DNA of 64,000 nucleotides from Algoriphagus sp. (GTDB taxonomy: Bacteria; Bacteroidota; Bacteroidia; Cytophagales; Cyclobacteriaceae), in assembly GCF_030694375.1 (NCBI RefSeq), contig NZ_JAUXYL010000046.1, forward strand, positions 186,001-250,000, read 5' to 3'. A program made the translations under genes and the position numbers. Positions 1 through 64,000 of the stretch are shown here, piece after piece (position 1 is the first letter of the stretch; the number at the start of each line of letters is the position of its first letter). Below the pieces are notes generated by a model. The model searched no databases, was not told where the DNA came from, and saw only the letters and a program-made list of their open reading frames with translations.

Positions 1-1867
1 TCGGCGTTCGGAAATCCTGTTCCCCAGTAAGCAGCATCGTTGGAGTTTTTACATTTCCCACCAGCGAAAGCGGTGATCTTCTCCAATAGTTCTCCTGATC
101 TTCCCAAGGCAAGGCACCAAACCAATATTTGGCAAAAAAGGCAGGGGAATCTGCATGAAGTACAAAGCTCGTCCAGTTAATTACTGGCTTGGCTACCACA
201 GCAGCTTTGAAGCGATTGGTTTTGCCCACGATCCAAGCTGTCAAAACTCCGCCCCCTGATCCTCCGGTAACAAATAGGTTTTCAGTATCGATGTAGCCTT
301 TGGCAATTACCGCATCCACTCCTGAAATCAAGTCATCGTAGTCGTGATTTGGATAATCGTGGTGAATGGAGTTACCAAATTCCTGACCGTACCCTGTACT
401 ACCGCGAGGATTGGTATAGAGCACCACATAGCCTGCAGCGGCATAAGCCTGAATTTCATAAGCGAACGAAGGCCCGTACATGGCAAATGGTCCGCCGTGG
501 ATTTCAAGGATTAATGGATATTTTTTTGCAGGATCAAAATCCGGAGGAGTCACAATCCATCCCTGCACCCGCTTTTGGTCAAAGGATGATTCCCACCAGA
601 TTTCTTCGGTTTTTCCGATTTTCCGGAAGGAAAACAAATCGTCATTTACAGCAGTCAAGCGCTTGGTTGCTCCGCCGTTCCAAACCGCCAAATCAGCCGG
701 ATGCTCTGGTCCACCTTGGGTAAAAGCAAAGCGGTTGTTGGCAGAAACTGTGAAAGTCCCGGCATTGTAAGGCCTTCCCAAATCCAAACCTCCAAGTCCT
801 TCGACGACGGTTCTTATCTTTCCAGTCAATGCTACATGCCCGATTTTTGTATCGCCAAATTCATTGTATTGGAAATAGATGCCCTGCCCGTTTCCTTCCC
901 ATTGTGGATTACCTGCATCACGGTCCAAATCCGCTGTTAGATTTTTGACACCGCTTCCATCCACATTCATTACATAGAGATTTGAAACCTGATAGCCTTG
1001 AAAAGTATCGTCATTACCTGTAAACGCAATCATTTTCCCGTCAGGAGAAACTGCAGGATTGGCATCCGGCCCAAATCTGGAGGTTAAGGCCTTTATCTCA
1101 CCTGAACTCAGATCCAAGCGATAGATCTCTGAGTTTGCAGGCTCCAGTTCATGGTTTTCACTCAGATTGGCGGAGAAGAAAAGGCTTTTGCCGTCTTTGG
1201 CCCAAGCCGGACTTCCATGATTATTTGAAGTAAATGTCCGCTGTCTTGGAGTGCCGCCATCGATTCCCAAGGTGAAAATCTGTGATTTGCCGGGTTTCAA
1301 ATACCCTGCGCCATCGCCGCGATAATTCATCTCATCGATGAAAATCGGCGGAGCATTCCATTCCGCCCCCTCGGGTTTCCCAGGGATGGTCAGCATGGAT
1401 TTTTTGGTTTCAGGGACAAACTGTGTGAATGCCATTTGACTGTCATCCGGACTCCAAGCCACAGCACCGGGAGGAGTAGCCGTATTTGTAAGTGTTATCG
1501 TCTCCCGTGTGTCAAGGAACATGACATAGAGTTTGACCTTTTCATCGTCCTGATTGGAAAGGAAAGCCAGTTTTTTGCCGTCATTGGACCATCTTGGGGC
1601 ATAATCCCGTTGGTTGCCCTGTGTGAGTTGGCGAATTCTGGAGCCGTCCACATTGCTGATCCAGAGATTGGAATAATCCCTGTCGGTCATGATGTCTTTG
1701 AAGTTTCGGCTAAAGACAATTTGTGAGCCGTCCGGCGAAATCTGGGGATCGCTGACATACTCCATGTTGAAGAGGTCGGTCAGTTCCAGTTTGGTTTTTT
1801 CCTGAGCAAATGCATTGATCTGAATTAAAATAAGAAAGAGCGCAATGAGTAGGTTTCTGATGTTCAT
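1..1867 (-). CDS. S9 family peptidase (prolyl oligopeptidase type), 3' end outside window
   Basis: Secreted serine peptidase that likely trims peptides in the periplasm. The translation starts at ATG 1867-1865 with a signal peptide ending near AFAQ. It continues with a TolB/WD40-like beta-propeller (repeated SPDG and WSxDG motifs such as PQISPDGSQIVFS), followed by an alpha/beta hydrolase domain. That domain carries HGGPFAMYG, the nucleophile elbow GGSGGG and the acid loop GEQDFRTP. The catalytic His lies beyond position 1, so the C-terminus is missing only because the window ends. It is the last gene of a four-gene operon, 7 bp behind the sulfatase stop codon. The family is secure; the substrate is unknown. 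Confidence 0.93.
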   Translation of the reverse strand, partial: MNIRNLLIALFLILIQINAFAQEKTKLELTDLFNMEYVSDPQISPDGSQIVFSRNFKDIMTDRDYSNLWISNVDGSRIRQLTQGNQRDYAPRWSNDGKKLAFLSNQDDEKVKLYVMFLDTRETITLTNTATPPGAVAWSPDDSQMAFTQFVPETKKSMLTIPGKPEGAEWNAPPIFIDEMNYRGDGAGYLKPGKSQIFTLGIDGGTPRQRTFTSNNHGSPAWAKDGKSLFFSANLSENHELEPANSEIYRLDLSSGEIKALTSRFGPDANPAVSPDGKMIAFTGNDDTFQGYQVSNLYVMNVDGSGVKNLTADLDRDAGNPQWEGNGQGIYFQYNEFGDTKIGHVALTGKIRTVVEGLGGLDLGRPYNAGTFTVSANNRFAFTQGGPEHPADLAVWNGGATKRLTAVNDDLFSFRKIGKTEEIWWESSFDQKRVQGWIVTPPDFDPAKKYPLILEIHGGPFAMYGPSFAYEIQAYAAAGYVVLYTNPRGSTGYGQEFGNSIHHDYPNHDYDDLISGVDAVIAKGYIDTENLFVTGGSGGGVLTAWIVGKTNRFKAAVVAKPVINWTSFVLHADSPAFFAKYWFGALPWEDQENYWRRSPLSLVGNVKTPTMLLTGEQDFRTP

Positions 1868-1874
1868 AAGGGAT

Positions 1875-3260
1875 TCAATTATCAATTTTCTTTTTCTTTT
1901 CCAGGTACTCATAATGACTGTTATCCTGAGGGGTACGAATGACTTTACTTTCCGGCAATGGCCCCAGTTGTTTCACGGCCAATTCCATCGCCCGCATCAT
2001 TTGGGCGGCTTTTTCGGGATTTTCTTTAGCCAGATTTATGGTTTCTCCGGGGTCATTTTTCAGGTTGAATAATAGCGTCTCGTGAGGATCAACTTTTTTC
2101 ATTCCCCTACTTCCGGCAAATCCAGCATAGGGTCGCTTGATTTTCCAATCACCCTCCCGATAGGCCTCCTGACTGGCAAGCATGTAATAAATAAAGCTGT
2201 CTCCTTCTCGGTTGCCGTTTTCAAAAAGCACGGCACTCAAATCTTTGCCGTCGATCTCCCGGTCCTGAGGAATTTCAGCTCCGACAAGTTTGCAGAAAGT
2301 AGGAAACCAGTCCATTTGCGTGGCCAAATCTTCATAGACTTGGCCCGGATCAATTTTCCCCTTCCACATGGCAACCGTAGGCACACGCACTCCACCTTCG
2401 AACGTAAACTGCTTTCCTTCTCTCAGCGGACCTGCCGAACCTCCATGATCTTCCATTACCAGCCAGGGGCCATTGTCTGAGGAGAAGACAATTAGCGTGT
2501 TTTCGAGGATGCCTTTTTCTTCCAGCTTTTTTAAAACCTCTCCCACACTCCAGTCCAATTCCTGAATGACATCTCCGTATAGACCGAGTTCCGATGTTCC
2601 CTCAAACTCCGGTGAAGCATAGATCGGTACATGGGGCATGCTGTGCGCCAGGTAAAGGAAAAAGGGGGTCCCTCCACTGGAATCAATGAATTTCAAGGAT
2701 TCCTCAGTATATGTTTTGGTGGTATAGCGCTGATCGACTTTGAATTCTTCGACTTCATTTCCCCTCATGTAAACCACCGAGGCCATGTCATTGGAATAGG
2801 GGATTCCAAAGTATTCATCAAACCCCTGATTGAGCGGAAGAAACTTTTCCATATGGCCAAGGTGCCATTTGCCAACAATGCCTGTCCGGTATCCTTTCGA
2901 TTTTAGAATTTCAGCGATGGTGATTTCTTCCGGATCCATTCCCGTCAGACTTTCAGGAAAAAAGACCGAGTTTATCCCCATGCGTTGTGGCATCCGGCCT
3001 GTAAGTAATCCCGCACGGGAAGGGCTGCAAACCGGAGATGCAGATAAAAATGAAGTAAACTTAATTCCTTCAGTTGCAATCCGGTCGATGTTTGGAGTGG
3101 CAATAGCTGTGGCCCCAAAGCATCCCAAATCACCATAGCCTAAGTCGTCAGCAAAAATGAAAACGATATTTGGAAGGGCTGAAACAGTTGAAGTGTTTGA
3201 TTTTTCTCCGCAGGAGCAAAGCAAAAAAACCAAAAATAAGACAAAAGGATTTTTCATCAT
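1875..3260 (-). CDS. sulfatase (formylglycine-dependent, S1 type), lipoprotein
   Basis: Hydrolyses sulfate esters, probably on polysaccharides or their fragments. The 461-residue protein opens with a lipoprotein signal (LFLVFLLCSC), so it is probably anchored in the periplasm or on the cell surface. ADDLG (residues 37-41) supplies metal-binding Asp residues. CSPSR (Cys78) is the cysteine-type motif converted to formylglycine by an anaerobic- or FGE-type maturase; no maturase gene is present in this window. GKWHLG and SSDNGP are further family motifs. It is followed by the S9 peptidase (7 bp) and preceded by the DUF3500 gene (5 bp). No SusC/SusD pair is adjacent, so a polysaccharide-utilisation locus is not indicated. 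The substrate cannot be told. Confidence 0.93.
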   Translation of the reverse strand: MMKNPFVLFLVFLLCSCGEKSNTSTVSALPNIVFIFADDLGYGDLGCFGATAIATPNIDRIATEGIKFTSFLSASPVCSPSRAGLLTGRMPQRMGINSVFFPESLTGMDPEEITIAEILKSKGYRTGIVGKWHLGHMEKFLPLNQGFDEYFGIPYSNDMASVVYMRGNEVEEFKVDQRYTTKTYTEESLKFIDSSGGTPFFLYLAHSMPHVPIYASPEFEGTSELGLYGDVIQELDWSVGEVLKKLEEKGILENTLIVFSSDNGPWLVMEDHGGSAGPLREGKQFTFEGGVRVPTVAMWKGKIDPGQVYEDLATQMDWFPTFCKLVGAEIPQDREIDGKDLSAVLFENGNREGDSFIYYMLASQEAYREGDWKIKRPYAGFAGSRGMKKVDPHETLLFNLKNDPGETINLAKENPEKAAQMMRAMELAVKQLGPLPESKVIRTPQDNSHYEYLEKKKKIDN

Positions 3261-3265
3261 TTCTA

Positions 3266-4330
3266 TCAGTGTTTATGATCCAAGCGATGCTTTTTCAAAA
3301 TATCCTCACCAAAATCATTTCCCTTTTCTCTCAGTATTGTATGGATGTGATTGGCATTGTCCAGAAAGCCAACATTGTCGTATTCGATCAGGAAGTCAGG
3401 GCTGTGGATTACGTAATAGTGCGCTTTCATCGGTTCATAACTTCCGATCCAGGCAAAATAGACTTCATCCATCCCCCGGGTATGGAGTTTTTCAAGGTAG
3501 GCTTCGGCTTTTTCTTTTTCCAGATTTCCGATGTATTCTTCGATTAAGTAGTGGAGGATTTTCTGCTGTCCCCCGGATAATTCTGCACCTTTTATTCCCT
3601 GGAATTCCTCAAGCCATTGCGGTCTATCGGGACTGGTGATGATATCGCCGGGGACTTTATCGCTAATGGTTGCCTTGGCTTTTTGGCTTTCATCCAAGGC
3701 ATTGATCAACCAAAAGCCGTAATCTTCTTCTTTGCTCAAAGGCCGTAAACCGGCATATTGTGTGGCTTCGACCACCGCCGGATCAGATCCGAAAAAGAGG
3801 GGAGTCATGGTAAATTCGTCTCCGGCCACAGTCAGGTTGATCGAGATATGATGACCTTCGAATTTCAACCCCCAAGCGTCATCTGTTTCAGGATTTCCTG
3901 CCATAGCGAGGTAGTAATTTCCATAGTCCCAATTCAGTTTTCGGATGAATTCCATACTTCGTTCATTCACTTTGCCCTGCTGAAACTGGATTTCAAAAAG
4001 CTCGTGAAGAATATCATCGACTTGCATAATCGCAAAGGTTTTCAGATATCCCTGTGAGCTGAAAACCGCACTCAAAACCTTGTGGAACGCAATTTTGCTT
4101 TCCTCAGAGAGGTCGCCGTATCGAACTCCGACACGGGGAGCGAGACCCAGCGGAAGGTTGGTCCAAGCGGTACGAGCACTATCCTCCAGTCCAAGCTGCA
4201 CTTGAGCCCTCTCCACCTCCCCCAGTGTGGAAAGTAAGGAAACAGCTGTTTTTTTCAGAAGGGCTGTAGATTGGGACCAAGCCGTAAGTGAGGATAAGAC
4301 AAGGAAGAATAAAACGGGGATTATTTTCAT
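3266..4330 (-). CDS. DUF3500 family secreted protein
   Basis: 354 residues with an N-terminal signal peptide (cleavage near AWSQS). The body matches what I know of the DUF3500 family: an early LPLGLAPRVGVRYGDLS segment, a GHHISINLTV strand and a late YYVIHSPDFLIEYDN segment close to a histidine-rich C-terminus (KKHRLDHKH). The family has no established function; conserved His residues suggest metal binding, but that is inference. It is second in the four-gene operon, with 6 bp to the upstream membrane-protein gene and 5 bp to the sulfatase, so it probably works on the same extracellular material as the sulfatase and peptidase. Confidence 0.8.
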   Translation of the reverse strand: MKIIPVLFFLVLSSLTAWSQSTALLKKTAVSLLSTLGEVERAQVQLGLEDSARTAWTNLPLGLAPRVGVRYGDLSEESKIAFHKVLSAVFSSQGYLKTFAIMQVDDILHELFEIQFQQGKVNERSMEFIRKLNWDYGNYYLAMAGNPETDDAWGLKFEGHHISINLTVAGDEFTMTPLFFGSDPAVVEATQYAGLRPLSKEEDYGFWLINALDESQKAKATISDKVPGDIITSPDRPQWLEEFQGIKGAELSGGQQKILHYLIEEYIGNLEKEKAEAYLEKLHTRGMDEVYFAWIGSYEPMKAHYYVIHSPDFLIEYDNVGFLDNANHIHTILREKGNDFGEDILKKHRLDHKH

Positions 4331-4336
4331 AGAAGA

Positions 4337-5098
4337 TCAATTAAATACAAAATTTACAAATTTCTCCCAACCAACCGTTTCGGTCAGTGTCAGATAAAAA
4401 GCCTGGAGCGGGAAGTACAAGCCAAGAGCGATCAGAAATGGCCAGGGATTTTTATTTTTTCGAATGTCTCCCACTAAGAGAATCATCAGAATTAGGTCAA
4501 TCAGGAAAAAGGAAATGACCATTCCCGAAATTCCAAATCCAATGGTCGTCAGGTCAAACCAAAAAAACAAAATCCGATCTAAAGTCGGTCCCATGAAAGT
4601 CAGGGCTGCCGCAATCATAAACCGTGCATGAATTGAAGGGGATTTCCTGAAAATAACCGCTAAAGCATAGAAGGCGACAAGCCAAAACAGGTAGACGAAC
4701 CCAATAGCAGTGTAAGAAGCGATGATTATGCGTCCTTCAGCGTAGGCGTAAGGTGCTATTCCCTGAGCAAAATCACTTTCAAAATCTGCCAGTTGACGTG
4801 CATAGCCCTGTTTCATCACCAACCAGGTGCTCAGAATAACTATTGGGACAACCAGATAACTCAGTCTCCCCACAGCTCGATGTATGCTGAGTTTTTTGTA
4901 CCGGATTAATAAGGGCTGGGAAATGGCGATCCCCATCCAAAGGGCCATGAACCCAAAATGAACATGGATTAATCTTGGACTAAATTGAAGTTGGGTAAAA
5001 TAGCTGAAATAAAAACCTCCGATTGCCAATGGAATAAACCCCATCAACCAATAGCCCAAATTGGGGTAAAGCGAAAAGACGTTCTCCCTAGTCCTCAT
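4337..5098 (-). CDS. multi-pass membrane protein of unknown function
   Basis: 253 residues with about seven hydrophobic segments (for example GYWLMGFIPLAIGGFYF, HFGFMALWMGIAISQPLLI, YLVVPIVILSTWLVM, FLIDLILMILLVGDI). A conserved-looking IHRAVGRLSYL stretch follows the second helix, and histidines sit in or near helices (HVHFG, IHRAVGR), reminiscent of haem-less cytochrome-b-like or DUF2306-like membrane proteins; I cannot assign it firmly. It is the first gene of the minus-strand operon with DUF3500, sulfatase and S9 peptidase, so the promoter for that operon should lie just above 5098. No clear TAnnTTTG box was found there. Confidence 0.7.
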   Translation of the reverse strand: MRTRENVFSLYPNLGYWLMGFIPLAIGGFYFSYFTQLQFSPRLIHVHFGFMALWMGIAISQPLLIRYKKLSIHRAVGRLSYLVVPIVILSTWLVMKQGYARQLADFESDFAQGIAPYAYAEGRIIIASYTAIGFVYLFWLVAFYALAVIFRKSPSIHARFMIAAALTFMGPTLDRILFFWFDLTTIGFGISGMVISFFLIDLILMILLVGDIRKNKNPWPFLIALGLYFPLQAFYLTLTETVGWEKFVNFVFN

Positions 5099-5356
5099 AA
5101 GGTGAAGAATAAAAGTTAAGAATGGTAAAAGCTTCTAGGCGGAGTTGGTTTGATTCTTCCGAATCGATAAAATGGAGGTAGTCAGGCCTGAAATTGAACT
5201 GAAATCGAATACGTTGGTAGGGATAAGTTAGCGGAAAAATCTAATTTTTCCAGTGATAGTCCTGAAATTCAACCAATAGGGCACCATTCTTCCGGAATTG
5301 GCTTGATAGACAGATCAGGAAAGAAAAAATCAACAGCTAGAAAAAAGCCGAATCTT

Positions 5357-6253
5357 TCAGGAATGATCGTTTTTCTCTTCCCGCAGCAAGACACAATCCT
5401 CTCCTTCAAATTCCGTTTCGATGGTGTAATGTTCAAATGGGTATTTTTTCATGATCCGTTTCAGTTCATTCTTCACATGGAGAATGTCTTCCATGGATTG
5501 CAGCGGCTTTAGCTTAACGTGGGATGTAAACACATGATGCTCCCCGTCCAAAGACCAAATGTGTGTATGATGGGTGGAGTCCACATGGACGATTGCCCGG
5601 ATTTCCTTTTCAATCGCTGACTTGTCCACATCCAAAGGCTGACCTTGCAAGAAAATAAAAACAGTCTCCCGAAGTCTTTTGATGACATTCCAGAGAATAA
5701 AAGCAGCAATAAGCAGCGAAAGGGCCGGATCCAGATAGGGATTTGGATAAAAAAGTAGGATAATCGAAGCGATAAGCACTGCAATCCAACCCAAAACGTC
5801 TTCGATCAGGTGCCAGGTAATCACCCGCTCATTCAGGGTTTTTCCTTTACTCAGTTTCCAGGCCGCATAGCCGTTGACTGCCACTCCCAGCAGCGCAAAA
5901 TAAAACATGCCTTTGGCATCTGACATTTCCGGGCTTTGGAGCCGGAGAATAGCCTCCCGGATCACAAAGACTGACCCCAAAATCAGAACAATGGCATTGA
6001 TCAAGGCTCCAAGAAGGGAGAATCGCCGATATCCAAAGGAATAGGATTCGGTTGCTTTCTTTTTCGAAAGCTTGTCCAGATACCAGGAAGTACCCAAGGA
6101 AATTGAATCACCCAAGTCATGCACCGCATCAGAAATAATCGCAACACTGTTTACATACCATCCCCCAACAAGCTCAATCAGGGTAAAAGACAGATTGAGA
6201 AAAAAGGCAAGCCTTAGATTTTTACCGGAATCATGGGAATGATGGTGTGCCAT
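5357..6253 (-). CDS. cation diffusion facilitator family transporter
   Basis: Proton-coupled efflux of divalent metals (Zn, Co, Cd or similar) across the inner membrane. The 298-residue protein begins with a His-rich segment (MAHHHSHDSG). It has six hydrophobic helices with the metal-site motif SDAVHDLGD in TM2, the HLIEDVLG motif in TM5 (His and Asp of the same site) and a cytosolic ferredoxin-like domain with HHTHIWSLDGEHHVFT. This is the arrangement of CzcD/ZitB proteins. It lies 10 bp behind the amidase gene and is probably co-transcribed with it. The exact metal cannot be read from the sequence. Confidence 0.93.
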   Translation of the reverse strand: MAHHHSHDSGKNLRLAFFLNLSFTLIELVGGWYVNSVAIISDAVHDLGDSISLGTSWYLDKLSKKKATESYSFGYRRFSLLGALINAIVLILGSVFVIREAILRLQSPEMSDAKGMFYFALLGVAVNGYAAWKLSKGKTLNERVITWHLIEDVLGWIAVLIASIILLFYPNPYLDPALSLLIAAFILWNVIKRLRETVFIFLQGQPLDVDKSAIEKEIRAIVHVDSTHHTHIWSLDGEHHVFTSHVKLKPLQSMEDILHVKNELKRIMKKYPFEHYTIETEFEGEDCVLLREEKNDHS

Positions 6254-6263
6254 AAATCAGCTT

Positions 6264-7781
6264 TTAAAATACCGGAGCTTTGCGATGTTTGGTGCCTTGT
6301 TCGTAGGAGTAGACTAGGCGGATCAATGTTGGTTCAGTCCACATTTTCCCCAGAAACTGAAGTCCCGCAGGGAGATTTCCTGAAGTAAATCCCATCGGAA
6401 CTGTAAATGCCGGCTGTCCCGTATGCGGCGCGATAAGCTGTGAATTATCACCCTTGTATTCTTCCTGAAACCGATCAATCTGTGCAGGCTTATTATTCCA
6501 ACTTGGATAAACCAAGGCGTCCAGTTTTAGAGAATCCATGACCTTTTCGATTGCTTCGCGAAAAGCAATTCGCTTCAAATCTGTAAAGGCATCGCCACAG
6601 TTGATTTCGGGATTTTCGGGAAGGGAGGAATCGACAAAACTTTCCAAGCCTTTCCGTGCATATTCCGAGGTAGTACCGACTCGAATAACATCCCGAATCG
6701 TTTTCATGGTGTCTCGTTTGACATAGTCTGCCAAAAACTTTTCCAAATCTGCACGGAAAACGGGACACCATTGATTTCTACGGAGGGAATCAAAGTTTTC
6801 TACCTTCACCGAGTCAATGATCACCGCACCTAGCATAGCCATGTCTTTCAGGGATTGGTTGAACAGCGCAGAAATCTCGGGATCTGTATCCTTTTCACTC
6901 AAGGTTCTAAACACGCCGATTCTTGCTCCTTTCATTCCGTCTTTTTTTAGGAATTGCGTGTAGTTTGTGGTGGTCTTTCCTTGGGAATAGTGAGTAATCG
7001 GATCTTTTAGGTCAATTCCGGCGATGGCTTGCAAAACCTTGGTCGCATCTTCCACCGTGCGGCACATCGGCCCGACCACATCATTCCGGAGGTATAGCGG
7101 CACGATTCCTTCCCGGCTCACCAAGCCCAAAGTAGTCCGAAAACCTACCAAGGCATTGTGTGAAGAAGGCCCGCGGATGGAGTTTCCCGTATCAGTTCCC
7201 AGTCCGATGGTCCCGAAGTTGGCGGCGATGGAGGCTCCTGTGCCTCCGCTTGATCCGGCAGGAACATGATCCAGGTTATAAGGATTTCGGGTAGTCCCTT
7301 GGGTTGAACTCTCCGAGTGCATGGGACTGAAGGCCCATTCGGCCATGTTGGACTTGGCAAGGATGATAGCTCCGGCATCTACCAGTTTTTGAATGATAAA
7401 TGCATCCGATGTTGGATAAAAATCGGCTAAAGCCAAAGCCCCCGCTGTGGTTGTAAGTCCGGAAGTGTTGATGTTGTCTTTAACGATTAAAGGAATTCCA
7501 TGAAGCGGGCGTAGCTTCCCTGTTTTGGAAAACTCTGCGTCAAGTTTTTTGGCGTTAGCCAAAGCTCCAGGATTAGTGACCGAGATGGAATTTAGCGAAG
7601 AATCCAGCGCCTCGATCCGACTGAGATAGGCTTCTACCAAATCTTCAGCTGAAAAATCTCCGTTTTGGAAGGCTTGGTGAATTTCTGAAATGGTGAGTTC
7701 GTCGATGTTGATTTGTTTTGGCTGCGGACTTTTGCAAAAAGAAAAAAGGCACAGAAAAAGCAAGGCATAGATTGATTTCAT
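6264..7781 (-). CDS. amidase-signature family protein, lipoprotein
   Basis: Amide hydrolase with the Ser-cisSer-Lys triad. The 505-residue protein has a lipoprotein signal (LFLCLFSFCKS), so it is exported and is not the GatA subunit of tRNA amidotransferase. The first Lys is in IPLIVKDNINTSG. The glycine/serine-rich signature NLDHVPAGSSGGTGA (about residues 170-185) holds the catalytic serines, with GTDTGNSIRGPSS following. The substrate is unknown; exported amidases of this type are common in Bacteroidota. It is the first gene of a two-gene unit with the metal-efflux transporter. Confidence 0.9.
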   Translation of the reverse strand: MKSIYALLFLCLFSFCKSPQPKQINIDELTISEIHQAFQNGDFSAEDLVEAYLSRIEALDSSLNSISVTNPGALANAKKLDAEFSKTGKLRPLHGIPLIVKDNINTSGLTTTAGALALADFYPTSDAFIIQKLVDAGAIILAKSNMAEWAFSPMHSESSTQGTTRNPYNLDHVPAGSSGGTGASIAANFGTIGLGTDTGNSIRGPSSHNALVGFRTTLGLVSREGIVPLYLRNDVVGPMCRTVEDATKVLQAIAGIDLKDPITHYSQGKTTTNYTQFLKKDGMKGARIGVFRTLSEKDTDPEISALFNQSLKDMAMLGAVIIDSVKVENFDSLRRNQWCPVFRADLEKFLADYVKRDTMKTIRDVIRVGTTSEYARKGLESFVDSSLPENPEINCGDAFTDLKRIAFREAIEKVMDSLKLDALVYPSWNNKPAQIDRFQEEYKGDNSQLIAPHTGQPAFTVPMGFTSGNLPAGLQFLGKMWTEPTLIRLVYSYEQGTKHRKAPVF

Positions 7782-8115
7782 TTTTGTTTGATTTCAAGAT
7801 TAGACTTTTCCGTTATCGGCATTCCCGTTTTTAATTCTTCGGTTCTGAAAGTTATTCTTTTTGTTCGCTGTTAAGAATTGTAGTGAAAGGCCAAGGTACT
7901 TTTCAAATCTATCTAACAAATAATTGGGTTCTTGAAAAAATTTGAAATTTCATTTGGGAAAAAATATCTTTTTGGAATGGTTAGAATAATATCACCCCTT
8001 CTGGGTTTTGGAACCGTCATTCCCAAATGTCCGCTATAATTATTTCATCCCTTCGGGATTATGTTTCTAATCCGAAAATTCAAAAAATGCGATCCTCTAC
8101 ATCTTTGCCTATACC
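7782..8115. other. 334-bp intergenic region with small hairpin
   Basis: No credible gene on either strand. It separates the divergently placed amidase promoter from the 3' end of the broken DUF4349 gene. It is AT-rich and holds a small palindrome (next entry) of the type scattered through Bacteroidota intergenic space. No convincing -7/-33 promoter pair was found for the amidase. Confidence 0.6.
8047..8059. repeat. short palindrome ATCCC-TTC-GGGAT
   Basis: A perfect 5-bp stem with a 3-base loop, preceded about 50 bp upstream by a partly similar ACCCCTTCTGGGT (near 7995). Palindromes of this word type recur in Bacteroidota intergenic DNA. Too short to be a strong terminator, and no T-run follows. 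Confidence 0.4.
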
Positions 8116-8928
8116 TTACCTCATCGGAGGTGGAGGAGATTTCTTTCGTCTCAAAAGCCAAATCAACAAGGCTCCGAAAATCAGGAAGAATGGCCAAAGA
8201 TTGAGGATAAAAATGAAGAACCACTGTAAATTCTTCCAGCCGTTTTTTAGTCCATCTTTTGCTTTGCCTAGGAAACCAAAAACACGCTCCCCTTCCACAA
8301 AAAAGGAGACATTCAGGGTGCTCAAGGCTACTCGATCACTGAGGAAATTGAGCCGACCCTGCATGGATTCGATTTCGCCTCGGACATTGGCCAGCTCCCG
8401 CTCGAGGGCAAGAATCTCTTCGACATTTTTGGCTTGCTTGAGCAATTCAGTATATCGGATTTCCAGCTCCTTTTTGGTTTTCAGCCGAGCCTCCACATCG
8501 ATAAACTGCTCCGTGACATCTTCGCTGCGGATGTTGGTGTTTTCGATGCGGACTGCATGAGATTGGATTTTTTCCAGCAAGGGATCCAATTGGTCAGTTG
8601 GTATTCTGATCGTCAGTCGCTTTTCTGTTCGCTCGCCGTAGCTATTGGAAGATTCGTTGGAAATAAAGCCTTTGGCGGAATTGACTTAACTTTTGAGAAA
8701 AGTGTCGGTTTCATTGATATCCTTGAACTCGAAGTAGATGTCGCCCTCACGGACGACTTTTCGCTCAGTGAATTGCGTTTCAGGTAGGGGCTGCTCGGTG
8801 GGAGGAATGTCCGCTATTTTTTCGTACGATCCACCGGAATCAAGGCCTAGATTAACGGTGTCCTGAGTTCCGCAGGCAGCTACAATAAAGCCGAAGAGAA
8901 TGGGAAGTTTGAGCAGAAAAATCTTCAT
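8116..8928 (-). pseudogene. DUF4349 family lipoprotein gene interrupted by in-frame TAA
   Basis: One continuous reading frame encodes a complete DUF4349 protein except for a TAA at 8688-8686. The N-terminal part (start ATG 8928) has a lipoprotein signal (GFIVAACG) and the typical RKVVREGDIYFEF strand. Directly after the stop the same frame continues VNSAKGFISNESS, LTIRIPTDQLDPLLEKI, then the coiled coil (ELEIRYTELLKQAKNVEEILALERELANVRGEIE, split here only by my quoting), a final transmembrane helix and a Lys/Arg/Pro tail. No indel is needed to restore the protein, only one base change (for example CAA, AAA or GAA to TAA). Alternatives are a base-call error, or expression of the C-terminal half from the TTG at 8589. 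DUF4349 proteins are membrane-associated with no fixed function. Confidence 0.8.
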
Positions 8929-9001
8929 AGTGAGAGGGTTTGGGTCAAAGGTCAAACGGAGGAATCTGATTTTTCGCTGCTTATGAAATGAAATTTAACA
9001 C

Positions 9002-9754
9002 CTAGCGGTCCAGCCAATCCTTAAACTCAGCCACTTTTTCCCGACTGACCAAAATATCCGAATCGGGACAGCCTCGGAGTTTGACTTTCAATCGGCTGTT
9101 GGAATAGGTGAGGACTTCCTCGATTGTGTCCACATGGCTGAGGTATTTTCGGTTCAGGCGAAAGAAATCTGCGGGATTGACTTGGGCTTCCATCTGCTCC
9201 AAGGTAGAGTCGAGCACATATTTTTTACCAGCCTGAGTTTGGAGGAAAGTCACTCGCTCCTCACTGAAGAAGAAAGCGATATCCTCGGCTGGAACACTTT
9301 GGATTTTTTCTCCAAAACGCACCATGAACCGGCTTTTGTAGGATTTTGCCTGAGGTTGGATCAGTATTTTGATCAGTTCCAAATCCAGATGGGGCTGAAT
9401 CTTCTGGGAATTGAATTTTTCAACTGCCCGTTCCAAGTCTTTGGGATCTATGGGCTTGAGTAGGTAATCAATTGCATTAACCTGAAATGCCTTGATCGCA
9501 TAGTGATCAAATGCCGTGGTAAATATGATCGGAGTGGTGACTTTCACCTGTTCAAAAATCTCAAAGCTGATCCCGTCGGCCAGTTGGATATCACAGAAAA
9601 TCAGATCCGGTGTTGGGTTTTCCGCAAACCAATGAACCGCTCTGCTGACAGTATCCAGATTTCCGATCAGTACGGCTGTTGGAAAGTGTCCCTGCAGCAA
9701 CTTACTCAATCGAGTTGCGGCAGGCTTCTCGTCTTCAATGATTAGAATCTTCAT
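9002..9754 (-). CDS. LytTR-type response regulator
   Basis: Transcription regulator of the LytR/AlgR class. Residues 1-120 are a receiver domain with IEDE (residues 6-9) for Mg binding, phospho-acceptor Asp55 in FCDIQLADG and Lys in LLKPID. Residues about 145-250 form the LytTR DNA-binding domain, recognisable from EDIAFFFSEERVTFLQT and FFRLNRKYLSHVDTIEEV. The start codon overlaps the stop of the upstream histidine kinase by 4 bp (ATGA), so the two are translationally coupled and form one system. The target genes are not evident; the TonB receptor operon lies just upstream but in a separate unit. Confidence 0.93.
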   Translation of the reverse strand: MKILIIEDEKPAATRLSKLLQGHFPTAVLIGNLDTVSRAVHWFAENPTPDLIFCDIQLADGISFEIFEQVKVTTPIIFTTAFDHYAIKAFQVNAIDYLLKPIDPKDLERAVEKFNSQKIQPHLDLELIKILIQPQAKSYKSRFMVRFGEKIQSVPAEDIAFFFSEERVTFLQTQAGKKYVLDSTLEQMEAQVNPADFFRLNRKYLSHVDTIEEVLTYSNSRLKVKLRGCPDSDILVSREKVAEFKDWLDR

Positions 9755-10827
9755 GAGTTTACTTTCAAAAGAGGAAGCTTAACCAAAAATTCATGTTCCG
9801 ACTGAAATATTTCAGGCATTTGATCACTCAAAATTCGATAGCGGGAACGGATATTTTCCAAACCTACACCCGTGGAAGGCTCATTTTGGCTGGTTTTGGG
9901 TTGAAAGGTATTGCTTACCCAAAGCTCATCCCCTTTTTGGAAAATGGAGATGAACAGGGGATTTTCTTGGGATGCAATGTTGTGCTTGATGGCGTTTTCC
10001 AGCAAAAGCTGTAGGGAAAGGGGCGGTAGAAAGCAACCTTTGCAATCGGGTACATCCACTTTGAAATTTAGATTCTCTTCAAATCGAATTTTCTGAAGCT
10101 CGAGGAAGTTTCTAGCAAAGTCAAGTTCCCTGTCAAGCTCGACCAATTCCTCCTGCTGCACATCGAGAACGTAGCGGTAGATTTTGCTGAGTTTTTGGAT
10201 AAAAGCCGCTGAGCGGTCCGCATCTTCATAGACGAGGTTGGACAGGGCGTTGAGCGAGTTAAAGAGGAAATGCGGATTGAGTTGGTCTTTTAAGCTCTGG
10301 TATTGGCTGGCTAGCTTTTCGGATCGGAGTTGTTCGGCTTCAATAGCGGATTTCCGCCATTCTATCAGCCAAGACCTTGATGTGAAAATCGCCATAAATA
10401 CCAGTGCGATGGTCATAGGCGTAAGAGTGAACTTCAGAATTCCTCGCCATGGGATTTGGTCTGAGGGAAACCTCCATTCGATCCATGCATAACAAAACAC
10501 GATGACAAAGCTGACCATAAACGCATAGACCATATAAGTAGAGACAGTCGCCAAAAGCCGCTTTACAGGTTCGTGAACCCATGAAATCCGAACATCCCAA
10601 TATTCCTCCACCCTGCTGCCCCCAAAACTCAGTGCCATAGACACGCAAAAGGAAAAGATAAAATCAGGCAGAAGTCCCTTCAAATCCTTCAGACTCAAAA
10701 AGCAAATCGGGCAAAAAATCACCTGCAAAGACAGGGCAATCGCCAAGTTGACAAGTAGGAATTTACGAAGGTCACGCCAGATTCCTTTGTCGTCTTTGCA
10801 GTCTGTTGGTGTCTCGGCTTGGATCAT
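9751..10827 (-). CDS. LytS/YehU-like sensor histidine kinase
   Basis: Inner-membrane kinase partner of the LytTR regulator. The 358-residue protein has about four hydrophobic segments within residues 20-150. These are followed by the His_kinase domain with LNPHFLFNSLNAL (phospho-acceptor His186) and an ATP-binding domain with LLLENAIKHN and GVGLENIRSRY. No periplasmic sensor domain of size is visible, so the signal may be sensed in the membrane. The 3' end overlaps the regulator gene by 4 bp. Confidence 0.93.
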   Translation of the reverse strand: MIQAETPTDCKDDKGIWRDLRKFLLVNLAIALSLQVIFCPICFLSLKDLKGLLPDFIFSFCVSMALSFGGSRVEEYWDVRISWVHEPVKRLLATVSTYMVYAFMVSFVIVFCYAWIEWRFPSDQIPWRGILKFTLTPMTIALVFMAIFTSRSWLIEWRKSAIEAEQLRSEKLASQYQSLKDQLNPHFLFNSLNALSNLVYEDADRSAAFIQKLSKIYRYVLDVQQEELVELDRELDFARNFLELQKIRFEENLNFKVDVPDCKGCFLPPLSLQLLLENAIKHNIASQENPLFISIFQKGDELWVSNTFQPKTSQNEPSTGVGLENIRSRYRILSDQMPEIFQSEHEFLVKLPLLKVNS

Positions 10828-11031
10828 GTCGGAAGTTAGGAAAAAGGGAATAAAGTTCGGATTTCAGAAGTTTTGTGGTGAAGAAGACAAGTTTTGGATT
10901 AGGTGTAATTCTTACCAGAAAGTGAATGGATCAATTTGAGATCTTCAGGATTCCACTGAGTGCACACTCAATGGAGCTTCCATCCTATTTCGGATATTTT
11001 GACAAGCTCAGTACAAGTTTCGGAATTTCAA

Positions 11032-11059
11032 CCTCCACCAAGAGCAACTTTGGTGGAGG
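11032..11059. terminator. perfect 10-bp hairpin between two minus-strand units
   Basis: CCTCCACCAA and TTGGTGGAGG form a 10-bp stem with an 8-base loop, about 30 bp past the stop codon of the TPR-like gene (11090). No strong U-tract follows on the minus strand, so it may be a processing or terminator structure. Position argues for ending the TonB-receptor operon. Confidence 0.5.
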
Positions 11060-11089
11060 ATTTGTTGGTTTAGTTTTTCAAAGCGCACA

Positions 11090-11734
11090 TTACTTGCAGG
11101 CATTGGCAACCTGCTCAGCTTCTCTTTTTCCCCAAGTTGGAAGTAAATAATTGTCATCGACCTTTGCTTCTTCTTTTGCAAAAAGCTCCAGTCCAACCCT
11201 TGCCAATCCACAAGCCTTTTCAGGCCCACTTCCGAAAAACTGTGACATTCCCAATTCCATCTGAGCCATCAGTGTCGTAGCACGTGGATTTTCCTTATCC
11301 AAGGCAATTGCTTTTCCAAAAATTTGCATGGCCAAGGGACTCATTTCCTGACCCCGGCTCATGGGATCGACGGAAAGTTTCCCCATGATTACAAAGCCTT
11401 TCAAAGCCGTTATTTCGGAATTGTTGGGTGCGATTTTTTCGGCTTTGTTCACCAACTCCATAGCTTGATCAAAGTATTGGTCTTTGTTGACCTCGAATCG
11501 AAATGCGGCCGTGGCCTTAATGTAAGCTGCGTAGTAAAGCGGGAGCCATTCTTCGGATTTTGCTTCTGCAATTCGGATAAACCCATTGGCCACCGTCTGA
11601 GATTGTTCTGAGGATTGGATGGTATTCATCGAGGAGATCTGCTTTTTCATGGCGTTTTCGTAAGCTGGATCATTTGCAAAAGCAGCGAAAACGAAGGCAA
11701 AAGCCATAGCGAGAGTAAATAGGGACTTTTTCAT
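11090..11734 (-). CDS. secreted TPR-like protein, partner of TonB receptor
   Basis: 214 residues with a clear signal peptide (ALAMAFAFVFAAFAND). The remainder is helical with TPR-like spacing (AMELVNKAEKIAPNNSEITALKG and IFGKAIALDKENPRATTL). A CGLARVG and a C-terminal ANACK cysteine could form a periplasmic disulfide. The gene starts 5 bp after the TonB receptor stop codon. Short TPR-like periplasmic proteins following a small TonB receptor are a recurring Bacteroidota pair; a scaffold or substrate-handling role is inference. Confidence 0.75.
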   Translation of the reverse strand: MKKSLFTLAMAFAFVFAAFANDPAYENAMKKQISSMNTIQSSEQSQTVANGFIRIAEAKSEEWLPLYYAAYIKATAAFRFEVNKDQYFDQAMELVNKAEKIAPNNSEITALKGFVIMGKLSVDPMSRGQEMSPLAMQIFGKAIALDKENPRATTLMAQMELGMSQFFGSGPEKACGLARVGLELFAKEEAKVDDNYLLPTWGKREAEQVANACK

Positions 11735-11739
11735 AAGTA

Positions 11740-13899
11740 TTAGAGGTTGTTTAGATTATTTGCGTTTTTGTCTTTGGAAATGGTAAAGAAGATCCCAAGG
11801 AAAAGGAAGCGAGGTGCCCCCTGACCTAGAGGAAGGGATTCAAACCGTCCCTGTTCGTTTGGATTCTGTGCATACTGATACCCAAATATGTTTTGATGCC
11901 CAGTCACATTGGTGAGCGCTCCATGGATGATTAGGTTGGGCCGAGGCAAATAACTCCAGCTTAGGCTGAGGTTTTGGAACGTCCCTGTTTTGGAATTCAT
12001 CTCTCCTGTGAGATTCGGGTCGGTGTAAGCCAGGCCGTCATTGAAGGACCAAGACAGGCCGAGTTGTGATTTCAGGCTTGGGACAAAGTGCTTGACCACC
12101 ACGCTCAGGTTGTGTTTGGGTGCAAAGTCAGGCTGCACCTGTCCGATGTATTGGAAATAACTCCGCTTGCTGTCCACAAAACTGTAAGTGATCCAGTAGT
12201 CTGTATTTTTTAGGCTTTCCCGATCCCGGAAAAACACATCAAAACCTCGGGCAAAACCATCTCCCTCGTTTCGGACATTTCGTGGGTTTTGATGAATTCC
12301 TTCAAATCTAACCAAGTGATCATAGGACTTGTGGAAAGCCTCGGCCCGAAAGGTCTTGCCGTCTTTTTGGTAGAGGTAGTTCAGAATCAAATGCCGCGAC
12401 TCGGTATTTTTCAAGTTTGGAGCCAGGACTCTGAAGCGTTCTTCAGGCAATTGATGAAAGCGGCCTGTGGCAAAAGAGAGGGTGCCGTTTTTGGAGATTT
12501 TGTAGGCCAAAGAAGTGCGCGGATCGAGCCATTTTTCATCTGCAAGGGAAGAAATTCCAGCCCGAAGCCCGGATCGAAGGACCAATTTTCGGCTGAGATA
12601 CCAATCCCATTCGGTAAAAAGGAAACCCTGATTTTCGCCAATGCTACGCTCGAGACTTTCCTGAGTCAGGACTTCGGAATAGTCATTTCGGAAGTATTCG
12701 ACGCCGTTTTTCACCGCAAGGCGATCCGAGAAATCATATCCAGCAGTCCATTTGGCATGGCTGAGTTGATTTTTTCGCTCCAAGTCTAAACCTCCCAGGT
12801 TAAGGATGTCCTTGTTTTGGGAGAAAGAAATTCCACCGAAGAGCGACCAACCGTTTTCAAAGCCCTTTCTCCAGTTAGTTTGAGCATAGGAATAGGTATT
12901 TTTCAGGTCGATCAGCAATCCCCGATCGGGCATACCCGGCTGCGGCTGCCAGAGTTGCATTCCTCCGGATTCGGTGCGGGCCAGTACTTTCCAAAGACCG
13001 CCTTTGGACGTTTTTTGCTGGGCGGCAAGTTCGATGTCTCGACCAAACGGAGCTCTTTCCCAGTCAAAATTTTGTTTGATCAAAGCCTGATAGGGTTTCA
13101 GATCAAAGATATTTCCACTGATGCTAATGCTTCTTTTTTCATTGGCCAAGGTGTGGGAATACCCCCCACCGACTGACATGATGGACAGATCGCCTTGGCT
13201 TCGTTTTGCCAGATCTTTGGTGTTCAGTGCCAGAGTGGAGGAAAGTGCCTGACCGTATTCCGCAGAATATCCACCCGTGGAGAAGAAAGTGCCCTTGAAC
13301 AGATTTGGGTTGAATCGGGTGCGGGTAGGCACATTTCCGGCGGTGGTACCATAGGCATTTCCTACACGCATCCCCTCAATGTAGATGCCTACTTCGCTTG
13401 CATCACCACCACGAACGAAGAGGCGGCCGTCATTTCCGACGGTGGAGGTGCCAGGTAAAGTTTGAAAAGCTCCCACAATATCACCCATGGCAGAAGGGGT
13501 GGTGACGATATCGATCGGGCGAAGGATGACGGATTTTTTCTCATCCGAGGCTTCCATGGCTCCGGCTGATATCGTGACAGTATTCATTTCATTGAATTCC
13601 TCAATTAATTTAATGGATGGTATTTCAATCTTGGATTGGGAAAGGGTGATAGGAAATTCTTGTGACTTGAAACCCATCATGCTTACGACCAAGAGTTGAT
13701 CGCCTGATTCGCTGCTTTCAAAAGAAAAAGCACCTGAGGCATCACTGCTTGTGCCGTCAAAACTCCCTTTGATAAAAACATTGGCACCAGGGAGAGCTTT
13801 TCCTTTTTCGTCAAGGATTCTTCCAGAGATAATCGTTTGGCTAAAAGCGAATGTTTGGCTGAGGAAAAAGTAAGTTAAAAGAAGAAGTCGTGTGTTCAT
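11740..13899 (-). CDS. TonB-dependent receptor with carboxypeptidase-regulatory-like N-terminus
   Basis: Outer-membrane gated transporter of 719 residues. A signal peptide (TYFFLSQTFAFSQ) is followed by a CarboxypepD-regulatory-like fold (ISGRILDEKGKALPGANVFIKG). Next comes the plug (IVTTPSAMGDIVGAFQTLPG and RGGDASEVGIYIEGM), then an aromatic-rich barrel ending in FLFLGIFFTISKDK. It is shorter than SusC proteins (about 1000 residues) and has no SusD partner, so import of a small chelate or cofactor is more likely than glycan import. It is co-transcribed with the TPR-like gene. The substrate is unknown. Confidence 0.92.
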   Translation of the reverse strand: MNTRLLLLTYFFLSQTFAFSQTIISGRILDEKGKALPGANVFIKGSFDGTSSDASGAFSFESSESGDQLLVVSMMGFKSQEFPITLSQSKIEIPSIKLIEEFNEMNTVTISAGAMEASDEKKSVILRPIDIVTTPSAMGDIVGAFQTLPGTSTVGNDGRLFVRGGDASEVGIYIEGMRVGNAYGTTAGNVPTRTRFNPNLFKGTFFSTGGYSAEYGQALSSTLALNTKDLAKRSQGDLSIMSVGGGYSHTLANEKRSISISGNIFDLKPYQALIKQNFDWERAPFGRDIELAAQQKTSKGGLWKVLARTESGGMQLWQPQPGMPDRGLLIDLKNTYSYAQTNWRKGFENGWSLFGGISFSQNKDILNLGGLDLERKNQLSHAKWTAGYDFSDRLAVKNGVEYFRNDYSEVLTQESLERSIGENQGFLFTEWDWYLSRKLVLRSGLRAGISSLADEKWLDPRTSLAYKISKNGTLSFATGRFHQLPEERFRVLAPNLKNTESRHLILNYLYQKDGKTFRAEAFHKSYDHLVRFEGIHQNPRNVRNEGDGFARGFDVFFRDRESLKNTDYWITYSFVDSKRSYFQYIGQVQPDFAPKHNLSVVVKHFVPSLKSQLGLSWSFNDGLAYTDPNLTGEMNSKTGTFQNLSLSWSYLPRPNLIIHGALTNVTGHQNIFGYQYAQNPNEQGRFESLPLGQGAPRFLFLGIFFTISKDKNANNLNNL

Positions 13900-14018
13900 T
13901 TTGATTCAGATATGAACCAAAATTGAAGGGCTTTATCCGTTCAAAAAACTAAAGCTGACTGAAGCGTCAAAATCCGTGACTGAACTTCATCAGGTAGTGA
14001 ATGAATTGACATACACTT

Positions 14019-14059
14019 ATTAAAAATGCCCTTGGATTTGATCCAAAGGCATTTTTAAT
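14019..14059 (-). terminator. intrinsic terminator of the M28 peptidase gene
   Basis: An 18-bp stem (14019-14036 with 14042-14059, a single non-Watson-Crick pair) around a 5-base loop. The outer arms are A-run and T-run, so it can act in both directions. It sits 22 bp past the peptidase stop codon and about 120 bp above the TonB receptor start. Confidence 0.88.
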
Positions 14060-14081
14060 AAATTAATGAATGCAAGAAAAT

Positions 14082-15323
14082 TCAAAACTTCACCAACGCC
14101 TCTACTTTCTGTCCACTTCTTTCGATCACTACTTTGGTCGAATCTCCTTTTTGAAATGCGCTTAGCGCACGCATATAGCTCATCATGTCATAGATCGTGG
14201 AGTCGCCCAACTGAACGACGATATCTCCTTTTTGGAGTCCGGCGGCTTGCGCCGGTTTTCCTTCAGATACGCCATCCACTCGCATTCCTTTTCCGTCATA
14301 CATGTAATCGGGAACTACACCCATCGACACTGTGAATCGTGGAGAATCGCTGGAATCTTTGGTTTTGGTGAAAGCGAGTTTAGGTTCAGAATCCAGTTGA
14401 TCTATGACTCTGGAGATGTAACGGACCACTTTCACCAATCCCTCATAATTGATCTTGTCAGAATCGTCCGATGGCTTATGATAATCTTCATGCTGTCCGG
14501 TGAAAAAATGCAATACCGGCAAACCCTGAAGGTAAAATGACGTGTGATCTGAAGGTCCTACTCCGGATTCAGTAGTGACAATTTTCAAGCTGTCAGAATT
14601 AATTGGATCCAGAATAGATGGAAAACTTGGGCTTGTTCCAATGCCATACACAGCAAGAGATTTTTCCTCATTCAATCGACCTACCATGTCCATGTTAATC
14701 ATATAATTCACACTGGCTAGGTCAATTGTTGGGTTTTTGACAAAATAATTAGATCCCCAAAGCCCGTTTTCCTCTCCTGAGAAAGCGATGAAAAGTACAT
14801 TGCTGCTTAATTCCTCATGCTTGAGAATTTTTGCCAAAGCCAATAATGCAGCTGTGCCGGAGGCGTTGTCGTCCGCTCCATTATGAATGGCAGAATCGCC
14901 TCGGTGCAGTGAGCCTGAGCCTCCCAAACCTAAATGGTCAAAATGTGCCCCGATCACGATGGTTTTATCTGCCTTTTTATCCAAAAATCCGACCACATTC
15001 CGGCCGGTAATTCCTGCTCCATCGGTTCCGATTACAGCCTCTTCATGTGGATTTGAGGGTTTGGAAACTGTAAATGGCTGGAAAAACCCATCTGTACCTT
15101 TGGGGAGAAGTCCGATTTTTTTAAATTCTTTTGCCAGATACTCAGCGGCTTTTACTTCCCCTTCTGTACCTATAGCCCTCCCTCCCAGCTCATCGGAAGC
15201 CAAGAAAATCACATCTTTCTGAAGCGATGCAAAAAGTTTTTCGTCCGTTGGCGGCCCATCGCAGGCAGTGAATAAAAGCAGGGAAGCAAGGATATAGCTT
15301 GATTTCAAAAGATAATTTTTCAT
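14082..15323 (-). CDS. M28 family metallopeptidase with C-terminal PDZ domain, lipoprotein
   Basis: Di-zinc aminopeptidase, probably in the periplasm or on the outer membrane. The lipoprotein signal is ASLLLFTACDG. Zinc ligands of the M28 family are visible in order: GAHFDHLG, NGADDNASGTAAL, FSGEENGLWGS, NMDMVGRL and GPSDHTSFY. The last 100 residues form a PDZ domain (VDGVSEGKPAQAAGLQKGD followed by IVVQLGD). The 413-residue length fits the M28-PDZ arrangement. It is a single gene with its own terminator; no convincing promoter box was found upstream. Confidence 0.93.
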   Translation of the reverse strand: MKNYLLKSSYILASLLLFTACDGPPTDEKLFASLQKDVIFLASDELGGRAIGTEGEVKAAEYLAKEFKKIGLLPKGTDGFFQPFTVSKPSNPHEEAVIGTDGAGITGRNVVGFLDKKADKTIVIGAHFDHLGLGGSGSLHRGDSAIHNGADDNASGTAALLALAKILKHEELSSNVLFIAFSGEENGLWGSNYFVKNPTIDLASVNYMINMDMVGRLNEEKSLAVYGIGTSPSFPSILDPINSDSLKIVTTESGVGPSDHTSFYLQGLPVLHFFTGQHEDYHKPSDDSDKINYEGLVKVVRYISRVIDQLDSEPKLAFTKTKDSSDSPRFTVSMGVVPDYMYDGKGMRVDGVSEGKPAQAAGLQKGDIVVQLGDSTIYDMMSYMRALSAFQKGDSTKVVIERSGQKVEALVKF

Positions 15324-15411
15324 ATGATTATAATTCTTTTTTTAGCGGCTATATGGAATCTTCGCATGACAGATAATCACCCCTCTGTGTGGTCCTTTGG
15401 GTCATGCCTGT

Positions 15412-15424
15412 CTGCCTCAGGCAG
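15412..15424. repeat. short palindrome CTGCCTCAGGCAG
   Basis: A 6-bp perfect dyad with a 1-base centre, in the divergent gap between the M28 peptidase and the TolB-like gene. Palindromes of this word (TGCCT/AGGCA) recur in Bacteroidota intergenic DNA; no function is claimed. Confidence 0.4.
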
Positions 15425-15507
15425 CTCGATTTCATATTTTATCGGATTTAGTCCAAAGGTAATAATTGGTATCTTCGATCTTTGATTCTTTTAATTTCAC
15501 CAAAATA

Positions 15508-16611
15508 ATGAGACATATCCTTTTTTCAATCCTCCTTTTGGCGATTGCCTGTAGTCCCAAAACAGAAACAGCTGTAGAACCTGAACAACATTCCCCTCCA
15601 GATTCCCTATTACTTCACCCTGAGGAAATGAAATATCTTAAAAATATCAAGCAGTTGACCTTTGGTGGAAATAACGCTGAGGCGTACTGGTCCTTCGATG
15701 ATTCAATGCTGGTATTTCAGTCGGACTATGCAGACTGGGGCAATGAATGTGATCAGATGTTTTACCTCAACTGGCGAGAAGACGATCTTTCGGCGTCTCA
15801 ACCGAAGCGAATCAGTACTGGACTGGGACGGACGACTTGTGCCTATTTCTTACCGGGGAATAACACTTTTGTCTATGCTTCGACACATTTGGTAGATCCT
15901 GCCTGTCCACCTGTTCCGGAGCGAAGAGCAGATGGCAAATACGTTTGGCCGATTTACGACAGCTTTGACATCTTTACTGCCGATTTGGAAGGGAATATTC
16001 TCTCTCAGCTGACGAATGAACCGGGCTATGATGCAGAGGCGACAGTTTCTCCTCGTGGAGATAAAATCGTCTTTACTTCCATTCGAACCGGCGACTTGGA
16101 GCTTTATACCATGAATATTGACGGAACGGAAGTGAAACAGATCACCTCTGACCTAGGCTATGACGGGGGAGCTTTTTTCTCGCCGGATGGTAGCAAAATC
16201 GTGTGGAGAGCTTCCCGGCCTCAGACTCCTGAGGAAGTCAAAGAATACCGGGACTTACTTAAAGATGGATTGGTCAAGCCAACCGATATGGAATTGTATG
16301 TGGCCAATGTGGATGGTACCAATGTCAAGAAAATCACAAGTTTGGGCAAAGCGAACTGGGCACCATTCTTTCATCCTTCGGGCGAAAAACTCATTTTCGC
16401 GTCGAATCATCTGACCGAGCGTGGTTACCCATTCAACCTCTTCATGATCAATCTGGACGGTACTGGCCTGACTCGGATCACGCATGACGGCACGTTTGAT
16501 GCGTTCCCCGTTTTCTCCAATGATGGAAAATACCTCGTTTTCTCTTCCAATCGAAACAATGGAGGAACTCGCGATACGAATCTGTTTGTCGCAGAGTGGA
16601 TTGGGGATTAA
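15508..16611 (+). CDS. TolB-like beta-propeller lipoprotein
   Basis: Start chosen at ATG 15508, because the lipoprotein signal (ILFSILLLAIACSP) begins there; an in-frame ATG-less extension to 15466 adds nothing signal-like. The 367-residue mature region is built of TolB/PD40-type blades with repeated motifs: ATVSPRGDKIVFTS, FFSPDGSKIVWRA, FHPSGEKLIFASN and VFSNDGKYLVFSS. PD40 proteins act as periplasmic scaffolds or as the propeller of S9 peptidases, but no peptidase domain is present. The next gene starts 24 bp downstream and may be co-transcribed. Confidence 0.88.
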   Translation: MRHILFSILLLAIACSPKTETAVEPEQHSPPDSLLLHPEEMKYLKNIKQLTFGGNNAEAYWSFDDSMLVFQSDYADWGNECDQMFYLNWREDDLSASQPKRISTGLGRTTCAYFLPGNNTFVYASTHLVDPACPPVPERRADGKYVWPIYDSFDIFTADLEGNILSQLTNEPGYDAEATVSPRGDKIVFTSIRTGDLELYTMNIDGTEVKQITSDLGYDGGAFFSPDGSKIVWRASRPQTPEEVKEYRDLLKDGLVKPTDMELYVANVDGTNVKKITSLGKANWAPFFHPSGEKLIFASNHLTERGYPFNLFMINLDGTGLTRITHDGTFDAFPVFSNDGKYLVFSSNRNNGGTRDTNLFVAEWIGD

Positions 16612-16635
16612 TAGATCAGATATTAACACAATCAT

Positions 16636-17334
16636 ATGCGCAAAATTGGAATAACTCTACTGGTATTGATTTTTTCCTTGAAAGGATTTGCTCAAGAAAG
16701 AGAGATTCCTAGAAAACTGATTTATGAGAGCTATGTTGAAGTGCTAGAGCAAGCACATTCCTCCCAATCGTCGAGATTGGACTCGATATTAAAGGCTTCT
16801 TTTGACACAAAAACCATGGATTCCGCAGCTTTCAAGATTCTTTCATCGGATGATTTCTGGAAGAAGCAGGCAGACGAATCCAAAAGTGAGGTGGTCTATG
16901 AAATTTATCCAACCGAGGTTTGGGTATATTCCCAATGGAACGGTCAGCATGCGGGAAATAGCTATCGATATCGAAAAGACTCCCATTTGGCAGAAGAATA
17001 CGACCAATACCGAAAAATCTTGAAACGCAATTTTGTCGCTATCCCCGAAAGAACGAAAAGCAGTGATGCCGTTTTTAAAGATGAAGTTTCTAGGTATCTC
17101 AATCTCGACATTTATAAAATTATAGAGACTGAATTTGACCCTGAAATGGGGAAAAGCACTCATTACCTTTTGGTGACAAACGAAATCAAATTGCCGGTAA
17201 AAATCAATCTGGGAGCAGGGCCTCAATTAAGGGATCAACTTATCATAGAGCGGATAACAACCTCCGAGGCATTTCCTAAAATGCGGTTTGTTTACCGATT
17301 GAAGGAGATATTCTGGGATGAAGATTTGAAATAG
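16636..17334 (+). CDS. secreted protein of unknown function
   Basis: 232 residues with a signal peptide (LLVLIFSLKGFAQ). I do not recognise the family. The protein is rich in charged and aromatic residues with no repeats or evident catalytic motif. A middle segment (YPTEVWVYSQWNGQHAGNSYR) and the C-terminal strand-like part look soluble and periplasmic. It lies 24 bp behind the TolB-like lipoprotein gene and is followed by a strong terminator at 17393, so the two probably form one transcript. Confidence 0.7.
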   Translation: MRKIGITLLVLIFSLKGFAQEREIPRKLIYESYVEVLEQAHSSQSSRLDSILKASFDTKTMDSAAFKILSSDDFWKKQADESKSEVVYEIYPTEVWVYSQWNGQHAGNSYRYRKDSHLAEEYDQYRKILKRNFVAIPERTKSSDAVFKDEVSRYLNLDIYKIIETEFDPEMGKSTHYLLVTNEIKLPVKINLGAGPQLRDQLIIERITTSEAFPKMRFVYRLKEIFWDEDLK

Positions 17335-17392
17335 AAGTGTGTTTTTTCCAATTGGGTAAAAAGGACTCGGACGAAAAAATCACCTCACAAAC

Positions 17393-17416
17393 ACCGCTTT
17401 TTAAGCGGTTTTTTTT
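17393..17416 (+). terminator. intrinsic terminator
   Basis: ACCGCTT, a 3-base loop, AAGCGGT and then a run of seven or more T. It ends the transcript of the TolB-like lipoprotein and secreted unknown protein. Confidence 0.9.
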
Positions 17417-17473
17417 GTTTCAACAGTTCTCCTTTGCTACTTTAAAATTGTCTCAAACAATTTTTCTTTGCTC

Positions 17474-17873
17474 ATGAATATTTATTCTCAGCTTTCCATC
17501 CCACTTCTGATTACCCTAAGCCTAGCCTTTTCGAAGTTTTTTGTCCAAGAAAAGGCGAAGGAATGGGAAGGGTTCTTGGCTTATTTGCCCAAGGTCAATA
17601 CTATTTTAATTATCCTGGGACTCACTTGGTGTTTGCTTGGGCTGACCCGAATACTAAAGGAAAACCTGCTCAAGCAATATGATATATTGAAAGAAGATAA
17701 TCTCAAGGCAAGGAAAATTTACACTACGAATTTTGGTTTCCGCCAAGAACTCCCCGACAGCTTGGGATTTGCGTGTACATGTGCGGGAAAAAATGATCGA
17801 TTTCATCCAGAAAAATTATCCTGATGCATTACCAAAATCGAGAGTGGTGTTGGATCAGCGGAAAGCTGATTAA
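17474..17873 (+). pseudogene. mscS-type mechanosensitive channel gene with internal deletion
   Basis: The first ~85 codons (17474 to about 17725) encode a hydrophobic N-terminus ending ILKEDNLKARKIYT. That is the segment that leads into the pore helices in MscS-family channels of Bacteroidota. At about 17722-17727 the reading jumps, in a different frame, to the typical C-terminal end of the same family: LRILVSAKNSPTAWDLRV then HVREKMIDFIQKNYPD and a stop at 17871. The pore helix (TM3) and most of the beta domain are missing. The original frame runs on meaninglessly to 17824. The simplest reading is a deletion of the middle of the gene that also shifted the frame; function must be lost. Confidence 0.8.
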
Positions 17874-18064
17874 TACAAATTTATTGTTCTCATGCTAAAT
17901 AAAAGTTTGAAAGGACTCATACGTGCAATTCGTGAAGGTTGAAGGATTCTCGGATGGCAGGATTGTCATATTTATTCAATAGAAAGTTCTTTTGATTACA
18001 TTTTTTGGAAAAAATGATTCTGCTCATTAGAAATAATCGCATAAATGATGCGTAGATTTGACAT
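17874..18064. other. AT-rich intergenic stretch
   Basis: No gene, RNA or strong hairpin seen between the mscS remnant and the doubtful small ORF at 18065. If that ORF is not real, the non-coding stretch reaches 18546. Confidence 0.5.
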
Positions 18065-18424
18065 GTGAAAAACAGTTTTTATAAGCAGGTAATTAGAGCC
18101 ACTTGGACGGCAGTCTTTTGTTGTTTTGCACCGCTGTTTGCTTCCCAAGTTAACGATCTGTCGTATCAAAAACTTTCACCACCCATCGAGTACAACACGA
18201 CGATTGGTGAACTTGGAGAGATTTTTTGTGAGTCCTTTAGAATTGGATCCAACCTATCACCAGGTTCTGTTGTTAGGGATTTGTTAAATGGATTTGTAGG
18301 GTTTGCCCCACAAATAAATCTGATTTTTGAATCCAAAGTTCTTCAGATTATTTACTTGTCGGAAAACCACCCGATCAACCTTTCTTCATCTGTTATAATT
18401 TTCCCCTTTCATTATTTTTGGTAA
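18065..18424 (+). CDS. doubtful small secreted protein
   Basis: GTG-started reading frame of 119 residues with a passable signal peptide (AVFCCFAPLFAS). The rest has no motif I recognise, and its C-terminus (PFHYFW) does not look like a natural end. Codon use is rich in rare-looking choices compared with neighbours. It could equally be decayed DNA beside the mscS remnant. Listed because it is the only candidate gene in this 670-bp stretch. Confidence 0.25.
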   Translation: MKNSFYKQVIRATWTAVFCCFAPLFASQVNDLSYQKLSPPIEYNTTIGELGEIFCESFRIGSNLSPGSVVRDLLNGFVGFAPQINLIFESKVLQIIYLSENHPINLSSSVIIFPFHYFW

Positions 18425-18459
18425 TCCGCTCCCTGATTACTCTTTTCTAAATTAATCAG

Positions 18460-18513
18460 AGATCATTCCACCTGGATTTGAAGGCTTTCAATGCCTTCGA
18501 AGTGATCTTTTTT
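18460..18513 (+). terminator. possible terminator or leader hairpin ahead of the porin gene
   Basis: AGATCA (18460) pairs with TGATCT (18503) around an inner GAAGGC/GCCTTC hairpin, followed by six T. It lies about 35 bp before the porin start. It either ends transcription from the left or acts in the porin leader. Confidence 0.4.
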
Positions 18514-18546
18514 ATTCAACTCTAAACAGGGATTTATACCTTAAAA

Positions 18547-19839
18547 ATGAAATCATACATTCTGTTGGCCATGCTATGGCTGACCCATATCACTGTTGCA
18601 TTTTCTCAAGAAAATGAAACCCATGACATTACCGAGGAGCATCAGGAAGTAAAATCTAACTCTGAAGGCATAAATCCTCACCAAGTCCGAGACGAACTCA
18701 TTCTTACTTTCGGCGGATACCTGGAAACGTTCTATTCCCATAATTTCAACAAGCCGTCCAATAACCTCAACGCGTTGAGAGGTTTTGATTTTATCAATAA
18801 CTCGCTTACGGTCGGCAACTTCGTGTTGGCAACGGATGCTAAGTACAATAATTTCAGCATGCGTTTAGCCATCAACGTGGGTATGACACCTAGTCAGTTT
18901 TACAAGCAGGAGCCAACAACTTCCGCCAGCTATCAAATTCCCTCATTGAACAGTTCTACTTGGAACTTGATTCAGGAGGCTGTTGTTAATTATGACTTCG
19001 AAAAGGTAAAGGGACTTTCTCTTCAAATGGGAATCATGGCTACACCGATTGGAATCGAAGGATTACCGAGTTTTCAAAGTTGGGAATCCAGCAGTACAAA
19101 TCCGGCAATTCATAAAAAGGACTATAGAGAAAACTGGAATTTTTCCAGAAGTAATGCCTTCATACATGTCCCGGATTATCATAGTGGGATTAGACTTTTG
19201 TACAGTCCAACTCCAAAAAGCACCTATTCATTCTACCTGATCAATGGTCAGAATATGGTCACGGACAATAACAATAGCAAAACGATGAGTTTTTCATACC
19301 TATGGACACCTAATCCCAAAGTGCATTTCAGCGCTTTGTATATGGGGGGAAATGAAAGACCAAGAGATTATCAGATCGAGAATACCTGGAGACATATATT
19401 TGATTTCCACACAAGATTCAATCTTACTAAGAATATTGTCATTATGGCTCAAGTTCTTCCTGGTGCTGAAACCTCAGCACTTGGAACAAATAAGTTTTTA
19501 ATTTCTGCCCTTTATCTCAAGTATCAAACCAGCCAGAAAAACTACGTGGCGTTTCGTTATGAGCATCTTCTCGAGAAAGTTGCCAGAGGACACTCATCTA
19601 ATTTTCTGGAAACTTTTAATGAGAATAACGAAGCGGGATTGTATGGCTTTACTACTACTTACTCTCACACGTTAGTTCCCAATCATTTGATGTTGCGACT
19701 GGAGCATCGATATGACTATGGAACCCAAAACTGGTTTTTCGAAGGGGAATTACAAAGTTCCGGAAACGAAAAAAATCCGTTTATTACCAATACTGATAAG
19801 CAGAACACTTTGTCATTTAGTTTGGTGGGTTGGTTTTAA
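18547..19839 (+). CDS. outer-membrane beta-barrel porin (OmpL-like, BBP2 type)
   Basis: 430 residues with a signal peptide ending near VAFSQ. The mature part is full of alternating aromatic strands and ends in Phe (SFSLVGWF), the classic outer-membrane insertion signal. Internal landmarks are TFGGYLETFYSHNFNKP, GLSLQMGIMATPIGIEG and FRYEHLLEKVARG, which resemble the putative beta-barrel porin-2 family. It likely allows diffusion of small solutes. It stands alone, with a hairpin before it and a strong terminator after it. Confidence 0.85.
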   Translation: MKSYILLAMLWLTHITVAFSQENETHDITEEHQEVKSNSEGINPHQVRDELILTFGGYLETFYSHNFNKPSNNLNALRGFDFINNSLTVGNFVLATDAKYNNFSMRLAINVGMTPSQFYKQEPTTSASYQIPSLNSSTWNLIQEAVVNYDFEKVKGLSLQMGIMATPIGIEGLPSFQSWESSSTNPAIHKKDYRENWNFSRSNAFIHVPDYHSGIRLLYSPTPKSTYSFYLINGQNMVTDNNNSKTMSFSYLWTPNPKVHFSALYMGGNERPRDYQIENTWRHIFDFHTRFNLTKNIVIMAQVLPGAETSALGTNKFLISALYLKYQTSQKNYVAFRYEHLLEKVARGHSSNFLETFNENNEAGLYGFTTTYSHTLVPNHLMLRLEHRYDYGTQNWFFEGELQSSGNEKNPFITNTDKQNTLSFSLVGWF

Positions 19840-19849
19840 ATCAGGAATT

Positions 19850-19888
19850 ATGCAGGTTTGGAGAATGCTGTCCAAGCCTGCATTTTTG
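19850..19888 (+). terminator. intrinsic terminator of the porin gene
   Basis: A 13-bp stem (19850-19862 with 19871-19883, one G:U pair) with an 8-base loop and a following T-run, 10 bp past the porin stop codon. Confidence 0.92.
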
Positions 19889-19993
19889 CCTTCAAATTGC
19901 AAAATTCTGATTGGTTTTAATATTTTATGACTCTACGGAATGTTGCACGTTGTAGGAATTTCACTAACTAACCTGAGGAAAAAATCCCCCTAG

Positions 19994-20010
19994 CCCCCTT
20001 TGAAAGGGGG
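19994..20010. repeat. hairpin repeat CCCCCTTT-G-AAAGGGGG
   Basis: An 8-bp perfect stem with a 1-base centre, embedded in a C-rich/G-rich context (TCCCCCTAGCCCCCTTTGAA). Sequences of this form are dispersed in many Bacteroidota intergenic regions. Its role is unknown. Confidence 0.5.
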
Positions 20011-20112
20011 AATCTCCTCAAATTAAGCTTCAAACCCACACTTTTAATAGTACGTGAAAGATTGCGGATACTCATTTAATATTTTTATTTACCTCTAGAG
20101 CAAACTTTGGAT

Positions 20113-21642
20113 TTAGAGTTGATCAAGTTGACCAAGATATTGTTCTGCTTGATCGATAAGTTCCTTTTGGTTCTTCATCTTATCCCAAGTCCGGTAAGCC
20201 ATTCCGATTCGCGGATTTTTCTCCAGTTTATCACGATTTCGGTCGTAAAAGTGCCAATACAGACTATTGAAAGGGCAGGCCCCTTGTCCTGCCTTTTTGT
20301 TGGAATCGTATGCACAGCCGGAGCAGTAATTCCCCTGTTTTTTGATGTAATTGGCTGAGGAGACGTAGGGTTTGGTGCCGACGATTCCCCCGTCTGCAAA
20401 TTGGCTCATGCCGCGTGTATTGGTGATTTCGACCCATTCGATCGCGTCGATGTAGATCCCGAGGTACCATTGATCGACCTCATCAGGATGGATTCCTGCC
20501 AGCAAGGCAAAGTTACCGGTGACCATCAAGCGTTGGATATGATGCGCATAGGCCAAATCCAATGACTGGCCAATGGATTGCTTCAAGCAATTCATTTTAG
20601 TATTTCCGGTCCAAAACCAATCCGGCAGCTTGTTATCATGACCAAAGAAATTCATTCCTGAAAACTCCGGCATTTTTGCCCAATAGATTCCTCTCATGTA
20701 TTCACGCCATCCAATGATCTGCCGGATAAACCCTTCCACCTGAGCGATGGAGATCGTGTTTTGATGCTGATACCAATATTTCTCTACAGTCTGTACGACC
20801 TCAAGGGGAGAGATCATTTTGGTATTCATCGAAAAACTCAATCGAGAGTGGAAAAGGTATGGGTCCCAAGTGGTCAATGCGTCCTGGTAAGCGCCAAAGT
20901 GCATCAGGAGATTTTCGCAGAAATATTCCAGAATTTCGAGACTTTCAGCGCGAGAGACAGGCCAAGGATAATTTTCTGCATCAATCTTTCCGATGGTCTT
21001 CACTCCGGATTTTTCCAGTAGTTCTACTATCTCGCTTACTTTCTTTGGCCGGATCAAAGCTTTTTGAAGCAGTTTTTTGTCTTTTAGGGATGCTCGGTTG
21101 TCATGGTCGTAGTTCCATTGTCCCGTCAATGGTTCTTTGTCATCCATTAGGATGTTGTATTTTTTTCTCATTTCCCGGTAAAAGGTCTCCATGAGGTAGG
21201 TTTTTTTCCCCTTGAAAAAATCCTTCAGAAAATCTCGGGTGGTCAGAAAATGCTCAGTATCGAAAGAAGCTGAAGGGATGGGAAGTTTTTCGCAAATGTC
21301 TTTCAGAATCTTATCCAGTCGATATTCATCAGGTAGTTGATATTCAAAGCGCTCAAAACCTTCTTTGGAGATCAAGAAATTCAGCTGTTCTTTGAGGTTT
21401 TGTTGATTTTCGGGATCATCCAAGTTGAGATAAATCACCTGATGACCAGCTTCTGTCAACGCTTGAGCAAAAGTCCTCATGGATAGGAAAAATCCAACAA
21501 TCTTCTGAATGTGATGCGTGACATAATCAGTCTCCTGCCGCATTTCCATCATCAGGTACCTGACAGAATCGTCTACTTCCTGATACCAAGAATGCTGAAT
21601 GTTGAGTTGATCACCGAGGATCAGACGAAGAGTTTTGGCCAT
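20113..21642 (-). CDS. cryptochrome/photolyase-related protein with FeS site (DPRP family)
   Basis: FAD-binding photolyase relative, likely (6-4)-type DNA repair or bacterial cryptochrome. The 509-residue protein has the N-terminal Rossmann part (LRLILGDQLNIQHSW). A helical FAD domain contains WNYDHDNRASL, REYMRGIYWAKMPEF and the conserved HHIQRLMVTGNFALL. Near the C-terminus are cysteines in YCSGCAYD and GACPFNSLYW plus one upstream Cys, consistent with the 4Fe-4S cluster of FeS-BCP proteins. It is a single gene on the minus strand, separated from the T9SS operon by a terminator. The DNA lesion or light role cannot be told from sequence alone. Confidence 0.93.
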   Translation of the reverse strand: MAKTLRLILGDQLNIQHSWYQEVDDSVRYLMMEMRQETDYVTHHIQKIVGFFLSMRTFAQALTEAGHQVIYLNLDDPENQQNLKEQLNFLISKEGFERFEYQLPDEYRLDKILKDICEKLPIPSASFDTEHFLTTRDFLKDFFKGKKTYLMETFYREMRKKYNILMDDKEPLTGQWNYDHDNRASLKDKKLLQKALIRPKKVSEIVELLEKSGVKTIGKIDAENYPWPVSRAESLEILEYFCENLLMHFGAYQDALTTWDPYLFHSRLSFSMNTKMISPLEVVQTVEKYWYQHQNTISIAQVEGFIRQIIGWREYMRGIYWAKMPEFSGMNFFGHDNKLPDWFWTGNTKMNCLKQSIGQSLDLAYAHHIQRLMVTGNFALLAGIHPDEVDQWYLGIYIDAIEWVEITNTRGMSQFADGGIVGTKPYVSSANYIKKQGNYCSGCAYDSNKKAGQGACPFNSLYWHFYDRNRDKLEKNPRIGMAYRTWDKMKNQKELIDQAEQYLGQLDQL

Positions 21643-21645
21643 AAA

Positions 21646-21675
21646 AAAAGGACTTTACCAAAGTAAAGCCCTTTT
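21646..21675 (-). terminator. terminator of the SprB-repeat/PorP operon
   Basis: A 13-bp stem (21646-21658 with 21663-21675, one G:U) with a 4-base loop. On the minus strand it is followed by seven T (A-run 21643-21649 on plus). It lies 25 bp past the PorP/SprF stop codon and just before the photolyase start. Confidence 0.92.
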
Positions 21676-21699
21676 CGTAACCCATTGTTCATGAAAAAA

Positions 21700-22740
21700 T
21701 TAATATTTAAAGCAAGGCATGGAGGATTTTCTTCCGGCTCCTTTTGCCGAACCGGCTAAGAAGCTATACCTGATGGATATTTCATTGGCACCACCTGTAT
21801 TGGCATTCCCCAAAGATGAAATGGTGAAATCATGACTGTATCCTACATCAATTCCGTTTCCGAGAGAAATACCTACTAGGGCAATGACCGATTCATGGTT
21901 AGTCTGAGTTATTTCCGAAACAGGAATTCCACGATACCATATTCCCAAAACCATTGGCTGCAGATTAACCTGAGCCCCCATATCCAACTGGGAGAATGGA
22001 CCCTGGTTTTTGTAGTTGAAAGCCAAAGTCAAATCTTTGGTTCCGCTTCGGTCATTCATGAAAGTGCGCGATGAGCCTCCAGAAAGGTCAATTCTGTATC
22101 CGCCATGAGCCGAGAATTTTACGGGTAATCGACTTTCCTGATCATTGAGGAATGAAATGTTGGGTTGGGTAATGTGATGTGTAGCGACACCAAACCAAGC
22201 CTTTTCATTGTTGAACATCATTCCGAGACTGTAATCCACAAATTGATGTCTTGAATCAGGTCCGAGGTTTTCGCCCGAAAAGTCTCCCACTGCTCCAGTC
22301 TGATCATTGATTTGACTGCCGAAGACCAAATTGCCAAAATAGGCATCACGATCAATATAACTCACCTGACCTCCAAATCTAAGGAAGGAACGGAACCCCA
22401 AACGAGCTCTGTAAGAATAGGTAGCGCCGATCTCCGACACGCTGAGGTTAGCCATGCTTTGCTCTGAGCGATTGAATATCACTCCAATTCCACTGTTGGC
22501 ATTGAACAGGTAGTGGTCAATGTGTGCGGAATAAGAAGTAAAAGACTGATCTAGTCCCGGCCATTGATTTCGGTAATTCACTCCGATTCGGGTCATCTCG
22601 CTTGCTCCGGTCATAGCCGGATTAAGATAAAGCGGGTTCGCGTAAAACTGTGAGTATTGAACATCTTGAGCCTTAAGGCAGAGGGATGTACAACACATAG
22701 TGAAGAACACGAGGGTGATAAGCGTAAATGATGTTCTCAT
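21700..22740 (-). CDS. PorP/SprF family type IX secretion outer-membrane protein (copy 1)
   Basis: 346 residues with a signal peptide and the family opening QDVQYSQFYANPLYLNPAM, then GASEMTRIGVNYRNQWPGL and a barrel with GYSHDFTISSLG near the end. PorP/SprF proteins are outer-membrane partners of PorK/PorL-type T9SS machinery or of large SprB-type adhesins. It starts 3 bp after the stop of the SprB-repeat gene, the same gene order as sprB-sprF, so it probably helps export or surface attachment of that protein. It is a paralog of the protein at 25204. Confidence 0.95.
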   Translation of the reverse strand: MRTSFTLITLVFFTMCCTSLCLKAQDVQYSQFYANPLYLNPAMTGASEMTRIGVNYRNQWPGLDQSFTSYSAHIDHYLFNANSGIGVIFNRSEQSMANLSVSEIGATYSYRARLGFRSFLRFGGQVSYIDRDAYFGNLVFGSQINDQTGAVGDFSGENLGPDSRHQFVDYSLGMMFNNEKAWFGVATHHITQPNISFLNDQESRLPVKFSAHGGYRIDLSGGSSRTFMNDRSGTKDLTLAFNYKNQGPFSQLDMGAQVNLQPMVLGIWYRGIPVSEITQTNHESVIALVGISLGNGIDVGYSHDFTISSLGNANTGGANEISIRYSFLAGSAKGAGRKSSMPCFKY

Positions 22741-22743
22741 ATG

Positions 22744-24828
22744 CTATCTGATAAGGGTGATACCACCGGAACGATTGACCATTTGTCCGTTCATGGTGGT
22801 GAAGGTGATTCGATAAATGTAATTGCCGGCGGGAGTCAGCTGACCTTTGTAGGTCCCGTCCCAACCTTTGCTTTCCAGGCTGTTGGTGATAAAGAGCTTT
22901 TCTCCCCAGGTGTTGAAGACTTCCAATTGGAATGAGGTGACAGCTCTCAGTTTAGGGAAAAACGTATCATTAAGCCCATCTCCATTGGGAGTGAAGGCGT
23001 TTGGGATTACGATCATTTCAGTTGGAGAAGTGACTTGGACTTTGTTTGTTTCGACAGTAGAACAGCCAAAAATGTCGTATCCGGTTAGTTTGACTTCATA
23101 TTCTCCGGACTTTGAGAAAATGTGGATAGGATCTTTTTCAGAGGATTTTTTCCCGTCTCCAAACTCCCATTCCCAAGCGATGAATTCCGGGGCAATTTCA
23201 CTTTCAAACAGGATTTCCTCCTCGATCATTACTTCCGGTTCAGAGGTGAAGACCAGCTTTCGATATTGGAAGTCAAGTCTTGATCCCTGTGAATTTTGAT
23301 TTGGAAAATCCACTTTTGACTCAGCTTCTACACTACAGCCAAGTGCGTCAGTTACTGTTACCTTAAGGACTCCGGAAGAGCTGAAGTTGATCTCTCGGGT
23401 ATTTGAATTGCTACTGCTCCATTTGATGGTATAGGGCTCTTTGCCTCCCTGAATTGAGACCCAAGCCACTCCGGTTGCTTTTCCATTTGAACAGTCTATA
23501 TCTAGGGCAGTTTCGATACGGGCCTGGATTTTTGTGGTTTCTACCACGGTGACAGTGAGGGAAGCTGAGCATCCGCTTTCATCAGTGGCGGTCACCGTAT
23601 AGGTTCCCGCTTTCAGGTCTTTTCTCTGAAGTAAGTCTTTTGCCCCGTCTGACCAGGATAATTTTATGGTTCCTTTTTGTCCTGTGATTTTTAGGGATAT
23701 GCCTCCATCGGCTTGGCCGGAACAGGAAACCGGACGGTTTTCCAACACCTCTAAGGTCAGGCTTGACTGATTGGTTAAGGAAAATTGCTTTTCAACAGTG
23801 CAGCCAAGGGCATCTGTTACTTTCACAGAATAGTTGCCTTCTTTTAAGTCAGTTACTCTTGCTGAGGTTTTTCCATTGCTCCATAGAAATGAAAATGGAG
23901 CCTTTCCGCCTTTTGGAAGGATTTCAATCTCACCGGTGTCTGAATCCTTACAGGTAGGATCAAGGATTCTTGAATCCAAGGTGAAAGAAGCCGGTGAGCT
24001 CAATGTGTAGGAAGCTTGGAAAGAACAGCCTTTGTTATCTTTTACAGTAACCTGATACGTCCCGGCAGCGATATTGGAGAGATCTTTGGAGTTGGCCCCA
24101 TTGCTCCATGCATAAGTATATGGAGCCTGACCCCCAGTTACAGTTAATTGAATTTTTCCAGAATTAGCTATTTGACAGGTTGGATCTTGGGAAGCAGCCG
24201 AAACATTAATTCCTTCAGCAGCAGCTTTTATATCAAATGAAATGCTTACGTCGCAATTGTATTTGTCAGCAACTACTACTGTATAGGTCCCCGGGGCTAA
24301 ATTATCGGCTTCCCAAACATCTTTGAGGCCATTGCTCCAGGTTATCTTATAAGGAGGGCTGTCAGCCTCGTAATCATTTCTACCGATTTTTACGCTGATT
24401 TTAGCGAATCCATCATTTCCGGAGCCGCAGCTTGCATCTCTTTTTGTGACAGGATTGAGGATTAAAGGAAATGGCGGTTGAACAATTATTCGTTCGATAT
24501 GCTCTGTTCCTAGTGCGTCGGTGATTTTGACCGTGTAGGTACCGGCATTTAAATTGGTACGGTTTTGGCTGGTCTCGTTCGTGTTCCATCTGAATTTATA
24601 TGGAGGAACTCCTCCTGTTACGTCAAGGATAATGCTTCCTTTTTCACTGTGAGAACAGAGTGCGAGTTTTCCGCTTACTGCGACTTGAATTGTCTGATAT
24701 GTTTCAATTCGCTGGTTTTCACGACTGGGGATATTAAAGGCAAATTGGGCCCGGGCAGAATAATTGATTGCCATACTGAGGATCAGTAGGAGAATCTTTG
24801 CGCCGGACATTTTATTTAAACCTTTCAT
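22744..24828 (-). CDS. SprB-repeat and PKD protein with type B T9SS C-terminal domain
   Basis: Predicted secreted surface protein, 694 residues. After the signal peptide, residues about 55-505 hold six SprB-like repeats of ~75 residues, each with a G(G/Q)xxPYxxxWSNG core and an xGTYTVxVxDxxGC end. Next comes a PKD domain (about 515-600; EWEFGDGKKSSEKDP), then the gliding-associated C-terminal domain (about 608-694) opening VIPNAFTPNGDGLNDTF. This is the signal recognised by T9SS for secretion with SprF-like help. No enzymatic domain is seen, so an adhesin-like role is likely. It is co-transcribed with PorP/SprF copy 1. Confidence 0.95.
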   Translation of the reverse strand: MKGLNKMSGAKILLLILSMAINYSARAQFAFNIPSRENQRIETYQTIQVAVSGKLALCSHSEKGSIILDVTGGVPPYKFRWNTNETSQNRTNLNAGTYTVKITDALGTEHIERIIVQPPFPLILNPVTKRDASCGSGNDGFAKISVKIGRNDYEADSPPYKITWSNGLKDVWEADNLAPGTYTVVVADKYNCDVSISFDIKAAAEGINVSAASQDPTCQIANSGKIQLTVTGGQAPYTYAWSNGANSKDLSNIAAGTYQVTVKDNKGCSFQASYTLSSPASFTLDSRILDPTCKDSDTGEIEILPKGGKAPFSFLWSNGKTSARVTDLKEGNYSVKVTDALGCTVEKQFSLTNQSSLTLEVLENRPVSCSGQADGGISLKITGQKGTIKLSWSDGAKDLLQRKDLKAGTYTVTATDESGCSASLTVTVVETTKIQARIETALDIDCSNGKATGVAWVSIQGGKEPYTIKWSSSNSNTREINFSSSGVLKVTVTDALGCSVEAESKVDFPNQNSQGSRLDFQYRKLVFTSEPEVMIEEEILFESEIAPEFIAWEWEFGDGKKSSEKDPIHIFSKSGEYEVKLTGYDIFGCSTVETNKVQVTSPTEMIVIPNAFTPNGDGLNDTFFPKLRAVTSFQLEVFNTWGEKLFITNSLESKGWDGTYKGQLTPAGNYIYRITFTTMNGQMVNRSGGITLIR

Positions 24829-25203
24829 TTTTGCACTTCATCACAGTATTCAACTCTTTCAGCAGTAGATTTTTGTCTTACAAAAACCCTTTTGTGTATT
24901 TCATTTTTAAGAATAATATTTTTTGTAAGTCACATACAACAAAATGATATTCTTTAGAATTGCTGATTTCATGAAATTAGAACCTAAAAATTCTATTTTC
25001 CAAGCAGGGTGAACTACGATGTAAATGAAATGCTAGGCTTAGAAAAGTATAATTTTTCTTTAAAATGTATCATAATTAAAAAAACTGTTGTGGTGATACT
25101 TTTTTCAGGATGTGAAATGAAAAAAGACCTGCTAGAAAGGCCTTTGAAAAAAAATCAAAATTTTTTCGAATTTTTTACGTTAAACTGATTTTTCCTCTGA
25201 AAA
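24829..25203. other. 375-bp AT-rich intergenic region
   Basis: Upstream region of the SprB-repeat operon and downstream region of PorP/SprF copy 2. Very AT-rich, with no gene on either strand. It contains one terminator (next entry); no clear TAnnTTTG box oriented toward 24828 was found. Confidence 0.6.
25118..25145 (-). terminator. terminator of PorP/SprF copy 2
   Basis: On the minus strand AAAGGCC and GGTCTTT (one G:U) form a 7-bp stem followed by six T. It lies about 60 bp past the PorP/SprF stop codon. Confidence 0.6.
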
Positions 25204-26247
25204 TCAGTACCTGAAGCAAGGTATTACGCGTGATCTTTGACCTCGGGATTTAGCATCACCCCATAAAAAAGTATATCTAACCGAAATTTCATGCGCTCCT
25301 CCACTATTTCTCAGTCCAAGTTTGGACGTAGTCATATCAAAAGAATAGCCTATGTCCAGACCGGTTTCTAAAGCAACGCCTACCAGTCCAATGAATGCTT
25401 CATTGTTTGGAAGACTGTTTTTGGTAGGAAGTCCCCGATACCATAAGCCTAAGACTAGCGGGTGTAAAAACAGTTGAGCCCCCACATCCAGTTGGCTAAA
25501 AGGATCTTGCTCTTTGTAATTAAAAGCAAATGAGAGCGATCTTTCCTGGTAGATGTGCGTAAAGTAGTCCCTTCCTCCGGGAGCAAGATTTATTTTGTAT
25601 CCTCCCTGAAGCGATAATTTCATCGGGAGTACGCTGGATTGGTCGTTGACAAAAGAAATATTGGGCTCGCTCAGATGATGGGCGGATGCGCCCAGCCAAA
25701 ATTTGTCATTGTAAAACATTCCTCCCACAGCATAATCAACAAAGGAATGGCGACTGTCTAAAGGAACGCCATTTAGCTCATCGGTAATGCCGCCTACGGT
25801 ACCGTTGACAATATCAATCATCGAACCAAACACCAAATCTGAGAAAAAGGCATCTCGCTGCATGTAGCTAGCCTGCGCTCCAAGCCTGAAAAAAAACTTC
25901 TCGGTCAATTTGAGTCTGTAGGAATAGCTTAATCCAATCTCATTGGTAGAAAGATTGGCAAGAGTTTCCTGATTTCCATTGAAAATTAAGCCAATGCCAC
26001 TGTTGTAGTCAAAAATATAATGATCAATATAGGCTGAATAGGAATTGAAACTATGGTCCAAGCCAGGCCATTGATTTCGATAGTTTACCCCAACGCGGGT
26101 GAGCTCGGAGGCGCCGGTCAGGGCAGGATTGAGGTAAAGGGGTGCGGCGTAGAATTGGGAATATTGCACGTCTTGCGCACTCAGGGGGAAAACACCCAAG
26201 AGCCCAAACAATACAAGCCATATCCCTAAAATAAATTTCCGCAACAT
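25204..26247 (-). CDS. PorP/SprF family type IX secretion outer-membrane protein (copy 2)
   Basis: 347 residues, clearly paralogous to the 21700-22740 protein over the whole length (QDVQYSQFYAAPLYLNPAL, GASELTRVGVNYRNQWPGL, DIGYSFDMTTSKLG). It has a signal peptide ending near FPLSAQ. Unlike copy 1 it has no adhesin gene directly upstream; 375 bp separate it from the SprB-repeat gene, and it has its own promoter box and terminator. It may serve a different cargo or be a duplicate of the same component. Confidence 0.95.
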   Translation of the reverse strand: MLRKFILGIWLVLFGLLGVFPLSAQDVQYSQFYAAPLYLNPALTGASELTRVGVNYRNQWPGLDHSFNSYSAYIDHYIFDYNSGIGLIFNGNQETLANLSTNEIGLSYSYRLKLTEKFFFRLGAQASYMQRDAFFSDLVFGSMIDIVNGTVGGITDELNGVPLDSRHSFVDYAVGGMFYNDKFWLGASAHHLSEPNISFVNDQSSVLPMKLSLQGGYKINLAPGGRDYFTHIYQERSLSFAFNYKEQDPFSQLDVGAQLFLHPLVLGLWYRGLPTKNSLPNNEAFIGLVGVALETGLDIGYSFDMTTSKLGLRNSGGAHEISVRYTFLWGDAKSRGQRSRVIPCFRY

Positions 26248-26268
26248 AAACTATCCTCTCTCGCGGAA

Positions 26269-26276
26269 CAAAGTTA
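26269..26276 (-). promoter_or_regulatory. TAnnTTTG promoter box for PorP/SprF copy 2
   Basis: TAACTTTG on the minus strand fits the Bacteroidota -7 box exactly and ends 21 bp before the start codon. No clear -33 TTTG was seen. Confidence 0.5.
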
Positions 26277-26437
26277 TAACCAATACTTTATCCGTGATTA
26301 GATTTTATCAAATAAGACATTGAAACTACTAGGGCTTAGGATTGAGGTGAGCAATCTTTGGGTTTCAAACCTTATCTTGAAACGAATCAAAAGTACTTTT
26401 CGCTTCTTGACATGCACAGTTTGTCAATAATTATACC

Positions 26438-26461
26438 AAAGGCGCTTTGTCGAGCGCCTTT
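26438..26461 (-). terminator. hairpin at the end of lysA
   Basis: AAAGGCGCT and AGCGCCTTT form a perfect 9-bp stem with a 6-base loop, 3 bp past the lysA stop codon. The T-tract is short in both directions, so termination may be moderate. Confidence 0.7.
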
Positions 26462-26464
26462 GAG

Positions 26465-27688
26465 TTAAAAATCAATAATTTCCTGATTGCGAACCAGGTC
26501 CTCAAAATTTTCCCGTTTTCTAATTTGGAATGCCTTTCCGTCCAAAACCAGCACTTCCGCGGGTCTCATTCTTGAGTTGTAATTGGAAGCCATACTGTAA
26601 CCGTAAGCCCCGGCATTTTTGATGACCAGAAGGTCTCCTGCCCTTACTTCAGTCAGTTCACGATGTGAAGCAATCGTGTCGGTCTCACAAATGTATCCCA
26701 CGACGTTGTATTTCGCTTTTTTCCCATCTGGATTGCTCAGGTTGTATACGCCATGGTATGCATCATACATCATGGGCCGAATGAGATGATTCAATCCAGA
26801 ATTTACACCCACAAAAGTTACGCTCGGGGATTCTTTGACCACGTTAGCCTTTACCAAAAGATATCCAGCCTCACTGACCAAAAATTTTCCCGGTTCCAAC
26901 CAAAGCTCAAGTTGTTTCCCATAGCGTTTGCAAAAATCCTGAAAGGCTATGGACACTTTGCTGCCCACTTCCACTATATCTGTAGCAATATCATTCGGCT
27001 TGTAAGCTACTTTAAACCCTCCCCCGAAATCAAGGAATTTAAGCTCAGGAAACTGAATCGCAGCTTCAAAAAGAACATTTCCCCCCTTCAAGAATACTTC
27101 CGCATCTAAGATATCTGAGCCCGTATGAATGTGAAGTCCTACGATATTAAGCTTGTATTTGGCTACCGTATCCAGGATTTGAGGGAGTTGTTCGATGGAA
27201 ATACCAAATTTACTTTCCTTGTGCCCAGTTGAAATTTTGAGGTTTCCTCCGGCCATGATGTGCGGATTGATGCGGATACAGGCAGGGATCGATCCTCCAT
27301 AGACCTCCCCAAACTCTTCCATCAAAGGAAGACTGTCCAGATTGATCATGATTCCCAAGTTGACAGCTTCCCGAATTTCCTCAAAACCAACGCCACTTGG
27401 GGTGTACATGATTTCATCTGTTTGGTGTCCGGCCATCATTCCCAACCTTACTTCCTCAATGGATACCGCATCCACACCCGCGCCTGCTTTCCGTATCAGT
27501 TTTAAGATATTGATGTTGGAAAGTGCCTTGGTGGCATACTTGATTTTCAAAGGCACGCCTCCAAAAGCTTCTTGGAGAGTTTTTACCTGTTGAGTGATTT
27601 TTTCACCATCATAAATGTAAAGAGGGGTTCCAAATTCATCAGCCAGAGCGGCGATGGATACTCCTTGGATATGCGTAGGATTAGGCAC
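26465..27688 (-). CDS. lysA: diaminopimelate decarboxylase
   Basis: Last step of lysine synthesis: converts meso-diaminopimelate to L-lysine with PLP. The 407-residue protein is a fold-type III decarboxylase. The PLP-binding Lys is in YATKALSN (Lys54), the glycine loop is FGGGFKVAY, and other LysA motifs are GLHIHTGSDI, WLEPGKFLV, GYICETDTIA and AGAYGYSMASNYNSR. The length and motifs fit LysA rather than arginine decarboxylase. It is transcribed alone, divergent from the two-component system, with a hairpin after it and a terminator-like hairpin in its own leader. Confidence 0.96.
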   Translation of the reverse strand: MPNPTHIQGVSIAALADEFGTPLYIYDGEKITQQVKTLQEAFGGVPLKIKYATKALSNINILKLIRKAGAGVDAVSIEEVRLGMMAGHQTDEIMYTPSGVGFEEIREAVNLGIMINLDSLPLMEEFGEVYGGSIPACIRINPHIMAGGNLKISTGHKESKFGISIEQLPQILDTVAKYKLNIVGLHIHTGSDILDAEVFLKGGNVLFEAAIQFPELKFLDFGGGFKVAYKPNDIATDIVEVGSKVSIAFQDFCKRYGKQLELWLEPGKFLVSEAGYLLVKANVVKESPSVTFVGVNSGLNHLIRPMMYDAYHGVYNLSNPDGKKAKYNVVGYICETDTIASHRELTEVRAGDLLVIKNAGAYGYSMASNYNSRMRPAEVLVLDGKAFQIRKRENFEDLVRNQEIIDF

Positions 27689-27732
27689 TTGGAAAAGGTT
27701 TAAAGATTTGAGGCTGCAAGTTACCTATTCAT

Positions 27733-27766
27733 AAAAAAAAGGAAGGCTAGTACCTTCCCTTTTTTT
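27733..27766 (-). promoter_or_regulatory. terminator-like hairpin in the lysA leader (possible attenuator)
   Basis: GGAAGG-CTAGTA-CCTTCC flanked by eight A on one side and seven T on the other forms a strong intrinsic-terminator structure usable in both directions. It lies 45-78 bp upstream of the lysA start, with no gene whose end it could serve (both neighbours point away). On the minus strand it would fall inside the lysA leader. A 10-codon ATG...TAG frame just upstream has no lysine codons. Confidence 0.5.
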
Positions 27767-27898
27767 GGATTTAATGTAATTAAGAAACTAATGAAGTGAG
27801 AACGGCAAGATTACTTCCATTGTTCAAAATAAAGAAATTTGAAAAAAAACAGCTCAGTTAAAACATGTTAACAGCTGCGCCTCACTTGCGAATCACTT

Positions 27899-27906
27899 TA
27901 AATTTG
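27899..27906 (+). promoter_or_regulatory. TAnnTTTG box abutting the histidine kinase start
   Basis: TAAATTTG matches the -7 box exactly and ends 4 bp before ATG 27911. A transcript starting at the usual distance would begin at or near the start codon and so be leaderless. Confidence 0.5.
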
Positions 27907-27910
27907 TGTG

Positions 27911-29623
27911 ATGTCCAAAGGTAATATCACCCTTATTGTAGTTTTGATGTCGCTGGCAAGCTTTGGCTTGATGGGCTTTCAATACTATTGGGTCAGAAAT
28001 GCTGTAAGGATTAATCAGGAAAGATTCGATCAAAATGTGCTTCAGGTACTTTCCAGTACAATCAATGAGTTGGAAAAAGGTGAAACGAGTGATGTCCTGC
28101 TTAGCCAACTTATTCAGGATTCAGCGCTTCAGGAGACTATATTCAAAAAAATCGATCCTATTGAGCTTCAAATCCAAACCTCCCCTCGATATAGCCGCCC
28201 ATCAGTCGTAGACACCATGCTTTCCTTACCCGCGCCTCAGGTGAGTGAGACGTTTCGTCGTATGTTGCTTTCTCGTGGAGTGGATATTTCTGTAGTTTCT
28301 GAATTGGAAAATTTCTTCACCTACTTGACTCCTGAGATTGCCTCGAGGATGTTCACTCCTGACGAAATGCAAATTTTGCTTCAGGAAAAAGAGCGGCAGT
28401 TAGATTTCCTGAGTAAAAGTCAAGGTTTCCTTCGACAGAGAAGGCAAAATAAGCCAATCATATCTTCCTTTGAAACAGAGATCATTCTTTCTGATGATGC
28501 GATCGACAAGATCGTAAAGACGAATATCAAAATTGACTTAATTAATCAGGCTATAGCTGAGTGGGCAGAGGGGCAGCGCGCTATTTTAGACCGCTTAGAT
28601 ACTGGAAAAGTCAGGCTAATGCTTAAGCAGCGCTTGGTCGAAAAAGGAATTTCCGAGGATTTTGAGTTGGCATTGCTTAATGATAAGGCAGAAATGGTGC
28701 CCATTGGCCAAGTAGCTGACCCCTTGAGATTAAAAAATCATGGAGTCCAAGCCAAGCTTTTCCCTAATGATATTCTAGGCAAGGATAACTTTCTGTTCAT
28801 CTTTTTCCCTGAGAAAAATAATCACGTGATCCGGCAAGTCTGGCTTCCGATCTTCAGCTCCGTCGTTTTCATCTTCGTGATCATTTTTTGCTTCGTCTAC
28901 GCGATCAAAGTCATCATCCGACAGAAGGAGCTTTCCAAAATCAAAAACGATTTTATAAATAACATGACCCACGAATTTAAGACTCCACTGGCTACGGTGA
29001 GTCTTGCCGTGGAAGCTCTTCAGGACCCTGAGCTGTCCAATCATGATAAATTCCGAACCCGATACCTTGGAATCATCAAAGACGAAAATAAGCGCTTGGT
29101 AACCCAAGTTGAAAAAGTACTGCAAGCAGCCGCGCTGGAAAAAAAGGATTTCCAACTCAAAATCGAAACAATCAATTTGACTGATTTGCTGGAGAGCAAT
29201 GTAGATCAAATCAGTCTTCAGGTGGAGAAACGCGGCGGGAAAATAAACTTTGTCAACAAACTCAGAGATCCCGAAATTGAAGGAGATGCCTTTCACCTTA
29301 CCCACCTGATCAATAACTTACTGGACAACGCCAACAAATATTCCAAAGAAAATCCGGTCATACGGGTGGAAGCTTGGGAAGAAGCAGATCGGGTTTTTAT
29401 TTGCATCGAGGATAAAGGGATCGGGATGAATAAAGATGCCCAGAAAAAGATTTTTGATAAATTCTATCGGGTACCAACCGGTAACGTACACGACGTAAAA
29501 GGCTTCGGACTCGGGCTTTCTTATGTCAAAACTATGCTGGAAGCCCATAAAGGCGAAATTCAAGTGCAATCAGAAACCGGAAAAGGAAGTATCTTCACCA
29601 TTAACCTACCCAAAAAACAATGA
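27911..29623 (+). CDS. sensor histidine kinase (RprX-like)
   Basis: Membrane sensor kinase of about 570 residues. The second codon of the GTG ATG pair (27911) is taken as start. Two transmembrane helices (about 8-28 and 311-335) enclose a ~280-residue periplasmic sensor that is helix-rich and has no family I can name. The kinase part has the HisKA motif FINNMTHEFKTPL (acceptor His about 354), the N box NNLLDNANKYS, G1 DKGIGM and G2 GFGLGLSYVK. The architecture and pairing resemble Bacteroides RprX. The stop overlaps the next start by 4 bp, so it is translationally coupled to its regulator. Confidence 0.92.
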   Translation: MSKGNITLIVVLMSLASFGLMGFQYYWVRNAVRINQERFDQNVLQVLSSTINELEKGETSDVLLSQLIQDSALQETIFKKIDPIELQIQTSPRYSRPSVVDTMLSLPAPQVSETFRRMLLSRGVDISVVSELENFFTYLTPEIASRMFTPDEMQILLQEKERQLDFLSKSQGFLRQRRQNKPIISSFETEIILSDDAIDKIVKTNIKIDLINQAIAEWAEGQRAILDRLDTGKVRLMLKQRLVEKGISEDFELALLNDKAEMVPIGQVADPLRLKNHGVQAKLFPNDILGKDNFLFIFFPEKNNHVIRQVWLPIFSSVVFIFVIIFCFVYAIKVIIRQKELSKIKNDFINNMTHEFKTPLATVSLAVEALQDPELSNHDKFRTRYLGIIKDENKRLVTQVEKVLQAAALEKKDFQLKIETINLTDLLESNVDQISLQVEKRGGKINFVNKLRDPEIEGDAFHLTHLINNLLDNANKYSKENPVIRVEAWEEADRVFICIEDKGIGMNKDAQKKIFDKFYRVPTGNVHDVKGFGLGLSYVKTMLEAHKGEIQVQSETGKGSIFTINLPKKQ

Positions 29624-30315
29624 GCAAGGCCAAACTATTAGTCGTAGAAGATGATCCAAACTTGGGAGATATCTTAAAGGAGTATCTGGAAATGAAAGGC
29701 TATGAGCCCACACTTTGCAGAGATGGGGAGGAAGGCTGGAATAAATTCAAGAAAGACAAATACGATCTATGTCTTTTGGATATTATGATGCCAAAGAAGG
29801 ACGGATTTACGCTAGCCAAGGAAATCAAGAAAGTGCAGGAAAACCTTCCAATACTTTTTCTGACCGCCAAAAATCAAAAAGATGACATTATCGAAGGCCT
29901 GAAAATCGGAGCGGATGATTACCTTACGAAGCCATTCTCTATGGAAGAATTGCTCTTGAGGATAACAGCTATCCTTCGCAGAACTCAAAAGTCAACCGAA
30001 ATCTCAGCGTTGAAAACCTATACGTTTGGTGATTTTGTCCTGCATTACGATGAGCAGTTTATCGAAGGCCCTGAGGGAAGGCACAAGCTGACTTCTAAGG
30101 AAAACGAGTTGATCCGACTCCTTGCTTCAGAGATCAATAAGTTGGTCAACAGAAGTCATGCGCTCAAGCAGATCTGGGGAGATGACAGCTACTTCAATGC
30201 CCGCTCCATGGATGTGTACCTGAGCAAAATCCGCAAAATCCTCAAAGACGATCCAAAAGTCCAGATCATTACCATTCACGGAGAAGGATTTAAGATGATT
30301 GTGGGGGAAGGATAA
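29620..30315 (+). CDS. OmpR-family response regulator (RprY-like)
   Basis: Regulator partner of the upstream kinase. The 231-residue protein has a receiver domain (VVEDD at residues 8-12, phospho-acceptor Asp54 in LLDIMMPKKDG, Lys in LTKPF) and a C-terminal winged helix (KLTSKENELIRLLA, NARSMDVYLSKIRKIL, ITIHGEGFKM) typical of the OmpR group. Overlaps the kinase gene by 4 bp and is followed by a terminator. The regulon is unknown. Confidence 0.94.
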   Translation: MSKAKLLVVEDDPNLGDILKEYLEMKGYEPTLCRDGEEGWNKFKKDKYDLCLLDIMMPKKDGFTLAKEIKKVQENLPILFLTAKNQKDDIIEGLKIGADDYLTKPFSMEELLLRITAILRRTQKSTEISALKTYTFGDFVLHYDEQFIEGPEGRHKLTSKENELIRLLASEINKLVNRSHALKQIWGDDSYFNARSMDVYLSKIRKILKDDPKVQIITIHGEGFKMIVGEG

Positions 30316-30355
30316 TTGGAGAAGCTAGTAGCTAGACATAAGTATCAAGATTTTG

Positions 30356-30389
30356 AAATCCCGGGGTAGAGATGCTCCGGGGTTTTTAT
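30356..30389 (+). terminator. terminator of the two-component operon
   Basis: AAATCCCGG (30356-30364) pairs with CCGGGGTTT (30377-30385) with one G:U pair, followed by a T-rich tract, about 40 bp past the regulator stop codon. Confidence 0.82.
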
Positions 30390-30417
30390 TTTTTCCCGCA
30401 GGTTTCCGGAGAAAAAG

Positions 30418-30439
30418 ACACAGATCAACACAGATTTTT
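30418..30439. repeat. solo fragment of the CACAGATT repeat family
   Basis: ACACAGATCAACACAGATTTT resembles the word pattern of the elements flanking the GxxExxY gene at 36387. Only one arm is present, so it looks like a remnant or solo arm between two ordinary genes. Confidence 0.55.
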
Positions 30440-30504
30440 GAGAAAGACAAATCTCCGACTTTCTAACTCCCCTTGACCTCCCAACTTCCTTACCTCCGAA
30501 ACCC

Positions 30505-31515
30505 CTAAACCAACTCCGCCCCGATACCAGGGCCGTCCGGGAAAGTAACCTTCTCTGGTGAAATCCTCACCCCTCTTGCTGGATCTTTGGTCAGTAGCAT
30601 CGCTCCATCCATATCTACATAGTCCAAAAGCGGGGCAATATGGGCAATGGCGGTGATTCCAACAGAGGATTCTGTCATGCAGCCTACCATCGTTTTCATA
30701 CCCAGCGATTTGGCTTCATGGATCATTCGCAGTCCCGGAGTTATGCCTCCTGCTTTGACGAGTTTGACATTGATGGCATGGAATAAGCCGTGACATTTTT
30801 TGACGTCTGATTCTACGATACAGCTTTCATCAGCCATCACAGGAAGTTTTGAGTGTTTGAAAACTTCCTTCATTCCTTCCAAGTCGTCTTTTCCCAACGG
30901 TTGCTCCATAAATTCCACGCCGAGCTTAGCCAATTCTTCAGAATTTCGAATGGCTTGCTCAGCCGTCCAAGCACAGTTGGCATCGATTCGGAAAATTGCA
31001 TCAGTATGCTTTCTCAATGCGCTGACGATTTCCAGATCATTTTCAGTCCCCAGCTTGATCTTGTAGATCGGCCAATCCACTTCTTTCATTTTGGACACCA
31101 TCTTTTCGACCGTATCAATTCCAATGGTGAAGTTGGTAGTGGGAATCGTAGCAGGATTTAAGCCTAGGTATTCATAGAGTTTTTGGCCCTTCTTTTTGGT
31201 GAAAAGATCCCAAGCCGCCATATCGAGTGCACATTGCGCAAATGGGTTTTCATTGAATACTTCCCGGCCCAATTCCCAAAGTTGCTCAGGTGTTTCCCAA
31301 CCCTCGCCTTCAATTACATGCCGAAAAGCCTCCAAAAGCGGAACCATATTCTCAATTGTCATTCCGTAGAATGGATTGGTAGTGGATTCACCCAAGCCGT
31401 AAATGCCGTTTTCCTCCAGCTTTACGATCAAAGTATCTTGAATATCCCGGCTTTGGTGGGCAATTGTAAAGGTGTGTTTTAGAGGAAGGTCAATGACTTG
31501 GTAGCTGAGGTTCAT
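30505..31515 (-). CDS. dipeptide epimerase (enolase superfamily)
   Basis: Likely L-Ala-D/L-Glu epimerase or another dipeptide epimerase, used in recycling peptidoglycan-type peptides. The 336-residue protein has an enolase-like N-terminal cap. The catalytic acid/base lysines are in IYKIKLG, the metal ligands in FRIDANCAW, MEQPL and MADES, and the second lysine in INVKLVKAGG. These are the positions of the YkfB/AEE group. Transcribed alone, opposite to the neighbouring regulators. The dipeptide specificity cannot be read. Confidence 0.88.
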   Translation of the reverse strand: MNLSYQVIDLPLKHTFTIAHQSRDIQDTLIVKLEENGIYGLGESTTNPFYGMTIENMVPLLEAFRHVIEGEGWETPEQLWELGREVFNENPFAQCALDMAAWDLFTKKKGQKLYEYLGLNPATIPTTNFTIGIDTVEKMVSKMKEVDWPIYKIKLGTENDLEIVSALRKHTDAIFRIDANCAWTAEQAIRNSEELAKLGVEFMEQPLGKDDLEGMKEVFKHSKLPVMADESCIVESDVKKCHGLFHAINVKLVKAGGITPGLRMIHEAKSLGMKTMVGCMTESSVGITAIAHIAPLLDYVDMDGAMLLTKDPARGVRISPEKVTFPDGPGIGAELV

Positions 31516-31604
31516 GGGAGGATTTTATGAGCTTGGACAAAAATAGATGAATTTATTTCACTCGATTAGCTAGTTTTAGATTCAGTGATTCAAATGCCAA
31601 TTCT

Positions 31605-33077
31605 ATGAAGAATTCGATACAATTGTACCTCCTTTGTTTTCTGCTTTTTGCCACGAGCTGTAAAATTCAAGCTCAGATAGCTTACGAAAAAATTCCCTCT
31701 GACCGCTTGGAAGCCGCTTTTGAAAGCTACAAAGAACCCACGATCACACACCGTCGATTTAAGCATGCCGATCTTCAGCCTTTGATCCAAAAGCATTCTG
31801 CAGCTTTTCAGATCGAAAAATTAGGCGAATCCGTAGAAGGCAAAAGCATCTCCAGCATGATTTGGGGCAAAGGCCAAACCAAGGTGATGCTTTGGTCTCA
31901 GATGCACGGCAATGAAAGTACGGCAACAATGGCCCTTTTTGACCTGTTCAATTTCTTGGAAGCTTCAGACGATGAGCATGAGGAATTGAGAAAAACCCTA
32001 AAATCCAGCCTCACTCTAAAGTTTATCCCCATGCTTAATCCTGACGGAGCGGATGCATTTAAGCGGAGAAATGGTTTGGACATTGACTTAAATCGCGATG
32101 CGATTTCGCAAATTTCACCGGAGGCAGTGATTCTCAAAAAAGCCAGAGATGACTTCGAACCTGAGTTTGGGTTCAATCTCCATGATCAGCAGATCTATTA
32201 TAATGTGGTCAATACGCCAAAGCAAGCAACAATTTCCCTTTTGGCTCCAGCCTATAATTATGAGACCGAAATCAATGATGTCCGCGGAAATGCAATGAAG
32301 ACCATTGCGGGGATGAATGACATTCTGCAAAATCTGATTCCCGGGCAGGTTGGAAAGTATGATGACGCTTTCGAACCACGTGCCTTTGGAGACAATATCC
32401 AAAAGTGGGGTACCAGTACGATTTTGATCGAATCTGGAGGGTATCCTGGTGATCCGGAGAAGCAATACATCCGCAAGCTGAACTTTATGATAATCCTCAA
32501 TGCACTGCATCAAATCGCCACCAAAGGCTATGAGCAATACACCACTGCCCAGTATTTCGCGATTCCTGATAATGGATTTCAACTCATGGATCTGATCATC
32601 AATGAAATGCAAGTCAACGTGAGGGACAAACTGTATCCCCTCGATCTGGCCATCCGAAGAAGAGAGTCAGAGAATGCTTCCGGATATTTTATGACTGGAT
32701 CAGTGGAGGACTTGGGAGATATGCAGATTTTCTATGGTTTTGAGACCTTGGATGCCACAGGACTTCACTATACTGAGGGGAAAGTTTACCCTACAGCTTT
32801 CGAAAGTGTCGACAAAATTTCCGAAGCTGAAGCGATGGATTTACTTCGTCAGGGCTTTATGGCTGTGAAAGTAAAAAACGGAGAGGCTAGACAAGTACAT
32901 AGACTTCCAATACTGGTGCTGAAGACCACAGAAAAATTCACAGGCGGTTGGACCACCGGTTCCGTTCCCAATTTCTTTTTGGCCAAAGATGGAGTGCTAA
33001 AATATGGTGTCGTCAATGGGTATTTAATTGACCTTGAAAATCCTAAAAAACAGGAATTTCGAAATCGGGTATTTTGA
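31605..33077 (+). CDS. M14 family zinc carboxypeptidase
   Basis: Exported metallocarboxypeptidase of 490 residues. The N-terminus (LYLLCFLLFATSCKI) looks like a lipoprotein signal. Zinc ligands are in SQMHGNESTA and FNLHDQQIYY, with an Arg-rich LDLN-type substrate segment (NGLDIDLNRDA) before the second His. The catalytic Glu is expected in the late part; I did not pin it. Its stop codon overlaps the TTG start of a 53-residue HTH mini-gene. Probably removes C-terminal residues from extracellular peptides. Confidence 0.9.
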   Translation: MKNSIQLYLLCFLLFATSCKIQAQIAYEKIPSDRLEAAFESYKEPTITHRRFKHADLQPLIQKHSAAFQIEKLGESVEGKSISSMIWGKGQTKVMLWSQMHGNESTATMALFDLFNFLEASDDEHEELRKTLKSSLTLKFIPMLNPDGADAFKRRNGLDIDLNRDAISQISPEAVILKKARDDFEPEFGFNLHDQQIYYNVVNTPKQATISLLAPAYNYETEINDVRGNAMKTIAGMNDILQNLIPGQVGKYDDAFEPRAFGDNIQKWGTSTILIESGGYPGDPEKQYIRKLNFMIILNALHQIATKGYEQYTTAQYFAIPDNGFQLMDLIINEMQVNVRDKLYPLDLAIRRRESENASGYFMTGSVEDLGDMQIFYGFETLDATGLHYTEGKVYPTAFESVDKISEAEAMDLLRQGFMAVKVKNGEARQVHRLPILVLKTTEKFTGGWTTGSVPNFFLAKDGVLKYGVVNGYLIDLENPKKQEFRNRVF

Positions 33078-33235
33078 AAAAAGTTCTAGCTGAAAAAATC
33101 GGAATGAATCCCTCTTTGCTTTCTCAGTATGTGAGTGGAAAAAAAAAGCCTTCGATAAACCAATCACAGCGGATCCTTGCCGGCATCAATCGAATTGGAA
33201 GGGAGTTATCAGAATTAAAACTAATTTTTAATTAA
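33074..33235 (+). CDS. short XRE-type HTH protein or truncated antitoxin end
   Basis: 53 residues from TTG 33074, overlapping the carboxypeptidase stop (TTGA). It reads KVLAEKIGMNPSLLSQYVSG, then KKKPSINQSQRI and GRELSELKL, an almost exact HTH-plus-helix end as found at the C-terminus of Bacteroidota XRE/HicB-like regulators. The usual N-terminal domain is absent, so it may be a fragment fused to the end of an unrelated gene rather than a working repressor. A terminator follows directly. Reading may depend on translational coupling to the upstream stop. Confidence 0.55.
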   Translation: MKKVLAEKIGMNPSLLSQYVSGKKKPSINQSQRILAGINRIGRELSELKLIFN

Positions 33236-33240
33236 AGTTA

Positions 33241-33266
33241 AAACCCGCATACTCGGCGGGTTTTTT
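33241..33266 (+). terminator. intrinsic terminator
   Basis: AAACCCGC, a 7-base loop and GCGGGTTT, followed by TTT. Perfect 8-bp stem, 5 bp past the HTH mini-gene stop codon. Confidence 0.88.
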
Positions 33267-33322
33267 GCCTATGAATTTGAAAGAATATCTGGTAAATTCA
33301 TCAATCACTTTTCTAAATCGCC

Positions 33323-34054
33323 ATGCGAAAAAACCTCTCTTCACTGATTTTTGCAATTGCAATCATCATCGCCGCTTTTGTATTTGCCAATGCGGTCATC
33401 AACCGAAACCGTCCACAGGGAATGATCCACGTGACGGGTTTGGGGGAGCAGAATTTTACTTCGGATCTGGTGGTTTGGGAGGGAAATTTCTCCCGGGAAA
33501 GCAAGGATCTAAAAGCTGCTTATGCAAGCTTGGAAAGTGATCGAACGGCCGTCACCAATTACCTCAAATCAAAGGGTATTCCCTTCGAGCAATTGGTGTT
33601 CAATGCAGTCAGTACTAATCCCATTTACCAACAAAATTATACTGCAAACGGAAACTACGCCGGACAGACTTTTCAGGGATATCAGTTAAACCAGTCCTTG
33701 GTCATCGAATCCAAGGAGGTGGAAAAAGTGGAGAAAATCAGCCGTGAAATCACCGAATTGCTCAATCAGGGGATCACATTCTATTCTCAGCCACCCCGGT
33801 ATTACTATACCCAACTGGAATCTCTGAAACTGGAAATGATCGCCAAGGCGACAGAGGACGGTAGAATCCGGGCCGAGCGAATCGCTGAAAACTCAAATTC
33901 CAGCTTGGGAGATCTCGTCACTGCCAACATGGGGATTTTCCAGATCACCGGCCAAAACTCAGGTGAAGACTACTCCTGGGGAGGCACATTCAATACCTCG
34001 GCAAAAAACAAAACGGCTTCCATCACGATGAAGCTGAGTTTTGAGGTGGATTAA
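33323..34054 (+). CDS. SIMPL domain (DUF541) protein
   Basis: 243 residues with a single N-terminal membrane anchor (LIFAIAIIIAAFVFANAVI), the rest periplasmic. The SIMPL fold is indicated by IHVTGLGEQNFTSDLVVW, the YQLNQSLVIESKEVEKVEKI strand-helix segment and the closing KTASITMKLSFEVD. SIMPL/DUF541 proteins (such as E. coli YggE) are linked to oxidative-stress tolerance, but with no defined mechanism. It is followed within 25 bp by rlmF, which has its own promoter-like box. Confidence 0.88.
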   Translation: MRKNLSSLIFAIAIIIAAFVFANAVINRNRPQGMIHVTGLGEQNFTSDLVVWEGNFSRESKDLKAAYASLESDRTAVTNYLKSKGIPFEQLVFNAVSTNPIYQQNYTANGNYAGQTFQGYQLNQSLVIESKEVEKVEKISREITELLNQGITFYSQPPRYYYTQLESLKLEMIAKATEDGRIRAERIAENSNSSLGDLVTANMGIFQITGQNSGEDYSWGGTFNTSAKNKTASITMKLSFEVD

Positions 34055-34065
34055 GGTGAAAAGGG

Positions 34066-34073
34066 TAGTTTTG
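34066..34073 (+). promoter_or_regulatory. TAnnTTTG box abutting rlmF
   Basis: TAGTTTTG ends 5 bp before ATG 34079; a TTTTG lies about 22 bp upstream of it. A transcript from here would be nearly leaderless. Confidence 0.5.
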
Positions 34074-34078
34074 TCTAC

Positions 34079-35032
34079 ATGAAGAAGCAAACTCCACAGC
34101 CAAGTCTTCACCCCCGAAATCTCCATCAAGGGCGCTACGATTTGGAGTTGCTTTCAGATTCTTTGCCGGAGCTGAAAGCACATATTTTCAAAAACGAGCA
34201 TGGGAATCTGACTTTGGATTTTGCCGACCCGAAAGCCGTCAAATCCCTCAATCGCGCTCTTTTAAAGTATTTTTACCAAATCGAGTTTTGGGATATTCCT
34301 GTTGGATTTCTTTGTCCTCCGATTCCAGGTCGGGCGGATTACATTCACTATTTGGCTGACGTGCTTGGAGAAAGCAAGGATGGCAAAATCCCAACAGGCT
34401 CAAAAATCAAGGTTTTGGATATAGGAACCGGGGCAAATTTGATCTATCCTATTTTAGGGAATTCGATTTATGATTGGAGTTTTGTAGGATCGGAGTTGAA
34501 TCCAGTAGCTATGGAATCGGCTCAAAAAATCATCGCGCAGAATCAAAAATTGCAAGCTAAAATTGAACTCCGTTTGCAGCCTGATTCATCCAGAATTTTC
34601 TCCAACGTCATCCTTGCTGAGGAATTTTTCGACCTGACGATTTGCAATCCTCCTTTTCACGAATCTGCCCAAGCTGCCCAAGAGGTCAGCCGGCGAAAAG
34701 TCCGAAATCTAACCGGAAAGTTGACTTCAAAACCAGTATTGAACTTTGGAGGACAAGCTGATGAATTGTGGACAGATGGGGGAGAATTGGAGTTTATCCG
34801 AAAAATGATTGAGGAAAGCATGAGATTCAAGAATCAAGTTTGTTGGTTTACGACTTTGGTATCGAAGTCCGAAAATCTAAAATCAATTTATTATCAACTT
34901 GAAAAAGCTGGGGTTTTTTCCCAAAAAACGATCGATATGGCTCAGGGAAATAAGCAAAGTCGATTTGTGGCTTGGACTTTTTTGACTGAAAAGCAGCGGG
35001 AAAATAGGTCTGAAGGTCATCGGGTCGGATAA
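34079..35032 (+). CDS. rlmF: 23S rRNA (adenine-1618-N6)-methyltransferase
   Basis: Adds a methyl group to A1618 of 23S rRNA using SAM. The 317-residue protein opens with LHPRNLHQGRYDLELL, the RlmF/YbiN signature. It has the SAM-binding DIGTGANLIYPIL and the N6-methylase motif NPPFHESA, and later a RFVAWTF segment typical of the family. A likely own promoter box lies 5 bp upstream. It follows the SIMPL gene. Confidence 0.95.
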   Translation: MKKQTPQPSLHPRNLHQGRYDLELLSDSLPELKAHIFKNEHGNLTLDFADPKAVKSLNRALLKYFYQIEFWDIPVGFLCPPIPGRADYIHYLADVLGESKDGKIPTGSKIKVLDIGTGANLIYPILGNSIYDWSFVGSELNPVAMESAQKIIAQNQKLQAKIELRLQPDSSRIFSNVILAEEFFDLTICNPPFHESAQAAQEVSRRKVRNLTGKLTSKPVLNFGGQADELWTDGGELEFIRKMIEESMRFKNQVCWFTTLVSKSENLKSIYYQLEKAGVFSQKTIDMAQGNKQSRFVAWTFLTEKQRENRSEGHRVG

Positions 35033-35085
35033 TTGCGATTTCTGCAATTATTAATTCTGAAATTCGCAATTCCTGGATATTCAAT

Positions 35086-35119
35086 AGTTTGATTGATAAT
35101 AAATTAGATCAATCAAACT
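35086..35119. promoter_or_regulatory. 12-bp perfect inverted repeat upstream of a small membrane-protein gene
   Basis: AGTTTGATTGAT and ATCAATCAAACT are separated by 10 bases. It lies 10-43 bp upstream of the start at 35129 and about 50 bp past rlmF. It could be a regulator binding site or, with the T-rich tail, a weak terminator for rlmF. Confidence 0.5.
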
Positions 35120-35128
35120 TTAATTCTT

Positions 35129-35515
35129 ATGAAAACAGCATTTCTTATTTTGATGATTTTAGCAACAATTAATTTTTGTTTTGGCCAGGAAACTAATTCC
35201 AAAAAGTCATATCAAGACTACAAAAGAGAAGGGAACTTAGAGATGATAATCGGTTCGGCCTTGTTAGTTGGTTCAGCATTGATATTCGTTCATGCCGCCC
35301 AAGGAAATGTCCCAATGAATAATATTAGAAATTTAGTAGTGGGGGGAGCGCTTATTCTTGGCGCAAGTATCGTTGTTTTATCCTCCTCAGGCAAAAGTTT
35401 CAAAAAAGCGAGAGAACTTTCTGCAAATCTGGACTACAAACCCATGGAGATACAGAGGTTTTCAAGCAGACAAATGGCCGGAGTTCCAGTAGTTTCGATA
35501 AGGATTAAATTTTAA
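35129..35515 (+). CDS. small secreted or membrane protein of unknown function
   Basis: 128 residues: signal peptide (LILMILATINFCFGQ), then a polar stretch and two hydrophobic segments (MIIGSALLVGSALIF and LVVGGALILGASIVVL), and a basic C-terminal tail with KSFKKARELS. No family recognised. It is preceded by a perfect 12-bp inverted repeat that may regulate it. Confidence 0.65.
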   Translation: MKTAFLILMILATINFCFGQETNSKKSYQDYKREGNLEMIIGSALLVGSALIFVHAAQGNVPMNNIRNLVVGGALILGASIVVLSSSGKSFKKARELSANLDYKPMEIQRFSSRQMAGVPVVSIRIKF

Positions 35516-35636
35516 CTGCAACATGCTCAAAGAAAGAAGCCAAGCTAATTTACTAGCATGGCTTCTTTTAATCATATTTTTTGGAAGCAGATTGTGTCTG
35601 ACAACCGACAGCCAGGTCTCCGCGAAACGCAAATTT

Positions 35637-35708
35637 TCAGGAATTAAGCGTATACGCTACGCTGATTTCCATATTCAAGACTTTGGATATCGGACAATTT
35701 TCTTCAGC
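35637..35708 (-). pseudogene. duplicated 3' end of osmC (24 codons)
   Basis: On the minus strand the 72 bases read AEENCPISKVLNM, EISVAYTLNS and stop. This matches the last 23 residues of the intact OsmC-family gene ending at 35749 (AEENCPISKALNM, EISVEYTLNA), with 20 of 23 residues identical. Nothing upstream of the match resembles the rest of OsmC, so this is a remnant of a tandem duplicate or of a partial recombination. Confidence 0.8.
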
Positions 35709-35720
35709 ACCTATCGCCGT

Positions 35721-35740
35721 GGTCTGTGGAGACACAGACC
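35721..35740. repeat. 8-bp palindromic hairpin between the osmC copies
   Basis: GGTCTGTG-GAGA-CACAGACC is a perfect stem-loop between the remnant osmC tail and the intact gene. No U-tract follows on either strand. The CACAGA word recalls the repeat family at 36238. Confidence 0.6.
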
Positions 35741-35748
35741 AAAAGTAA

Positions 35749-36162
35749 TTATGCGTTCAGTGTATATTCCACACTGATCTCCATATTCAATGCCTTGGAA
35801 ATCGGGCAGTTTTCTTCTGCGTCTTTTACCTGCTTGGCAAATTCTTCTTCGGAGATGCCTTCTACCTGAGCCTTAAGCACTAAGTGAGATTTCTTCAGCG
35901 TGCCGTCCTCAAAAGTGATGTTGGAAGTTACGTTTAGTTCCTTCGGAGGAAAATTGGCAGCGGTCAGGTTGAAGCTGAGCTTCATCGCAAAGCAGCCAGA
36001 ATGAGCGGCAGCGATGAGTTCTTCGGGATTTGTTCCTACTCCGTCTTCAAATCGGGTGTTGAAAGAGTATTGTGTTTTGTTTAAGACAGTGCTTGCTGTG
36101 GTCAAATGGCCTTTGCCTTCTTTTCCGGTTCCGTTCCAAACGGCAGTTGCTTTTCTGATCAT
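35749..36162 (-). CDS. OsmC family peroxiredoxin-like protein
   Basis: Thiol-dependent peroxidase of the OsmC/Ohr fold, protecting against organic hydroperoxides. The 137-residue protein has the two redox cysteines in AHSGCFAM and EENCPISK and the start segment RKATAVWNGTGKEGKG. The order matches OsmC (about 140 residues). A partial duplicate of its 3' end lies just downstream, and one arm of the CACAGATT element lies 76 bp above its start. Confidence 0.93.
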   Translation of the reverse strand: MIRKATAVWNGTGKEGKGHLTTASTVLNKTQYSFNTRFEDGVGTNPEELIAAAHSGCFAMKLSFNLTAANFPPKELNVTSNITFEDGTLKKSHLVLKAQVEGISEEEFAKQVKDAEENCPISKALNMEISVEYTLNA

Positions 36163-36237
36163 GGGATTAAAGAGATTTGAGGTTAAAATATGGTATTATA
36201 AGGCTTTTTGAAGGGTTTAAGTTTCTTGTTTTTTGAA

Positions 36238-36367
36238 TTTCCCACAGATTTTCACGGATTAAAATCACAGATTAACACAGAAATTAGGCAATATATCTGA
36301 ACTAAAAATAAAGAAATTCAAAAAATCTGTGCTAATCCGTGCCCTTTTCTGTGCTAATCTGTGGGAA
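36238..36367. repeat. inverted-repeat element A1 (CACAGATT words), left of GxxExxY gene
   Basis: The ends TTCCCACAGATT (36239-36250) and AATCTGTGGGAA (36356-36367) are a perfect 12-bp inverted repeat. The arms are built of repeated CACAGATT/CACGGATT words and their complements, giving a long imperfect hairpin. The first 46 bases match the left arm of element A2 (36775-36820) with only two differences, so A1 and A2 are direct copies bracketing the gene. Confidence 0.85.
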
Positions 36368-36386
36368 CTATTTTTTAATTTAGACA

Positions 36387-36767
36387 ATGCACGAGAATGA
36401 AATCACATTTTTAATCCGGGGTGCAATTTTTAAAGTGTACAATACCCTCGGCCCGGGGCTATTGGAATCGAGCTATGAGGCGGCGATGGGATATGAATTG
36501 ATCAAATCTGGGCTTTTGGTTGAGCATCAAGTTGGACTTCCTTTAATCTATGAGGATTTAAAATTGGATGTTGGTTATCGAATAGATTTGTTGATAGAGA
36601 AAAGGGTAATCGTTGAAATTAAATCAGTGGAGCGTTTACTAAATGTTCACCATTTGCAAATAATGACATATTTAAGACTGTCACGTGTAAAGGTTGGTCT
36701 TTTGGTTAACTTCAATACAGATGATTTGTCAGAGAACATTATTCGGAAGATCAATGGATACCTCTAA
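36387..36767 (+). CDS. GxxExxY protein, PD-(D/E)XK nuclease fold (copy 1)
   Basis: 126 residues. The name-giving G-L-L-E-S-S-Y motif is at residues 24-30. Nuclease-fold positions are Glu27, Asp67 (YRID), Glu77-x-Lys79 (VEIK) and Gln91, the PD-(D/E)XK arrangement described for PF13366-type proteins. No partner gene is present. It is flanked on both sides by nearly identical inverted-repeat elements A1 and A2 and is a paralog of the protein at 58435. Its role is unknown; it could act on the repeats. Confidence 0.92.
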   Translation: MHENEITFLIRGAIFKVYNTLGPGLLESSYEAAMGYELIKSGLLVEHQVGLPLIYEDLKLDVGYRIDLLIEKRVIVEIKSVERLLNVHHLQIMTYLRLSRVKVGLLVNFNTDDLSENIIRKINGYL

Positions 36768-36774
36768 TGCCCAG

Positions 36775-36884
36775 TTTCCCACAGATTGTCACGGATTAAA
36801 ATCACAGATTGACACAGAAAGTGATAACACCCCATCAAAAAATCTGTGTTAATCTGTGTTCTTTTCTGTGCAGATCTGTGAGAA
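36775..36884. repeat. inverted-repeat element A2 (CACAGATT words), right of GxxExxY gene
   Basis: Left arm 36775-36820 matches A1 at 44 of 46 bases; the right arm 36837-36884 is an imperfect inverted copy. Its outer end GTGAGAAC abuts the stop codon of the DUF1972 glycosyltransferase (TAG at 36887-36885 on the minus strand), so the element sits directly on a gene end. Confidence 0.85.
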
Positions 36885-38009
36885 CTAATTTTTCACCAAG
36901 CTAAAAAAAACCTCCAAATACTGCTCCGTCACATAATCCCAATTGTACTTCTGAGTCAATCCGGATCGGGCAATTAGGCGGAATTCATTCATTTTTTCGG
37001 GTTCAGCCTCAGCTTTTTCCACAATCTCCTTCAGGGATTCTGGATTTTTCTCAAAATACCAACCATGCTTTCCGTTTTGAAGCATTTCCTGATTGAATGG
37101 GGTGTCCAATGCCAAAATCGCACATCCGTATCCCAAGGCTTTCAACATCGCCGGATTGGTCCCACCAAACTCATGTCCGTGGAAATAGGCGTAGCAGTGT
37201 GAGTATAGTGCCGCCAATTCATTCGGGTCCTTCACGTATCCCGTGAAAAGAAGCCGCTCGTCCTTCAGATTCTTCAACCGATTTGCCCAAGCATCTTCAA
37301 AAGGAACATCGCCGACAATCACCAATTTTCGTAGGGAATCGGACTTCAAAAAGCCTTCAATGATCAGATCCGCATTATTGTCCGGCACCAACCTTCCGAC
37401 AATAAGCAAATAACCTTGGCTTGCCAAATTCCATTTCTTGATTGGTTTGGATTCCACAGCTTCGCGTGGATTAGCTCCATAAGCGATTACTTTGGAATCT
37501 GCCTTGAAAAGCTCCAGATATACACGACGCATTTCATCGGAGTCGTTGATGATTTGATCGTAGAATTTGGTTGCCATCTTGGAAGCCCAGAAGAAATATT
37601 TTGAACCCAAGCCTTTCCATTTGGGGCGCAACCATTCCAGCCCATCGACATTTATCGCTGTAGGTTTCCCAAAAAGTTTTGAAATCAAGCCAAAAGGGCC
37701 ATTGCCGCTATTTACCACAAAAATCACATCCACATCCGAGAAGCAGGCATGGATCATCGAAAAGAAGGTATGTGTCAGTTGAGTCAGGCTCTTGGACTCG
37801 ATAGCAGGGGTATAAATGCATTCAATTCCATTGACAAATCGAGGTCGATCTGCAAATAAAGCCCGATGATTATATACACGTACATGCACTCCTTTGATAA
37901 CCAATCGCTCGCCCAGTTCCTTGATCATCGTGTCGTATCCACCATAGACATAGGGATAGCCTTTGGCCCCCATGATGGCGACTTTTAGCTTTTTTTCAGG
38001 TGCAGCCAT
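36885..38009 (-). CDS. glycosyltransferase with DUF1972 N-terminus (GT1/GT4, rhamnosyltransferase-like)
   Basis: 374 residues. The opening VAIMGAKGYPYVYGGYDTMIKEL is the DUF1972 signature of rhamnosyl- or other glycosyltransferases of capsule loci. The C-terminal GT4-type domain has LLIVGRLVPDNN, the nucleotide-sugar region YFHGHEFGGTNPAML and the LA(L/I)DTPFNQE segment. The last gene of the polysaccharide operon; its start overlaps the preceding GT4 gene by 25 bp. The donor sugar cannot be assigned from sequence. Confidence 0.87.
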   Translation of the reverse strand: MAAPEKKLKVAIMGAKGYPYVYGGYDTMIKELGERLVIKGVHVRVYNHRALFADRPRFVNGIECIYTPAIESKSLTQLTHTFFSMIHACFSDVDVIFVVNSGNGPFGLISKLFGKPTAINVDGLEWLRPKWKGLGSKYFFWASKMATKFYDQIINDSDEMRRVYLELFKADSKVIAYGANPREAVESKPIKKWNLASQGYLLIVGRLVPDNNADLIIEGFLKSDSLRKLVIVGDVPFEDAWANRLKNLKDERLLFTGYVKDPNELAALYSHCYAYFHGHEFGGTNPAMLKALGYGCAILALDTPFNQEMLQNGKHGWYFEKNPESLKEIVEKAEAEPEKMNEFRLIARSGLTQKYNWDYVTEQYLEVFFSLVKN

Positions 38010-39145
38010 AGGTGTGTTTTGATTTTTTCTTCGAAAGCCTCCAAGCTGTATACGTTTAGAACTCGCTTTCTTCCTGCATCGCCAAATCGTTGGCGTAACT
38101 CAATATCCTGAATTAACTTTTCCAAAGCATCTACCCCTTTTTCTACGGAGGAAATGGGGATTAAAAGGCCGGTTTCTCCATCAGAAACCATCTCTGACGC
38201 ACCTCCGGATTGCGTTGCGACAACAGGTCTCCCGGCGGCCATGGCTTCCAAGATCACGGTAGGAAATGAATCAGGCAAAATCGAAGGCAAAACAAAGACA
38301 TCAAGGGCTGCCATGACTTTTGGAATATCTTCACGAAAACCGAGATAGGTAACTCTTGTTTCTAAACTCTTGTCTCTGATTTCTTTTTTGATCTCTTCCA
38401 AAATCGGTTCGTATCCCGGAAATGGATCTCCTACGAGTATAAAGTGCGTATTTGGATACTTCTTTGAAAGCTGATCGGCTAGTTCCAGGAAGAAAAGCTG
38501 TCCTTTTCCCGGATTGATCCGGCCGATCATTCCGATGGTGATAGGACTTTTGGTGAGTCCCAATTCCTTTTTCGCACTGGGATAATCTTCGAGGTAATCT
38601 CCATAAGGAATTCCATTGTGGATCACTTCAATTTTGGATTTCTTCAAAAGAGGCTGCCAATGGTCTGCTACTGCATTCGAGACGGCGATGGGATTTGGAG
38701 TGCTTTGGTCCAGTAAACTGGCCAACATTTTTACTAAAGGCTTTGGTCCGGGAAGGATTTCATGGATATGCCAAACATGCGGAATTTGCCTCCTTTTGGT
38801 CCAAAAAGCACCAACGATTACCGCAAGTGTGTTCGAATAAACCAGCTCAAACTGGTATTTCTGATGGAGTTTGGTGAGAAATCGATAGGCTTTTAGGTTT
38901 TTACTCAATCTGTTGAGTAAACCAGTCGGGTTGACATATTTCCGACGGAGGATTCCCAGATTTTGAACGTAAACCGAGAAGCCTTCCAACTCCAAAATCA
39001 CCTGTAGTGGGCCTGAGTTCGTCAGAAGTACAACCGGATTGAATCCTTCCTTTCTGTAAATCCGCAAAACCTGAAGAATGATCTTGCCGGAACCATAGCA
39101 TTCTGAAGAACTTTGAAGAAAAAGTACGTTTCGAGGCTTAGGCAT
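37985..39145 (-). CDS. glycosyltransferase family 4
   Basis: Start placed at ATG 39145 (MPKPRNVLFLQSSSECYGSG), because the longer 39196 start would run into the methyltransferase gene and adds residues unlike this family. 386 residues. Donor-binding motifs of GT4: ITIGMIGRINPGKG, FVLPSILPDSFPTVILEAMA and GGASEMV. Likely adds a sugar to the lipid-linked repeat unit. Overlaps the methyltransferase by 8 bp and the following DUF1972 gene by 25 bp, which implies translational coupling. Confidence 0.9.
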   Translation of the reverse strand: MPKPRNVLFLQSSSECYGSGKIILQVLRIYRKEGFNPVVLLTNSGPLQVILELEGFSVYVQNLGILRRKYVNPTGLLNRLSKNLKAYRFLTKLHQKYQFELVYSNTLAVIVGAFWTKRRQIPHVWHIHEILPGPKPLVKMLASLLDQSTPNPIAVSNAVADHWQPLLKKSKIEVIHNGIPYGDYLEDYPSAKKELGLTKSPITIGMIGRINPGKGQLFFLELADQLSKKYPNTHFILVGDPFPGYEPILEEIKKEIRDKSLETRVTYLGFREDIPKVMAALDVFVLPSILPDSFPTVILEAMAAGRPVVATQSGGASEMVSDGETGLLIPISSVEKGVDALEKLIQDIELRQRFGDAGRKRVLNVYSLEAFEEKIKTHLWLHLKKS

Positions 39146-40034
39146 TTCTTTTAAGGTATACTCCCAAAATTCCTGATTTTCCAAAACCAGCAGCAATCAA
39201 CTCCAATATCGATGCAAAGGGTAAGAAAATACCTACAGCTATAAGCAATCCAAAGGATTTTTTTCGCTTCAAGTGTAGGATAAGGTTTTCCCGAAATCCT
39301 ACTTTGGAAAGTATGGCCTGCAACATTCCCAAAATCCCGAGATGGATTGAAAATCTTCGAACTCTTACTTTTTGAAAGCCAATTTTTGCAAACTCATTTT
39401 CCAGTGCTGATTCTGTCCAGTGGGTTAAATGCCTTGGAATATCCCAATGGATCCATTTATCGCCGGCTATCGTTGATTGCCAAGAATCAGCACGGGGAAC
39501 TTCGACATAGACCAGACCGTTTGGAGCAAGATTTTTTTCAAGAAGCTCATTGATCAATTTAATAGGATCGGGCAAATGTTCAAGGACATGATTCAGCGTG
39601 ATGAAATCAAATCCGTCCAGCCCAATTTGGCCTTCTTCATAGCGTTCAACAAAGACCTCAACTTGATATTTTTCCTTAGCAAAAGCGGCGCGTTCTATTG
39701 CTGTTTCGATTCCCAAACCTTTCCAGCCCAAGCCTTTGGCCACGGCTAAAAACTGCCCTTTCCCTGAACCAAAATCCAACACTGTAACTGCGTGTGGATG
39801 AATGGATCGAGCAGTTTTTAGGATTTTTTCAGCTTCCAAAAAAATAATACGCTCGAAAACAGATTTCCGATTGTCGACTAAGGCGTAGACTTCGTCAGTG
39901 TAGAGTGAGTCTGAATCAATGTCTTTTGAAAGAAAAGTCCATCCGGTGCCGCAGTAATCGCAGCTGACAATAGATTGATTTTTGTTTGGTTTTTGGGGGG
40001 AAGTTTTACAAACCGGACAGGTGATTTGCCTCAT
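39138..40034 (-). CDS. SAM-dependent methyltransferase with N-terminal zinc ribbon
   Basis: 298 residues. The N-terminus carries two CxxC pairs (CPVC, CDYC) like the zinc ribbon of CrtI-less capsule methyltransferases. SAM-binding motif I is VLDFGSGKGQFLAV with VVLEHLP-type later motifs (ITLNHVLEHLPDP). The C-terminal ~40 residues are hydrophobic (ILELIAAGFGKSGILGVYL) and may associate with the membrane. Located between GT genes, so it probably methylates a sugar or end group of the polysaccharide. Confidence 0.87.
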   Translation of the reverse strand: MRQITCPVCKTSPQKPNKNQSIVSCDYCGTGWTFLSKDIDSDSLYTDEVYALVDNRKSVFERIIFLEAEKILKTARSIHPHAVTVLDFGSGKGQFLAVAKGLGWKGLGIETAIERAAFAKEKYQVEVFVERYEEGQIGLDGFDFITLNHVLEHLPDPIKLINELLEKNLAPNGLVYVEVPRADSWQSTIAGDKWIHWDIPRHLTHWTESALENEFAKIGFQKVRVRRFSIHLGILGMLQAILSKVGFRENLILHLKRKKSFGLLIAVGIFLPFASILELIAAGFGKSGILGVYLKRNA

Positions 40035-41209
40035 GTAATTGGTGTAGAACTTAAGATAATCTTTTGAAAAGCTTCGATAAATTTTTGTGCGGAAAAGTCC
40101 TTTGATCGAGTCTTTCCCAACTGGATTAACTTGGACCTAAGCTCATTCTCACGTCCCAAAAGTATCAATTTTTCCGTCAAATCAGCCTGATTTCCCGTTT
40201 CAAATGACAAACCTGCACCACCGGCCACTTCTAAAAGTGCCTGCTGATCGGAATGGATGACCGGAACACCAAAGCCAAATGCTTCCAAAATGGGAATTCC
40301 GAAGCCTTCATTTTCCGAAGGAAATATGTACCCCAAAGCTCCTTGGTACAAGGCTTTGATTTCCCCGTCTGTGATATAGCCTGGAAGGAGGACTTTGCCC
40401 TCCAACCCACATTCCCGAACCAAATTCTCAACTGCAGGAAGGTCATTCATCTGCTTGCTTTCGCCCGGTCCGCCGGCTAGAACAAGCTTTTTATCTGATG
40501 AGGATTTGGCAAGGAATTCTGCATAAGCTTTGACAAGCAGCGGAAGATTTTTACGCTTGTCAAATGTGCCGATATGGAGAAAATAGTCTTGTGTAGTTAA
40601 CTTGTTTTTAGCTAGAAAAGTAGGATCAGCAGGTGCTTTCAGTCCTTTTGGGGCTTGGTATACCACCGAAATAGGAAATGAATCCCCGAGATGTTCAAGT
40701 AGGGAATTGCGGGAATATTCTGATGTGGTGATGATTTCGGTTTTTTCCTTCAAGCCTTTCCTGATCAGGCTGGTGAAGTATTTGCGCCACCACTTGGAGT
40801 AGTTTTTAGGCATCTGCCAGAAAAATGCATCATGAATTACCGTCAGCCTTCGACAAGGCAGGGAAGCTGCGGGAGAAACAAAATCGGCACAGATCAAGAC
40901 ATCCGGTTTGTGCTTTTTGATTAGATCCGGGAGCTGGAACTCCTTCCATCTGAAATAGTCCAAATGATAGTTGAGTTTCTGGACTTTGGAGAGGGTGGAT
41001 TTATAGGTTTTATCAGATGCCTGCGCTTCAGGTTCATGGGTAAAAATCCATTCAATCCCAGGATTCGGATATTTCCGGGCCGCTTTCGCCAGTTCCATCA
41101 TGTAGGTTTTGATCCCGGTGGAGGCGACGTTGAGGTATTGGAGGTCGAGGAGGACTTTCAATTGGAGGTTAATTGTTGGGTAGACAGTTAATGGAACCTT
41201 GTTCAGCAA
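40031..41209 (-). CDS. glycosyltransferase family 4
   Basis: 392 residues with GT4 landmarks: LHIGTFDKRKNLPLLVKAY, VLLPGYITDGEIKALY and GYIFPSENEGFGIPILEAF. The first ~15 residues are not typical and the true start may lie slightly inside, near LQLKVLLDLQY. It is 61 bp past the polymerase gene and overlaps the methyltransferase by 4 bp. Part of the polysaccharide repeat-unit assembly; sugar not assignable. Confidence 0.9.
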   Translation of the reverse strand: MLNKVPLTVYPTINLQLKVLLDLQYLNVASTGIKTYMMELAKAARKYPNPGIEWIFTHEPEAQASDKTYKSTLSKVQKLNYHLDYFRWKEFQLPDLIKKHKPDVLICADFVSPAASLPCRRLTVIHDAFFWQMPKNYSKWWRKYFTSLIRKGLKEKTEIITTSEYSRNSLLEHLGDSFPISVVYQAPKGLKAPADPTFLAKNKLTTQDYFLHIGTFDKRKNLPLLVKAYAEFLAKSSSDKKLVLAGGPGESKQMNDLPAVENLVRECGLEGKVLLPGYITDGEIKALYQGALGYIFPSENEGFGIPILEAFGFGVPVIHSDQQALLEVAGGAGLSFETGNQADLTEKLILLGRENELRSKLIQLGKTRSKDFSAQKFIEAFQKIILSSTPIT

Positions 41210-41270
41210 TCAGCAATGGATTGCTCAGAAAAATTCACAAAACAAGTTAAGTGATTTTAGGTAAAATCAA

Positions 41271-42686
41271 TTATTGCCTGAGTCCAGGAAAGATTTGGTT
41301 TGATGTGTTTTTAATAAAACTATATTCCTTCACATTGTATCCAATCATCCACCAAGACAACCAGGCAACATAAGTATACATTTCTGCATTAGCAGTGAAG
41401 AGAGGAAGAAGCAAGCCGACTTTGGTGACCGCTCCTACAAATGCAAGCCGTGCGGTCATCGTATTCTCAGTTTGATAAAATACCCTGAGGCTCAAGACGA
41501 CACCCGTCGCCATAGTGAGAATGTAAAGCATCATCCCCAGCCAGCCCAACTGTACCCCATATATCAGAAATTGATTTTCACCCCCTACTCGCAGTTCATC
41601 CGTAACGCTTCCGGCATTTCCACTCATAGCAAGTCCAATCCCCAGCGGATTGGCTACCATGGAGTCCAATGCCAAAAGCCATTCGACCACGTGGCCAAGG
41701 CTTGAAGAGTTTTCGAAGGTGATGGTATCCAACACAAAAAAGTAAAAATCATCCGATGCAAACCCAATTACATAAACCCCAAAACAGACTAATACCAGAA
41801 AGCCCGCTCCGATAAGTTTGTAAAGTTTAAAGACCAGCGCCACAAAAAAAATCATGATAAAAAATGCCCCAAATGCCGCTCTGGAAGCCGAAAAAACCAG
41901 ACTTCCCAAAGAGCAGGCCATCACCAAAAGGTAAGGCCAGTTGTATTCTTTTTTGGAGGTCAAAAACCAAATTAAACCCGCGGCAAAACCCATCAGCACC
42001 GAACTTGCCAACTCCAAAGGATCTGAGAAAAAGCTTGCAAGTCGCTTGGTGACCGCCTGAGTTTCAAAGGTCCAAGTCAGCCCGAAATTCCCACTTGGGT
42101 CGATGTCATTGATGGCCTGATTGTAAAGTGCATAGCCCGTAAGTTGCTGGAGATGTGAGTCTAGCAGGAAGCTTTCCACACAATTGACCAAAAAGGCTCC
42201 AATAGCGACGGCGAAAATGATTTTAAATATCCACCCGATTTCCAGTTTAGAAAAACGGGTATTTCTACCTAGGAAATACACCAATCCCGGTATTAGCATA
42301 CTTTTATAGTACAATGCCTTATTAATAAAGGAAGCCTCTCCCAGAGGTAGTAACAAATACAAAAATCCAAGGCAGAGAAAGGCCAACATCATCCAATCGG
42401 TGGACTGAAGGCGAAAGGGATAATCAAAAATACCCTTTTGGTAAAATAGAAAAACAAGTATCGCCACCAATACTATGACTTCTTTAAAAATCTGGAACAT
42501 GCCAACAACCTCAGCAGACTGTGTGGCCAGGTAAACTACACTTAGGCTGGTAATGTAGAAAGGGAGAAATGCTGTCAGGAAAAAAATAAAATAGCTCCAT
42601 CTCCCCCTGAAAATCATCTCTTGAACAACCCACAGGAATCCTGCACCGACCGCTATAGCAATACCAATGAAGAAGATTAAGGCCAT
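41271..42686 (-). CDS. O-antigen ligase/polymerase-like membrane protein
   Basis: Start at ATG 42686 gives 471 residues of about ten transmembrane helices; the longer start at 42803 would overlap the GT2 gene by over 100 bp. It has the Wzy/WaaL-type large periplasmic loop between TM helices (SNAGS and SSSLGHVVEWL regions) and many helix-flanking aromatic residues. Position between GT2 and GT4 genes and no other polymerase candidate in the locus suggest it joins repeat units (Wzy) or ligates the glycan. Overlaps the GT2 stop by 10 bp. Confidence 0.8.
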   Translation of the reverse strand: MALIFFIGIAIAVGAGFLWVVQEMIFRGRWSYFIFFLTAFLPFYITSLSVVYLATQSAEVVGMFQIFKEVIVLVAILVFLFYQKGIFDYPFRLQSTDWMMLAFLCLGFLYLLLPLGEASFINKALYYKSMLIPGLVYFLGRNTRFSKLEIGWIFKIIFAVAIGAFLVNCVESFLLDSHLQQLTGYALYNQAINDIDPSGNFGLTWTFETQAVTKRLASFFSDPLELASSVLMGFAAGLIWFLTSKKEYNWPYLLVMACSLGSLVFSASRAAFGAFFIMIFFVALVFKLYKLIGAGFLVLVCFGVYVIGFASDDFYFFVLDTITFENSSSLGHVVEWLLALDSMVANPLGIGLAMSGNAGSVTDELRVGGENQFLIYGVQLGWLGMMLYILTMATGVVLSLRVFYQTENTMTARLAFVGAVTKVGLLLPLFTANAEMYTYVAWLSWWMIGYNVKEYSFIKNTSNQIFPGLRQ

Positions 42687-43624
42687 ATTGGAGCGGGTTG
42701 AATAGGCAAAGTCAGCCCGTCTCGAATTCCCTTTGCCACAGCTTTCATTTTCTGAAATCTGCCTCTGATTAGAAAATAACCTAACCAGAGCGTAAAGCGG
42801 CAAAGGTGATATATCAAACCGCCAAAGGTTTTACCGCGACTCGTGGAGCATTGGTGAATTCCCCGAATCAACAACAATTGATTTCGAACATGAAAGTAAA
42901 ACACCTTGGGACTCAATGTCCCTTCGGAATGATTCTTTTTGGAGGAGGCTCCAGCTTCATGATAGATCACCGCTTTCTCAGCTAAGGCAATCCCAAATCC
43001 GGCTTTTCGAAATCTCAGAGACCATTCCACATCTTCAAAATAGGCAAAGTATTGCTCATTGAGAAGACCGGTTGCCAAAATGGCTTCACGGGAAATAAGC
43101 ATGCAGCATCCCGTAGCCCAATCCAAATTTTCCTTTTTGCATCGAAAATCTGCAAGTGGCTCACGATCTCCAAGGGTAATGGCCCGGTACAATGATGGCA
43201 TCCATTTTCCCCCTGCGCTCCAGATGATTTTAGGATCATGCTGAAAAATTATCAATGGTTGTACCACGCCCAACCCTGGACTTTGAAGAAATTTTCGCAT
43301 CATTTCTCCCAAAAAATCAGGTTCGACTATTGTGTCATTGTTGAGAAGCATCAGATGAGAGAAGCCTTGATGAAGTGCAAAGCGAATTCCAACATTATTT
43401 CCGCCCGAAAACCCCAGGTTTTCAGAATTTTCAATCAACTCGATTTCCGGATAAGCTCTTTTCAGTCGAAGACCTTCCTGATTTTGTGAAGCATTGTCTA
43501 TTAAAATGAGCTTAAAATCAGGAAAATCAACTTTGCGCAACGAATCCAAACAGGCCTTGGTAAAATCAAACCCGTTCCAGTTGACCAAAATGACGGCGAT
43601 CGAAGTATCAGGAGTAAAAGCCAT
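42677..43624 (-). CDS. glycosyltransferase family 2
   Basis: 315 residues with an N-terminal GT-A fold: VILVNWNGFDFTKACL, IDNASQN, NLGFSGGNNVGI and LNNDTIVEPDFL (DxD-like). A later GYFEDVEW-type segment (YFAYFEDVEWSLR) is typical of rhamnosyltransferase-like GT2 of capsule loci. The C-terminus has one hydrophobic helix (FTLWLGYFLI). Overlaps the flippase gene by 17 bp and the polymerase by 10 bp. Confidence 0.91.
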   Translation of the reverse strand: MAFTPDTSIAVILVNWNGFDFTKACLDSLRKVDFPDFKLILIDNASQNQEGLRLKRAYPEIELIENSENLGFSGGNNVGIRFALHQGFSHLMLLNNDTIVEPDFLGEMMRKFLQSPGLGVVQPLIIFQHDPKIIWSAGGKWMPSLYRAITLGDREPLADFRCKKENLDWATGCCMLISREAILATGLLNEQYFAYFEDVEWSLRFRKAGFGIALAEKAVIYHEAGASSKKNHSEGTLSPKVFYFHVRNQLLLIRGIHQCSTSRGKTFGGLIYHLCRFTLWLGYFLIRGRFQKMKAVAKGIRDGLTLPIQPAPIWP

Positions 43625-44900
43625 GAACTAATGTCCGGTTATGTCTGTAAAGCAACACCAGACAGATTAAAAACACGACTATTTCTGTGGAAGCAATAGC
43701 AAGGCATAGTCCAATTGCACCCAGCATGGAGGTCAAAATCAAGGAGACCGTCACCATATATGCGCACATCATCCATGAAGCACGGAAAAGCAGCTGTTTC
43801 AGATCCGAAACAAGCATTATCGTGATATTGCCAATATTCAGGCAAGCCAAAAAGGGAACGATGGATAGAATCTGTAAGTAAATTACGGATTCCTCCAACT
43901 CTGAACGGGAAAGCACTTTGATGATAAATGGAGCAGAGAAATATGCGCTAGTGGAAATAATCGCTCCAATACCCAAGACTCGAAAATAAACGCGCTTTAA
44001 AAAGACATAAAATGCAGTTTGATTTTCTTTGAAAAGTCGGGATGCGCTGGGGAAAATTGCTTGAATAATCAGTGCCGGAAACATCCTTAACACCATAATC
44101 ACCCGCTCGGCTAAGCTATACATGCCGAGGGTCTCTGCTACGGAGAAAAAGCTCAGAATAATAAGTCCTCCATTGATGGAAATATGACTCGCCAGATTGC
44201 TTAAAAACAACAGCGAATTGTCCTTTAGGCTTTTCCAGATTGCTGAAAACTCCGGTCTGTAAAACTGAATACCTAGAAAAGAATGGATATAGGCCAAGAG
44301 TAACAGATTGATGCCCAGCCCGAAAAAGCCCATTAGAAAATTCACCCATTTGCTCTGCTCCGGAGAATGAATGAACAACACGATGCCCATCAGGAAGAGT
44401 AGTTTGGAGAAGATATTGGCAATGGACACCAGTTTCATTTTTTCCATACCCTGAAAAAACCATAGCGGAAGGGTGGCTTCAGAGAACAGTAACAGCACCG
44501 AAAAAACCAAAATCATCTGATACCCCTCGAAGAGGTTGAGTCCAAAAACCCCAATCAAGATCATAAAGGCAGCAAGGGCAGCAAGAAGGACTTTTCCCGA
44601 AAAGACATTGGAGACCACATGTGAAAGTGCCTCTTTGTTTCCCTGAAGAATAGCGACTTCCCTGGGGGCACTGAGGTTATACCCAAAGCCAACCAAAATG
44701 TTGAGCAGGATGATCACCGATAGCGCCAGATTGACCAGTCCAAACTGATCCACGCCAATACTTTGGATAAGCAAAGGCATGGAAATGATCGAAATCAGCA
44801 CATTCGATGACTGAATAATGGCCAAAAACAGGAAATTCTGGATCGACTTGTTTCGGATAAAATTTCCAAAAGGAATGAGCAGGTTTAGTTTTTCAAACAT
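43608..44900 (-). CDS. polysaccharide flippase (Wzx / MATE-like)
   Basis: 430 residues with about twelve hydrophobic helices and the usual N-terminal ending SNVLISIISMPLLIQSIG, consistent with the Wzx/oligosaccharide-flippase family. It would translocate the lipid-linked repeat unit across the inner membrane. Starts 12 bp after the Wzz gene and overlaps the GT2 gene by 17 bp. Confidence 0.88.
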   Translation of the reverse strand: MFEKLNLLIPFGNFIRNKSIQNFLFLAIIQSSNVLISIISMPLLIQSIGVDQFGLVNLALSVIILLNILVGFGYNLSAPREVAILQGNKEALSHVVSNVFSGKVLLAALAAFMILIGVFGLNLFEGYQMILVFSVLLLFSEATLPLWFFQGMEKMKLVSIANIFSKLLFLMGIVLFIHSPEQSKWVNFLMGFFGLGINLLLLAYIHSFLGIQFYRPEFSAIWKSLKDNSLLFLSNLASHISINGGLIILSFFSVAETLGMYSLAERVIMVLRMFPALIIQAIFPSASRLFKENQTAFYVFLKRVYFRVLGIGAIISTSAYFSAPFIIKVLSRSELEESVIYLQILSIVPFLACLNIGNITIMLVSDLKQLLFRASWMMCAYMVTVSLILTSMLGAIGLCLAIASTEIVVFLICLVLLYRHNRTLVHGFYS

Positions 44901-44912
44901 GGCAGCTTGGGT

Positions 44913-45980
44913 TTAGCTTTCCTGCACATGTTTTTGGAACAGCCTGCGGAAATAGAGCCCAAAAATCACGATTATTCCGGTTATGATCGCTCCGAGGACG
45001 ATTCCTTTGACCAAACGAATCTCAGACCGCTTCAAGGGAAGCCTCGGAGAGTCAATGATCTGGATCAAAGGGGAATTGTTTCGGTGATTGACTTTGGCGA
45101 TTTCCAGGTTTTTGACAATCTCCTGATATACCGCACCGGTTGCCTGCACATCTATTTGCCTTTTCCTGCTTTCAACTGTGGCCGAACTCAGCAGCGGGTT
45201 CGCATTGGGAACCCGGTCTGTGGCACTGGCATAAGCACCGATACTTTGGTCCAAAATTACCCGCACACTATCCGCCTGAGTTTGGAGAATAGCCAGGTTT
45301 TCACCCGTTTTTTTGGTTTTGGTTTCGAGGTAGAAAGAATTCACCTTTTCCACCAGCTTCTCATTGAACGCCTTGGCAAAAAGCTCATCCTTCGAAGAAA
45401 TGCTGACTTGAATGATACTGAGCTTTCGATCAGGTTTGCTTACAGAAAGCTGATTTTCACGGATCAATTTCGACACTTCCATCACGACTGAGTCTTGAGT
45501 GACTGAGAATTTTTCTCTCGGATCAGAAAAATCCAAGTCCGCAAAATTGACTTTTGATTTCCACTTTTTATCCAGTTCCTGAAACTCGACAAAACGGTCA
45601 ATCAACAATTGCCTATCATTGAAGGGGCTGAGCAATGCCTCCCCGAGCATCCGGTCTGAGCGGTAAAGCTCCATGATGTTGTCACCCTGAAAGAGTCCAC
45701 TGGTGCTGCCCAAGGACCCCAGGTTTACTCCGACGAGCGAAGCTAAACCTGACATTTGCCCGATCCCTCCTCCTTCGCCCTCTTCGAGCACAAAGGAAGT
45801 TTCGGCATGGAAAACCGGCTTTTTAAAGATCGAAACCAATGCGCCTAAACCCATACCGATGATTCCTGCGAGAAGGAGAATTTTCCACTTGGAAAGAAAA
45901 TAGCCAAACCATTCCCCGAGGTTTTGAAAGACCTCTTTGAGCGTAAACTGATTCTCTGAAAAATGCTTCGAATCTGCCAT
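44913..45980 (-). CDS. Wzz/chain-length-type protein
   Basis: 355 residues: N-terminal cytosolic part, TM helix at about 35-55 (ILLLAGIIGMGLGALVSIF), a large periplasmic region with coiled-coil character, and a second TM near the C-terminus (IVLGAIITGIIVIFGLYF). This is the Wzz architecture that sets polymer length. Its start shares one base with the SLBB gene stop codon, so the two are likely translated together. Confidence 0.9.
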   Translation of the reverse strand: MADSKHFSENQFTLKEVFQNLGEWFGYFLSKWKILLLAGIIGMGLGALVSIFKKPVFHAETSFVLEEGEGGGIGQMSGLASLVGVNLGSLGSTSGLFQGDNIMELYRSDRMLGEALLSPFNDRQLLIDRFVEFQELDKKWKSKVNFADLDFSDPREKFSVTQDSVVMEVSKLIRENQLSVSKPDRKLSIIQVSISSKDELFAKAFNEKLVEKVNSFYLETKTKKTGENLAILQTQADSVRVILDQSIGAYASATDRVPNANPLLSSATVESRKRQIDVQATGAVYQEIVKNLEIAKVNHRNNSPLIQIIDSPRLPLKRSEIRLVKGIVLGAIITGIIVIFGLYFRRLFQKHVQES

Positions 45981-48565
45981 TACCTGTTGATTTGAGATAA
46001 AACCAAAGCAAGCGTGGCCAGGCCGGTAGTTACACCAACCACGTCTCCCAGCCGGATAGGCATTTTTGGTCCTTTGGTGGGTACGATCACTTCTGCTCCA
46101 GGTTCGATTGGAGGGAAATTGCGGATTCCGAAAAAGCCTTTGGTGCGTTTCACTGCCCCGTTTGCATAGACCACGTAGGTTTGTTTTTTGTTGGCACGAC
46201 GCTCAAAGCCGCCGGCCCCGTTGATGTAGTGTTTCAGACCGCGTCCTGTTTCATGGCGCAGGGTGGTCGGGTAAACCACATCTCCCCGCATGCGGACAGT
46301 CTGCAGAAGTTTTGGAATGGAGAGGATATCCCCTTCTTCGAGAATCAGGTCGTTTTCCGAACCTGGGTTGTCGATGATTTTCTGTAAATCAATCGCTACT
46401 GCTTCAGTCTCTTTAAGTTTCACGGCAAATCCGGGAGTTCCTTCTGCAATTTGATCCAAGGATTCTTTTTTGGCGTTGGAAATACTTGTGTCGATAGGAT
46501 TGATTTTTTCCGCAGGTAAGTCCCGGAATAGGCGCTGCAGCATTTCTTCCTGTGCTTCGGAATTGTTGGGATCTTCGATCAACTTCATTTTCAAGGCCTC
46601 CAGGTTCCGCTGTCTTCTGATTTGCTCAGATTCTGTGTTGAAAAATTCGGTCCGACGGATCAAAGTCGCGCCTTTGGAATAAGCAAACTGATTCAGTCCT
46701 CCTGCGCGATTTATCAAATCAGAGATTCGTTCAACACTGTTTTGAATGGCAAAAATTCCCGGAGAATTCACCTGCCCCTCGACAGCCACCAGTCTTTGCA
46801 TGGTGAAATTTGCCCTTTTCCGAATGATTACCTGATCAAAGGGCTGAAGGGATTGGGAGCTGGTATTGATGGAAAGGTCCGGATTGACCCGTGCAGGAAT
46901 GATGTCAGAAAGGGTTCCAAGGTCTGAATCTTCCAGTCTTCTGGCGATTTCGATGTCCTGAGAATTGGCTGATTCCTGTAGTCCTCCCGCCAGAATGATC
47001 AGTTCCTCGATCTTCATGGACTGGGAATAGGGATAGGTTCCCGGCTTTTTCACTTCGCCCAAAATCTGGACGTAGCGCTCATTCTGAACATCATAGATGC
47101 TGGAAATTCGAATCACATCCTCGCGCTGTAGCCTTACATCCGGGGCGGTTCCTGCCAAAACATTCTTCAGATTGACTTCGATCATCTCTGTGCTGAGATC
47201 CGGCTTGGTTCTAAGGATGCTCGCACGCTCGGTGTAGGCGTCGCCTCTAAGACCCTCGGCATTTTTTACCAACTGGGACAGTGTCAAGCCTTCCGAAAGT
47301 GCAAATGTGCCTTCCCTATAAACTGCGCCTCTGATCTGGACACGATTACTGAAGCGGTTTAGAATTTTGCTTACGGTAATTTCATCCCCGCCTTTCAGGA
47401 GGAAAAGGTTGAATTGGTTTTGGTACACATCCGAAACCGAGCGCTGATTTCCGGTGATTCTGGAGATTGCAACACGGTCTTTGAACGCCAAATCTGTAAA
47501 TCCACCGGCATAGTTCAGGAGATTTTCAAAGGTATCTTCGGGGCTTATTTCAAACGTCATCGGGCGCTTTACCTCTCCCTTGACTTTGATTCTGGATTGG
47601 AATGGCGGTACTAGAATGACATCTTGATCCTGAAGTTGCAAATCCAAATCGGCTGTTCCGTTGATGAGTAAATCGTACACATCAATCGTTGCTATCGGCT
47701 TATTATTCCGTATTACTTTGATAGCGCGCATGGTACCGTTTTCATTCGGTCCACCGGCAGAATACAGGGCATTGAAGACGGTGGAAAAAGCGCTGAGTGT
47801 AAATGTGCCGGGCAATCGGACCTCGCCTAAAATATGCACTTTGATTGTCCGCACATTTCCCAAAGTCACTTGTAGGAAGGTGCTGGGATTGGCGCCCGAA
47901 AGTCCCGGATAGTATCTGGAAACTCTGCTTTTGATGATTCCCGTGGCTTCAGTGATGGTTTTTCCCGACACCGACACCGGCCCGATATTGTCCAAAATCA
48001 CAAAGCCGTCAGGGTTGACCGTGGCCTCATAATATTGCTCAGACTGTCCGTAGATATCCACAAAAATAACGTCGCCCGGACCGAGAATATAACTTTGGGG
48101 CGTCGCCTGATTGAGGCTTGGCTCAAAGCTAAGGCGCCGGTTTTTCTGATAGAAAAGCGAAGTTCCGAAAATCTCCTCTCCCGTTGCCTGATTCAGGATT
48201 TCATCCTGGGGTTGATAGAGTCCGCGGGTGATTTCGTTTAGGTCCATTTGCTGTCGTGGCTCTCTACGTGAAGCCTTGCTGCTTCGGCTGGTACTTCCGC
48301 CCAAGTCCAGTTCTCCGATACGGTTGCGGAGTTTTTCTACCTCAACAGATGGCATTCCCCGGAGTTGGGCCATCTGGAGGAAATCATCCACTCCTAATCC
48401 GGCCTCATTGGCCCGTTTGACCAATTCTGCTACCTGTTCATCGCTGAGTTCATCGACTTTGATGCTTGTCAGGTCAGTATTTTGCTGCGCATTGACTTGA
48501 GGTACTGATCCTATCAGCAGGGCGATTAAGGCAAAAAAATACCAGATTCTTATGTTTAAAACCAT
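45980..48565 (-). CDS. SLBB-domain polysaccharide export protein
   Basis: 861 residues with a signal peptide (ALIALLIGSVPQVNAQ), an N-terminal Poly_export domain (YILGPGDVIFVDIYG) and a series of SLBB-like segments, seen as repeated xxxGEVxxPGTY/RGAVYREGTF motifs. A hydrophobic helix closes the protein (LGDVVGVTTGLATLALVLS). It belongs to the Wza-like export family; the many SLBB repeats and size are typical of Bacteroidota versions. It is the first gene of the operon, with a good promoter box upstream. Confidence 0.93.
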   Translation of the reverse strand: MVLNIRIWYFFALIALLIGSVPQVNAQQNTDLTSIKVDELSDEQVAELVKRANEAGLGVDDFLQMAQLRGMPSVEVEKLRNRIGELDLGGSTSRSSKASRREPRQQMDLNEITRGLYQPQDEILNQATGEEIFGTSLFYQKNRRLSFEPSLNQATPQSYILGPGDVIFVDIYGQSEQYYEATVNPDGFVILDNIGPVSVSGKTITEATGIIKSRVSRYYPGLSGANPSTFLQVTLGNVRTIKVHILGEVRLPGTFTLSAFSTVFNALYSAGGPNENGTMRAIKVIRNNKPIATIDVYDLLINGTADLDLQLQDQDVILVPPFQSRIKVKGEVKRPMTFEISPEDTFENLLNYAGGFTDLAFKDRVAISRITGNQRSVSDVYQNQFNLFLLKGGDEITVSKILNRFSNRVQIRGAVYREGTFALSEGLTLSQLVKNAEGLRGDAYTERASILRTKPDLSTEMIEVNLKNVLAGTAPDVRLQREDVIRISSIYDVQNERYVQILGEVKKPGTYPYSQSMKIEELIILAGGLQESANSQDIEIARRLEDSDLGTLSDIIPARVNPDLSINTSSQSLQPFDQVIIRKRANFTMQRLVAVEGQVNSPGIFAIQNSVERISDLINRAGGLNQFAYSKGATLIRRTEFFNTESEQIRRQRNLEALKMKLIEDPNNSEAQEEMLQRLFRDLPAEKINPIDTSISNAKKESLDQIAEGTPGFAVKLKETEAVAIDLQKIIDNPGSENDLILEEGDILSIPKLLQTVRMRGDVVYPTTLRHETGRGLKHYINGAGGFERRANKKQTYVVYANGAVKRTKGFFGIRNFPPIEPGAEVIVPTKGPKMPIRLGDVVGVTTGLATLALVLSQINR

Positions 48566-48843
48566 GATTTTAAGGACTGTTCCGGGTGAATTAGGGGGAA
48601 AATAGAATTTAAAAATCCGTCAATTTCTTAATTCTACCAAATATAGGTCTAAAAAGTACTTTATTGGGTGATGCTGAAACCGTGGTTTCGATCAAAAAAT
48701 TGGATATTTTGAAAATTCTCGAAGATTATTATCCGGCATTTCTCCATTTTCAGGAAGGAATGGGAAAAATTAAACTATCAAAAGGGAAGGAGAAGTATTT
48801 CCCTTACCAGGCAGGGAGAAAGTTTCTCAATACCCTTACAGGC
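48566..48843. other. 278-bp gap with the EPS operon promoter
   Basis: Apart from the promoter box at 48638 it holds no gene I can support. A plus-strand reading frame from 48664 overlaps the end of the radical-SAM gene and looks spurious. Confidence 0.6.
48638..48645 (-). promoter_or_regulatory. TAnnTTTG promoter box of the EPS operon
   Basis: TATATTTG on the minus strand fits the Bacteroidota -7 box. The start of the SLBB gene lies about 70 bp downstream. No clear -33 box. Confidence 0.5.
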
Positions 48844-49848
48844 TTATTCCGTACAATTCCTACAGATTTCGATCTGAGTGCGATCGGCTAGCAATTGTTT
48901 TCGAAAATTGAAATAGGGCAAAGAATTCCAAATTGAGGTAAGCGATTGTTCCCCTAGCTCTCCCATCACATGACGGGCATCTTTGTCAAAGCAACAGGGG
49001 ACGACCTTTCCGTCCCAGGTCACCACAGCCCCTTGCCACATTCTCCAACATTTGTTTTCCAGTTGCTTTTTCAGCTTCCATTTGCCTATCCCGTCAGGAA
49101 TGTAACGGGAATATCCAAGGTTTGAAGGGATCAATTCAGAGCCGTTTTCGAAATCATAGATTTGGGTGGTTTTGAGTTGGAGTTCGTCAACCTCTAAAGC
49201 TTTAGCCCAAGATTTCAAGGCGGGAAGCTGATGCTCATTTTGTCCTGTTACCAAAAATTGGAGTACAATTCTCGGGAATTGTTGTCCGGTTTTTTTTCGC
49301 TCCGAAAGCAACCGCCTCAGTCCTTCCTGAACTTTATTCAGACTTCCCCCTATCCGGTATTGCTCATAGACTTCTTGCGTGATTCCATCCATGGATACGA
49401 TCAGCTGCTTGAGCCCACTTTTCAAAATTGCGTCCACTTGATTTTCCCCGAGATAATGCGCGTTGGTAGAAGTAGAAGTGAAAATGTGTTTGTGATCAGC
49501 GTAGGTGACCATTTCCAGAAACCGGGGATTCAAAAAAGGCTCACCTTGAAAATAGAGATGTAACCACGTAAGATGTCCTTTGACCTGATCAATGACCTTT
49601 TCATAAAGCGCTTCCTGCAGCATTCCCGTGGGACGGGAGAAGGATCTCAACCCGGATGGACACTCTGGGCAGCGAAGATTGCATGAGGTCGTCGGTTCGA
49701 TGCTGAGCGTTGTGGGTTTTCCCCAAATGATGGGCCTTTGGACGATTTGGCTCAAATGAAAAGAGCTTTTCAGCAAAAGGAAATTGAGGACTTTCCCAAA
49801 AGTCAGGTATCGAAAAAATGCCAGCCCGGTGATCCACCTGTTTTTCAC
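48844..49848 (-). CDS. radical SAM/SPASM domain protein
   Basis: 334 residues. The radical SAM cluster motif is CNLRCPEC (CxxxCxxC) after EPTTS, with FQGEPFLNPRF as the GGEP-like motif. Further cysteines in GKVVPCCFDKDA and EICRNC form a SPASM-like region for extra FeS clusters. Such proteins modify peptides or sugars. It lies upstream of and in the same direction as the EPS operon, separated by 278 bp and a promoter box, so a glycan- or peptide-modifying role in the same pathway is inference. It diverges from gldB. Confidence 0.92.
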   Translation of the reverse strand: MKNRWITGLAFFRYLTFGKVLNFLLLKSSFHLSQIVQRPIIWGKPTTLSIEPTTSCNLRCPECPSGLRSFSRPTGMLQEALYEKVIDQVKGHLTWLHLYFQGEPFLNPRFLEMVTYADHKHIFTSTSTNAHYLGENQVDAILKSGLKQLIVSMDGITQEVYEQYRIGGSLNKVQEGLRRLLSERKKTGQQFPRIVLQFLVTGQNEHQLPALKSWAKALEVDELQLKTTQIYDFENGSELIPSNLGYSRYIPDGIGKWKLKKQLENKCWRMWQGAVVTWDGKVVPCCFDKDARHVMGELGEQSLTSIWNSLPYFNFRKQLLADRTQIEICRNCTE

Positions 49849-49966
49849 TTTGGAAAATACGGAATTAAGGAAGGAAGAAGCAAACGGAAAATTAGGATTG
49901 CCAGAGGAGAACGAATTGATGGATTAAGATTGGAATCCCTATTTTTGAATCTGAAACCAACATCCC

Positions 49967-50971
49967 ATGAGGCCTACCCGAATTGCTTTTCTGATTCCGA
50001 TCTTGATTTTAGTTTTCGCCTGTGGCAAAAAAAACCAAACCTGTGAATTGGATCCCGATATTCTTGATCAGGACATTGACTTGTCTATTACCCGTTTGGA
50101 GGATGAGTTCTTTGGTGCAAATACAGTAAAGGATTACTTGTTTCTGTTGGACAAGCATCCTGAATTTGCTGAGGTGTACCTTCAGGAAAGCATGTATTTC
50201 TCTCCTGATTCACTCGCCGCCAGCCTACTCGAAATTCATCAGGATTCGGCTCTGCGGGTACTCTATGACTCAGTCAAAGTGGAGTTTGCGGATATTTCTG
50301 ATATTGAAACTGACCTCAAAAATGCCTTCAAGTCCGTTAAATACTATTTCCCAGATTTCAAAATACCCAAGGTTTATACCTTTGTCTCCGGCTTCAATTC
50401 GGATCTGATTGTTACGGACGACATGATTGTAATCGGTTTGGACTATTACCTACCTGCTGATCACAGTTTTCAGCCCGATATTGCGCGATACATGGCTGTA
50501 CGCTATGAACGTGAATATTTGGTTCCAATGATCGTGCTTGCCATTTCCTCCCGCTACAACATCACTGACCCCACAAACAACACCTTGCTGTCTGAGATGA
50601 TGTATTATGGGAAGGCTTATCATTTTGTCAAAGCAATTATGCCTTGCACCTCAGACCAGTTTATCATTGGTTATACTCCGGAGGAAATTGCTGAATGCTT
50701 TGAAAATGAGGAGTTCATTTGGGCCCATTTTGTAGAAAATGAACTGCTTTACCAGACTAACCCCTTTGAAATCAGAAAATACATCGGAGAAGCCCCTTTT
50801 ACGGATGCAATCTCCACAAAAGCCCCCGGAAGATTGGGACGATGGCTGGGCTGGAATATTGTGGACGACTATCAGTCCAACCAGAATGTAGACTTGGCAG
50901 TGCTGATGATGGAGTGGGATGTGGAGAAGATTTTCAGGCAGTCCGGATATCGACCGCGCCGCCCTGAGTAG
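49967..50971 (+). CDS. gldB: gliding motility lipoprotein GldB
   Basis: 334 residues with a lipoprotein signal (PILILVFACGKK). The GldB body is recognisable from DLSITRLEDEFFG, FLLDKHPEFAEVYLQES, DLIVTDDMIVIGLDYYLP and ARYMAVRYEREYLVPMIVLA. GldB is one of the accessory proteins needed for gliding, with a role linked to T9SS stability. Here it is inserted between two minus-strand polysaccharide genes. Its 3' end overlaps the end of the GT4 gene (50934) tail-to-tail by 38 bp. Confidence 0.93.
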   Translation: MRPTRIAFLIPILILVFACGKKNQTCELDPDILDQDIDLSITRLEDEFFGANTVKDYLFLLDKHPEFAEVYLQESMYFSPDSLAASLLEIHQDSALRVLYDSVKVEFADISDIETDLKNAFKSVKYYFPDFKIPKVYTFVSGFNSDLIVTDDMIVIGLDYYLPADHSFQPDIARYMAVRYEREYLVPMIVLAISSRYNITDPTNNTLLSEMMYYGKAYHFVKAIMPCTSDQFIIGYTPEEIAECFENEEFIWAHFVENELLYQTNPFEIRKYIGEAPFTDAISTKAPGRLGRWLGWNIVDDYQSNQNVDLAVLMMEWDVEKIFRQSGYRPRRPE

Positions 50972-52157
50972 TTGTTTTCGGCTGAGGGTTGATCAGTTCC
51001 AAAAGCCTGCTCACAGCAATTTCTTTTGAAAAATAGGTTTCTGCCAGTATTCTTGAGTTTTTGCTCAGGCGGTCGAGCGCTGTAGGATTTTCTTCCAGTT
51101 TTTCAAGCTTGGCAAAAGCAGCGTCCATTTTTCCGGGAAGACAGGAGATTCCAAGTTCGTAGGTTTTTACCAAGTCGTATACCCAGCCTTTGTGATTCAC
51201 TATGATAGCCTTTCCGGCAGCCAAGGCGTCAAAAAACTTATTGGGACTGTTTGTCTTAAGTACTGGCAAATGCGCAAAAGAAATCCATGCTAAATCTGCC
51301 AGGGAAAGGACTTCGTTTACCTTTTCCTTGGATCCGAAAGGGATGAACCAGACATTTTTCAGGTTTTTTGCTTTAGTGAGATCTCTTAACCTTTGCTCGA
51401 AACTTCCTGTTCCCATGATCAGAAACCCCCAGTTTTTTCCTCTTTTTTGGGCTATTTCAGCCAATTCCAGCAATTCTTCCACGGCATTTACCTGACCCAA
51501 TGCTCCGGTGTATACCAGTGTCAATCCGGCTGAAATCCCAAGCTCCACTGCTAATTTTTGATTTTTCTCTTTTGGATAAAATCGGTTCAGATCTGAAAAA
51601 TTCGGAATCAAGGCTACCTCCCGCTGTGGGCTGATTTTCTGCAAATGGGCCGCTATCCCAGGAGAAAGGGCGACTAAACTCAAGGCCTGATCGTAAATTT
51701 TCCTTTCAAGGGAATAGAGCAGGGATTTTGTGACCGGATTACGGATTGCTCCAACTTGTATCGGGGCTTCCGGCCAAAGATCCCGCACTTCAAAAACATA
51801 GGGGATGGCCATTCTTTTTTTTACCCAAAGTCCTATCAGTCCCGTGGTGAGGGGGGTTGAGGTAATGTAGAGCAAATCCGGTCTTGGTAGCTTTTTTACC
51901 AGTTTTTTAGCTTTTGTTACAAAGCGCCAAAATGCCCAAATCCGCTTAAAAAAGCCGAACTTTTGGTCATAATCCACAGGCAGGTAATGAACCCGGATGC
52001 CGTCGATCCAGCGTTGATCATAATCGGATAAGGCATGCGTGGTAATCATTTCCACTTCAATTCCAGCCTCCACCATGCCTTTGGCTAGATGGTATGAGCG
52101 CACCGCTCCACCTTGATCGGGGGTTCGGAAATACTGATGGATGTAGATTACCTTCAT
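50934..52157 (-). CDS. glycosyltransferase family 4 (WbuB-like)
   Basis: Start at ATG 52157 (MKVIYIHQYFRTPDQGGAVR) overlaps the asnB stop by 4 bp; the earlier 52175 start is unlikely. 407 residues. The opening QYFRTPDQGGAVRSYHLAKGM and YVFEVRDLWPEAPI are the WbuB-like signature of GT4 glycosyltransferases, with a donor site LVYTGALGQVNAVEELLELA. It likely builds part of the surface glycan. Tail-to-tail overlap of 38 bp with gldB. Confidence 0.9.
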   Translation of the reverse strand: MKVIYIHQYFRTPDQGGAVRSYHLAKGMVEAGIEVEMITTHALSDYDQRWIDGIRVHYLPVDYDQKFGFFKRIWAFWRFVTKAKKLVKKLPRPDLLYITSTPLTTGLIGLWVKKRMAIPYVFEVRDLWPEAPIQVGAIRNPVTKSLLYSLERKIYDQALSLVALSPGIAAHLQKISPQREVALIPNFSDLNRFYPKEKNQKLAVELGISAGLTLVYTGALGQVNAVEELLELAEIAQKRGKNWGFLIMGTGSFEQRLRDLTKAKNLKNVWFIPFGSKEKVNEVLSLADLAWISFAHLPVLKTNSPNKFFDALAAGKAIIVNHKGWVYDLVKTYELGISCLPGKMDAAFAKLEKLEENPTALDRLSKNSRILAETYFSKEIAVSRLLELINPQPKTTTQGGAVDIRTA

Positions 52158-53926
52158 AGACGCAATTTCGACCATTCTGCCAAAAGAAACAGATTATAAA
52201 GGGTTAAGAATTGCGTTTTCACTCCTGACTCTGGATTCCGTAGGATTTGTCTTACCGTATCTGAAAAGTTTTCACCCTGTGTTTTATCAAACTCCTTGAG
52301 TGTAGCGAATACTCTTTTGGATAATTCTCCGGATTCGTTAAGCCACTCTTGCAATGGAAGTCCAAAACCAAACTTCTTTCGATCTGCAACCCAGCCAAGC
52401 TCATTTTCTCGAAGCAAATTCTTAATCCAGGGTTTGCCAAGGAGGAGTGCAGGATCTTCCACCCGTTGCCATAGCCCCAAAAGTGAGGAATCCAGATAGG
52501 GCGAGCGGCCTTCGATACCATGAGCCATCAGGGCATTGTCGTGGACTTTTAAAACGTCCTGTACTAGGTAAACTTGCCGGTCAAAGTCCAGCATTCGCTT
52601 GTATACTGGTAATTTTGGATTGAAAATTCGCTCATAATCCCCGATCATTTCTGTTGGAGGGTTTTGCAAGGCGGAGAAATTCAGGAAGGTGGTATTGGGG
52701 TCAAGCTGGATTCCTGATGTGAACTTTTTCCAATTTTTTCCAAAAGGCAGTTTTTTTAAATAGTCTGCCCATTTGCACCAAAAACGCTGCAGTTGCAAAT
52801 ATTTATCAAATGCGGCATGTCGCTGATACCCACCCCAGAGCTCATCGGATCCTGCCCCTGAAATCAGGACTTTTACCTCGGATTTGGCTTTTTTCCCAAT
52901 CATCCAAGTCAGAAACCCTGCCGAATCTCCTATGGGAAGATCCACACTTCGGATGTATTCCTCCCAGTTTTCCAAGAAGGCCTTTTGGTCGATGTCAATG
53001 AGATGATGATCGGTTGGAATCTGTTTGGAAAACCGAATAGCTTGGTCTCCATCTGCGTATTTTGACCGGTACTTTTTCTCAACCTGAATGGTATATGCGG
53101 GTAGTGAAGTTCCGGTTTTTCTGTACCAAAGTGAGTATAGCAAACTACTGTCTGCGCCACCGCTCAGAAGCAATCCTACGGGTACATCAGCATGAAATTG
53201 ATTGAGTACTGTTTTTTCCAGGAGTTTTGCGAAGGAGGTTTGACTTGGCGGTTCATTATTCCCTTGCGGTACCGGGAGCGTATCCCATCTGAAAGTGTCG
53301 TGTCTGAAAAGCGTACTGTATCTACCGGGTTTCCAGGCACTGATTCCTCGATGAAAGGTTTTTCCCGGAGCGGGAGCACGGAAATAAAAATAATGATCAA
53401 CCTGATCCCAATCCGGGACATGAGCTTGAAAAGCTGTAATCCCTCTCAATTCTGAAGAGATGACCAAATTATCTGGGCTTTGGGCATAATAGAGTGGTTT
53501 TTCGCCGTTTCGATCTCTTGCTACCAATACTGATTTGCTGATCAAGTCGATGTAAATGATCGAAAACATTCCATTGAGTTTTTCCAGGCCTTTTTGCCCA
53601 AAAATCTTCAGGTAATGCAATAAAACCTCGGTGTCGGATTGCGTGATGAATTCGATACCCATCTTGGTCAGTAGCCTCCTCAGTTCCTGAAAATTGTAAA
53701 TTTCTCCATTCAAAATTAGCAGACTGTTGCCATCTGGAGCCCAAAATGGCTGGTCTGCATCTGGCCCATGATGAAGAATTTTGAGGCGATTTACGCCAAT
53801 CCAAAGCCCGTTCCAGGGAGAATAGATGGCAGACTGATCCGGACCTCTGTGGTGAGTGGCATCGACCAAAGCCTGAATGGACTTTTTACTTGCCTTTTTG
53901 CCCCAAATTAAATGTATCCCGCACAT
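52154..53926 (-). CDS. asnB: asparagine synthase (glutamine-hydrolysing) type, glycan-locus version
   Basis: 590 residues. The Ntn glutaminase domain begins MCGIHLIWGK with nucleophile Cys2. The synthetase domain has the PP-loop LLSGGADSSLLY and a later ISGAGSDELWGGY. In polysaccharide loci such enzymes amidate sugar acids or peptide parts rather than make free asparagine; this is inferred from the neighbouring GT4 gene, with which it overlaps by 4 bp. It directly follows nth without a gap. Confidence 0.92.
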   Translation of the reverse strand: MCGIHLIWGKKASKKSIQALVDATHHRGPDQSAIYSPWNGLWIGVNRLKILHHGPDADQPFWAPDGNSLLILNGEIYNFQELRRLLTKMGIEFITQSDTEVLLHYLKIFGQKGLEKLNGMFSIIYIDLISKSVLVARDRNGEKPLYYAQSPDNLVISSELRGITAFQAHVPDWDQVDHYFYFRAPAPGKTFHRGISAWKPGRYSTLFRHDTFRWDTLPVPQGNNEPPSQTSFAKLLEKTVLNQFHADVPVGLLLSGGADSSLLYSLWYRKTGTSLPAYTIQVEKKYRSKYADGDQAIRFSKQIPTDHHLIDIDQKAFLENWEEYIRSVDLPIGDSAGFLTWMIGKKAKSEVKVLISGAGSDELWGGYQRHAAFDKYLQLQRFWCKWADYLKKLPFGKNWKKFTSGIQLDPNTTFLNFSALQNPPTEMIGDYERIFNPKLPVYKRMLDFDRQVYLVQDVLKVHDNALMAHGIEGRSPYLDSSLLGLWQRVEDPALLLGKPWIKNLLRENELGWVADRKKFGFGLPLQEWLNESGELSKRVFATLKEFDKTQGENFSDTVRQILRNPESGVKTQFLTLYNLFLLAEWSKLRL

Positions 53927-54598
53927 TTATTTTTGCACACCCTCCTTAGCTGCGATCTTGTTGGCCTTTTCGAAATACTTACAAAAATGGGTGATAGTGC
54001 ATTCCTCACATTTGGGTCTGCGCGCTAGACAAGTATATCTCCCATGAAGAATCAGCCAATGATGGGCTACGTGGATGTATTGTTTGGGGATGTGTTTGAC
54101 AAGTTGTTTCTCCACATCATAGGGTGTTTTAGCAGTCAAAGGGACAAGGCCAAGTCGTCTGGACACCCGGAAAACATGTGTGTCAACCGCCATATTGGGT
54201 TGATTCCATACTACAGAGGTGATGACATTGGCAGTTTTTCGGCCAACTCCGGGAAGTTTGGTTAGTTCATCGACGGTGGACGGAACCTCTCCGCCAAACT
54301 CCTCCATCAGCATTTTACCCAATCCGATCAGGTGTTTCGTTTTATTATTGGGATAGGAAATGGAGCGGATGTAGGGGAAAAGTTCATCAAAATGAGTCGC
54401 CGCCAAATGTGCTGGGGTGGGAAAATGCTCAAAAAGAGTTCGTGTTACAATATTTACACGCTTGTCTGTACATTGGGCAGAGAGGACCACAGCTACCAAG
54501 AGCTGGAAGGGATTTTCGTATTGAAGTTCCGTTTCAGCTATGGGCATGTTTTCCGAAAAGTGAGAAATAAAAGCTTCGTATCGCTGTTTTTTAAGCAT
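53927..54598 (-). CDS. nth: endonuclease III
   Basis: DNA repair glycosylase/AP lyase for oxidised pyrimidines. The 223-residue protein has the HhH motif LPGVGRKTANVI with catalytic Lys expected at its start, and the catalytic Asp in VDTHVFRVSRRLG. The 4Fe-4S cluster is CLARRPKCEECTITHFC (C-x6-C-x2-C-x5-C). It is the first gene of the nth-asnB-GT4 unit; a repair gene heading a glycan operon looks coincidental. Confidence 0.96.
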   Translation of the reverse strand: MLKKQRYEAFISHFSENMPIAETELQYENPFQLLVAVVLSAQCTDKRVNIVTRTLFEHFPTPAHLAATHFDELFPYIRSISYPNNKTKHLIGLGKMLMEEFGGEVPSTVDELTKLPGVGRKTANVITSVVWNQPNMAVDTHVFRVSRRLGLVPLTAKTPYDVEKQLVKHIPKQYIHVAHHWLILHGRYTCLARRPKCEECTITHFCKYFEKANKIAAKEGVQK

Positions 54599-54778
54599 GA
54601 ATAAGTTCTAGTTGGAAACGGAGGATAAGATAGGTATAATTGGAATATTGGAAGATTTGAAAATTGAAAAATTAGGCGACATTTTTTTATTGCTTCAAAG
54701 AAGTAGGATTTAATTTCAAACGTTTATAACCAACAGATTTTTGGTGCTTTTGGGTATATTTAAGAAAATATCAGAGTC

Positions 54779-54991
54779 ATGGAAGCGATCATTTTAAAAA
54801 GTAAATCGTCCAAAAATTTGAAGCAAATCAAAGAGCTTGCCATAGCTCTTGGCGTTGAGTTTTCAATTATCAAAGACGAGTTGGCCGAAGATTTAGCTTT
54901 GGCAAATGCCATCGAAAGTGGGAAGACTGGAGAATATGTGGACTTAGCTAATTTTTTGAGCGAACTGAAAAATGAAAATTCTGATAGATAA
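54779..54991 (+). CDS. antitoxin-like small protein
   Basis: 70 residues (MEAIILKSKSSKNLKQIKEL...) of the short helical type that precedes RelE-like toxins in Bacteroidota, ending in the acidic segment LSELKNENSDR. It overlaps the following toxin gene by 20 bp. Because the toxin carries an in-frame stop codon, this antitoxin may have lost its target. The family is judged by position and look only. Confidence 0.7.
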   Translation: MEAIILKSKSSKNLKQIKELAIALGVEFSIIKDELAEDLALANAIESGKTGEYVDLANFLSELKNENSDR

Positions 54992-55238
54992 ATCCTTTTA
55001 TAAGGACTGGAAGAAAATCAAAGACCAAGATCTTAATCAGAAAGTTTTGAGTTTCATTGTGGAAATTCAAAAAGCTGAGTCCCTCAGTTCCCTTTCAAAC
55101 TTGAAAAAATTAGTAGGCACAAAGAGTTACTTTAAAGAAAGGCTTTGAAATTATCGTGTTGGATTACTATGGAAAAATGACCATCTGATTTTTATTCGAA
55201 TCCTTCACAGAAAGGATATTTACAGGTTTTTCCCCTAA
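54972..55238 (+). pseudogene. RelE-type toxin gene interrupted by in-frame TGA
   Basis: Frame from ATG 54972 reads FYKDWKKIKDQDLNQKVL, SNLKKLVGTKSYFKERL, then TGA at 55146-55148, then in the same frame NYRVGLLWKNDHLIF and RILHRKDIYRFFP to the stop at 55236. This is the complete RelE/ParE-like layout, and the TGA stands where related toxins have Gly before (N/D)YR (GGA to TGA). One base change restores the protein. The truncated protein lacks the catalytic end, so toxicity is probably lost. A base-call error is the alternative. Confidence 0.85.
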
Positions 55239-55256
55239 AAATTTAACTTCAATGTT

Positions 55257-56378
55257 TTGAAAAAAACTATCATAATCATTCTAATGACCTTTATTTCTCT
55301 GGGAGGAATTTCCCAAACCCGCCCACGTGAACTCGGTATTCCCTTTGGCGTGCTACCCACGGGCCAGCTTAACTCCATCACAGATGTGAAAGGCTTGAAA
55401 GTCGGCCATTTTACTATAATCGAAGGGGAGAATATCCGAACCGGCGTGACAGCAATTTTGCCTCATGGAGGAAATCTTTTTCAGGAGAAAGTGCCAGCGG
55501 CCATTTTTGTGGGAAATGGATTCGGCAAGTTGGCCGGAGTGACGCAGGTACAGGAGTTGGGAAATATCGAGTCTCCGATCATTCTTACCAATACGCTTAG
55601 CGTTGCCGCGGGAATTGAAGGGGTGGTGCACTATTCGCTGTCCCAGCCGGGAAATGAACAAATCCAATCTGTCAATGCTGTGGTCGGAGAAACAAACGAC
55701 GGCTACCTGAATGACATTCGAGGGATGCATATTAGTTCAGATGAAGTCATTGAAGCTATTCAAAATGCCACATCCGGTCCTGTTGAAGAGGGGAATGTCG
55801 GTGCCGGAACGGGTACAGTTTGCTTTGGCTGGAAAGGAGGAATCGGGTCTTCTTCGCGAAAGCTGCCCGAAAGCCTCGGAGGATATACAGTTGGTGTTCT
55901 GGTCCAGACCAATTTTGGCGGAAACTTGCAGATTGCAGGTGTTCCCGTCGGGGAAAAGCTTGGAAAGTACCCTTTCAAAGATGCGCTGGAAAAGTCTGAC
56001 GGCAGTTGCATGATTATCGTGGCGACTGATGCTCCGGTTTTGGAGCGAAATCTGGAGCGCATGGCTCAGCGTGCGATGATGGGTTTGGCAAAGACGGGAG
56101 GAATCGCATCCAATGGCTCGGGAGATTATGTAATCGCTTTTTCCACAGCAGAGGGCCTGCGAATACCTCATTCTATTCCTTCTCAATTGCTTCAGAAAGC
56201 CGAATTTCTCGGAAATGATGACATGACTTCGCTTTTCCTCGCAGTAATCGAGGCAACAGAGGAAGCGATTATTAATTCACTTTTTGCAGCGGAAACGATG
56301 GTGGGAAAAGACGGAAGAAAAGTGGAGGCGTTGCCGAAGGAAAAAGTTTTAGATTGGGTGAAAAAGGGAAATCATTAA
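55257..56378 (+). CDS. P1 family peptidase (DmpA/aminopeptidase type)
   Basis: Self-processing Ntn-type aminopeptidase of 373 residues, TTG start chosen because the signal peptide begins there (KKTIIIILMTFISLGGISQ). Family landmarks: SITDVKGLKVGHFTI, GNGFGKLAGVTQVQELG, GAGTGTVCFGWKGGIGSSSR and the autocatalytic Ser in SNGSGDYVIAFST. It probably cleaves small peptides in the periplasm. It lies 19 bp past the toxin remnant. Confidence 0.9.
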   Translation: MKKTIIIILMTFISLGGISQTRPRELGIPFGVLPTGQLNSITDVKGLKVGHFTIIEGENIRTGVTAILPHGGNLFQEKVPAAIFVGNGFGKLAGVTQVQELGNIESPIILTNTLSVAAGIEGVVHYSLSQPGNEQIQSVNAVVGETNDGYLNDIRGMHISSDEVIEAIQNATSGPVEEGNVGAGTGTVCFGWKGGIGSSSRKLPESLGGYTVGVLVQTNFGGNLQIAGVPVGEKLGKYPFKDALEKSDGSCMIIVATDAPVLERNLERMAQRAMMGLAKTGGIASNGSGDYVIAFSTAEGLRIPHSIPSQLLQKAEFLGNDDMTSLFLAVIEATEEAIINSLFAAETMVGKDGRKVEALPKEKVLDWVKKGNH

Positions 56379-56381
56379 TTC

Positions 56382-57758
56382 TCACATCCTTATTCGCCAT
56401 TCCTTCGGAAAATAGTTATTCACACGATTTCCCAAGTTTTTGACCCAACCCAGCGGAAGATTTTGATAAGTCATCAGCACCCAGCCAATAGGCAGATCGG
56501 CGATTTCCTGATCGTTTTTTCGGAGAAAATCCAAAGCTTGGTCCAAGTTGAGTTCGTGGGTAGCGAAACCATTTTTTGGCAAGGTGGAAAGTGCCCATTC
56601 GTGGCTCGGAATCCAGTCGTTTTTTTGCTTTTTCCCCAACTCTACTCCGAAATACCGCAAACTCAGATGCAATGCAATCCGCTCAAAATGTCTGAAAAAG
56701 GCTTGGTTAATTCTGAATATTGAGTCGTTGAGACTGTAGTATTTGCCTTTTCCTTCGAATCCTAATTCTGTATCGAATCCTAGTTCTTCCCGCTCATTGA
56801 TGGATTTCAGAACTGGGTGTTTGAAGTCCTTGATTTTTCCAGGTTCCTGCGAGGAGGCGGAATCTGGCCGCTTTAGAATGGTGATAAAAAAGCCCTCACC
56901 TTCTACCTTATGAGGGAAAAATCGGTATCCGAAAAATGTCCCATCGGGAGTTTCCACTTGAGATTCTACGATATTCCAACTTGGGTCGAACGGAATTTGA
57001 ACGGGTTCAAAAGCAAATTCCTCCGTAAGAAATTGGATCATTTCCTCGTTTTCCTGCTTATTGAAAGTGCAAGTTGAATAGATTAAGTAACCACCCCCTT
57101 TGACCAAGGCCCCGGCCTTGTCCATGATCCGCTTCTGTCTCGATGAGCAAAGATTGACATGATCAGGTGACCACTCTTCCCGGGCTTGTGGATCTTTTCT
57201 GAACATCCCTTCGCCGGAGCATGGAGCATCCACCAAGACCAATTCAAAAAAACCTTCCAAGGGCTCAAAATGGTCAGGATCATTGTTGGAGACGATGATA
57301 TTTCCCAATCCCCACTTGATGGCATTTTCTTTAAGGGTTTGGGCCCGCGATTGTATGACTTCGTTGGCTACCAGAAGGCCTTCACCTCCTAAATAAGCGG
57401 AAAGCAATGTGCTTTTTCCGCCAGGTGCTGCGGCCAAATCAAGATAAATTCCTTTGGGAATCTGAAGGCTATCAAGGATATGTTCGATAAACATAGACGA
57501 AGCTTCCTGCACGTAATAGGCGCCTGCCTGAAATGCGGGGTCAAGGGTGAAACTTGGGCGATCTTCTAGAAAAAAACCTTGTCTGGACCAAGGAATTGGA
57601 GAATTTGGCCAGTTTAGAGTGAACGGTTTGGCCGAATTCAGACGAATGGAGGTACGTGGTGTTTGGTTGACTGCAGTTTTAAAAGCTTCGAATTCTTCTT
57701 TTCCCAAAAGTGAAAACATTTGAGACTCGAATTCTGCGGGCAGTTTTATTTCGGACAT
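56382..57758 (-). CDS. rRNA cytosine-C5 methyltransferase, RsmF-like
   Basis: 458 residues of the NOL1/NOP2/Sun type. The SAM site is LDLAAAPGGKSTLLSA. Catalytic cysteines are in DAPCSGEGMFRKDP and YSTCTFNKQENEEM. A C-terminal RNA-binding part resembles the RsmF/YebU end. Methylates a cytosine of 16S rRNA in the known family members. Its start lies 4 bp behind a TATCTTTG box, suggesting a near-leaderless transcript. Confidence 0.92.
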   Translation of the reverse strand: MSEIKLPAEFESQMFSLLGKEEFEAFKTAVNQTPRTSIRLNSAKPFTLNWPNSPIPWSRQGFFLEDRPSFTLDPAFQAGAYYVQEASSMFIEHILDSLQIPKGIYLDLAAAPGGKSTLLSAYLGGEGLLVANEVIQSRAQTLKENAIKWGLGNIIVSNNDPDHFEPLEGFFELVLVDAPCSGEGMFRKDPQAREEWSPDHVNLCSSRQKRIMDKAGALVKGGGYLIYSTCTFNKQENEEMIQFLTEEFAFEPVQIPFDPSWNIVESQVETPDGTFFGYRFFPHKVEGEGFFITILKRPDSASSQEPGKIKDFKHPVLKSINEREELGFDTELGFEGKGKYYSLNDSIFRINQAFFRHFERIALHLSLRYFGVELGKKQKNDWIPSHEWALSTLPKNGFATHELNLDQALDFLRKNDQEIADLPIGWVLMTYQNLPLGWVKNLGNRVNNYFPKEWRIRM

Positions 57759-57762
57759 GAGG

Positions 57763-57770
57763 CAAAGATA
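57763..57770 (-). promoter_or_regulatory. TAnnTTTG box abutting the rRNA methyltransferase start
   Basis: TATCTTTG on the minus strand ends 4 bp before the start codon at 57758. Third case in this window of a -7 box placed directly on a start codon. Confidence 0.45.
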
Positions 57771-57775
57771 GGGAT

Positions 57776-57898
57776 CAGTAGGCAGTATTTAGTAAGCAGT
57801 TAGCAGGCGGTAGAAAGCAATGGGCAGATTCTAATAGGCGTTCAGCAGTGTTCATTTGCAAATTTTTTGCCTACTGCCAACTGGCTACAGCCTACTCC
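57776..57898. repeat. imperfect dyad of GTAGGCAGT words
   Basis: Left arm 57776-57814 (CAGTAGGCAGT..., AAGCAGTTAGCAG) and right arm 57868-57898 are loosely inverted copies built of AGTAGGC/CAGTTGGCAG words. Like the CACAGATT element it is a quasi-periodic word repeat with an inverted partner, here in the gap between the rRNA methyltransferase and DUF1304 genes. Confidence 0.55.
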
Positions 57899-57933
57899 AA
57901 AATTTCTTATCTTGATGATAAACTAGCGAATCT

Positions 57934-58299
57934 ATGGATCTACTCACCAACATCGTCATCGGCTTGGTAGCCGCACTTCATCTGTATTTTTTATGGTTTG
58001 AAATGTTTGCCTGGGAGACCACAGGAAGGAAAATATTTCGTCAAATGCCTGCAGAAATGTTCCCAAAAACAAAAGCGTTAGCGGCAAATCAGGGATTGTA
58101 TAATGGGTTTTTAGTGGCTGGGTTGGTCTGGTCCTTGGTGATTTTAGATCCGGTTTGGGCGGATAAGGTGGCCTTGTTTTTCCTGACCTGTGTGCTGATC
58201 GCAGGAATTTTCGGAGCGATCACTGCTAGCAAAAAAATCTTTTATGTACAGGGCCTACCGGCACTGGTAGGAATTGTTTTGATTATTTTTAACCGCTGA
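57934..58299 (+). CDS. DUF1304 family membrane protein
   Basis: 121 residues with four hydrophobic helices and the family opening VAALHLYFLWFEMFAWET, then NQGLYNGFLVAGLVWSL and IFGAITASKKIFYVQGLPAL. Function unknown. The last codons and the stop codon (AAC CGC TGA) are the first bases of the following AACCGC repeat, so the repeat overlaps this gene's end. Confidence 0.9.
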   Translation: MDLLTNIVIGLVAALHLYFLWFEMFAWETTGRKIFRQMPAEMFPKTKALAANQGLYNGFLVAGLVWSLVILDPVWADKVALFFLTCVLIAGIFGAITASKKIFYVQGLPALVGIVLIIFNR

Positions 58300-58434
58300 G
58301 ACGCGGTGTACGCGGAGGATTTTGCTCGCAAGCTCGCTTAATTTTCGTCAATTCAAATACAACTTATTTTCCAATAGCTATAGTTTAACTGGCAACATTT
58401 ATTCTCCCCAGAAAAGCGAAGAACGCAGAGAAAC
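58285..58434. repeat. repeat B, left side of the second GxxExxY gene
   Basis: TTTTTAACCGCTGAGACGCGG (58286-58306) starts a 150-bp stretch ending in CGCAGAGAAACC next to the GxxExxY stop codon. Its start pairs loosely with the complement of the right side at 58901-58930 (shared spacing TTTT-A-CCGC-AG-CGC-CGC). The stop codon of DUF1304 lies inside it. Confidence 0.6.
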
Positions 58435-58812
58435 CTAAAGATTATTTACTACTCGCTTCAATCCATTAACCAGTTTGGCAGAATTAAAATTGATTAATAA
58501 TCCAAGCTTGAGATTTGTTAGTTTAAGGTAAGTCAGAATCTGTGCAGTATGAATGTCAGAAAATTCATCAACTGCCTTTATCTCAATAATTACTTTCTCC
58601 TCAACAAGAATATCGATCCTGTACCCCGCTTCTAATCGTAACCCTTTATAGGAAATAGGCAAAGCAACTTGTGATTTAACATTTAGCCCCATTTGCCTTA
58701 ATTCAAAAAGAAGACAGGCTTCGTAGCTACTCTCGAGCAAACCCGGTCCAAGATGTTTATGAACTTCGATTGCTGCACCAATTATTTGAGATGAAATTTC
58801 ATTTTCTGACAT
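58435..58812 (-). CDS. GxxExxY protein, PD-(D/E)XK nuclease fold (copy 2)
   Basis: 125 residues, collinear with copy 1 at 36387 with all key positions at the same numbers: G-L-L-E-S-S-Y at 24-30, Asp67, Glu77-Ile-Lys79 and Gln91. About half of the residues are identical by eye. Flanked by a different repeat family (B) on both sides. No neighbour suggests a partner. Confidence 0.92.
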
Positions 58813-58900
58813 AAAACAATGTGTTTAAAAAGCGCTAAAAAACGACCATTAAGCTAACTAAAATTTCGCAGTAAATGAATTAAAAAAATCTTCAACTTAT

Positions 58901-58930
58901 CTTTGCGAACTTTGCGCCTTTGCGGTAAAA
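58901..58930. repeat. repeat B, right side of the second GxxExxY gene
   Basis: CTTTGCGAACTTTGCGCCTT continues TGCGGTAAAA. On the complement it reads TTTTACCGCAAAGGCGCAAAG, a word-repeat widespread in Bacteroidota intergenic DNA, oriented inversely to the left side at 58285. Confidence 0.6.
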
Positions 58931-58932
58931 TC

Positions 58933-58957
58933 AAAAAAAAGAGGCTTGCGCCCCTTT
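58933..58957 (-). terminator. terminator of the AAA+/VWA operon
   Basis: On the minus strand AAAGGGGC and GCCTCTTT (one G:U) form an 8-bp stem with a 4-base loop, followed by eight T. It begins 2 bp past the ATPase stop codon. Confidence 0.85.
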
Positions 58958-58958
58958 C

Positions 58959-60482
58959 TTAATTGTCATCTTCCTCATCAAAGTCATCCTCTCCCGGTCC
59001 CATATCAAACATCGAACTGAACAGATCCTTGAACTGAAGTCCGGTATCCAATAATTTTTTGCTCAATTGGGAGTACTCAGCCAGTCCGTGAAGCGCAAAC
59101 TCCATAAAGAACTCCTTTTCTTTTTCCGGCAGGTTCTTTACCAGTTGTGTGACTACTTCTTCCAATCCAGGTACTGAATGAAGTAGATTTTTATATTCCT
59201 TGTCAGGCTGGGAGGCCAGGATGTCCAGCACATTTCCTTCCCCAAACCATGACAGTGGCAGCACATAAGGATTACCGCTTTTGTCTTTCTTCTTTTGTTC
59301 AGGAGACGGGAAATAATTCACGAACTGTGTGCGGATAGCTTTTCCGATCAAATTGTAAGCGACCAATCCTGCACCTTCCTGCTCACCTTCGTAGACCAAT
59401 TCCACTTTTCCGGTAATGGCTGGAATCACACCGATCAGATCAGCAATCCGCACCATGGTATTGGATTCTCCGTTCATGTAGAGCCTTCGCTCAGCTGCGG
59501 AAATCAGGTTTTCGTAGGCAGAAATTGTCAATCGAGCGGAAACTCCACTTTTTTCATCCACAAACTCTGACCCTCTTGCCTCGATCGCAATCTGTTCGAT
59601 GAGATCTTTCATCAGTTCAGGCACATGGATATTCTCCACAGGTTTTCCTTTCAGATTGGCTTCTTGAGCGGTGATCCGGCGGCCGATCTCGATGGATTTT
59701 GGATAGTGTGTGATGATTTGGCTTTCGATCCGGTCTTTTAGTGGCGTCACGATACTGCCACGGTTGGTATAGTCCTCCGGATTGGCAGTAAAAACAAACT
59801 GGATGTCCAAAGGTAACCTCAACTTGAAGCCACGAATCTGAATGTCTCCTTCCTGCAGAATATTAAACAGAGCGACTTGAATTCTTGCCTGCAAATCAGG
59901 CAATTCATTGATCACGAAGATCGAACGATGCGATCTTGGGACAAGTCCATAATGGATCACGCGTTCGTCGTTGTAGCTGAGCTTCATGGTAGCAGCTTTG
60001 ATTGGATCCACGTCACCGATAAGATCGGCAACGGATACATCCGGTGTGGCGAGCTTTTCGGTATAGCGATCCTCACGATGCCACCAGATGATCGGGGTAT
60101 CGTCTCCTTTTTCTTCTATCAAATTCTTCGCAAAAGTGGAAAGTGGTTGCAGTGGATCATCATTTAATTCGGAGCCAAAAACGACCGGAACATACTCGTC
60201 CAGCAGATGCGTCATCATCCGTGCAATTCGCGTTTTGGCTTGACCTCGAAGACCGAGTAGATTGATATTGTGTCGGGAAAGAATGGCCCGCTCTATGTCA
60301 GGAATTACGGTGTCCTCATATCCCCAAATTCCTTCGAAGACATTCTCTTTTCGCTTGATTTTCAGAATGAGATTATCACGCAGTTCTTCTTTGATGGATT
60401 TTGGAGTGTATCCGGAAGCTTTGAGCTGTCCGAGGGTTTTGATTTGTAAGAGTTGGTGACCGGTAAGTTTTTGGTAGTCCAT
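58959..60482 (-). CDS. magnesium-chelatase-like AAA+ ATPase
   Basis: 507 residues. Walker A is LLGLRGQAKTRIARM (GxxGxxKT). The Walker B region is IFVINELPDL, with Asn in place of the usual first Asp, and the sensor is FTANPEDYTNRGS. These are features of BchI/MoxR-related ATPases acting with VWA proteins. It ends in an acidic tail (PGEDDFDEEDDN). The VWA gene is 2 bp upstream in the same operon, so the pair likely acts as an ATP-driven chaperone or chelatase. The substrate is unknown; cobalt or magnesium chelation is unproven here. Confidence 0.9.
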   Translation of the reverse strand: MDYQKLTGHQLLQIKTLGQLKASGYTPKSIKEELRDNLILKIKRKENVFEGIWGYEDTVIPDIERAILSRHNINLLGLRGQAKTRIARMMTHLLDEYVPVVFGSELNDDPLQPLSTFAKNLIEEKGDDTPIIWWHREDRYTEKLATPDVSVADLIGDVDPIKAATMKLSYNDERVIHYGLVPRSHRSIFVINELPDLQARIQVALFNILQEGDIQIRGFKLRLPLDIQFVFTANPEDYTNRGSIVTPLKDRIESQIITHYPKSIEIGRRITAQEANLKGKPVENIHVPELMKDLIEQIAIEARGSEFVDEKSGVSARLTISAYENLISAAERRLYMNGESNTMVRIADLIGVIPAITGKVELVYEGEQEGAGLVAYNLIGKAIRTQFVNYFPSPEQKKKDKSGNPYVLPLSWFGEGNVLDILASQPDKEYKNLLHSVPGLEEVVTQLVKNLPEKEKEFFMEFALHGLAEYSQLSKKLLDTGLQFKDLFSSMFDMGPGEDDFDEEDDN

Positions 60483-60484
60483 GC

Positions 60485-61585
60485 TTAGAAGCGTTTGGTT
60501 CGGTTTCGTCTGTAATCTTCAAAAATTAAATCTCCAAGCCCTTTGAGGCTGGAGTAATAGGCATTTCCGTTGTTGACTTTGGTGAATTCCTTCACGAACT
60601 CTTTCAGGTAAGGGTCAGAAGCGATCATGAAAGTGGTCACGGGAATTTTCAGCTTTCGACATTGAGCAGCCAGTTTCAGCGTTTCGGCCAAGATTTTACT
60701 GTCAATCCCAAAAGCATTTTTGTAGTATTTGATACCGACTTTCAGGCAGGTGGGCTTGCCATCGGTGATCATGAAGATCTGCTTGTTTGGATTCTTTCTC
60801 CTGCGGAGTAAATCCATGGCAAGCTCCAACCCGGCAACGGTATTGGTGTGGTAAGGTCCCACTTGCAGGTAAGGCAAATCCTTGATTTCGATCTGCCAGG
60901 CATCATTTCCAAATACAATAATGTCGAGCGTATCTTTTGGATAGCGTGTTTTAATGAGTTCAGCCAGAGCCATCGCCACTTTCTTTGCAGGAGTAATCCG
61001 ATCTTCTCCATATAATATCATCGAGTGCGAAATATCGATCATCAGTACTGTGGAGGTCTGCGATCGGACTTCATTTTCCATCACTTCCAAATCATTCTCG
61101 GTGAGCAGGTAATCACCTGAAAACCCGTGATTGGCCTGTGCATTCCGCAGGGAATCGGTCAGGGCAATTTGATCAAGATTGTCTCCGAATTCAAAAGCAC
61201 GACGGTCGGTGCCCCGTTCATCACCTGTTCCTGAATGCGTGGTTTTATGCTGACCGGATTTGCCTCGCTTCAGTTTGCCGAAGATTTCCTCCAGCGCATT
61301 TTTGCGGATGTTTTGCTCTGCTTTTCCGGTGATCTTGAATTCCCCTTTTTGATTTTCTTCGGTGAGGTAGCCTTTGGATTTGAGGTCATCGATGAAGTCT
61401 CCAATTCCGTAGTTCGGATTGGTCATATTGTAGCGCTTGTCCAGATTGGTCAGCCAGCTGAGTGCCTCTGCGACATCTCCACCGGTCATTGTGACGAGTT
61501 GTAGGAATACGTTCAGGAGATTCTCGAAGGTGTTTTTCTCCGGGTCATTGGGAGGAATATATTGGGTAAAGCGGAAGCCTTTCAT
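60485..61585 (-). CDS. VWA domain protein, partner of AAA+ ATPase
   Basis: 366 residues. The C-terminal half is a von Willebrand A domain with the MIDAS motif DISHS (DxSxS) in VLMIDISHSMILYGEDR and the later ITDGKPT. The N-terminal half is helical and charged (KSKGYLTEENQKGEFKI), resembling the partner-binding part of MoxR-associated VWA proteins. It precedes the ATPase gene by 2 bp. Confidence 0.9.
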   Translation of the reverse strand: MKGFRFTQYIPPNDPEKNTFENLLNVFLQLVTMTGGDVAEALSWLTNLDKRYNMTNPNYGIGDFIDDLKSKGYLTEENQKGEFKITGKAEQNIRKNALEEIFGKLKRGKSGQHKTTHSGTGDERGTDRRAFEFGDNLDQIALTDSLRNAQANHGFSGDYLLTENDLEVMENEVRSQTSTVLMIDISHSMILYGEDRITPAKKVAMALAELIKTRYPKDTLDIIVFGNDAWQIEIKDLPYLQVGPYHTNTVAGLELAMDLLRRRKNPNKQIFMITDGKPTCLKVGIKYYKNAFGIDSKILAETLKLAAQCRKLKIPVTTFMIASDPYLKEFVKEFTKVNNGNAYYSSLKGLGDLIFEDYRRNRTKRF

Positions 61586-61720
61586 GTGTAGACGCTAGAT
61601 GTTAGACACAAGACACAAGATTTATTAGCTGGTATCGTGTATCAAGAAATAAAATACCTGGATTTATTGAAGGATTAACAAAGGGATGGGCTAGTGAGTT
61701 TAGTATTCCGAATAAATTCC

Positions 61721-61960
61721 ATGGAAAAGATGAAAAACTACTTCAGCGCAGTTGGAACCGTGACGGGGGTATTGATCCTGTTTGTGACCTTGATCCAGTT
61801 TAATGTAGCCTATTCGTTGATTTGGGCAATTTTCTTAGCTGGACCGTTTTTGGTTTTGTGGATGGTGTGGGCGGTTTTGGCTGCTCCCGTGGAGGTCAAG
61901 GAAACTTTTGAGGAGCAGTGGTATCAGGATCGGAAGGATTTAAGGAGGGGAGAGGGTTAA
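61721..61960 (+). CDS. small membrane protein of unknown function
   Basis: Start at ATG 61721 (MEKMKNYFSAVGTVTG) instead of 61694, which lacks a hydrophobic beginning. 79 residues with two transmembrane segments (VLILFVTLIQFNVAYSLIW and FLVLWMVWAVLAAPV) and a polar C-terminus. No family recognised. The stop codon abuts the PIN-toxin stop codon on the other strand. Confidence 0.6.
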   Translation: MEKMKNYFSAVGTVTGVLILFVTLIQFNVAYSLIWAIFLAGPFLVLWMVWAVLAAPVEVKETFEEQWYQDRKDLRRGEG

Positions 61961-62371
61961 TCATTTCGAGAAAAATTCCATAGGAGAAAGGACACGGATT
62001 TCTTTGGCATGTTTAAAGTCCTTTTTATCCCTTGTGACCAAAAAATCACATCTATTCATTAAAGCCGTATAGTACTGCAAGGCGTCTTCTTTGTCTTTAA
62101 AATCGGACTCTAAAGACTTATATATCAAATCTTTGCCAGCTGAAAGTATATCACAAGCTTTAAAAAAGTGACTCATTGTAAATTCAGAGTAAGGCAATTT
62201 GTATACATTGAATGCCAAGTAATAGAGATTTCCAATACTGCTTTCAGCTATTTGAAGTTTGGCTAGACCATTGGCATGCAAATCCAAAAATAATTTTGCT
62301 TCCTGGTAAAATGGCTCTCTTTTCCCAATGATGTCTAAGACCACATTTGTATCCAGAAAAATCTTAACCAT
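61961..62371 (-). CDS. PIN-domain toxin (VapC-like)
   Basis: 136 residues. The PIN acidic residues are visible: Asp7 in FLDTN, Glu in AESSIGN, the Glu-Asp pair in KDKEDALQYYTA and Asp in LVTRDKKDF. A site-specific RNase role fits VapC proteins. Overlaps the antitoxin gene by 8 bp, the usual toxin-antitoxin coupling. Confidence 0.9.
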   Translation of the reverse strand: MVKIFLDTNVVLDIIGKREPFYQEAKLFLDLHANGLAKLQIAESSIGNLYYLAFNVYKLPYSEFTMSHFFKACDILSAGKDLIYKSLESDFKDKEDALQYYTALMNRCDFLVTRDKKDFKHAKEIRVLSPMEFFSK

Positions 62372-62621
62372 ATTTTTCCTTCAAATATTTAGTCAAAGCT
62401 ACTTTGTCGGACTCTAGTGGTGCCTTAGTAGATTCCATTTCCTCCAATCTTTCTAAGAGTTTTTTAGCAGCAAGTTGCGATTCTGAGTATTGAACTGAAG
62501 GATCTTCCTTTTCAAAAATATCCTCAATCATCTTGGAAAGAGAAATCCCCTGACTTGACGCTTTCCTCTTGGCTTTTTCTACAACTTCTTTTTTGATCGT
62601 CAATGTAAGTTTCGTCTTCAT
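62364..62621 (-). CDS. antitoxin (DUF6364-like) of the PIN toxin
   Basis: 85 residues beginning with a ribbon-helix-helix-like part (KLTLTIKKEVVEKAKRKASS, ISLSKMIEDIFEKE) and a C-terminal arm rich in Leu, Glu and Lys that would bind the toxin. The pair of ACGTGT sites just upstream may be its operator. Confidence 0.85.
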   Translation of the reverse strand: MKTKLTLTIKKEVVEKAKRKASSQGISLSKMIEDIFEKEDPSVQYSESQLAAKKLLERLEEMESTKAPLESDKVALTKYLKEKYG

Positions 62622-62627
62622 GATTGC

Positions 62628-62652
62628 ACGTGTTTAAATGAAATATACGTGT
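62628..62652 (-). promoter_or_regulatory. direct ACGTGT repeat and -7-like box, toxin-antitoxin operator
   Basis: ACGTGT at 62628 and 62647 bracket a TATATTTC on the minus strand, one base from TAnnTTTG. Spaced 19 bp and lying 7-31 bp above the antitoxin start, they fit an autorepression site for the ribbon-helix-helix antitoxin. Confidence 0.45.
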
Positions 62653-62712
62653 CTTTTTCTCAATGTTTTCAATTTTCGCATTAAAATGATTTAAACTACT
62701 TTTCGAATCCCT

Positions 62713-63648
62713 ATGACTCCAGCCGATAAAAACGCCTCAATCCTCAAATCCACCGCCAAGCGACTGGGCTTTGATTTTTGTGGGATCGCCAAGGCGGAGT
62801 TTTTGGAGTCGGAGGCGCCGAGATTAGAAGATTGGTTGAATCGGAATTATCAGGGAAAAATGGGCTATTTGGCCAACCATTTTGACAAAAGATTGGACCC
62901 CACCAAACTCGTCGAAGGTGCTAAAATGGTCGTTTCGCTGATCTATAATTATTACCCCGAAAAACAACTTCCACATCAATCGGAGGACATCAAACTGGCA
63001 AAATACGCCTATGGGGAAGATTACCATAATGTGATTCGGACCAAGCTCACCGAGTTTTTGGAAGTGCTTCGGGAAGAAATCGGGGAAATCGGGGGTCGAT
63101 CCTTTGTCGATTCGGCACCTATCATGGAGCGACAATGGGCTCAGAAGGCAGGCTTAGGCTGGATCGGGAAAAACAGCCTGCTCCTTAATCGAGAAATGGG
63201 AAGTTTTTTCTTTTTGGCCGAGCTGATCATCGATCTCGAAGCGACTCCGGACGCGCCGCTGGTAAAAGACTACTGCGGAACCTGCACAGCTTGCATTGAT
63301 GCCTGTCCGACCGATGCGATTGTGCAGCCCGGAGTGGTGGACGGGTCTCGTTGTATTTCCTATTTGACGATTGAGTTGAAAGAAGCAATTCCCGATGAAT
63401 TTGCCGGAAAAATGGAAAATTGGGCTTTTGGCTGTGACATTTGCCAAGACGTTTGTCCCTGGAACAGTTTTTCCCGACCAAATCGGGAACCTGCTTTTCA
63501 GCCAAACGAGGAGTTGGCCAATTTTTCAAACAAGGAATGGTTCGAAATGACGGAGGAGACGTTTAGCCGGGTTTTTTCCAAATCTGCGGTGAAGCGCACC
63601 AAGTTTTCTGGACTAAAACGAAATGTGGATTTTTTGAGTCTCAAATAG
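62713..63648 (+). CDS. queG: epoxyqueuosine reductase
   Basis: Last step of queuosine synthesis: reduces epoxyqueuosine in tRNA, using a cobalamin and two 4Fe-4S clusters. The 311-residue protein has the cluster motifs [16 protein letters not shown] and [13 protein letters not shown]. Other QueG segments are [10 protein letters not shown] and [21 protein letters not shown]. It lacks the C-terminal HEAT extension of some QueG proteins. Its end overlaps the nadC stop tail-to-tail by 8 bp. Confidence 0.95.
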
Positions 63649-64000
63649 CTTTCAAACTGATATCCAAGCTACTTACCGAGTGAGTTAAAGCACCCATGGA
63701 TATGTAATCTACTCCGCATTCAGCTACAGCAGCAAGTGTGTTTTCAGTGATTCCACCGGAAGCTTCGGTTGAATATTTTCCGTCGATCAATCGCACCGCT
63801 TCACGCATGGTGGAATAATCCATGTTGTCCAGCATGATGTAATCTACTCCGCCAACGGCAAGAACTTCCTTAACTTCGGCTAGATTTCGGGTTTCGATCT
63901 CGATTTTCAATTTCAGGCTATGGTCTGAGAGGTATTTTTTGGTTCGATCGATCGCGGCACGGATTCCTCCGGCAAAGTCGACATGGTTATCCTTGAGCAT
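63641..64000 (-). CDS. nadC: nicotinate-nucleotide diphosphorylase (carboxylating), start outside window
   Basis: C-terminal part of NadC (quinolinate to nicotinate mononucleotide, NAD synthesis). The visible part has the family motif [29 protein letters not shown] with the substrate-binding Glu, [16 protein letters not shown] and the closing [14 protein letters not shown]. The start lies beyond position 64000. Confidence 0.94.

Follow-up and report, generated by a model that had tools for sequence, protein, structure and literature searches.

What does a single small nuclease-like gene do between two related copies of an inverted repeat? The question is raised by a locus of Algoriphagus sp. 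in a stretch of 64,000 nucleotides, which we call the window. The gene (36387-36767, plus strand) encodes a protein of 126 amino acids with a PD-(D/E)XK fold in which D67, E77, K79, Q91 and Y95 are conserved. It lies between element A1 (36238-36368), composed of two facing arms with the word CACAGAT and perfect 12-bp inverted ends (TTCCCACAGATT / AATCTGTGGGAA), and a second two-arm element, A2 (36775-36885), with imperfect inverted ends; neither element is assigned a strand. Their left arms (36238-36283 and 36775-36820) are identical at 44 of 46 bases (96% over 46 nt). The neighbouring ORFs are both encoded on the minus strand, the left one (35749-36162) being OsmC-like as judged by eye and the right one (36885-38009) glycosyltransferase-like, a name taken from an earlier, sequence-only reading of this DNA. 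The last base of A2, 36885, falls on the stop codon of the latter ORF (CTA on the plus strand, 36885-36887). The sequence-only reading had described a GxxExxY gene between two dyad elements, and this layout is confirmed by the profile matches given below and by the arm identity; inspection of the sequence likewise bore out the 12-bp inverted ends of A1, the imperfect ones of A2 and the contact of the right element with the neighbour's stop codon.

The arm sequence is not confined to this place. With up to 3 mismatches, the pattern CACAGATTNNCACNGATT matches the window 14 times, a number that none of 100 shuffles reached (mean 2.14), and with up to 2 mismatches it has 60 + 41 = 101 matches genome-wide versus 2 + 1 = 3 for the reversed pattern. 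Two further features of the window had been overlooked. A second GxxExxY gene (58435-58812, minus strand) is flanked by words that differ from CACAGAT, with CGCTGAG/CGCGGAG/CGCAGAG words on one side (58294-58430) and CGCAAAG words on the other (58901-58926), both without assigned strand. A gene-less one-arm element is found at 30391-30441 on the plus strand, where the closest genome, G016, has about 560 bp of other sequence.

The protein matches TIGR04256 GxxExxY (E 1.6e-38, 131.6 bits, cut-off 35) and PF13366 PDDEXK_3 (E 1e-38, 132.7 bits, cut-off 22), and these are its only Pfam/NCBIfam matches, so the window gene does not encode a Y1 HUH protein. In an alignment of 92 proteins, the residues of the name-giving motif, G24, E27 and Y30, are each present in 91, and D67, K79, Q91 and N108 in all 92, E77 in 91 and Y95 in 90. 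We equate D67, E77/K79 and Q91/Y95 with the motifs D, ExK and QxxxY known from Cas4/RecB-like nucleases. The structure model has a mean pLDDT of 92, and its best structural match is the Cas4 protein SSO0001 (4ic1; Z 9.4, rmsd 4.0 over 102 residues); the archaeal resolvase Hjc was matched by the model with Z 7.0. A Foldseek search with the model gave no match below E 0.001, and a sequence search for solved relatives gave nothing below E 0.09. Since Z scores of 7-8 are common and no Foldseek E value was below 0.001, these comparisons support the fold family and not a close relative. Comparison with five relatives gave dN/dS values of 0.03-0.08, four other comparisons being saturated; judging from these ratios, the GxxExxY gene is under purifying selection. 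An identity as a known defence gene was rejected, PADLOC yielding weak matches to Cas4 profiles (best Cas4b, E 0.0029) and to RT-associated PDDEXK profiles, and so was that of a known phage gene, for which PHROGs yielded two families without assigned function, with E 0.00075 at best. The protein thus resembles Cas4/RecB-like nucleases in the SSO0001 fold match, the weak Cas4b match and the D/ExK/QxxxY residues, and it differs from them in being flanked by word arrays, with no CRISPR context seen in the flanks that were read, and in the Foldseek result.

The layout is general. The genome itself has six GxxExxY genes, each with short repeats on both sides (by eye), and the words differ: CACAGAT at the window gene and at a gene on contig C13, CACATAG, CACGAAG/CACTAAG, and CGCAAAG types at two genes. 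At the C13 locus (C13:45.3-47.0 kb; L091/L011) the gene is situated between long tandem CACAGAT arrays. Sixty-three loci (6 from the same genome, 29 from the genus, 28 from the phylum) were first compared, using the motif C[AG]C[AGT][AGT]A[GT]. Its density drops from 22.5 per kb in the first 50 bp to 2.8 per kb beyond 1 kb from the gene, whereas the reversed motif stays at 2.5-5.6 per kb. At least two copies within 250 bp are present on at least one side at all 63 loci and on both sides at 38, as compared to 195 and 17, respectively, of 740 control placements in 20 regions. Because the motif had been derived from these 63 loci, 40 further held-out loci were examined, and there it occurs at 17.1 per kb versus 3.5 per kb for the reversed motif, with at least two copies on at least one side at 23 of 40 and on both sides at 12. 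Over the 103 loci of both sets, two copies on both sides are missing at 53. A local alignment of left against right flanks, which is free of any motif, exceeded the 99th percentile of 1162 controls at 31 of 62 loci and at 23 of 39 held-out loci. A strict test for exact 7-mers, which is weaker than flank alignment and from which L131 and L170 were dropped for short flanks, was positive (p<=0.01) at 21 of 61 GxxExxY loci versus 5 of 39 loci of four-helix-bundle genes.

Among Bacteroidota, GxxExxY genes are present in 59 of 118 sampled genomes, and at 93 of 121 loci one word of the form C[A/G]Cn[A/G/T]A[G/T] prevails in the flanks. Several loci devoid of the C[AG]C motif carry other words, for example ATGATT or AGGAT types. 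At L245, L247, L248, L253 and L264 the genes are flanked by AATCATAGTTCAGAC / ATGATTnnnATGATT, which shows that the vocabulary extends beyond the C[AG]C motif. Outside this phylum, four plasmid loci were read by eye and with the word caller: the Gemmatirosa locus has CGCAGAG arrays (CCTCTGCG) on both sides, the Fusobacteria locus a repeat on both sides, the Sphingomonas locus CGCGAAG words on one side, and the Treponema locus only one CACGGAT on each side. Carriage by mobile DNA was rejected, as tblastn with the window protein (E 1e-5) had matches in 8 of 72,556 plasmid records and gave nothing among 50,697 phage records, though such a search may overlook distant relatives.

The arms are arrays of words. 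A typical gene-less arm, read by eye, consists of TTCCCACAGAT, 3 bases, CACAGAAAAAG, 1 base and CACAGATTTTCACAGATT, which amounts to four words in two pairs; in two-arm elements, A1 and A2 among them, two such arms face each other. At the 93 genes with a word class, consecutive words on the same strand are spaced by 8, 9 and 10 bases in 49, 75 and 93 cases; further spacings are less frequent (23 cases at 13 bases, others 17-23). The arms were compared in 35 two-arm elements from loci chosen for clear arrays, six of them from the single array L011, with 12 elements of unequal linker lengths set aside. Within the words, 435 of 490 positions agree between the arms. Complementarity in the linkers is limited to 17 of 88 positions, where composition alone would give 29%, and at the fourth word position 35 of 70 are complementary across the arms. 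The arms are therefore kept as words and not as stems. The element ends read GTTCCCAC, with TTTCCCACAG and GTGGGAAC at the two ends. The lack of kept stems, the recurrence of words about once per helical turn and the conserved nuclease residues together favour recognition of double-stranded words over RAYT-type hairpins. A tandem array in G058 (L306, C4:96000-98400) has no GxxExxY gene and repeats a unit of about 200 bp in which one arm is of the CGC type and one of the CAC type.

The flanking word differs between genes of one genome and tracks the protein rather than the host. Of the 121 loci, 93 could be assigned to one of eight word classes and 28 were not classifiable. On a tree of 92 different proteins (L108 was left out as no open frame was found), the word classes require 26 changes, versus a mean of 62.1 when shuffled, and none of 200 shuffles was as low; taxonomic family codes require 35. 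Counted by word base, there are 4 changes for the last, 10 for the second and 15 for the fifth. A set of 51 rows that omits the genus-level sample (47 phylum loci, 3 plasmid loci and the window gene) was used to compare each protein with its nearest relative from another taxonomic family. The word class is the same in 33 of the 51 (shuffled mean 7.6, maximum 19 in 5000), and the last base is shared in 49, the second in 46 and the fifth in 38, the shuffled maximum for the fifth being 37. Among loci within one genus, 5 of 34 pairs have the class in common, no more than chance. In nearest pairs from different genera, with a median protein identity of about 63%, the word is kept and the linkers are not. 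Residue 19 varies along with the word: where the word ends in G it is K or R in 57 of 67 rows, and where the word ends in T it is N in 19 of 25; counting independent pairs is underpowered for this coupling, with 2 pairs on supported branches. The coupling of word and protein could partly reflect shared descent of one linked unit.

The site itself, between the OsmC-like and glycosyltransferase-like anchors, could be classified for 28 of the 59 genomes of the genus and for two additional named species, 30 genomes in all. The gene is present in 11. In 14 genomes it is lacking, with 119-156 bp between the neighbours, and these are too diverged for the junctions to be read, so that no target-site duplication is readable; the remaining 5, also without the gene, have 164-254 bp, and of these G037 and G056 retain decayed arms (by eye). 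G058 (L090/L096) shows the order element-gene-element-gene-element, a tandem duplicate. In seven of eight genomes the left element and the right one are 87-95% alike, those of L095 and L099 being compared over 50 bases only; in the eighth (L097) the figure is 67%, the left element being of the CGC type and the right one of the CAC type. From species to species, by contrast, words and spacers vary. At L100 and L105 both sides are of the CGC type. Orthologous elements of different species are 66-100% alike; in the four closest species they resemble each other as much as left and right elements do, elsewhere less. At a second site near pheS, the stretches between elements, mostly about 1 kb, are apparently lacking in G016, G058, G032, G033 and G037, judging from match coordinates.

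Gene-less copies with one or two arms are scattered through the genome, many of them single arms and often directly at gene ends. When 12 solo elements were compared with G016, six were common to both genomes and three unresolved, one place holds other sequence in G016, and at two (L026 vs L297, L021 vs L298) the match breaks off at the element, on one flank; no clean empty site was found among the 12. As six of these copies are shared with the sister species and no clean empty site was seen, present activity looks low or old. For the expectation of insertion sites that differ between strains the outcome is mixed: the gene-bearing site is polymorphic across species, but the solo elements compared with G016 include no clean example. 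No GxxExxY remnants were detected in 35 stretches around solo elements (tblastn, nine queries, E 0.01). Small ORFs resembling antitoxins of toxin-antitoxin systems by eye occur between or in place of solo elements (L092:2432-2650, L296). Genomes of the genus have 0-9 GxxExxY matches, 11 of 59 having none, and among the matches listed 17 contain stop codons. CACAGATT pairs average 9.0 in genomes with the gene at the site (n=9) versus 0.72 in the others (n=50), a difference confounded by kinship. Arms in many genomes without the gene would, according to the sequence-only reading, speak against a link between gene and repeat; of the 11 genus genomes that lack a GxxExxY match, one, G029, keeps 4 CACAGATT pairs.

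Taken as a whole, we read the GxxExxY gene together with A1 and A2 as a single unit, with a probability of about one half: a small repeat element of homing-like or selfish character. In double-stranded DNA the protein would bind the array of its own word, and the spacing of the words by about one helical turn suggests that binding would be cooperative. The nuclease would then cut at the array or next to it; with a sister copy as template, repair could convert and thereby homogenise, duplicate or spread arrays, while recombination between flanking copies could remove the gene and leave arms behind. Each step is proposed from sequence comparison: putative recognition of the own word by the PD-(D/E)XK nuclease from the coupling of word and protein, putative cutting from the conserved active site, and putative movement from the polymorphism of the site. 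Counting against this reading are the solo elements, six of 12 shared with G016 and none with a clean empty site, the repeat pairs of gene-less G029, the loci that have no word class or lack two motif copies on both sides, and the four close species whose orthologous elements resemble each other as much as left and right ones do. The data suggest a family of small repeat elements that has attracted little notice and whose nuclease may recognise its own repeats. A much wider claim, which we offer tentatively and consider possible rather than probable, is that GxxExxY proteins form a separate class of repeat elements, in which stand-alone PD-(D/E)XK nucleases would read an evolvable 7-base word in double-stranded DNA through a few specificity residues (e.g. 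residue 19), homogenising and spreading the arrays; the TIGR02436 genes could represent a class parallel to this one, and such enzymes may have produced heptamer repeats that lack an explanation in other bacteria. The coupling would give a testable function to the GxxExxY family, whose names convey none, and offers a source for unexplained short dispersed repeats. A protein lineage that changes its word is a ready-made series of enzyme-target pairs, from which one might read how a PD-(D/E)XK protein of 126 residues chooses a 7-base sequence.

The arrays could also be binding sites through which the GxxExxY protein acts in regulation or insulation (autoregulation, boundary or terminator), the unit not being mobile. 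Such sites would explain that word and protein are coupled, that elements often lie directly at gene ends and that solo copies are for the most part stable from one sister species to the other. Arrays on both sides of the gene and in many gene-less places fit this poorly, however, as do the nuclease residues kept in 90-92 of 92 proteins and the joint gain and loss of gene and elements at one site, and we regard a regulatory role as unlikely. Somewhat less likely still is that the gene is a passenger of arrays that spread or recombine by other means, with the protein acting elsewhere, e.g. in repair, and the coupling due to linked descent. Gene-less copies in G029 agree with this, and for tandem duplication and for loss between repeats homologous recombination is a sufficient explanation, but linked descent does not account well for a word that is kept at about 63% protein identity while linkers are not, for same-genus loci that share the word at chance level only, or for a layout kept by the family across genera. 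Very improbable, finally, is that the elements act as RNA or as single-strand hairpins as in REP/RAYT. The 12-bp ends of two-arm elements and the gene between repeats are reminiscent of hairpin systems; against this, many copies are single arms, neither the linkers nor the fourth word position show kept pairing even though the words as a whole agree, and an Rfam search of 36100-37000 gave no match at E up to 0.1, for which an RNA element was rejected. Because the linkers are not complementary across arms, a hairpin acted on as single strand is unlikely.

Several known systems resemble the unit read here as a homing-like or selfish element. Some transposon ends carry arrays of short transposase-binding motifs, and the present layout, with a gene enclosed by short-word arrays in inverted orientation, is similar to that, but the GxxExxY protein is a lone nuclease and no known transposase. 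REP, BIME and REPIN sequences are dispersed short intergenic repeats, single and paired inverted, that accompany a RAYT (Y1 HUH) gene and are tied to its protein lineage. The GxxExxY elements share with them the dispersed, single or paired inverted intergenic repeats, the nuclease-type gene in between and the tie of repeat to protein, unlike them in the PD-(D/E)XK enzyme, in arms that are word arrays without kept pairing and in ends that read GTTCCCAC. The likeness to REP/RAYT proposed in the sequence-only reading consequently stands as an analogy, supported by the gene between repeats above controls, the dispersed gene-less copies, the site polymorphism and the word that follows the protein; membership is contradicted by a fold that is not Y1/HUH and by the non-complementary linkers. 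The GTAG or CGTC tag of REP repeats, named in the title of PMC3733652, is missing from the element ends. PMC4679880 describes TAACTGA heptamers, intergenic 7-base direct repeats in sets and long arrays with a patchy distribution over Cyanobacteria, Bacteroidetes and Beggiatoaceae; its authors saw no evident transfer mechanism and discuss them mainly as translational regulation. Both systems have 7-base intergenic words in sets or arrays and a patchy distribution, but the word is another one, the repeats are direct, and the passages on them mention no GxxExxY gene. In the literature covered, which leaves out most subscription journals, no publication linking GxxExxY genes with flanking repeats was found in titles and abstract openings, and six typical repeat strings had no occurrence in the text searched.

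Flanking repeats are also seen at another type of small gene. The genome harbors ten TIGR02436 four-helix-bundle genes (L109-L118), and further loci were collected from the phylum (L176-L204). These genes often have inverted, gene-specific short repeats, 13 of 39 loci exceeding the 99th percentile of the controls. As the GxxExxY motif is not enriched at these loci, the four-helix-bundle genes seem to use another vocabulary.
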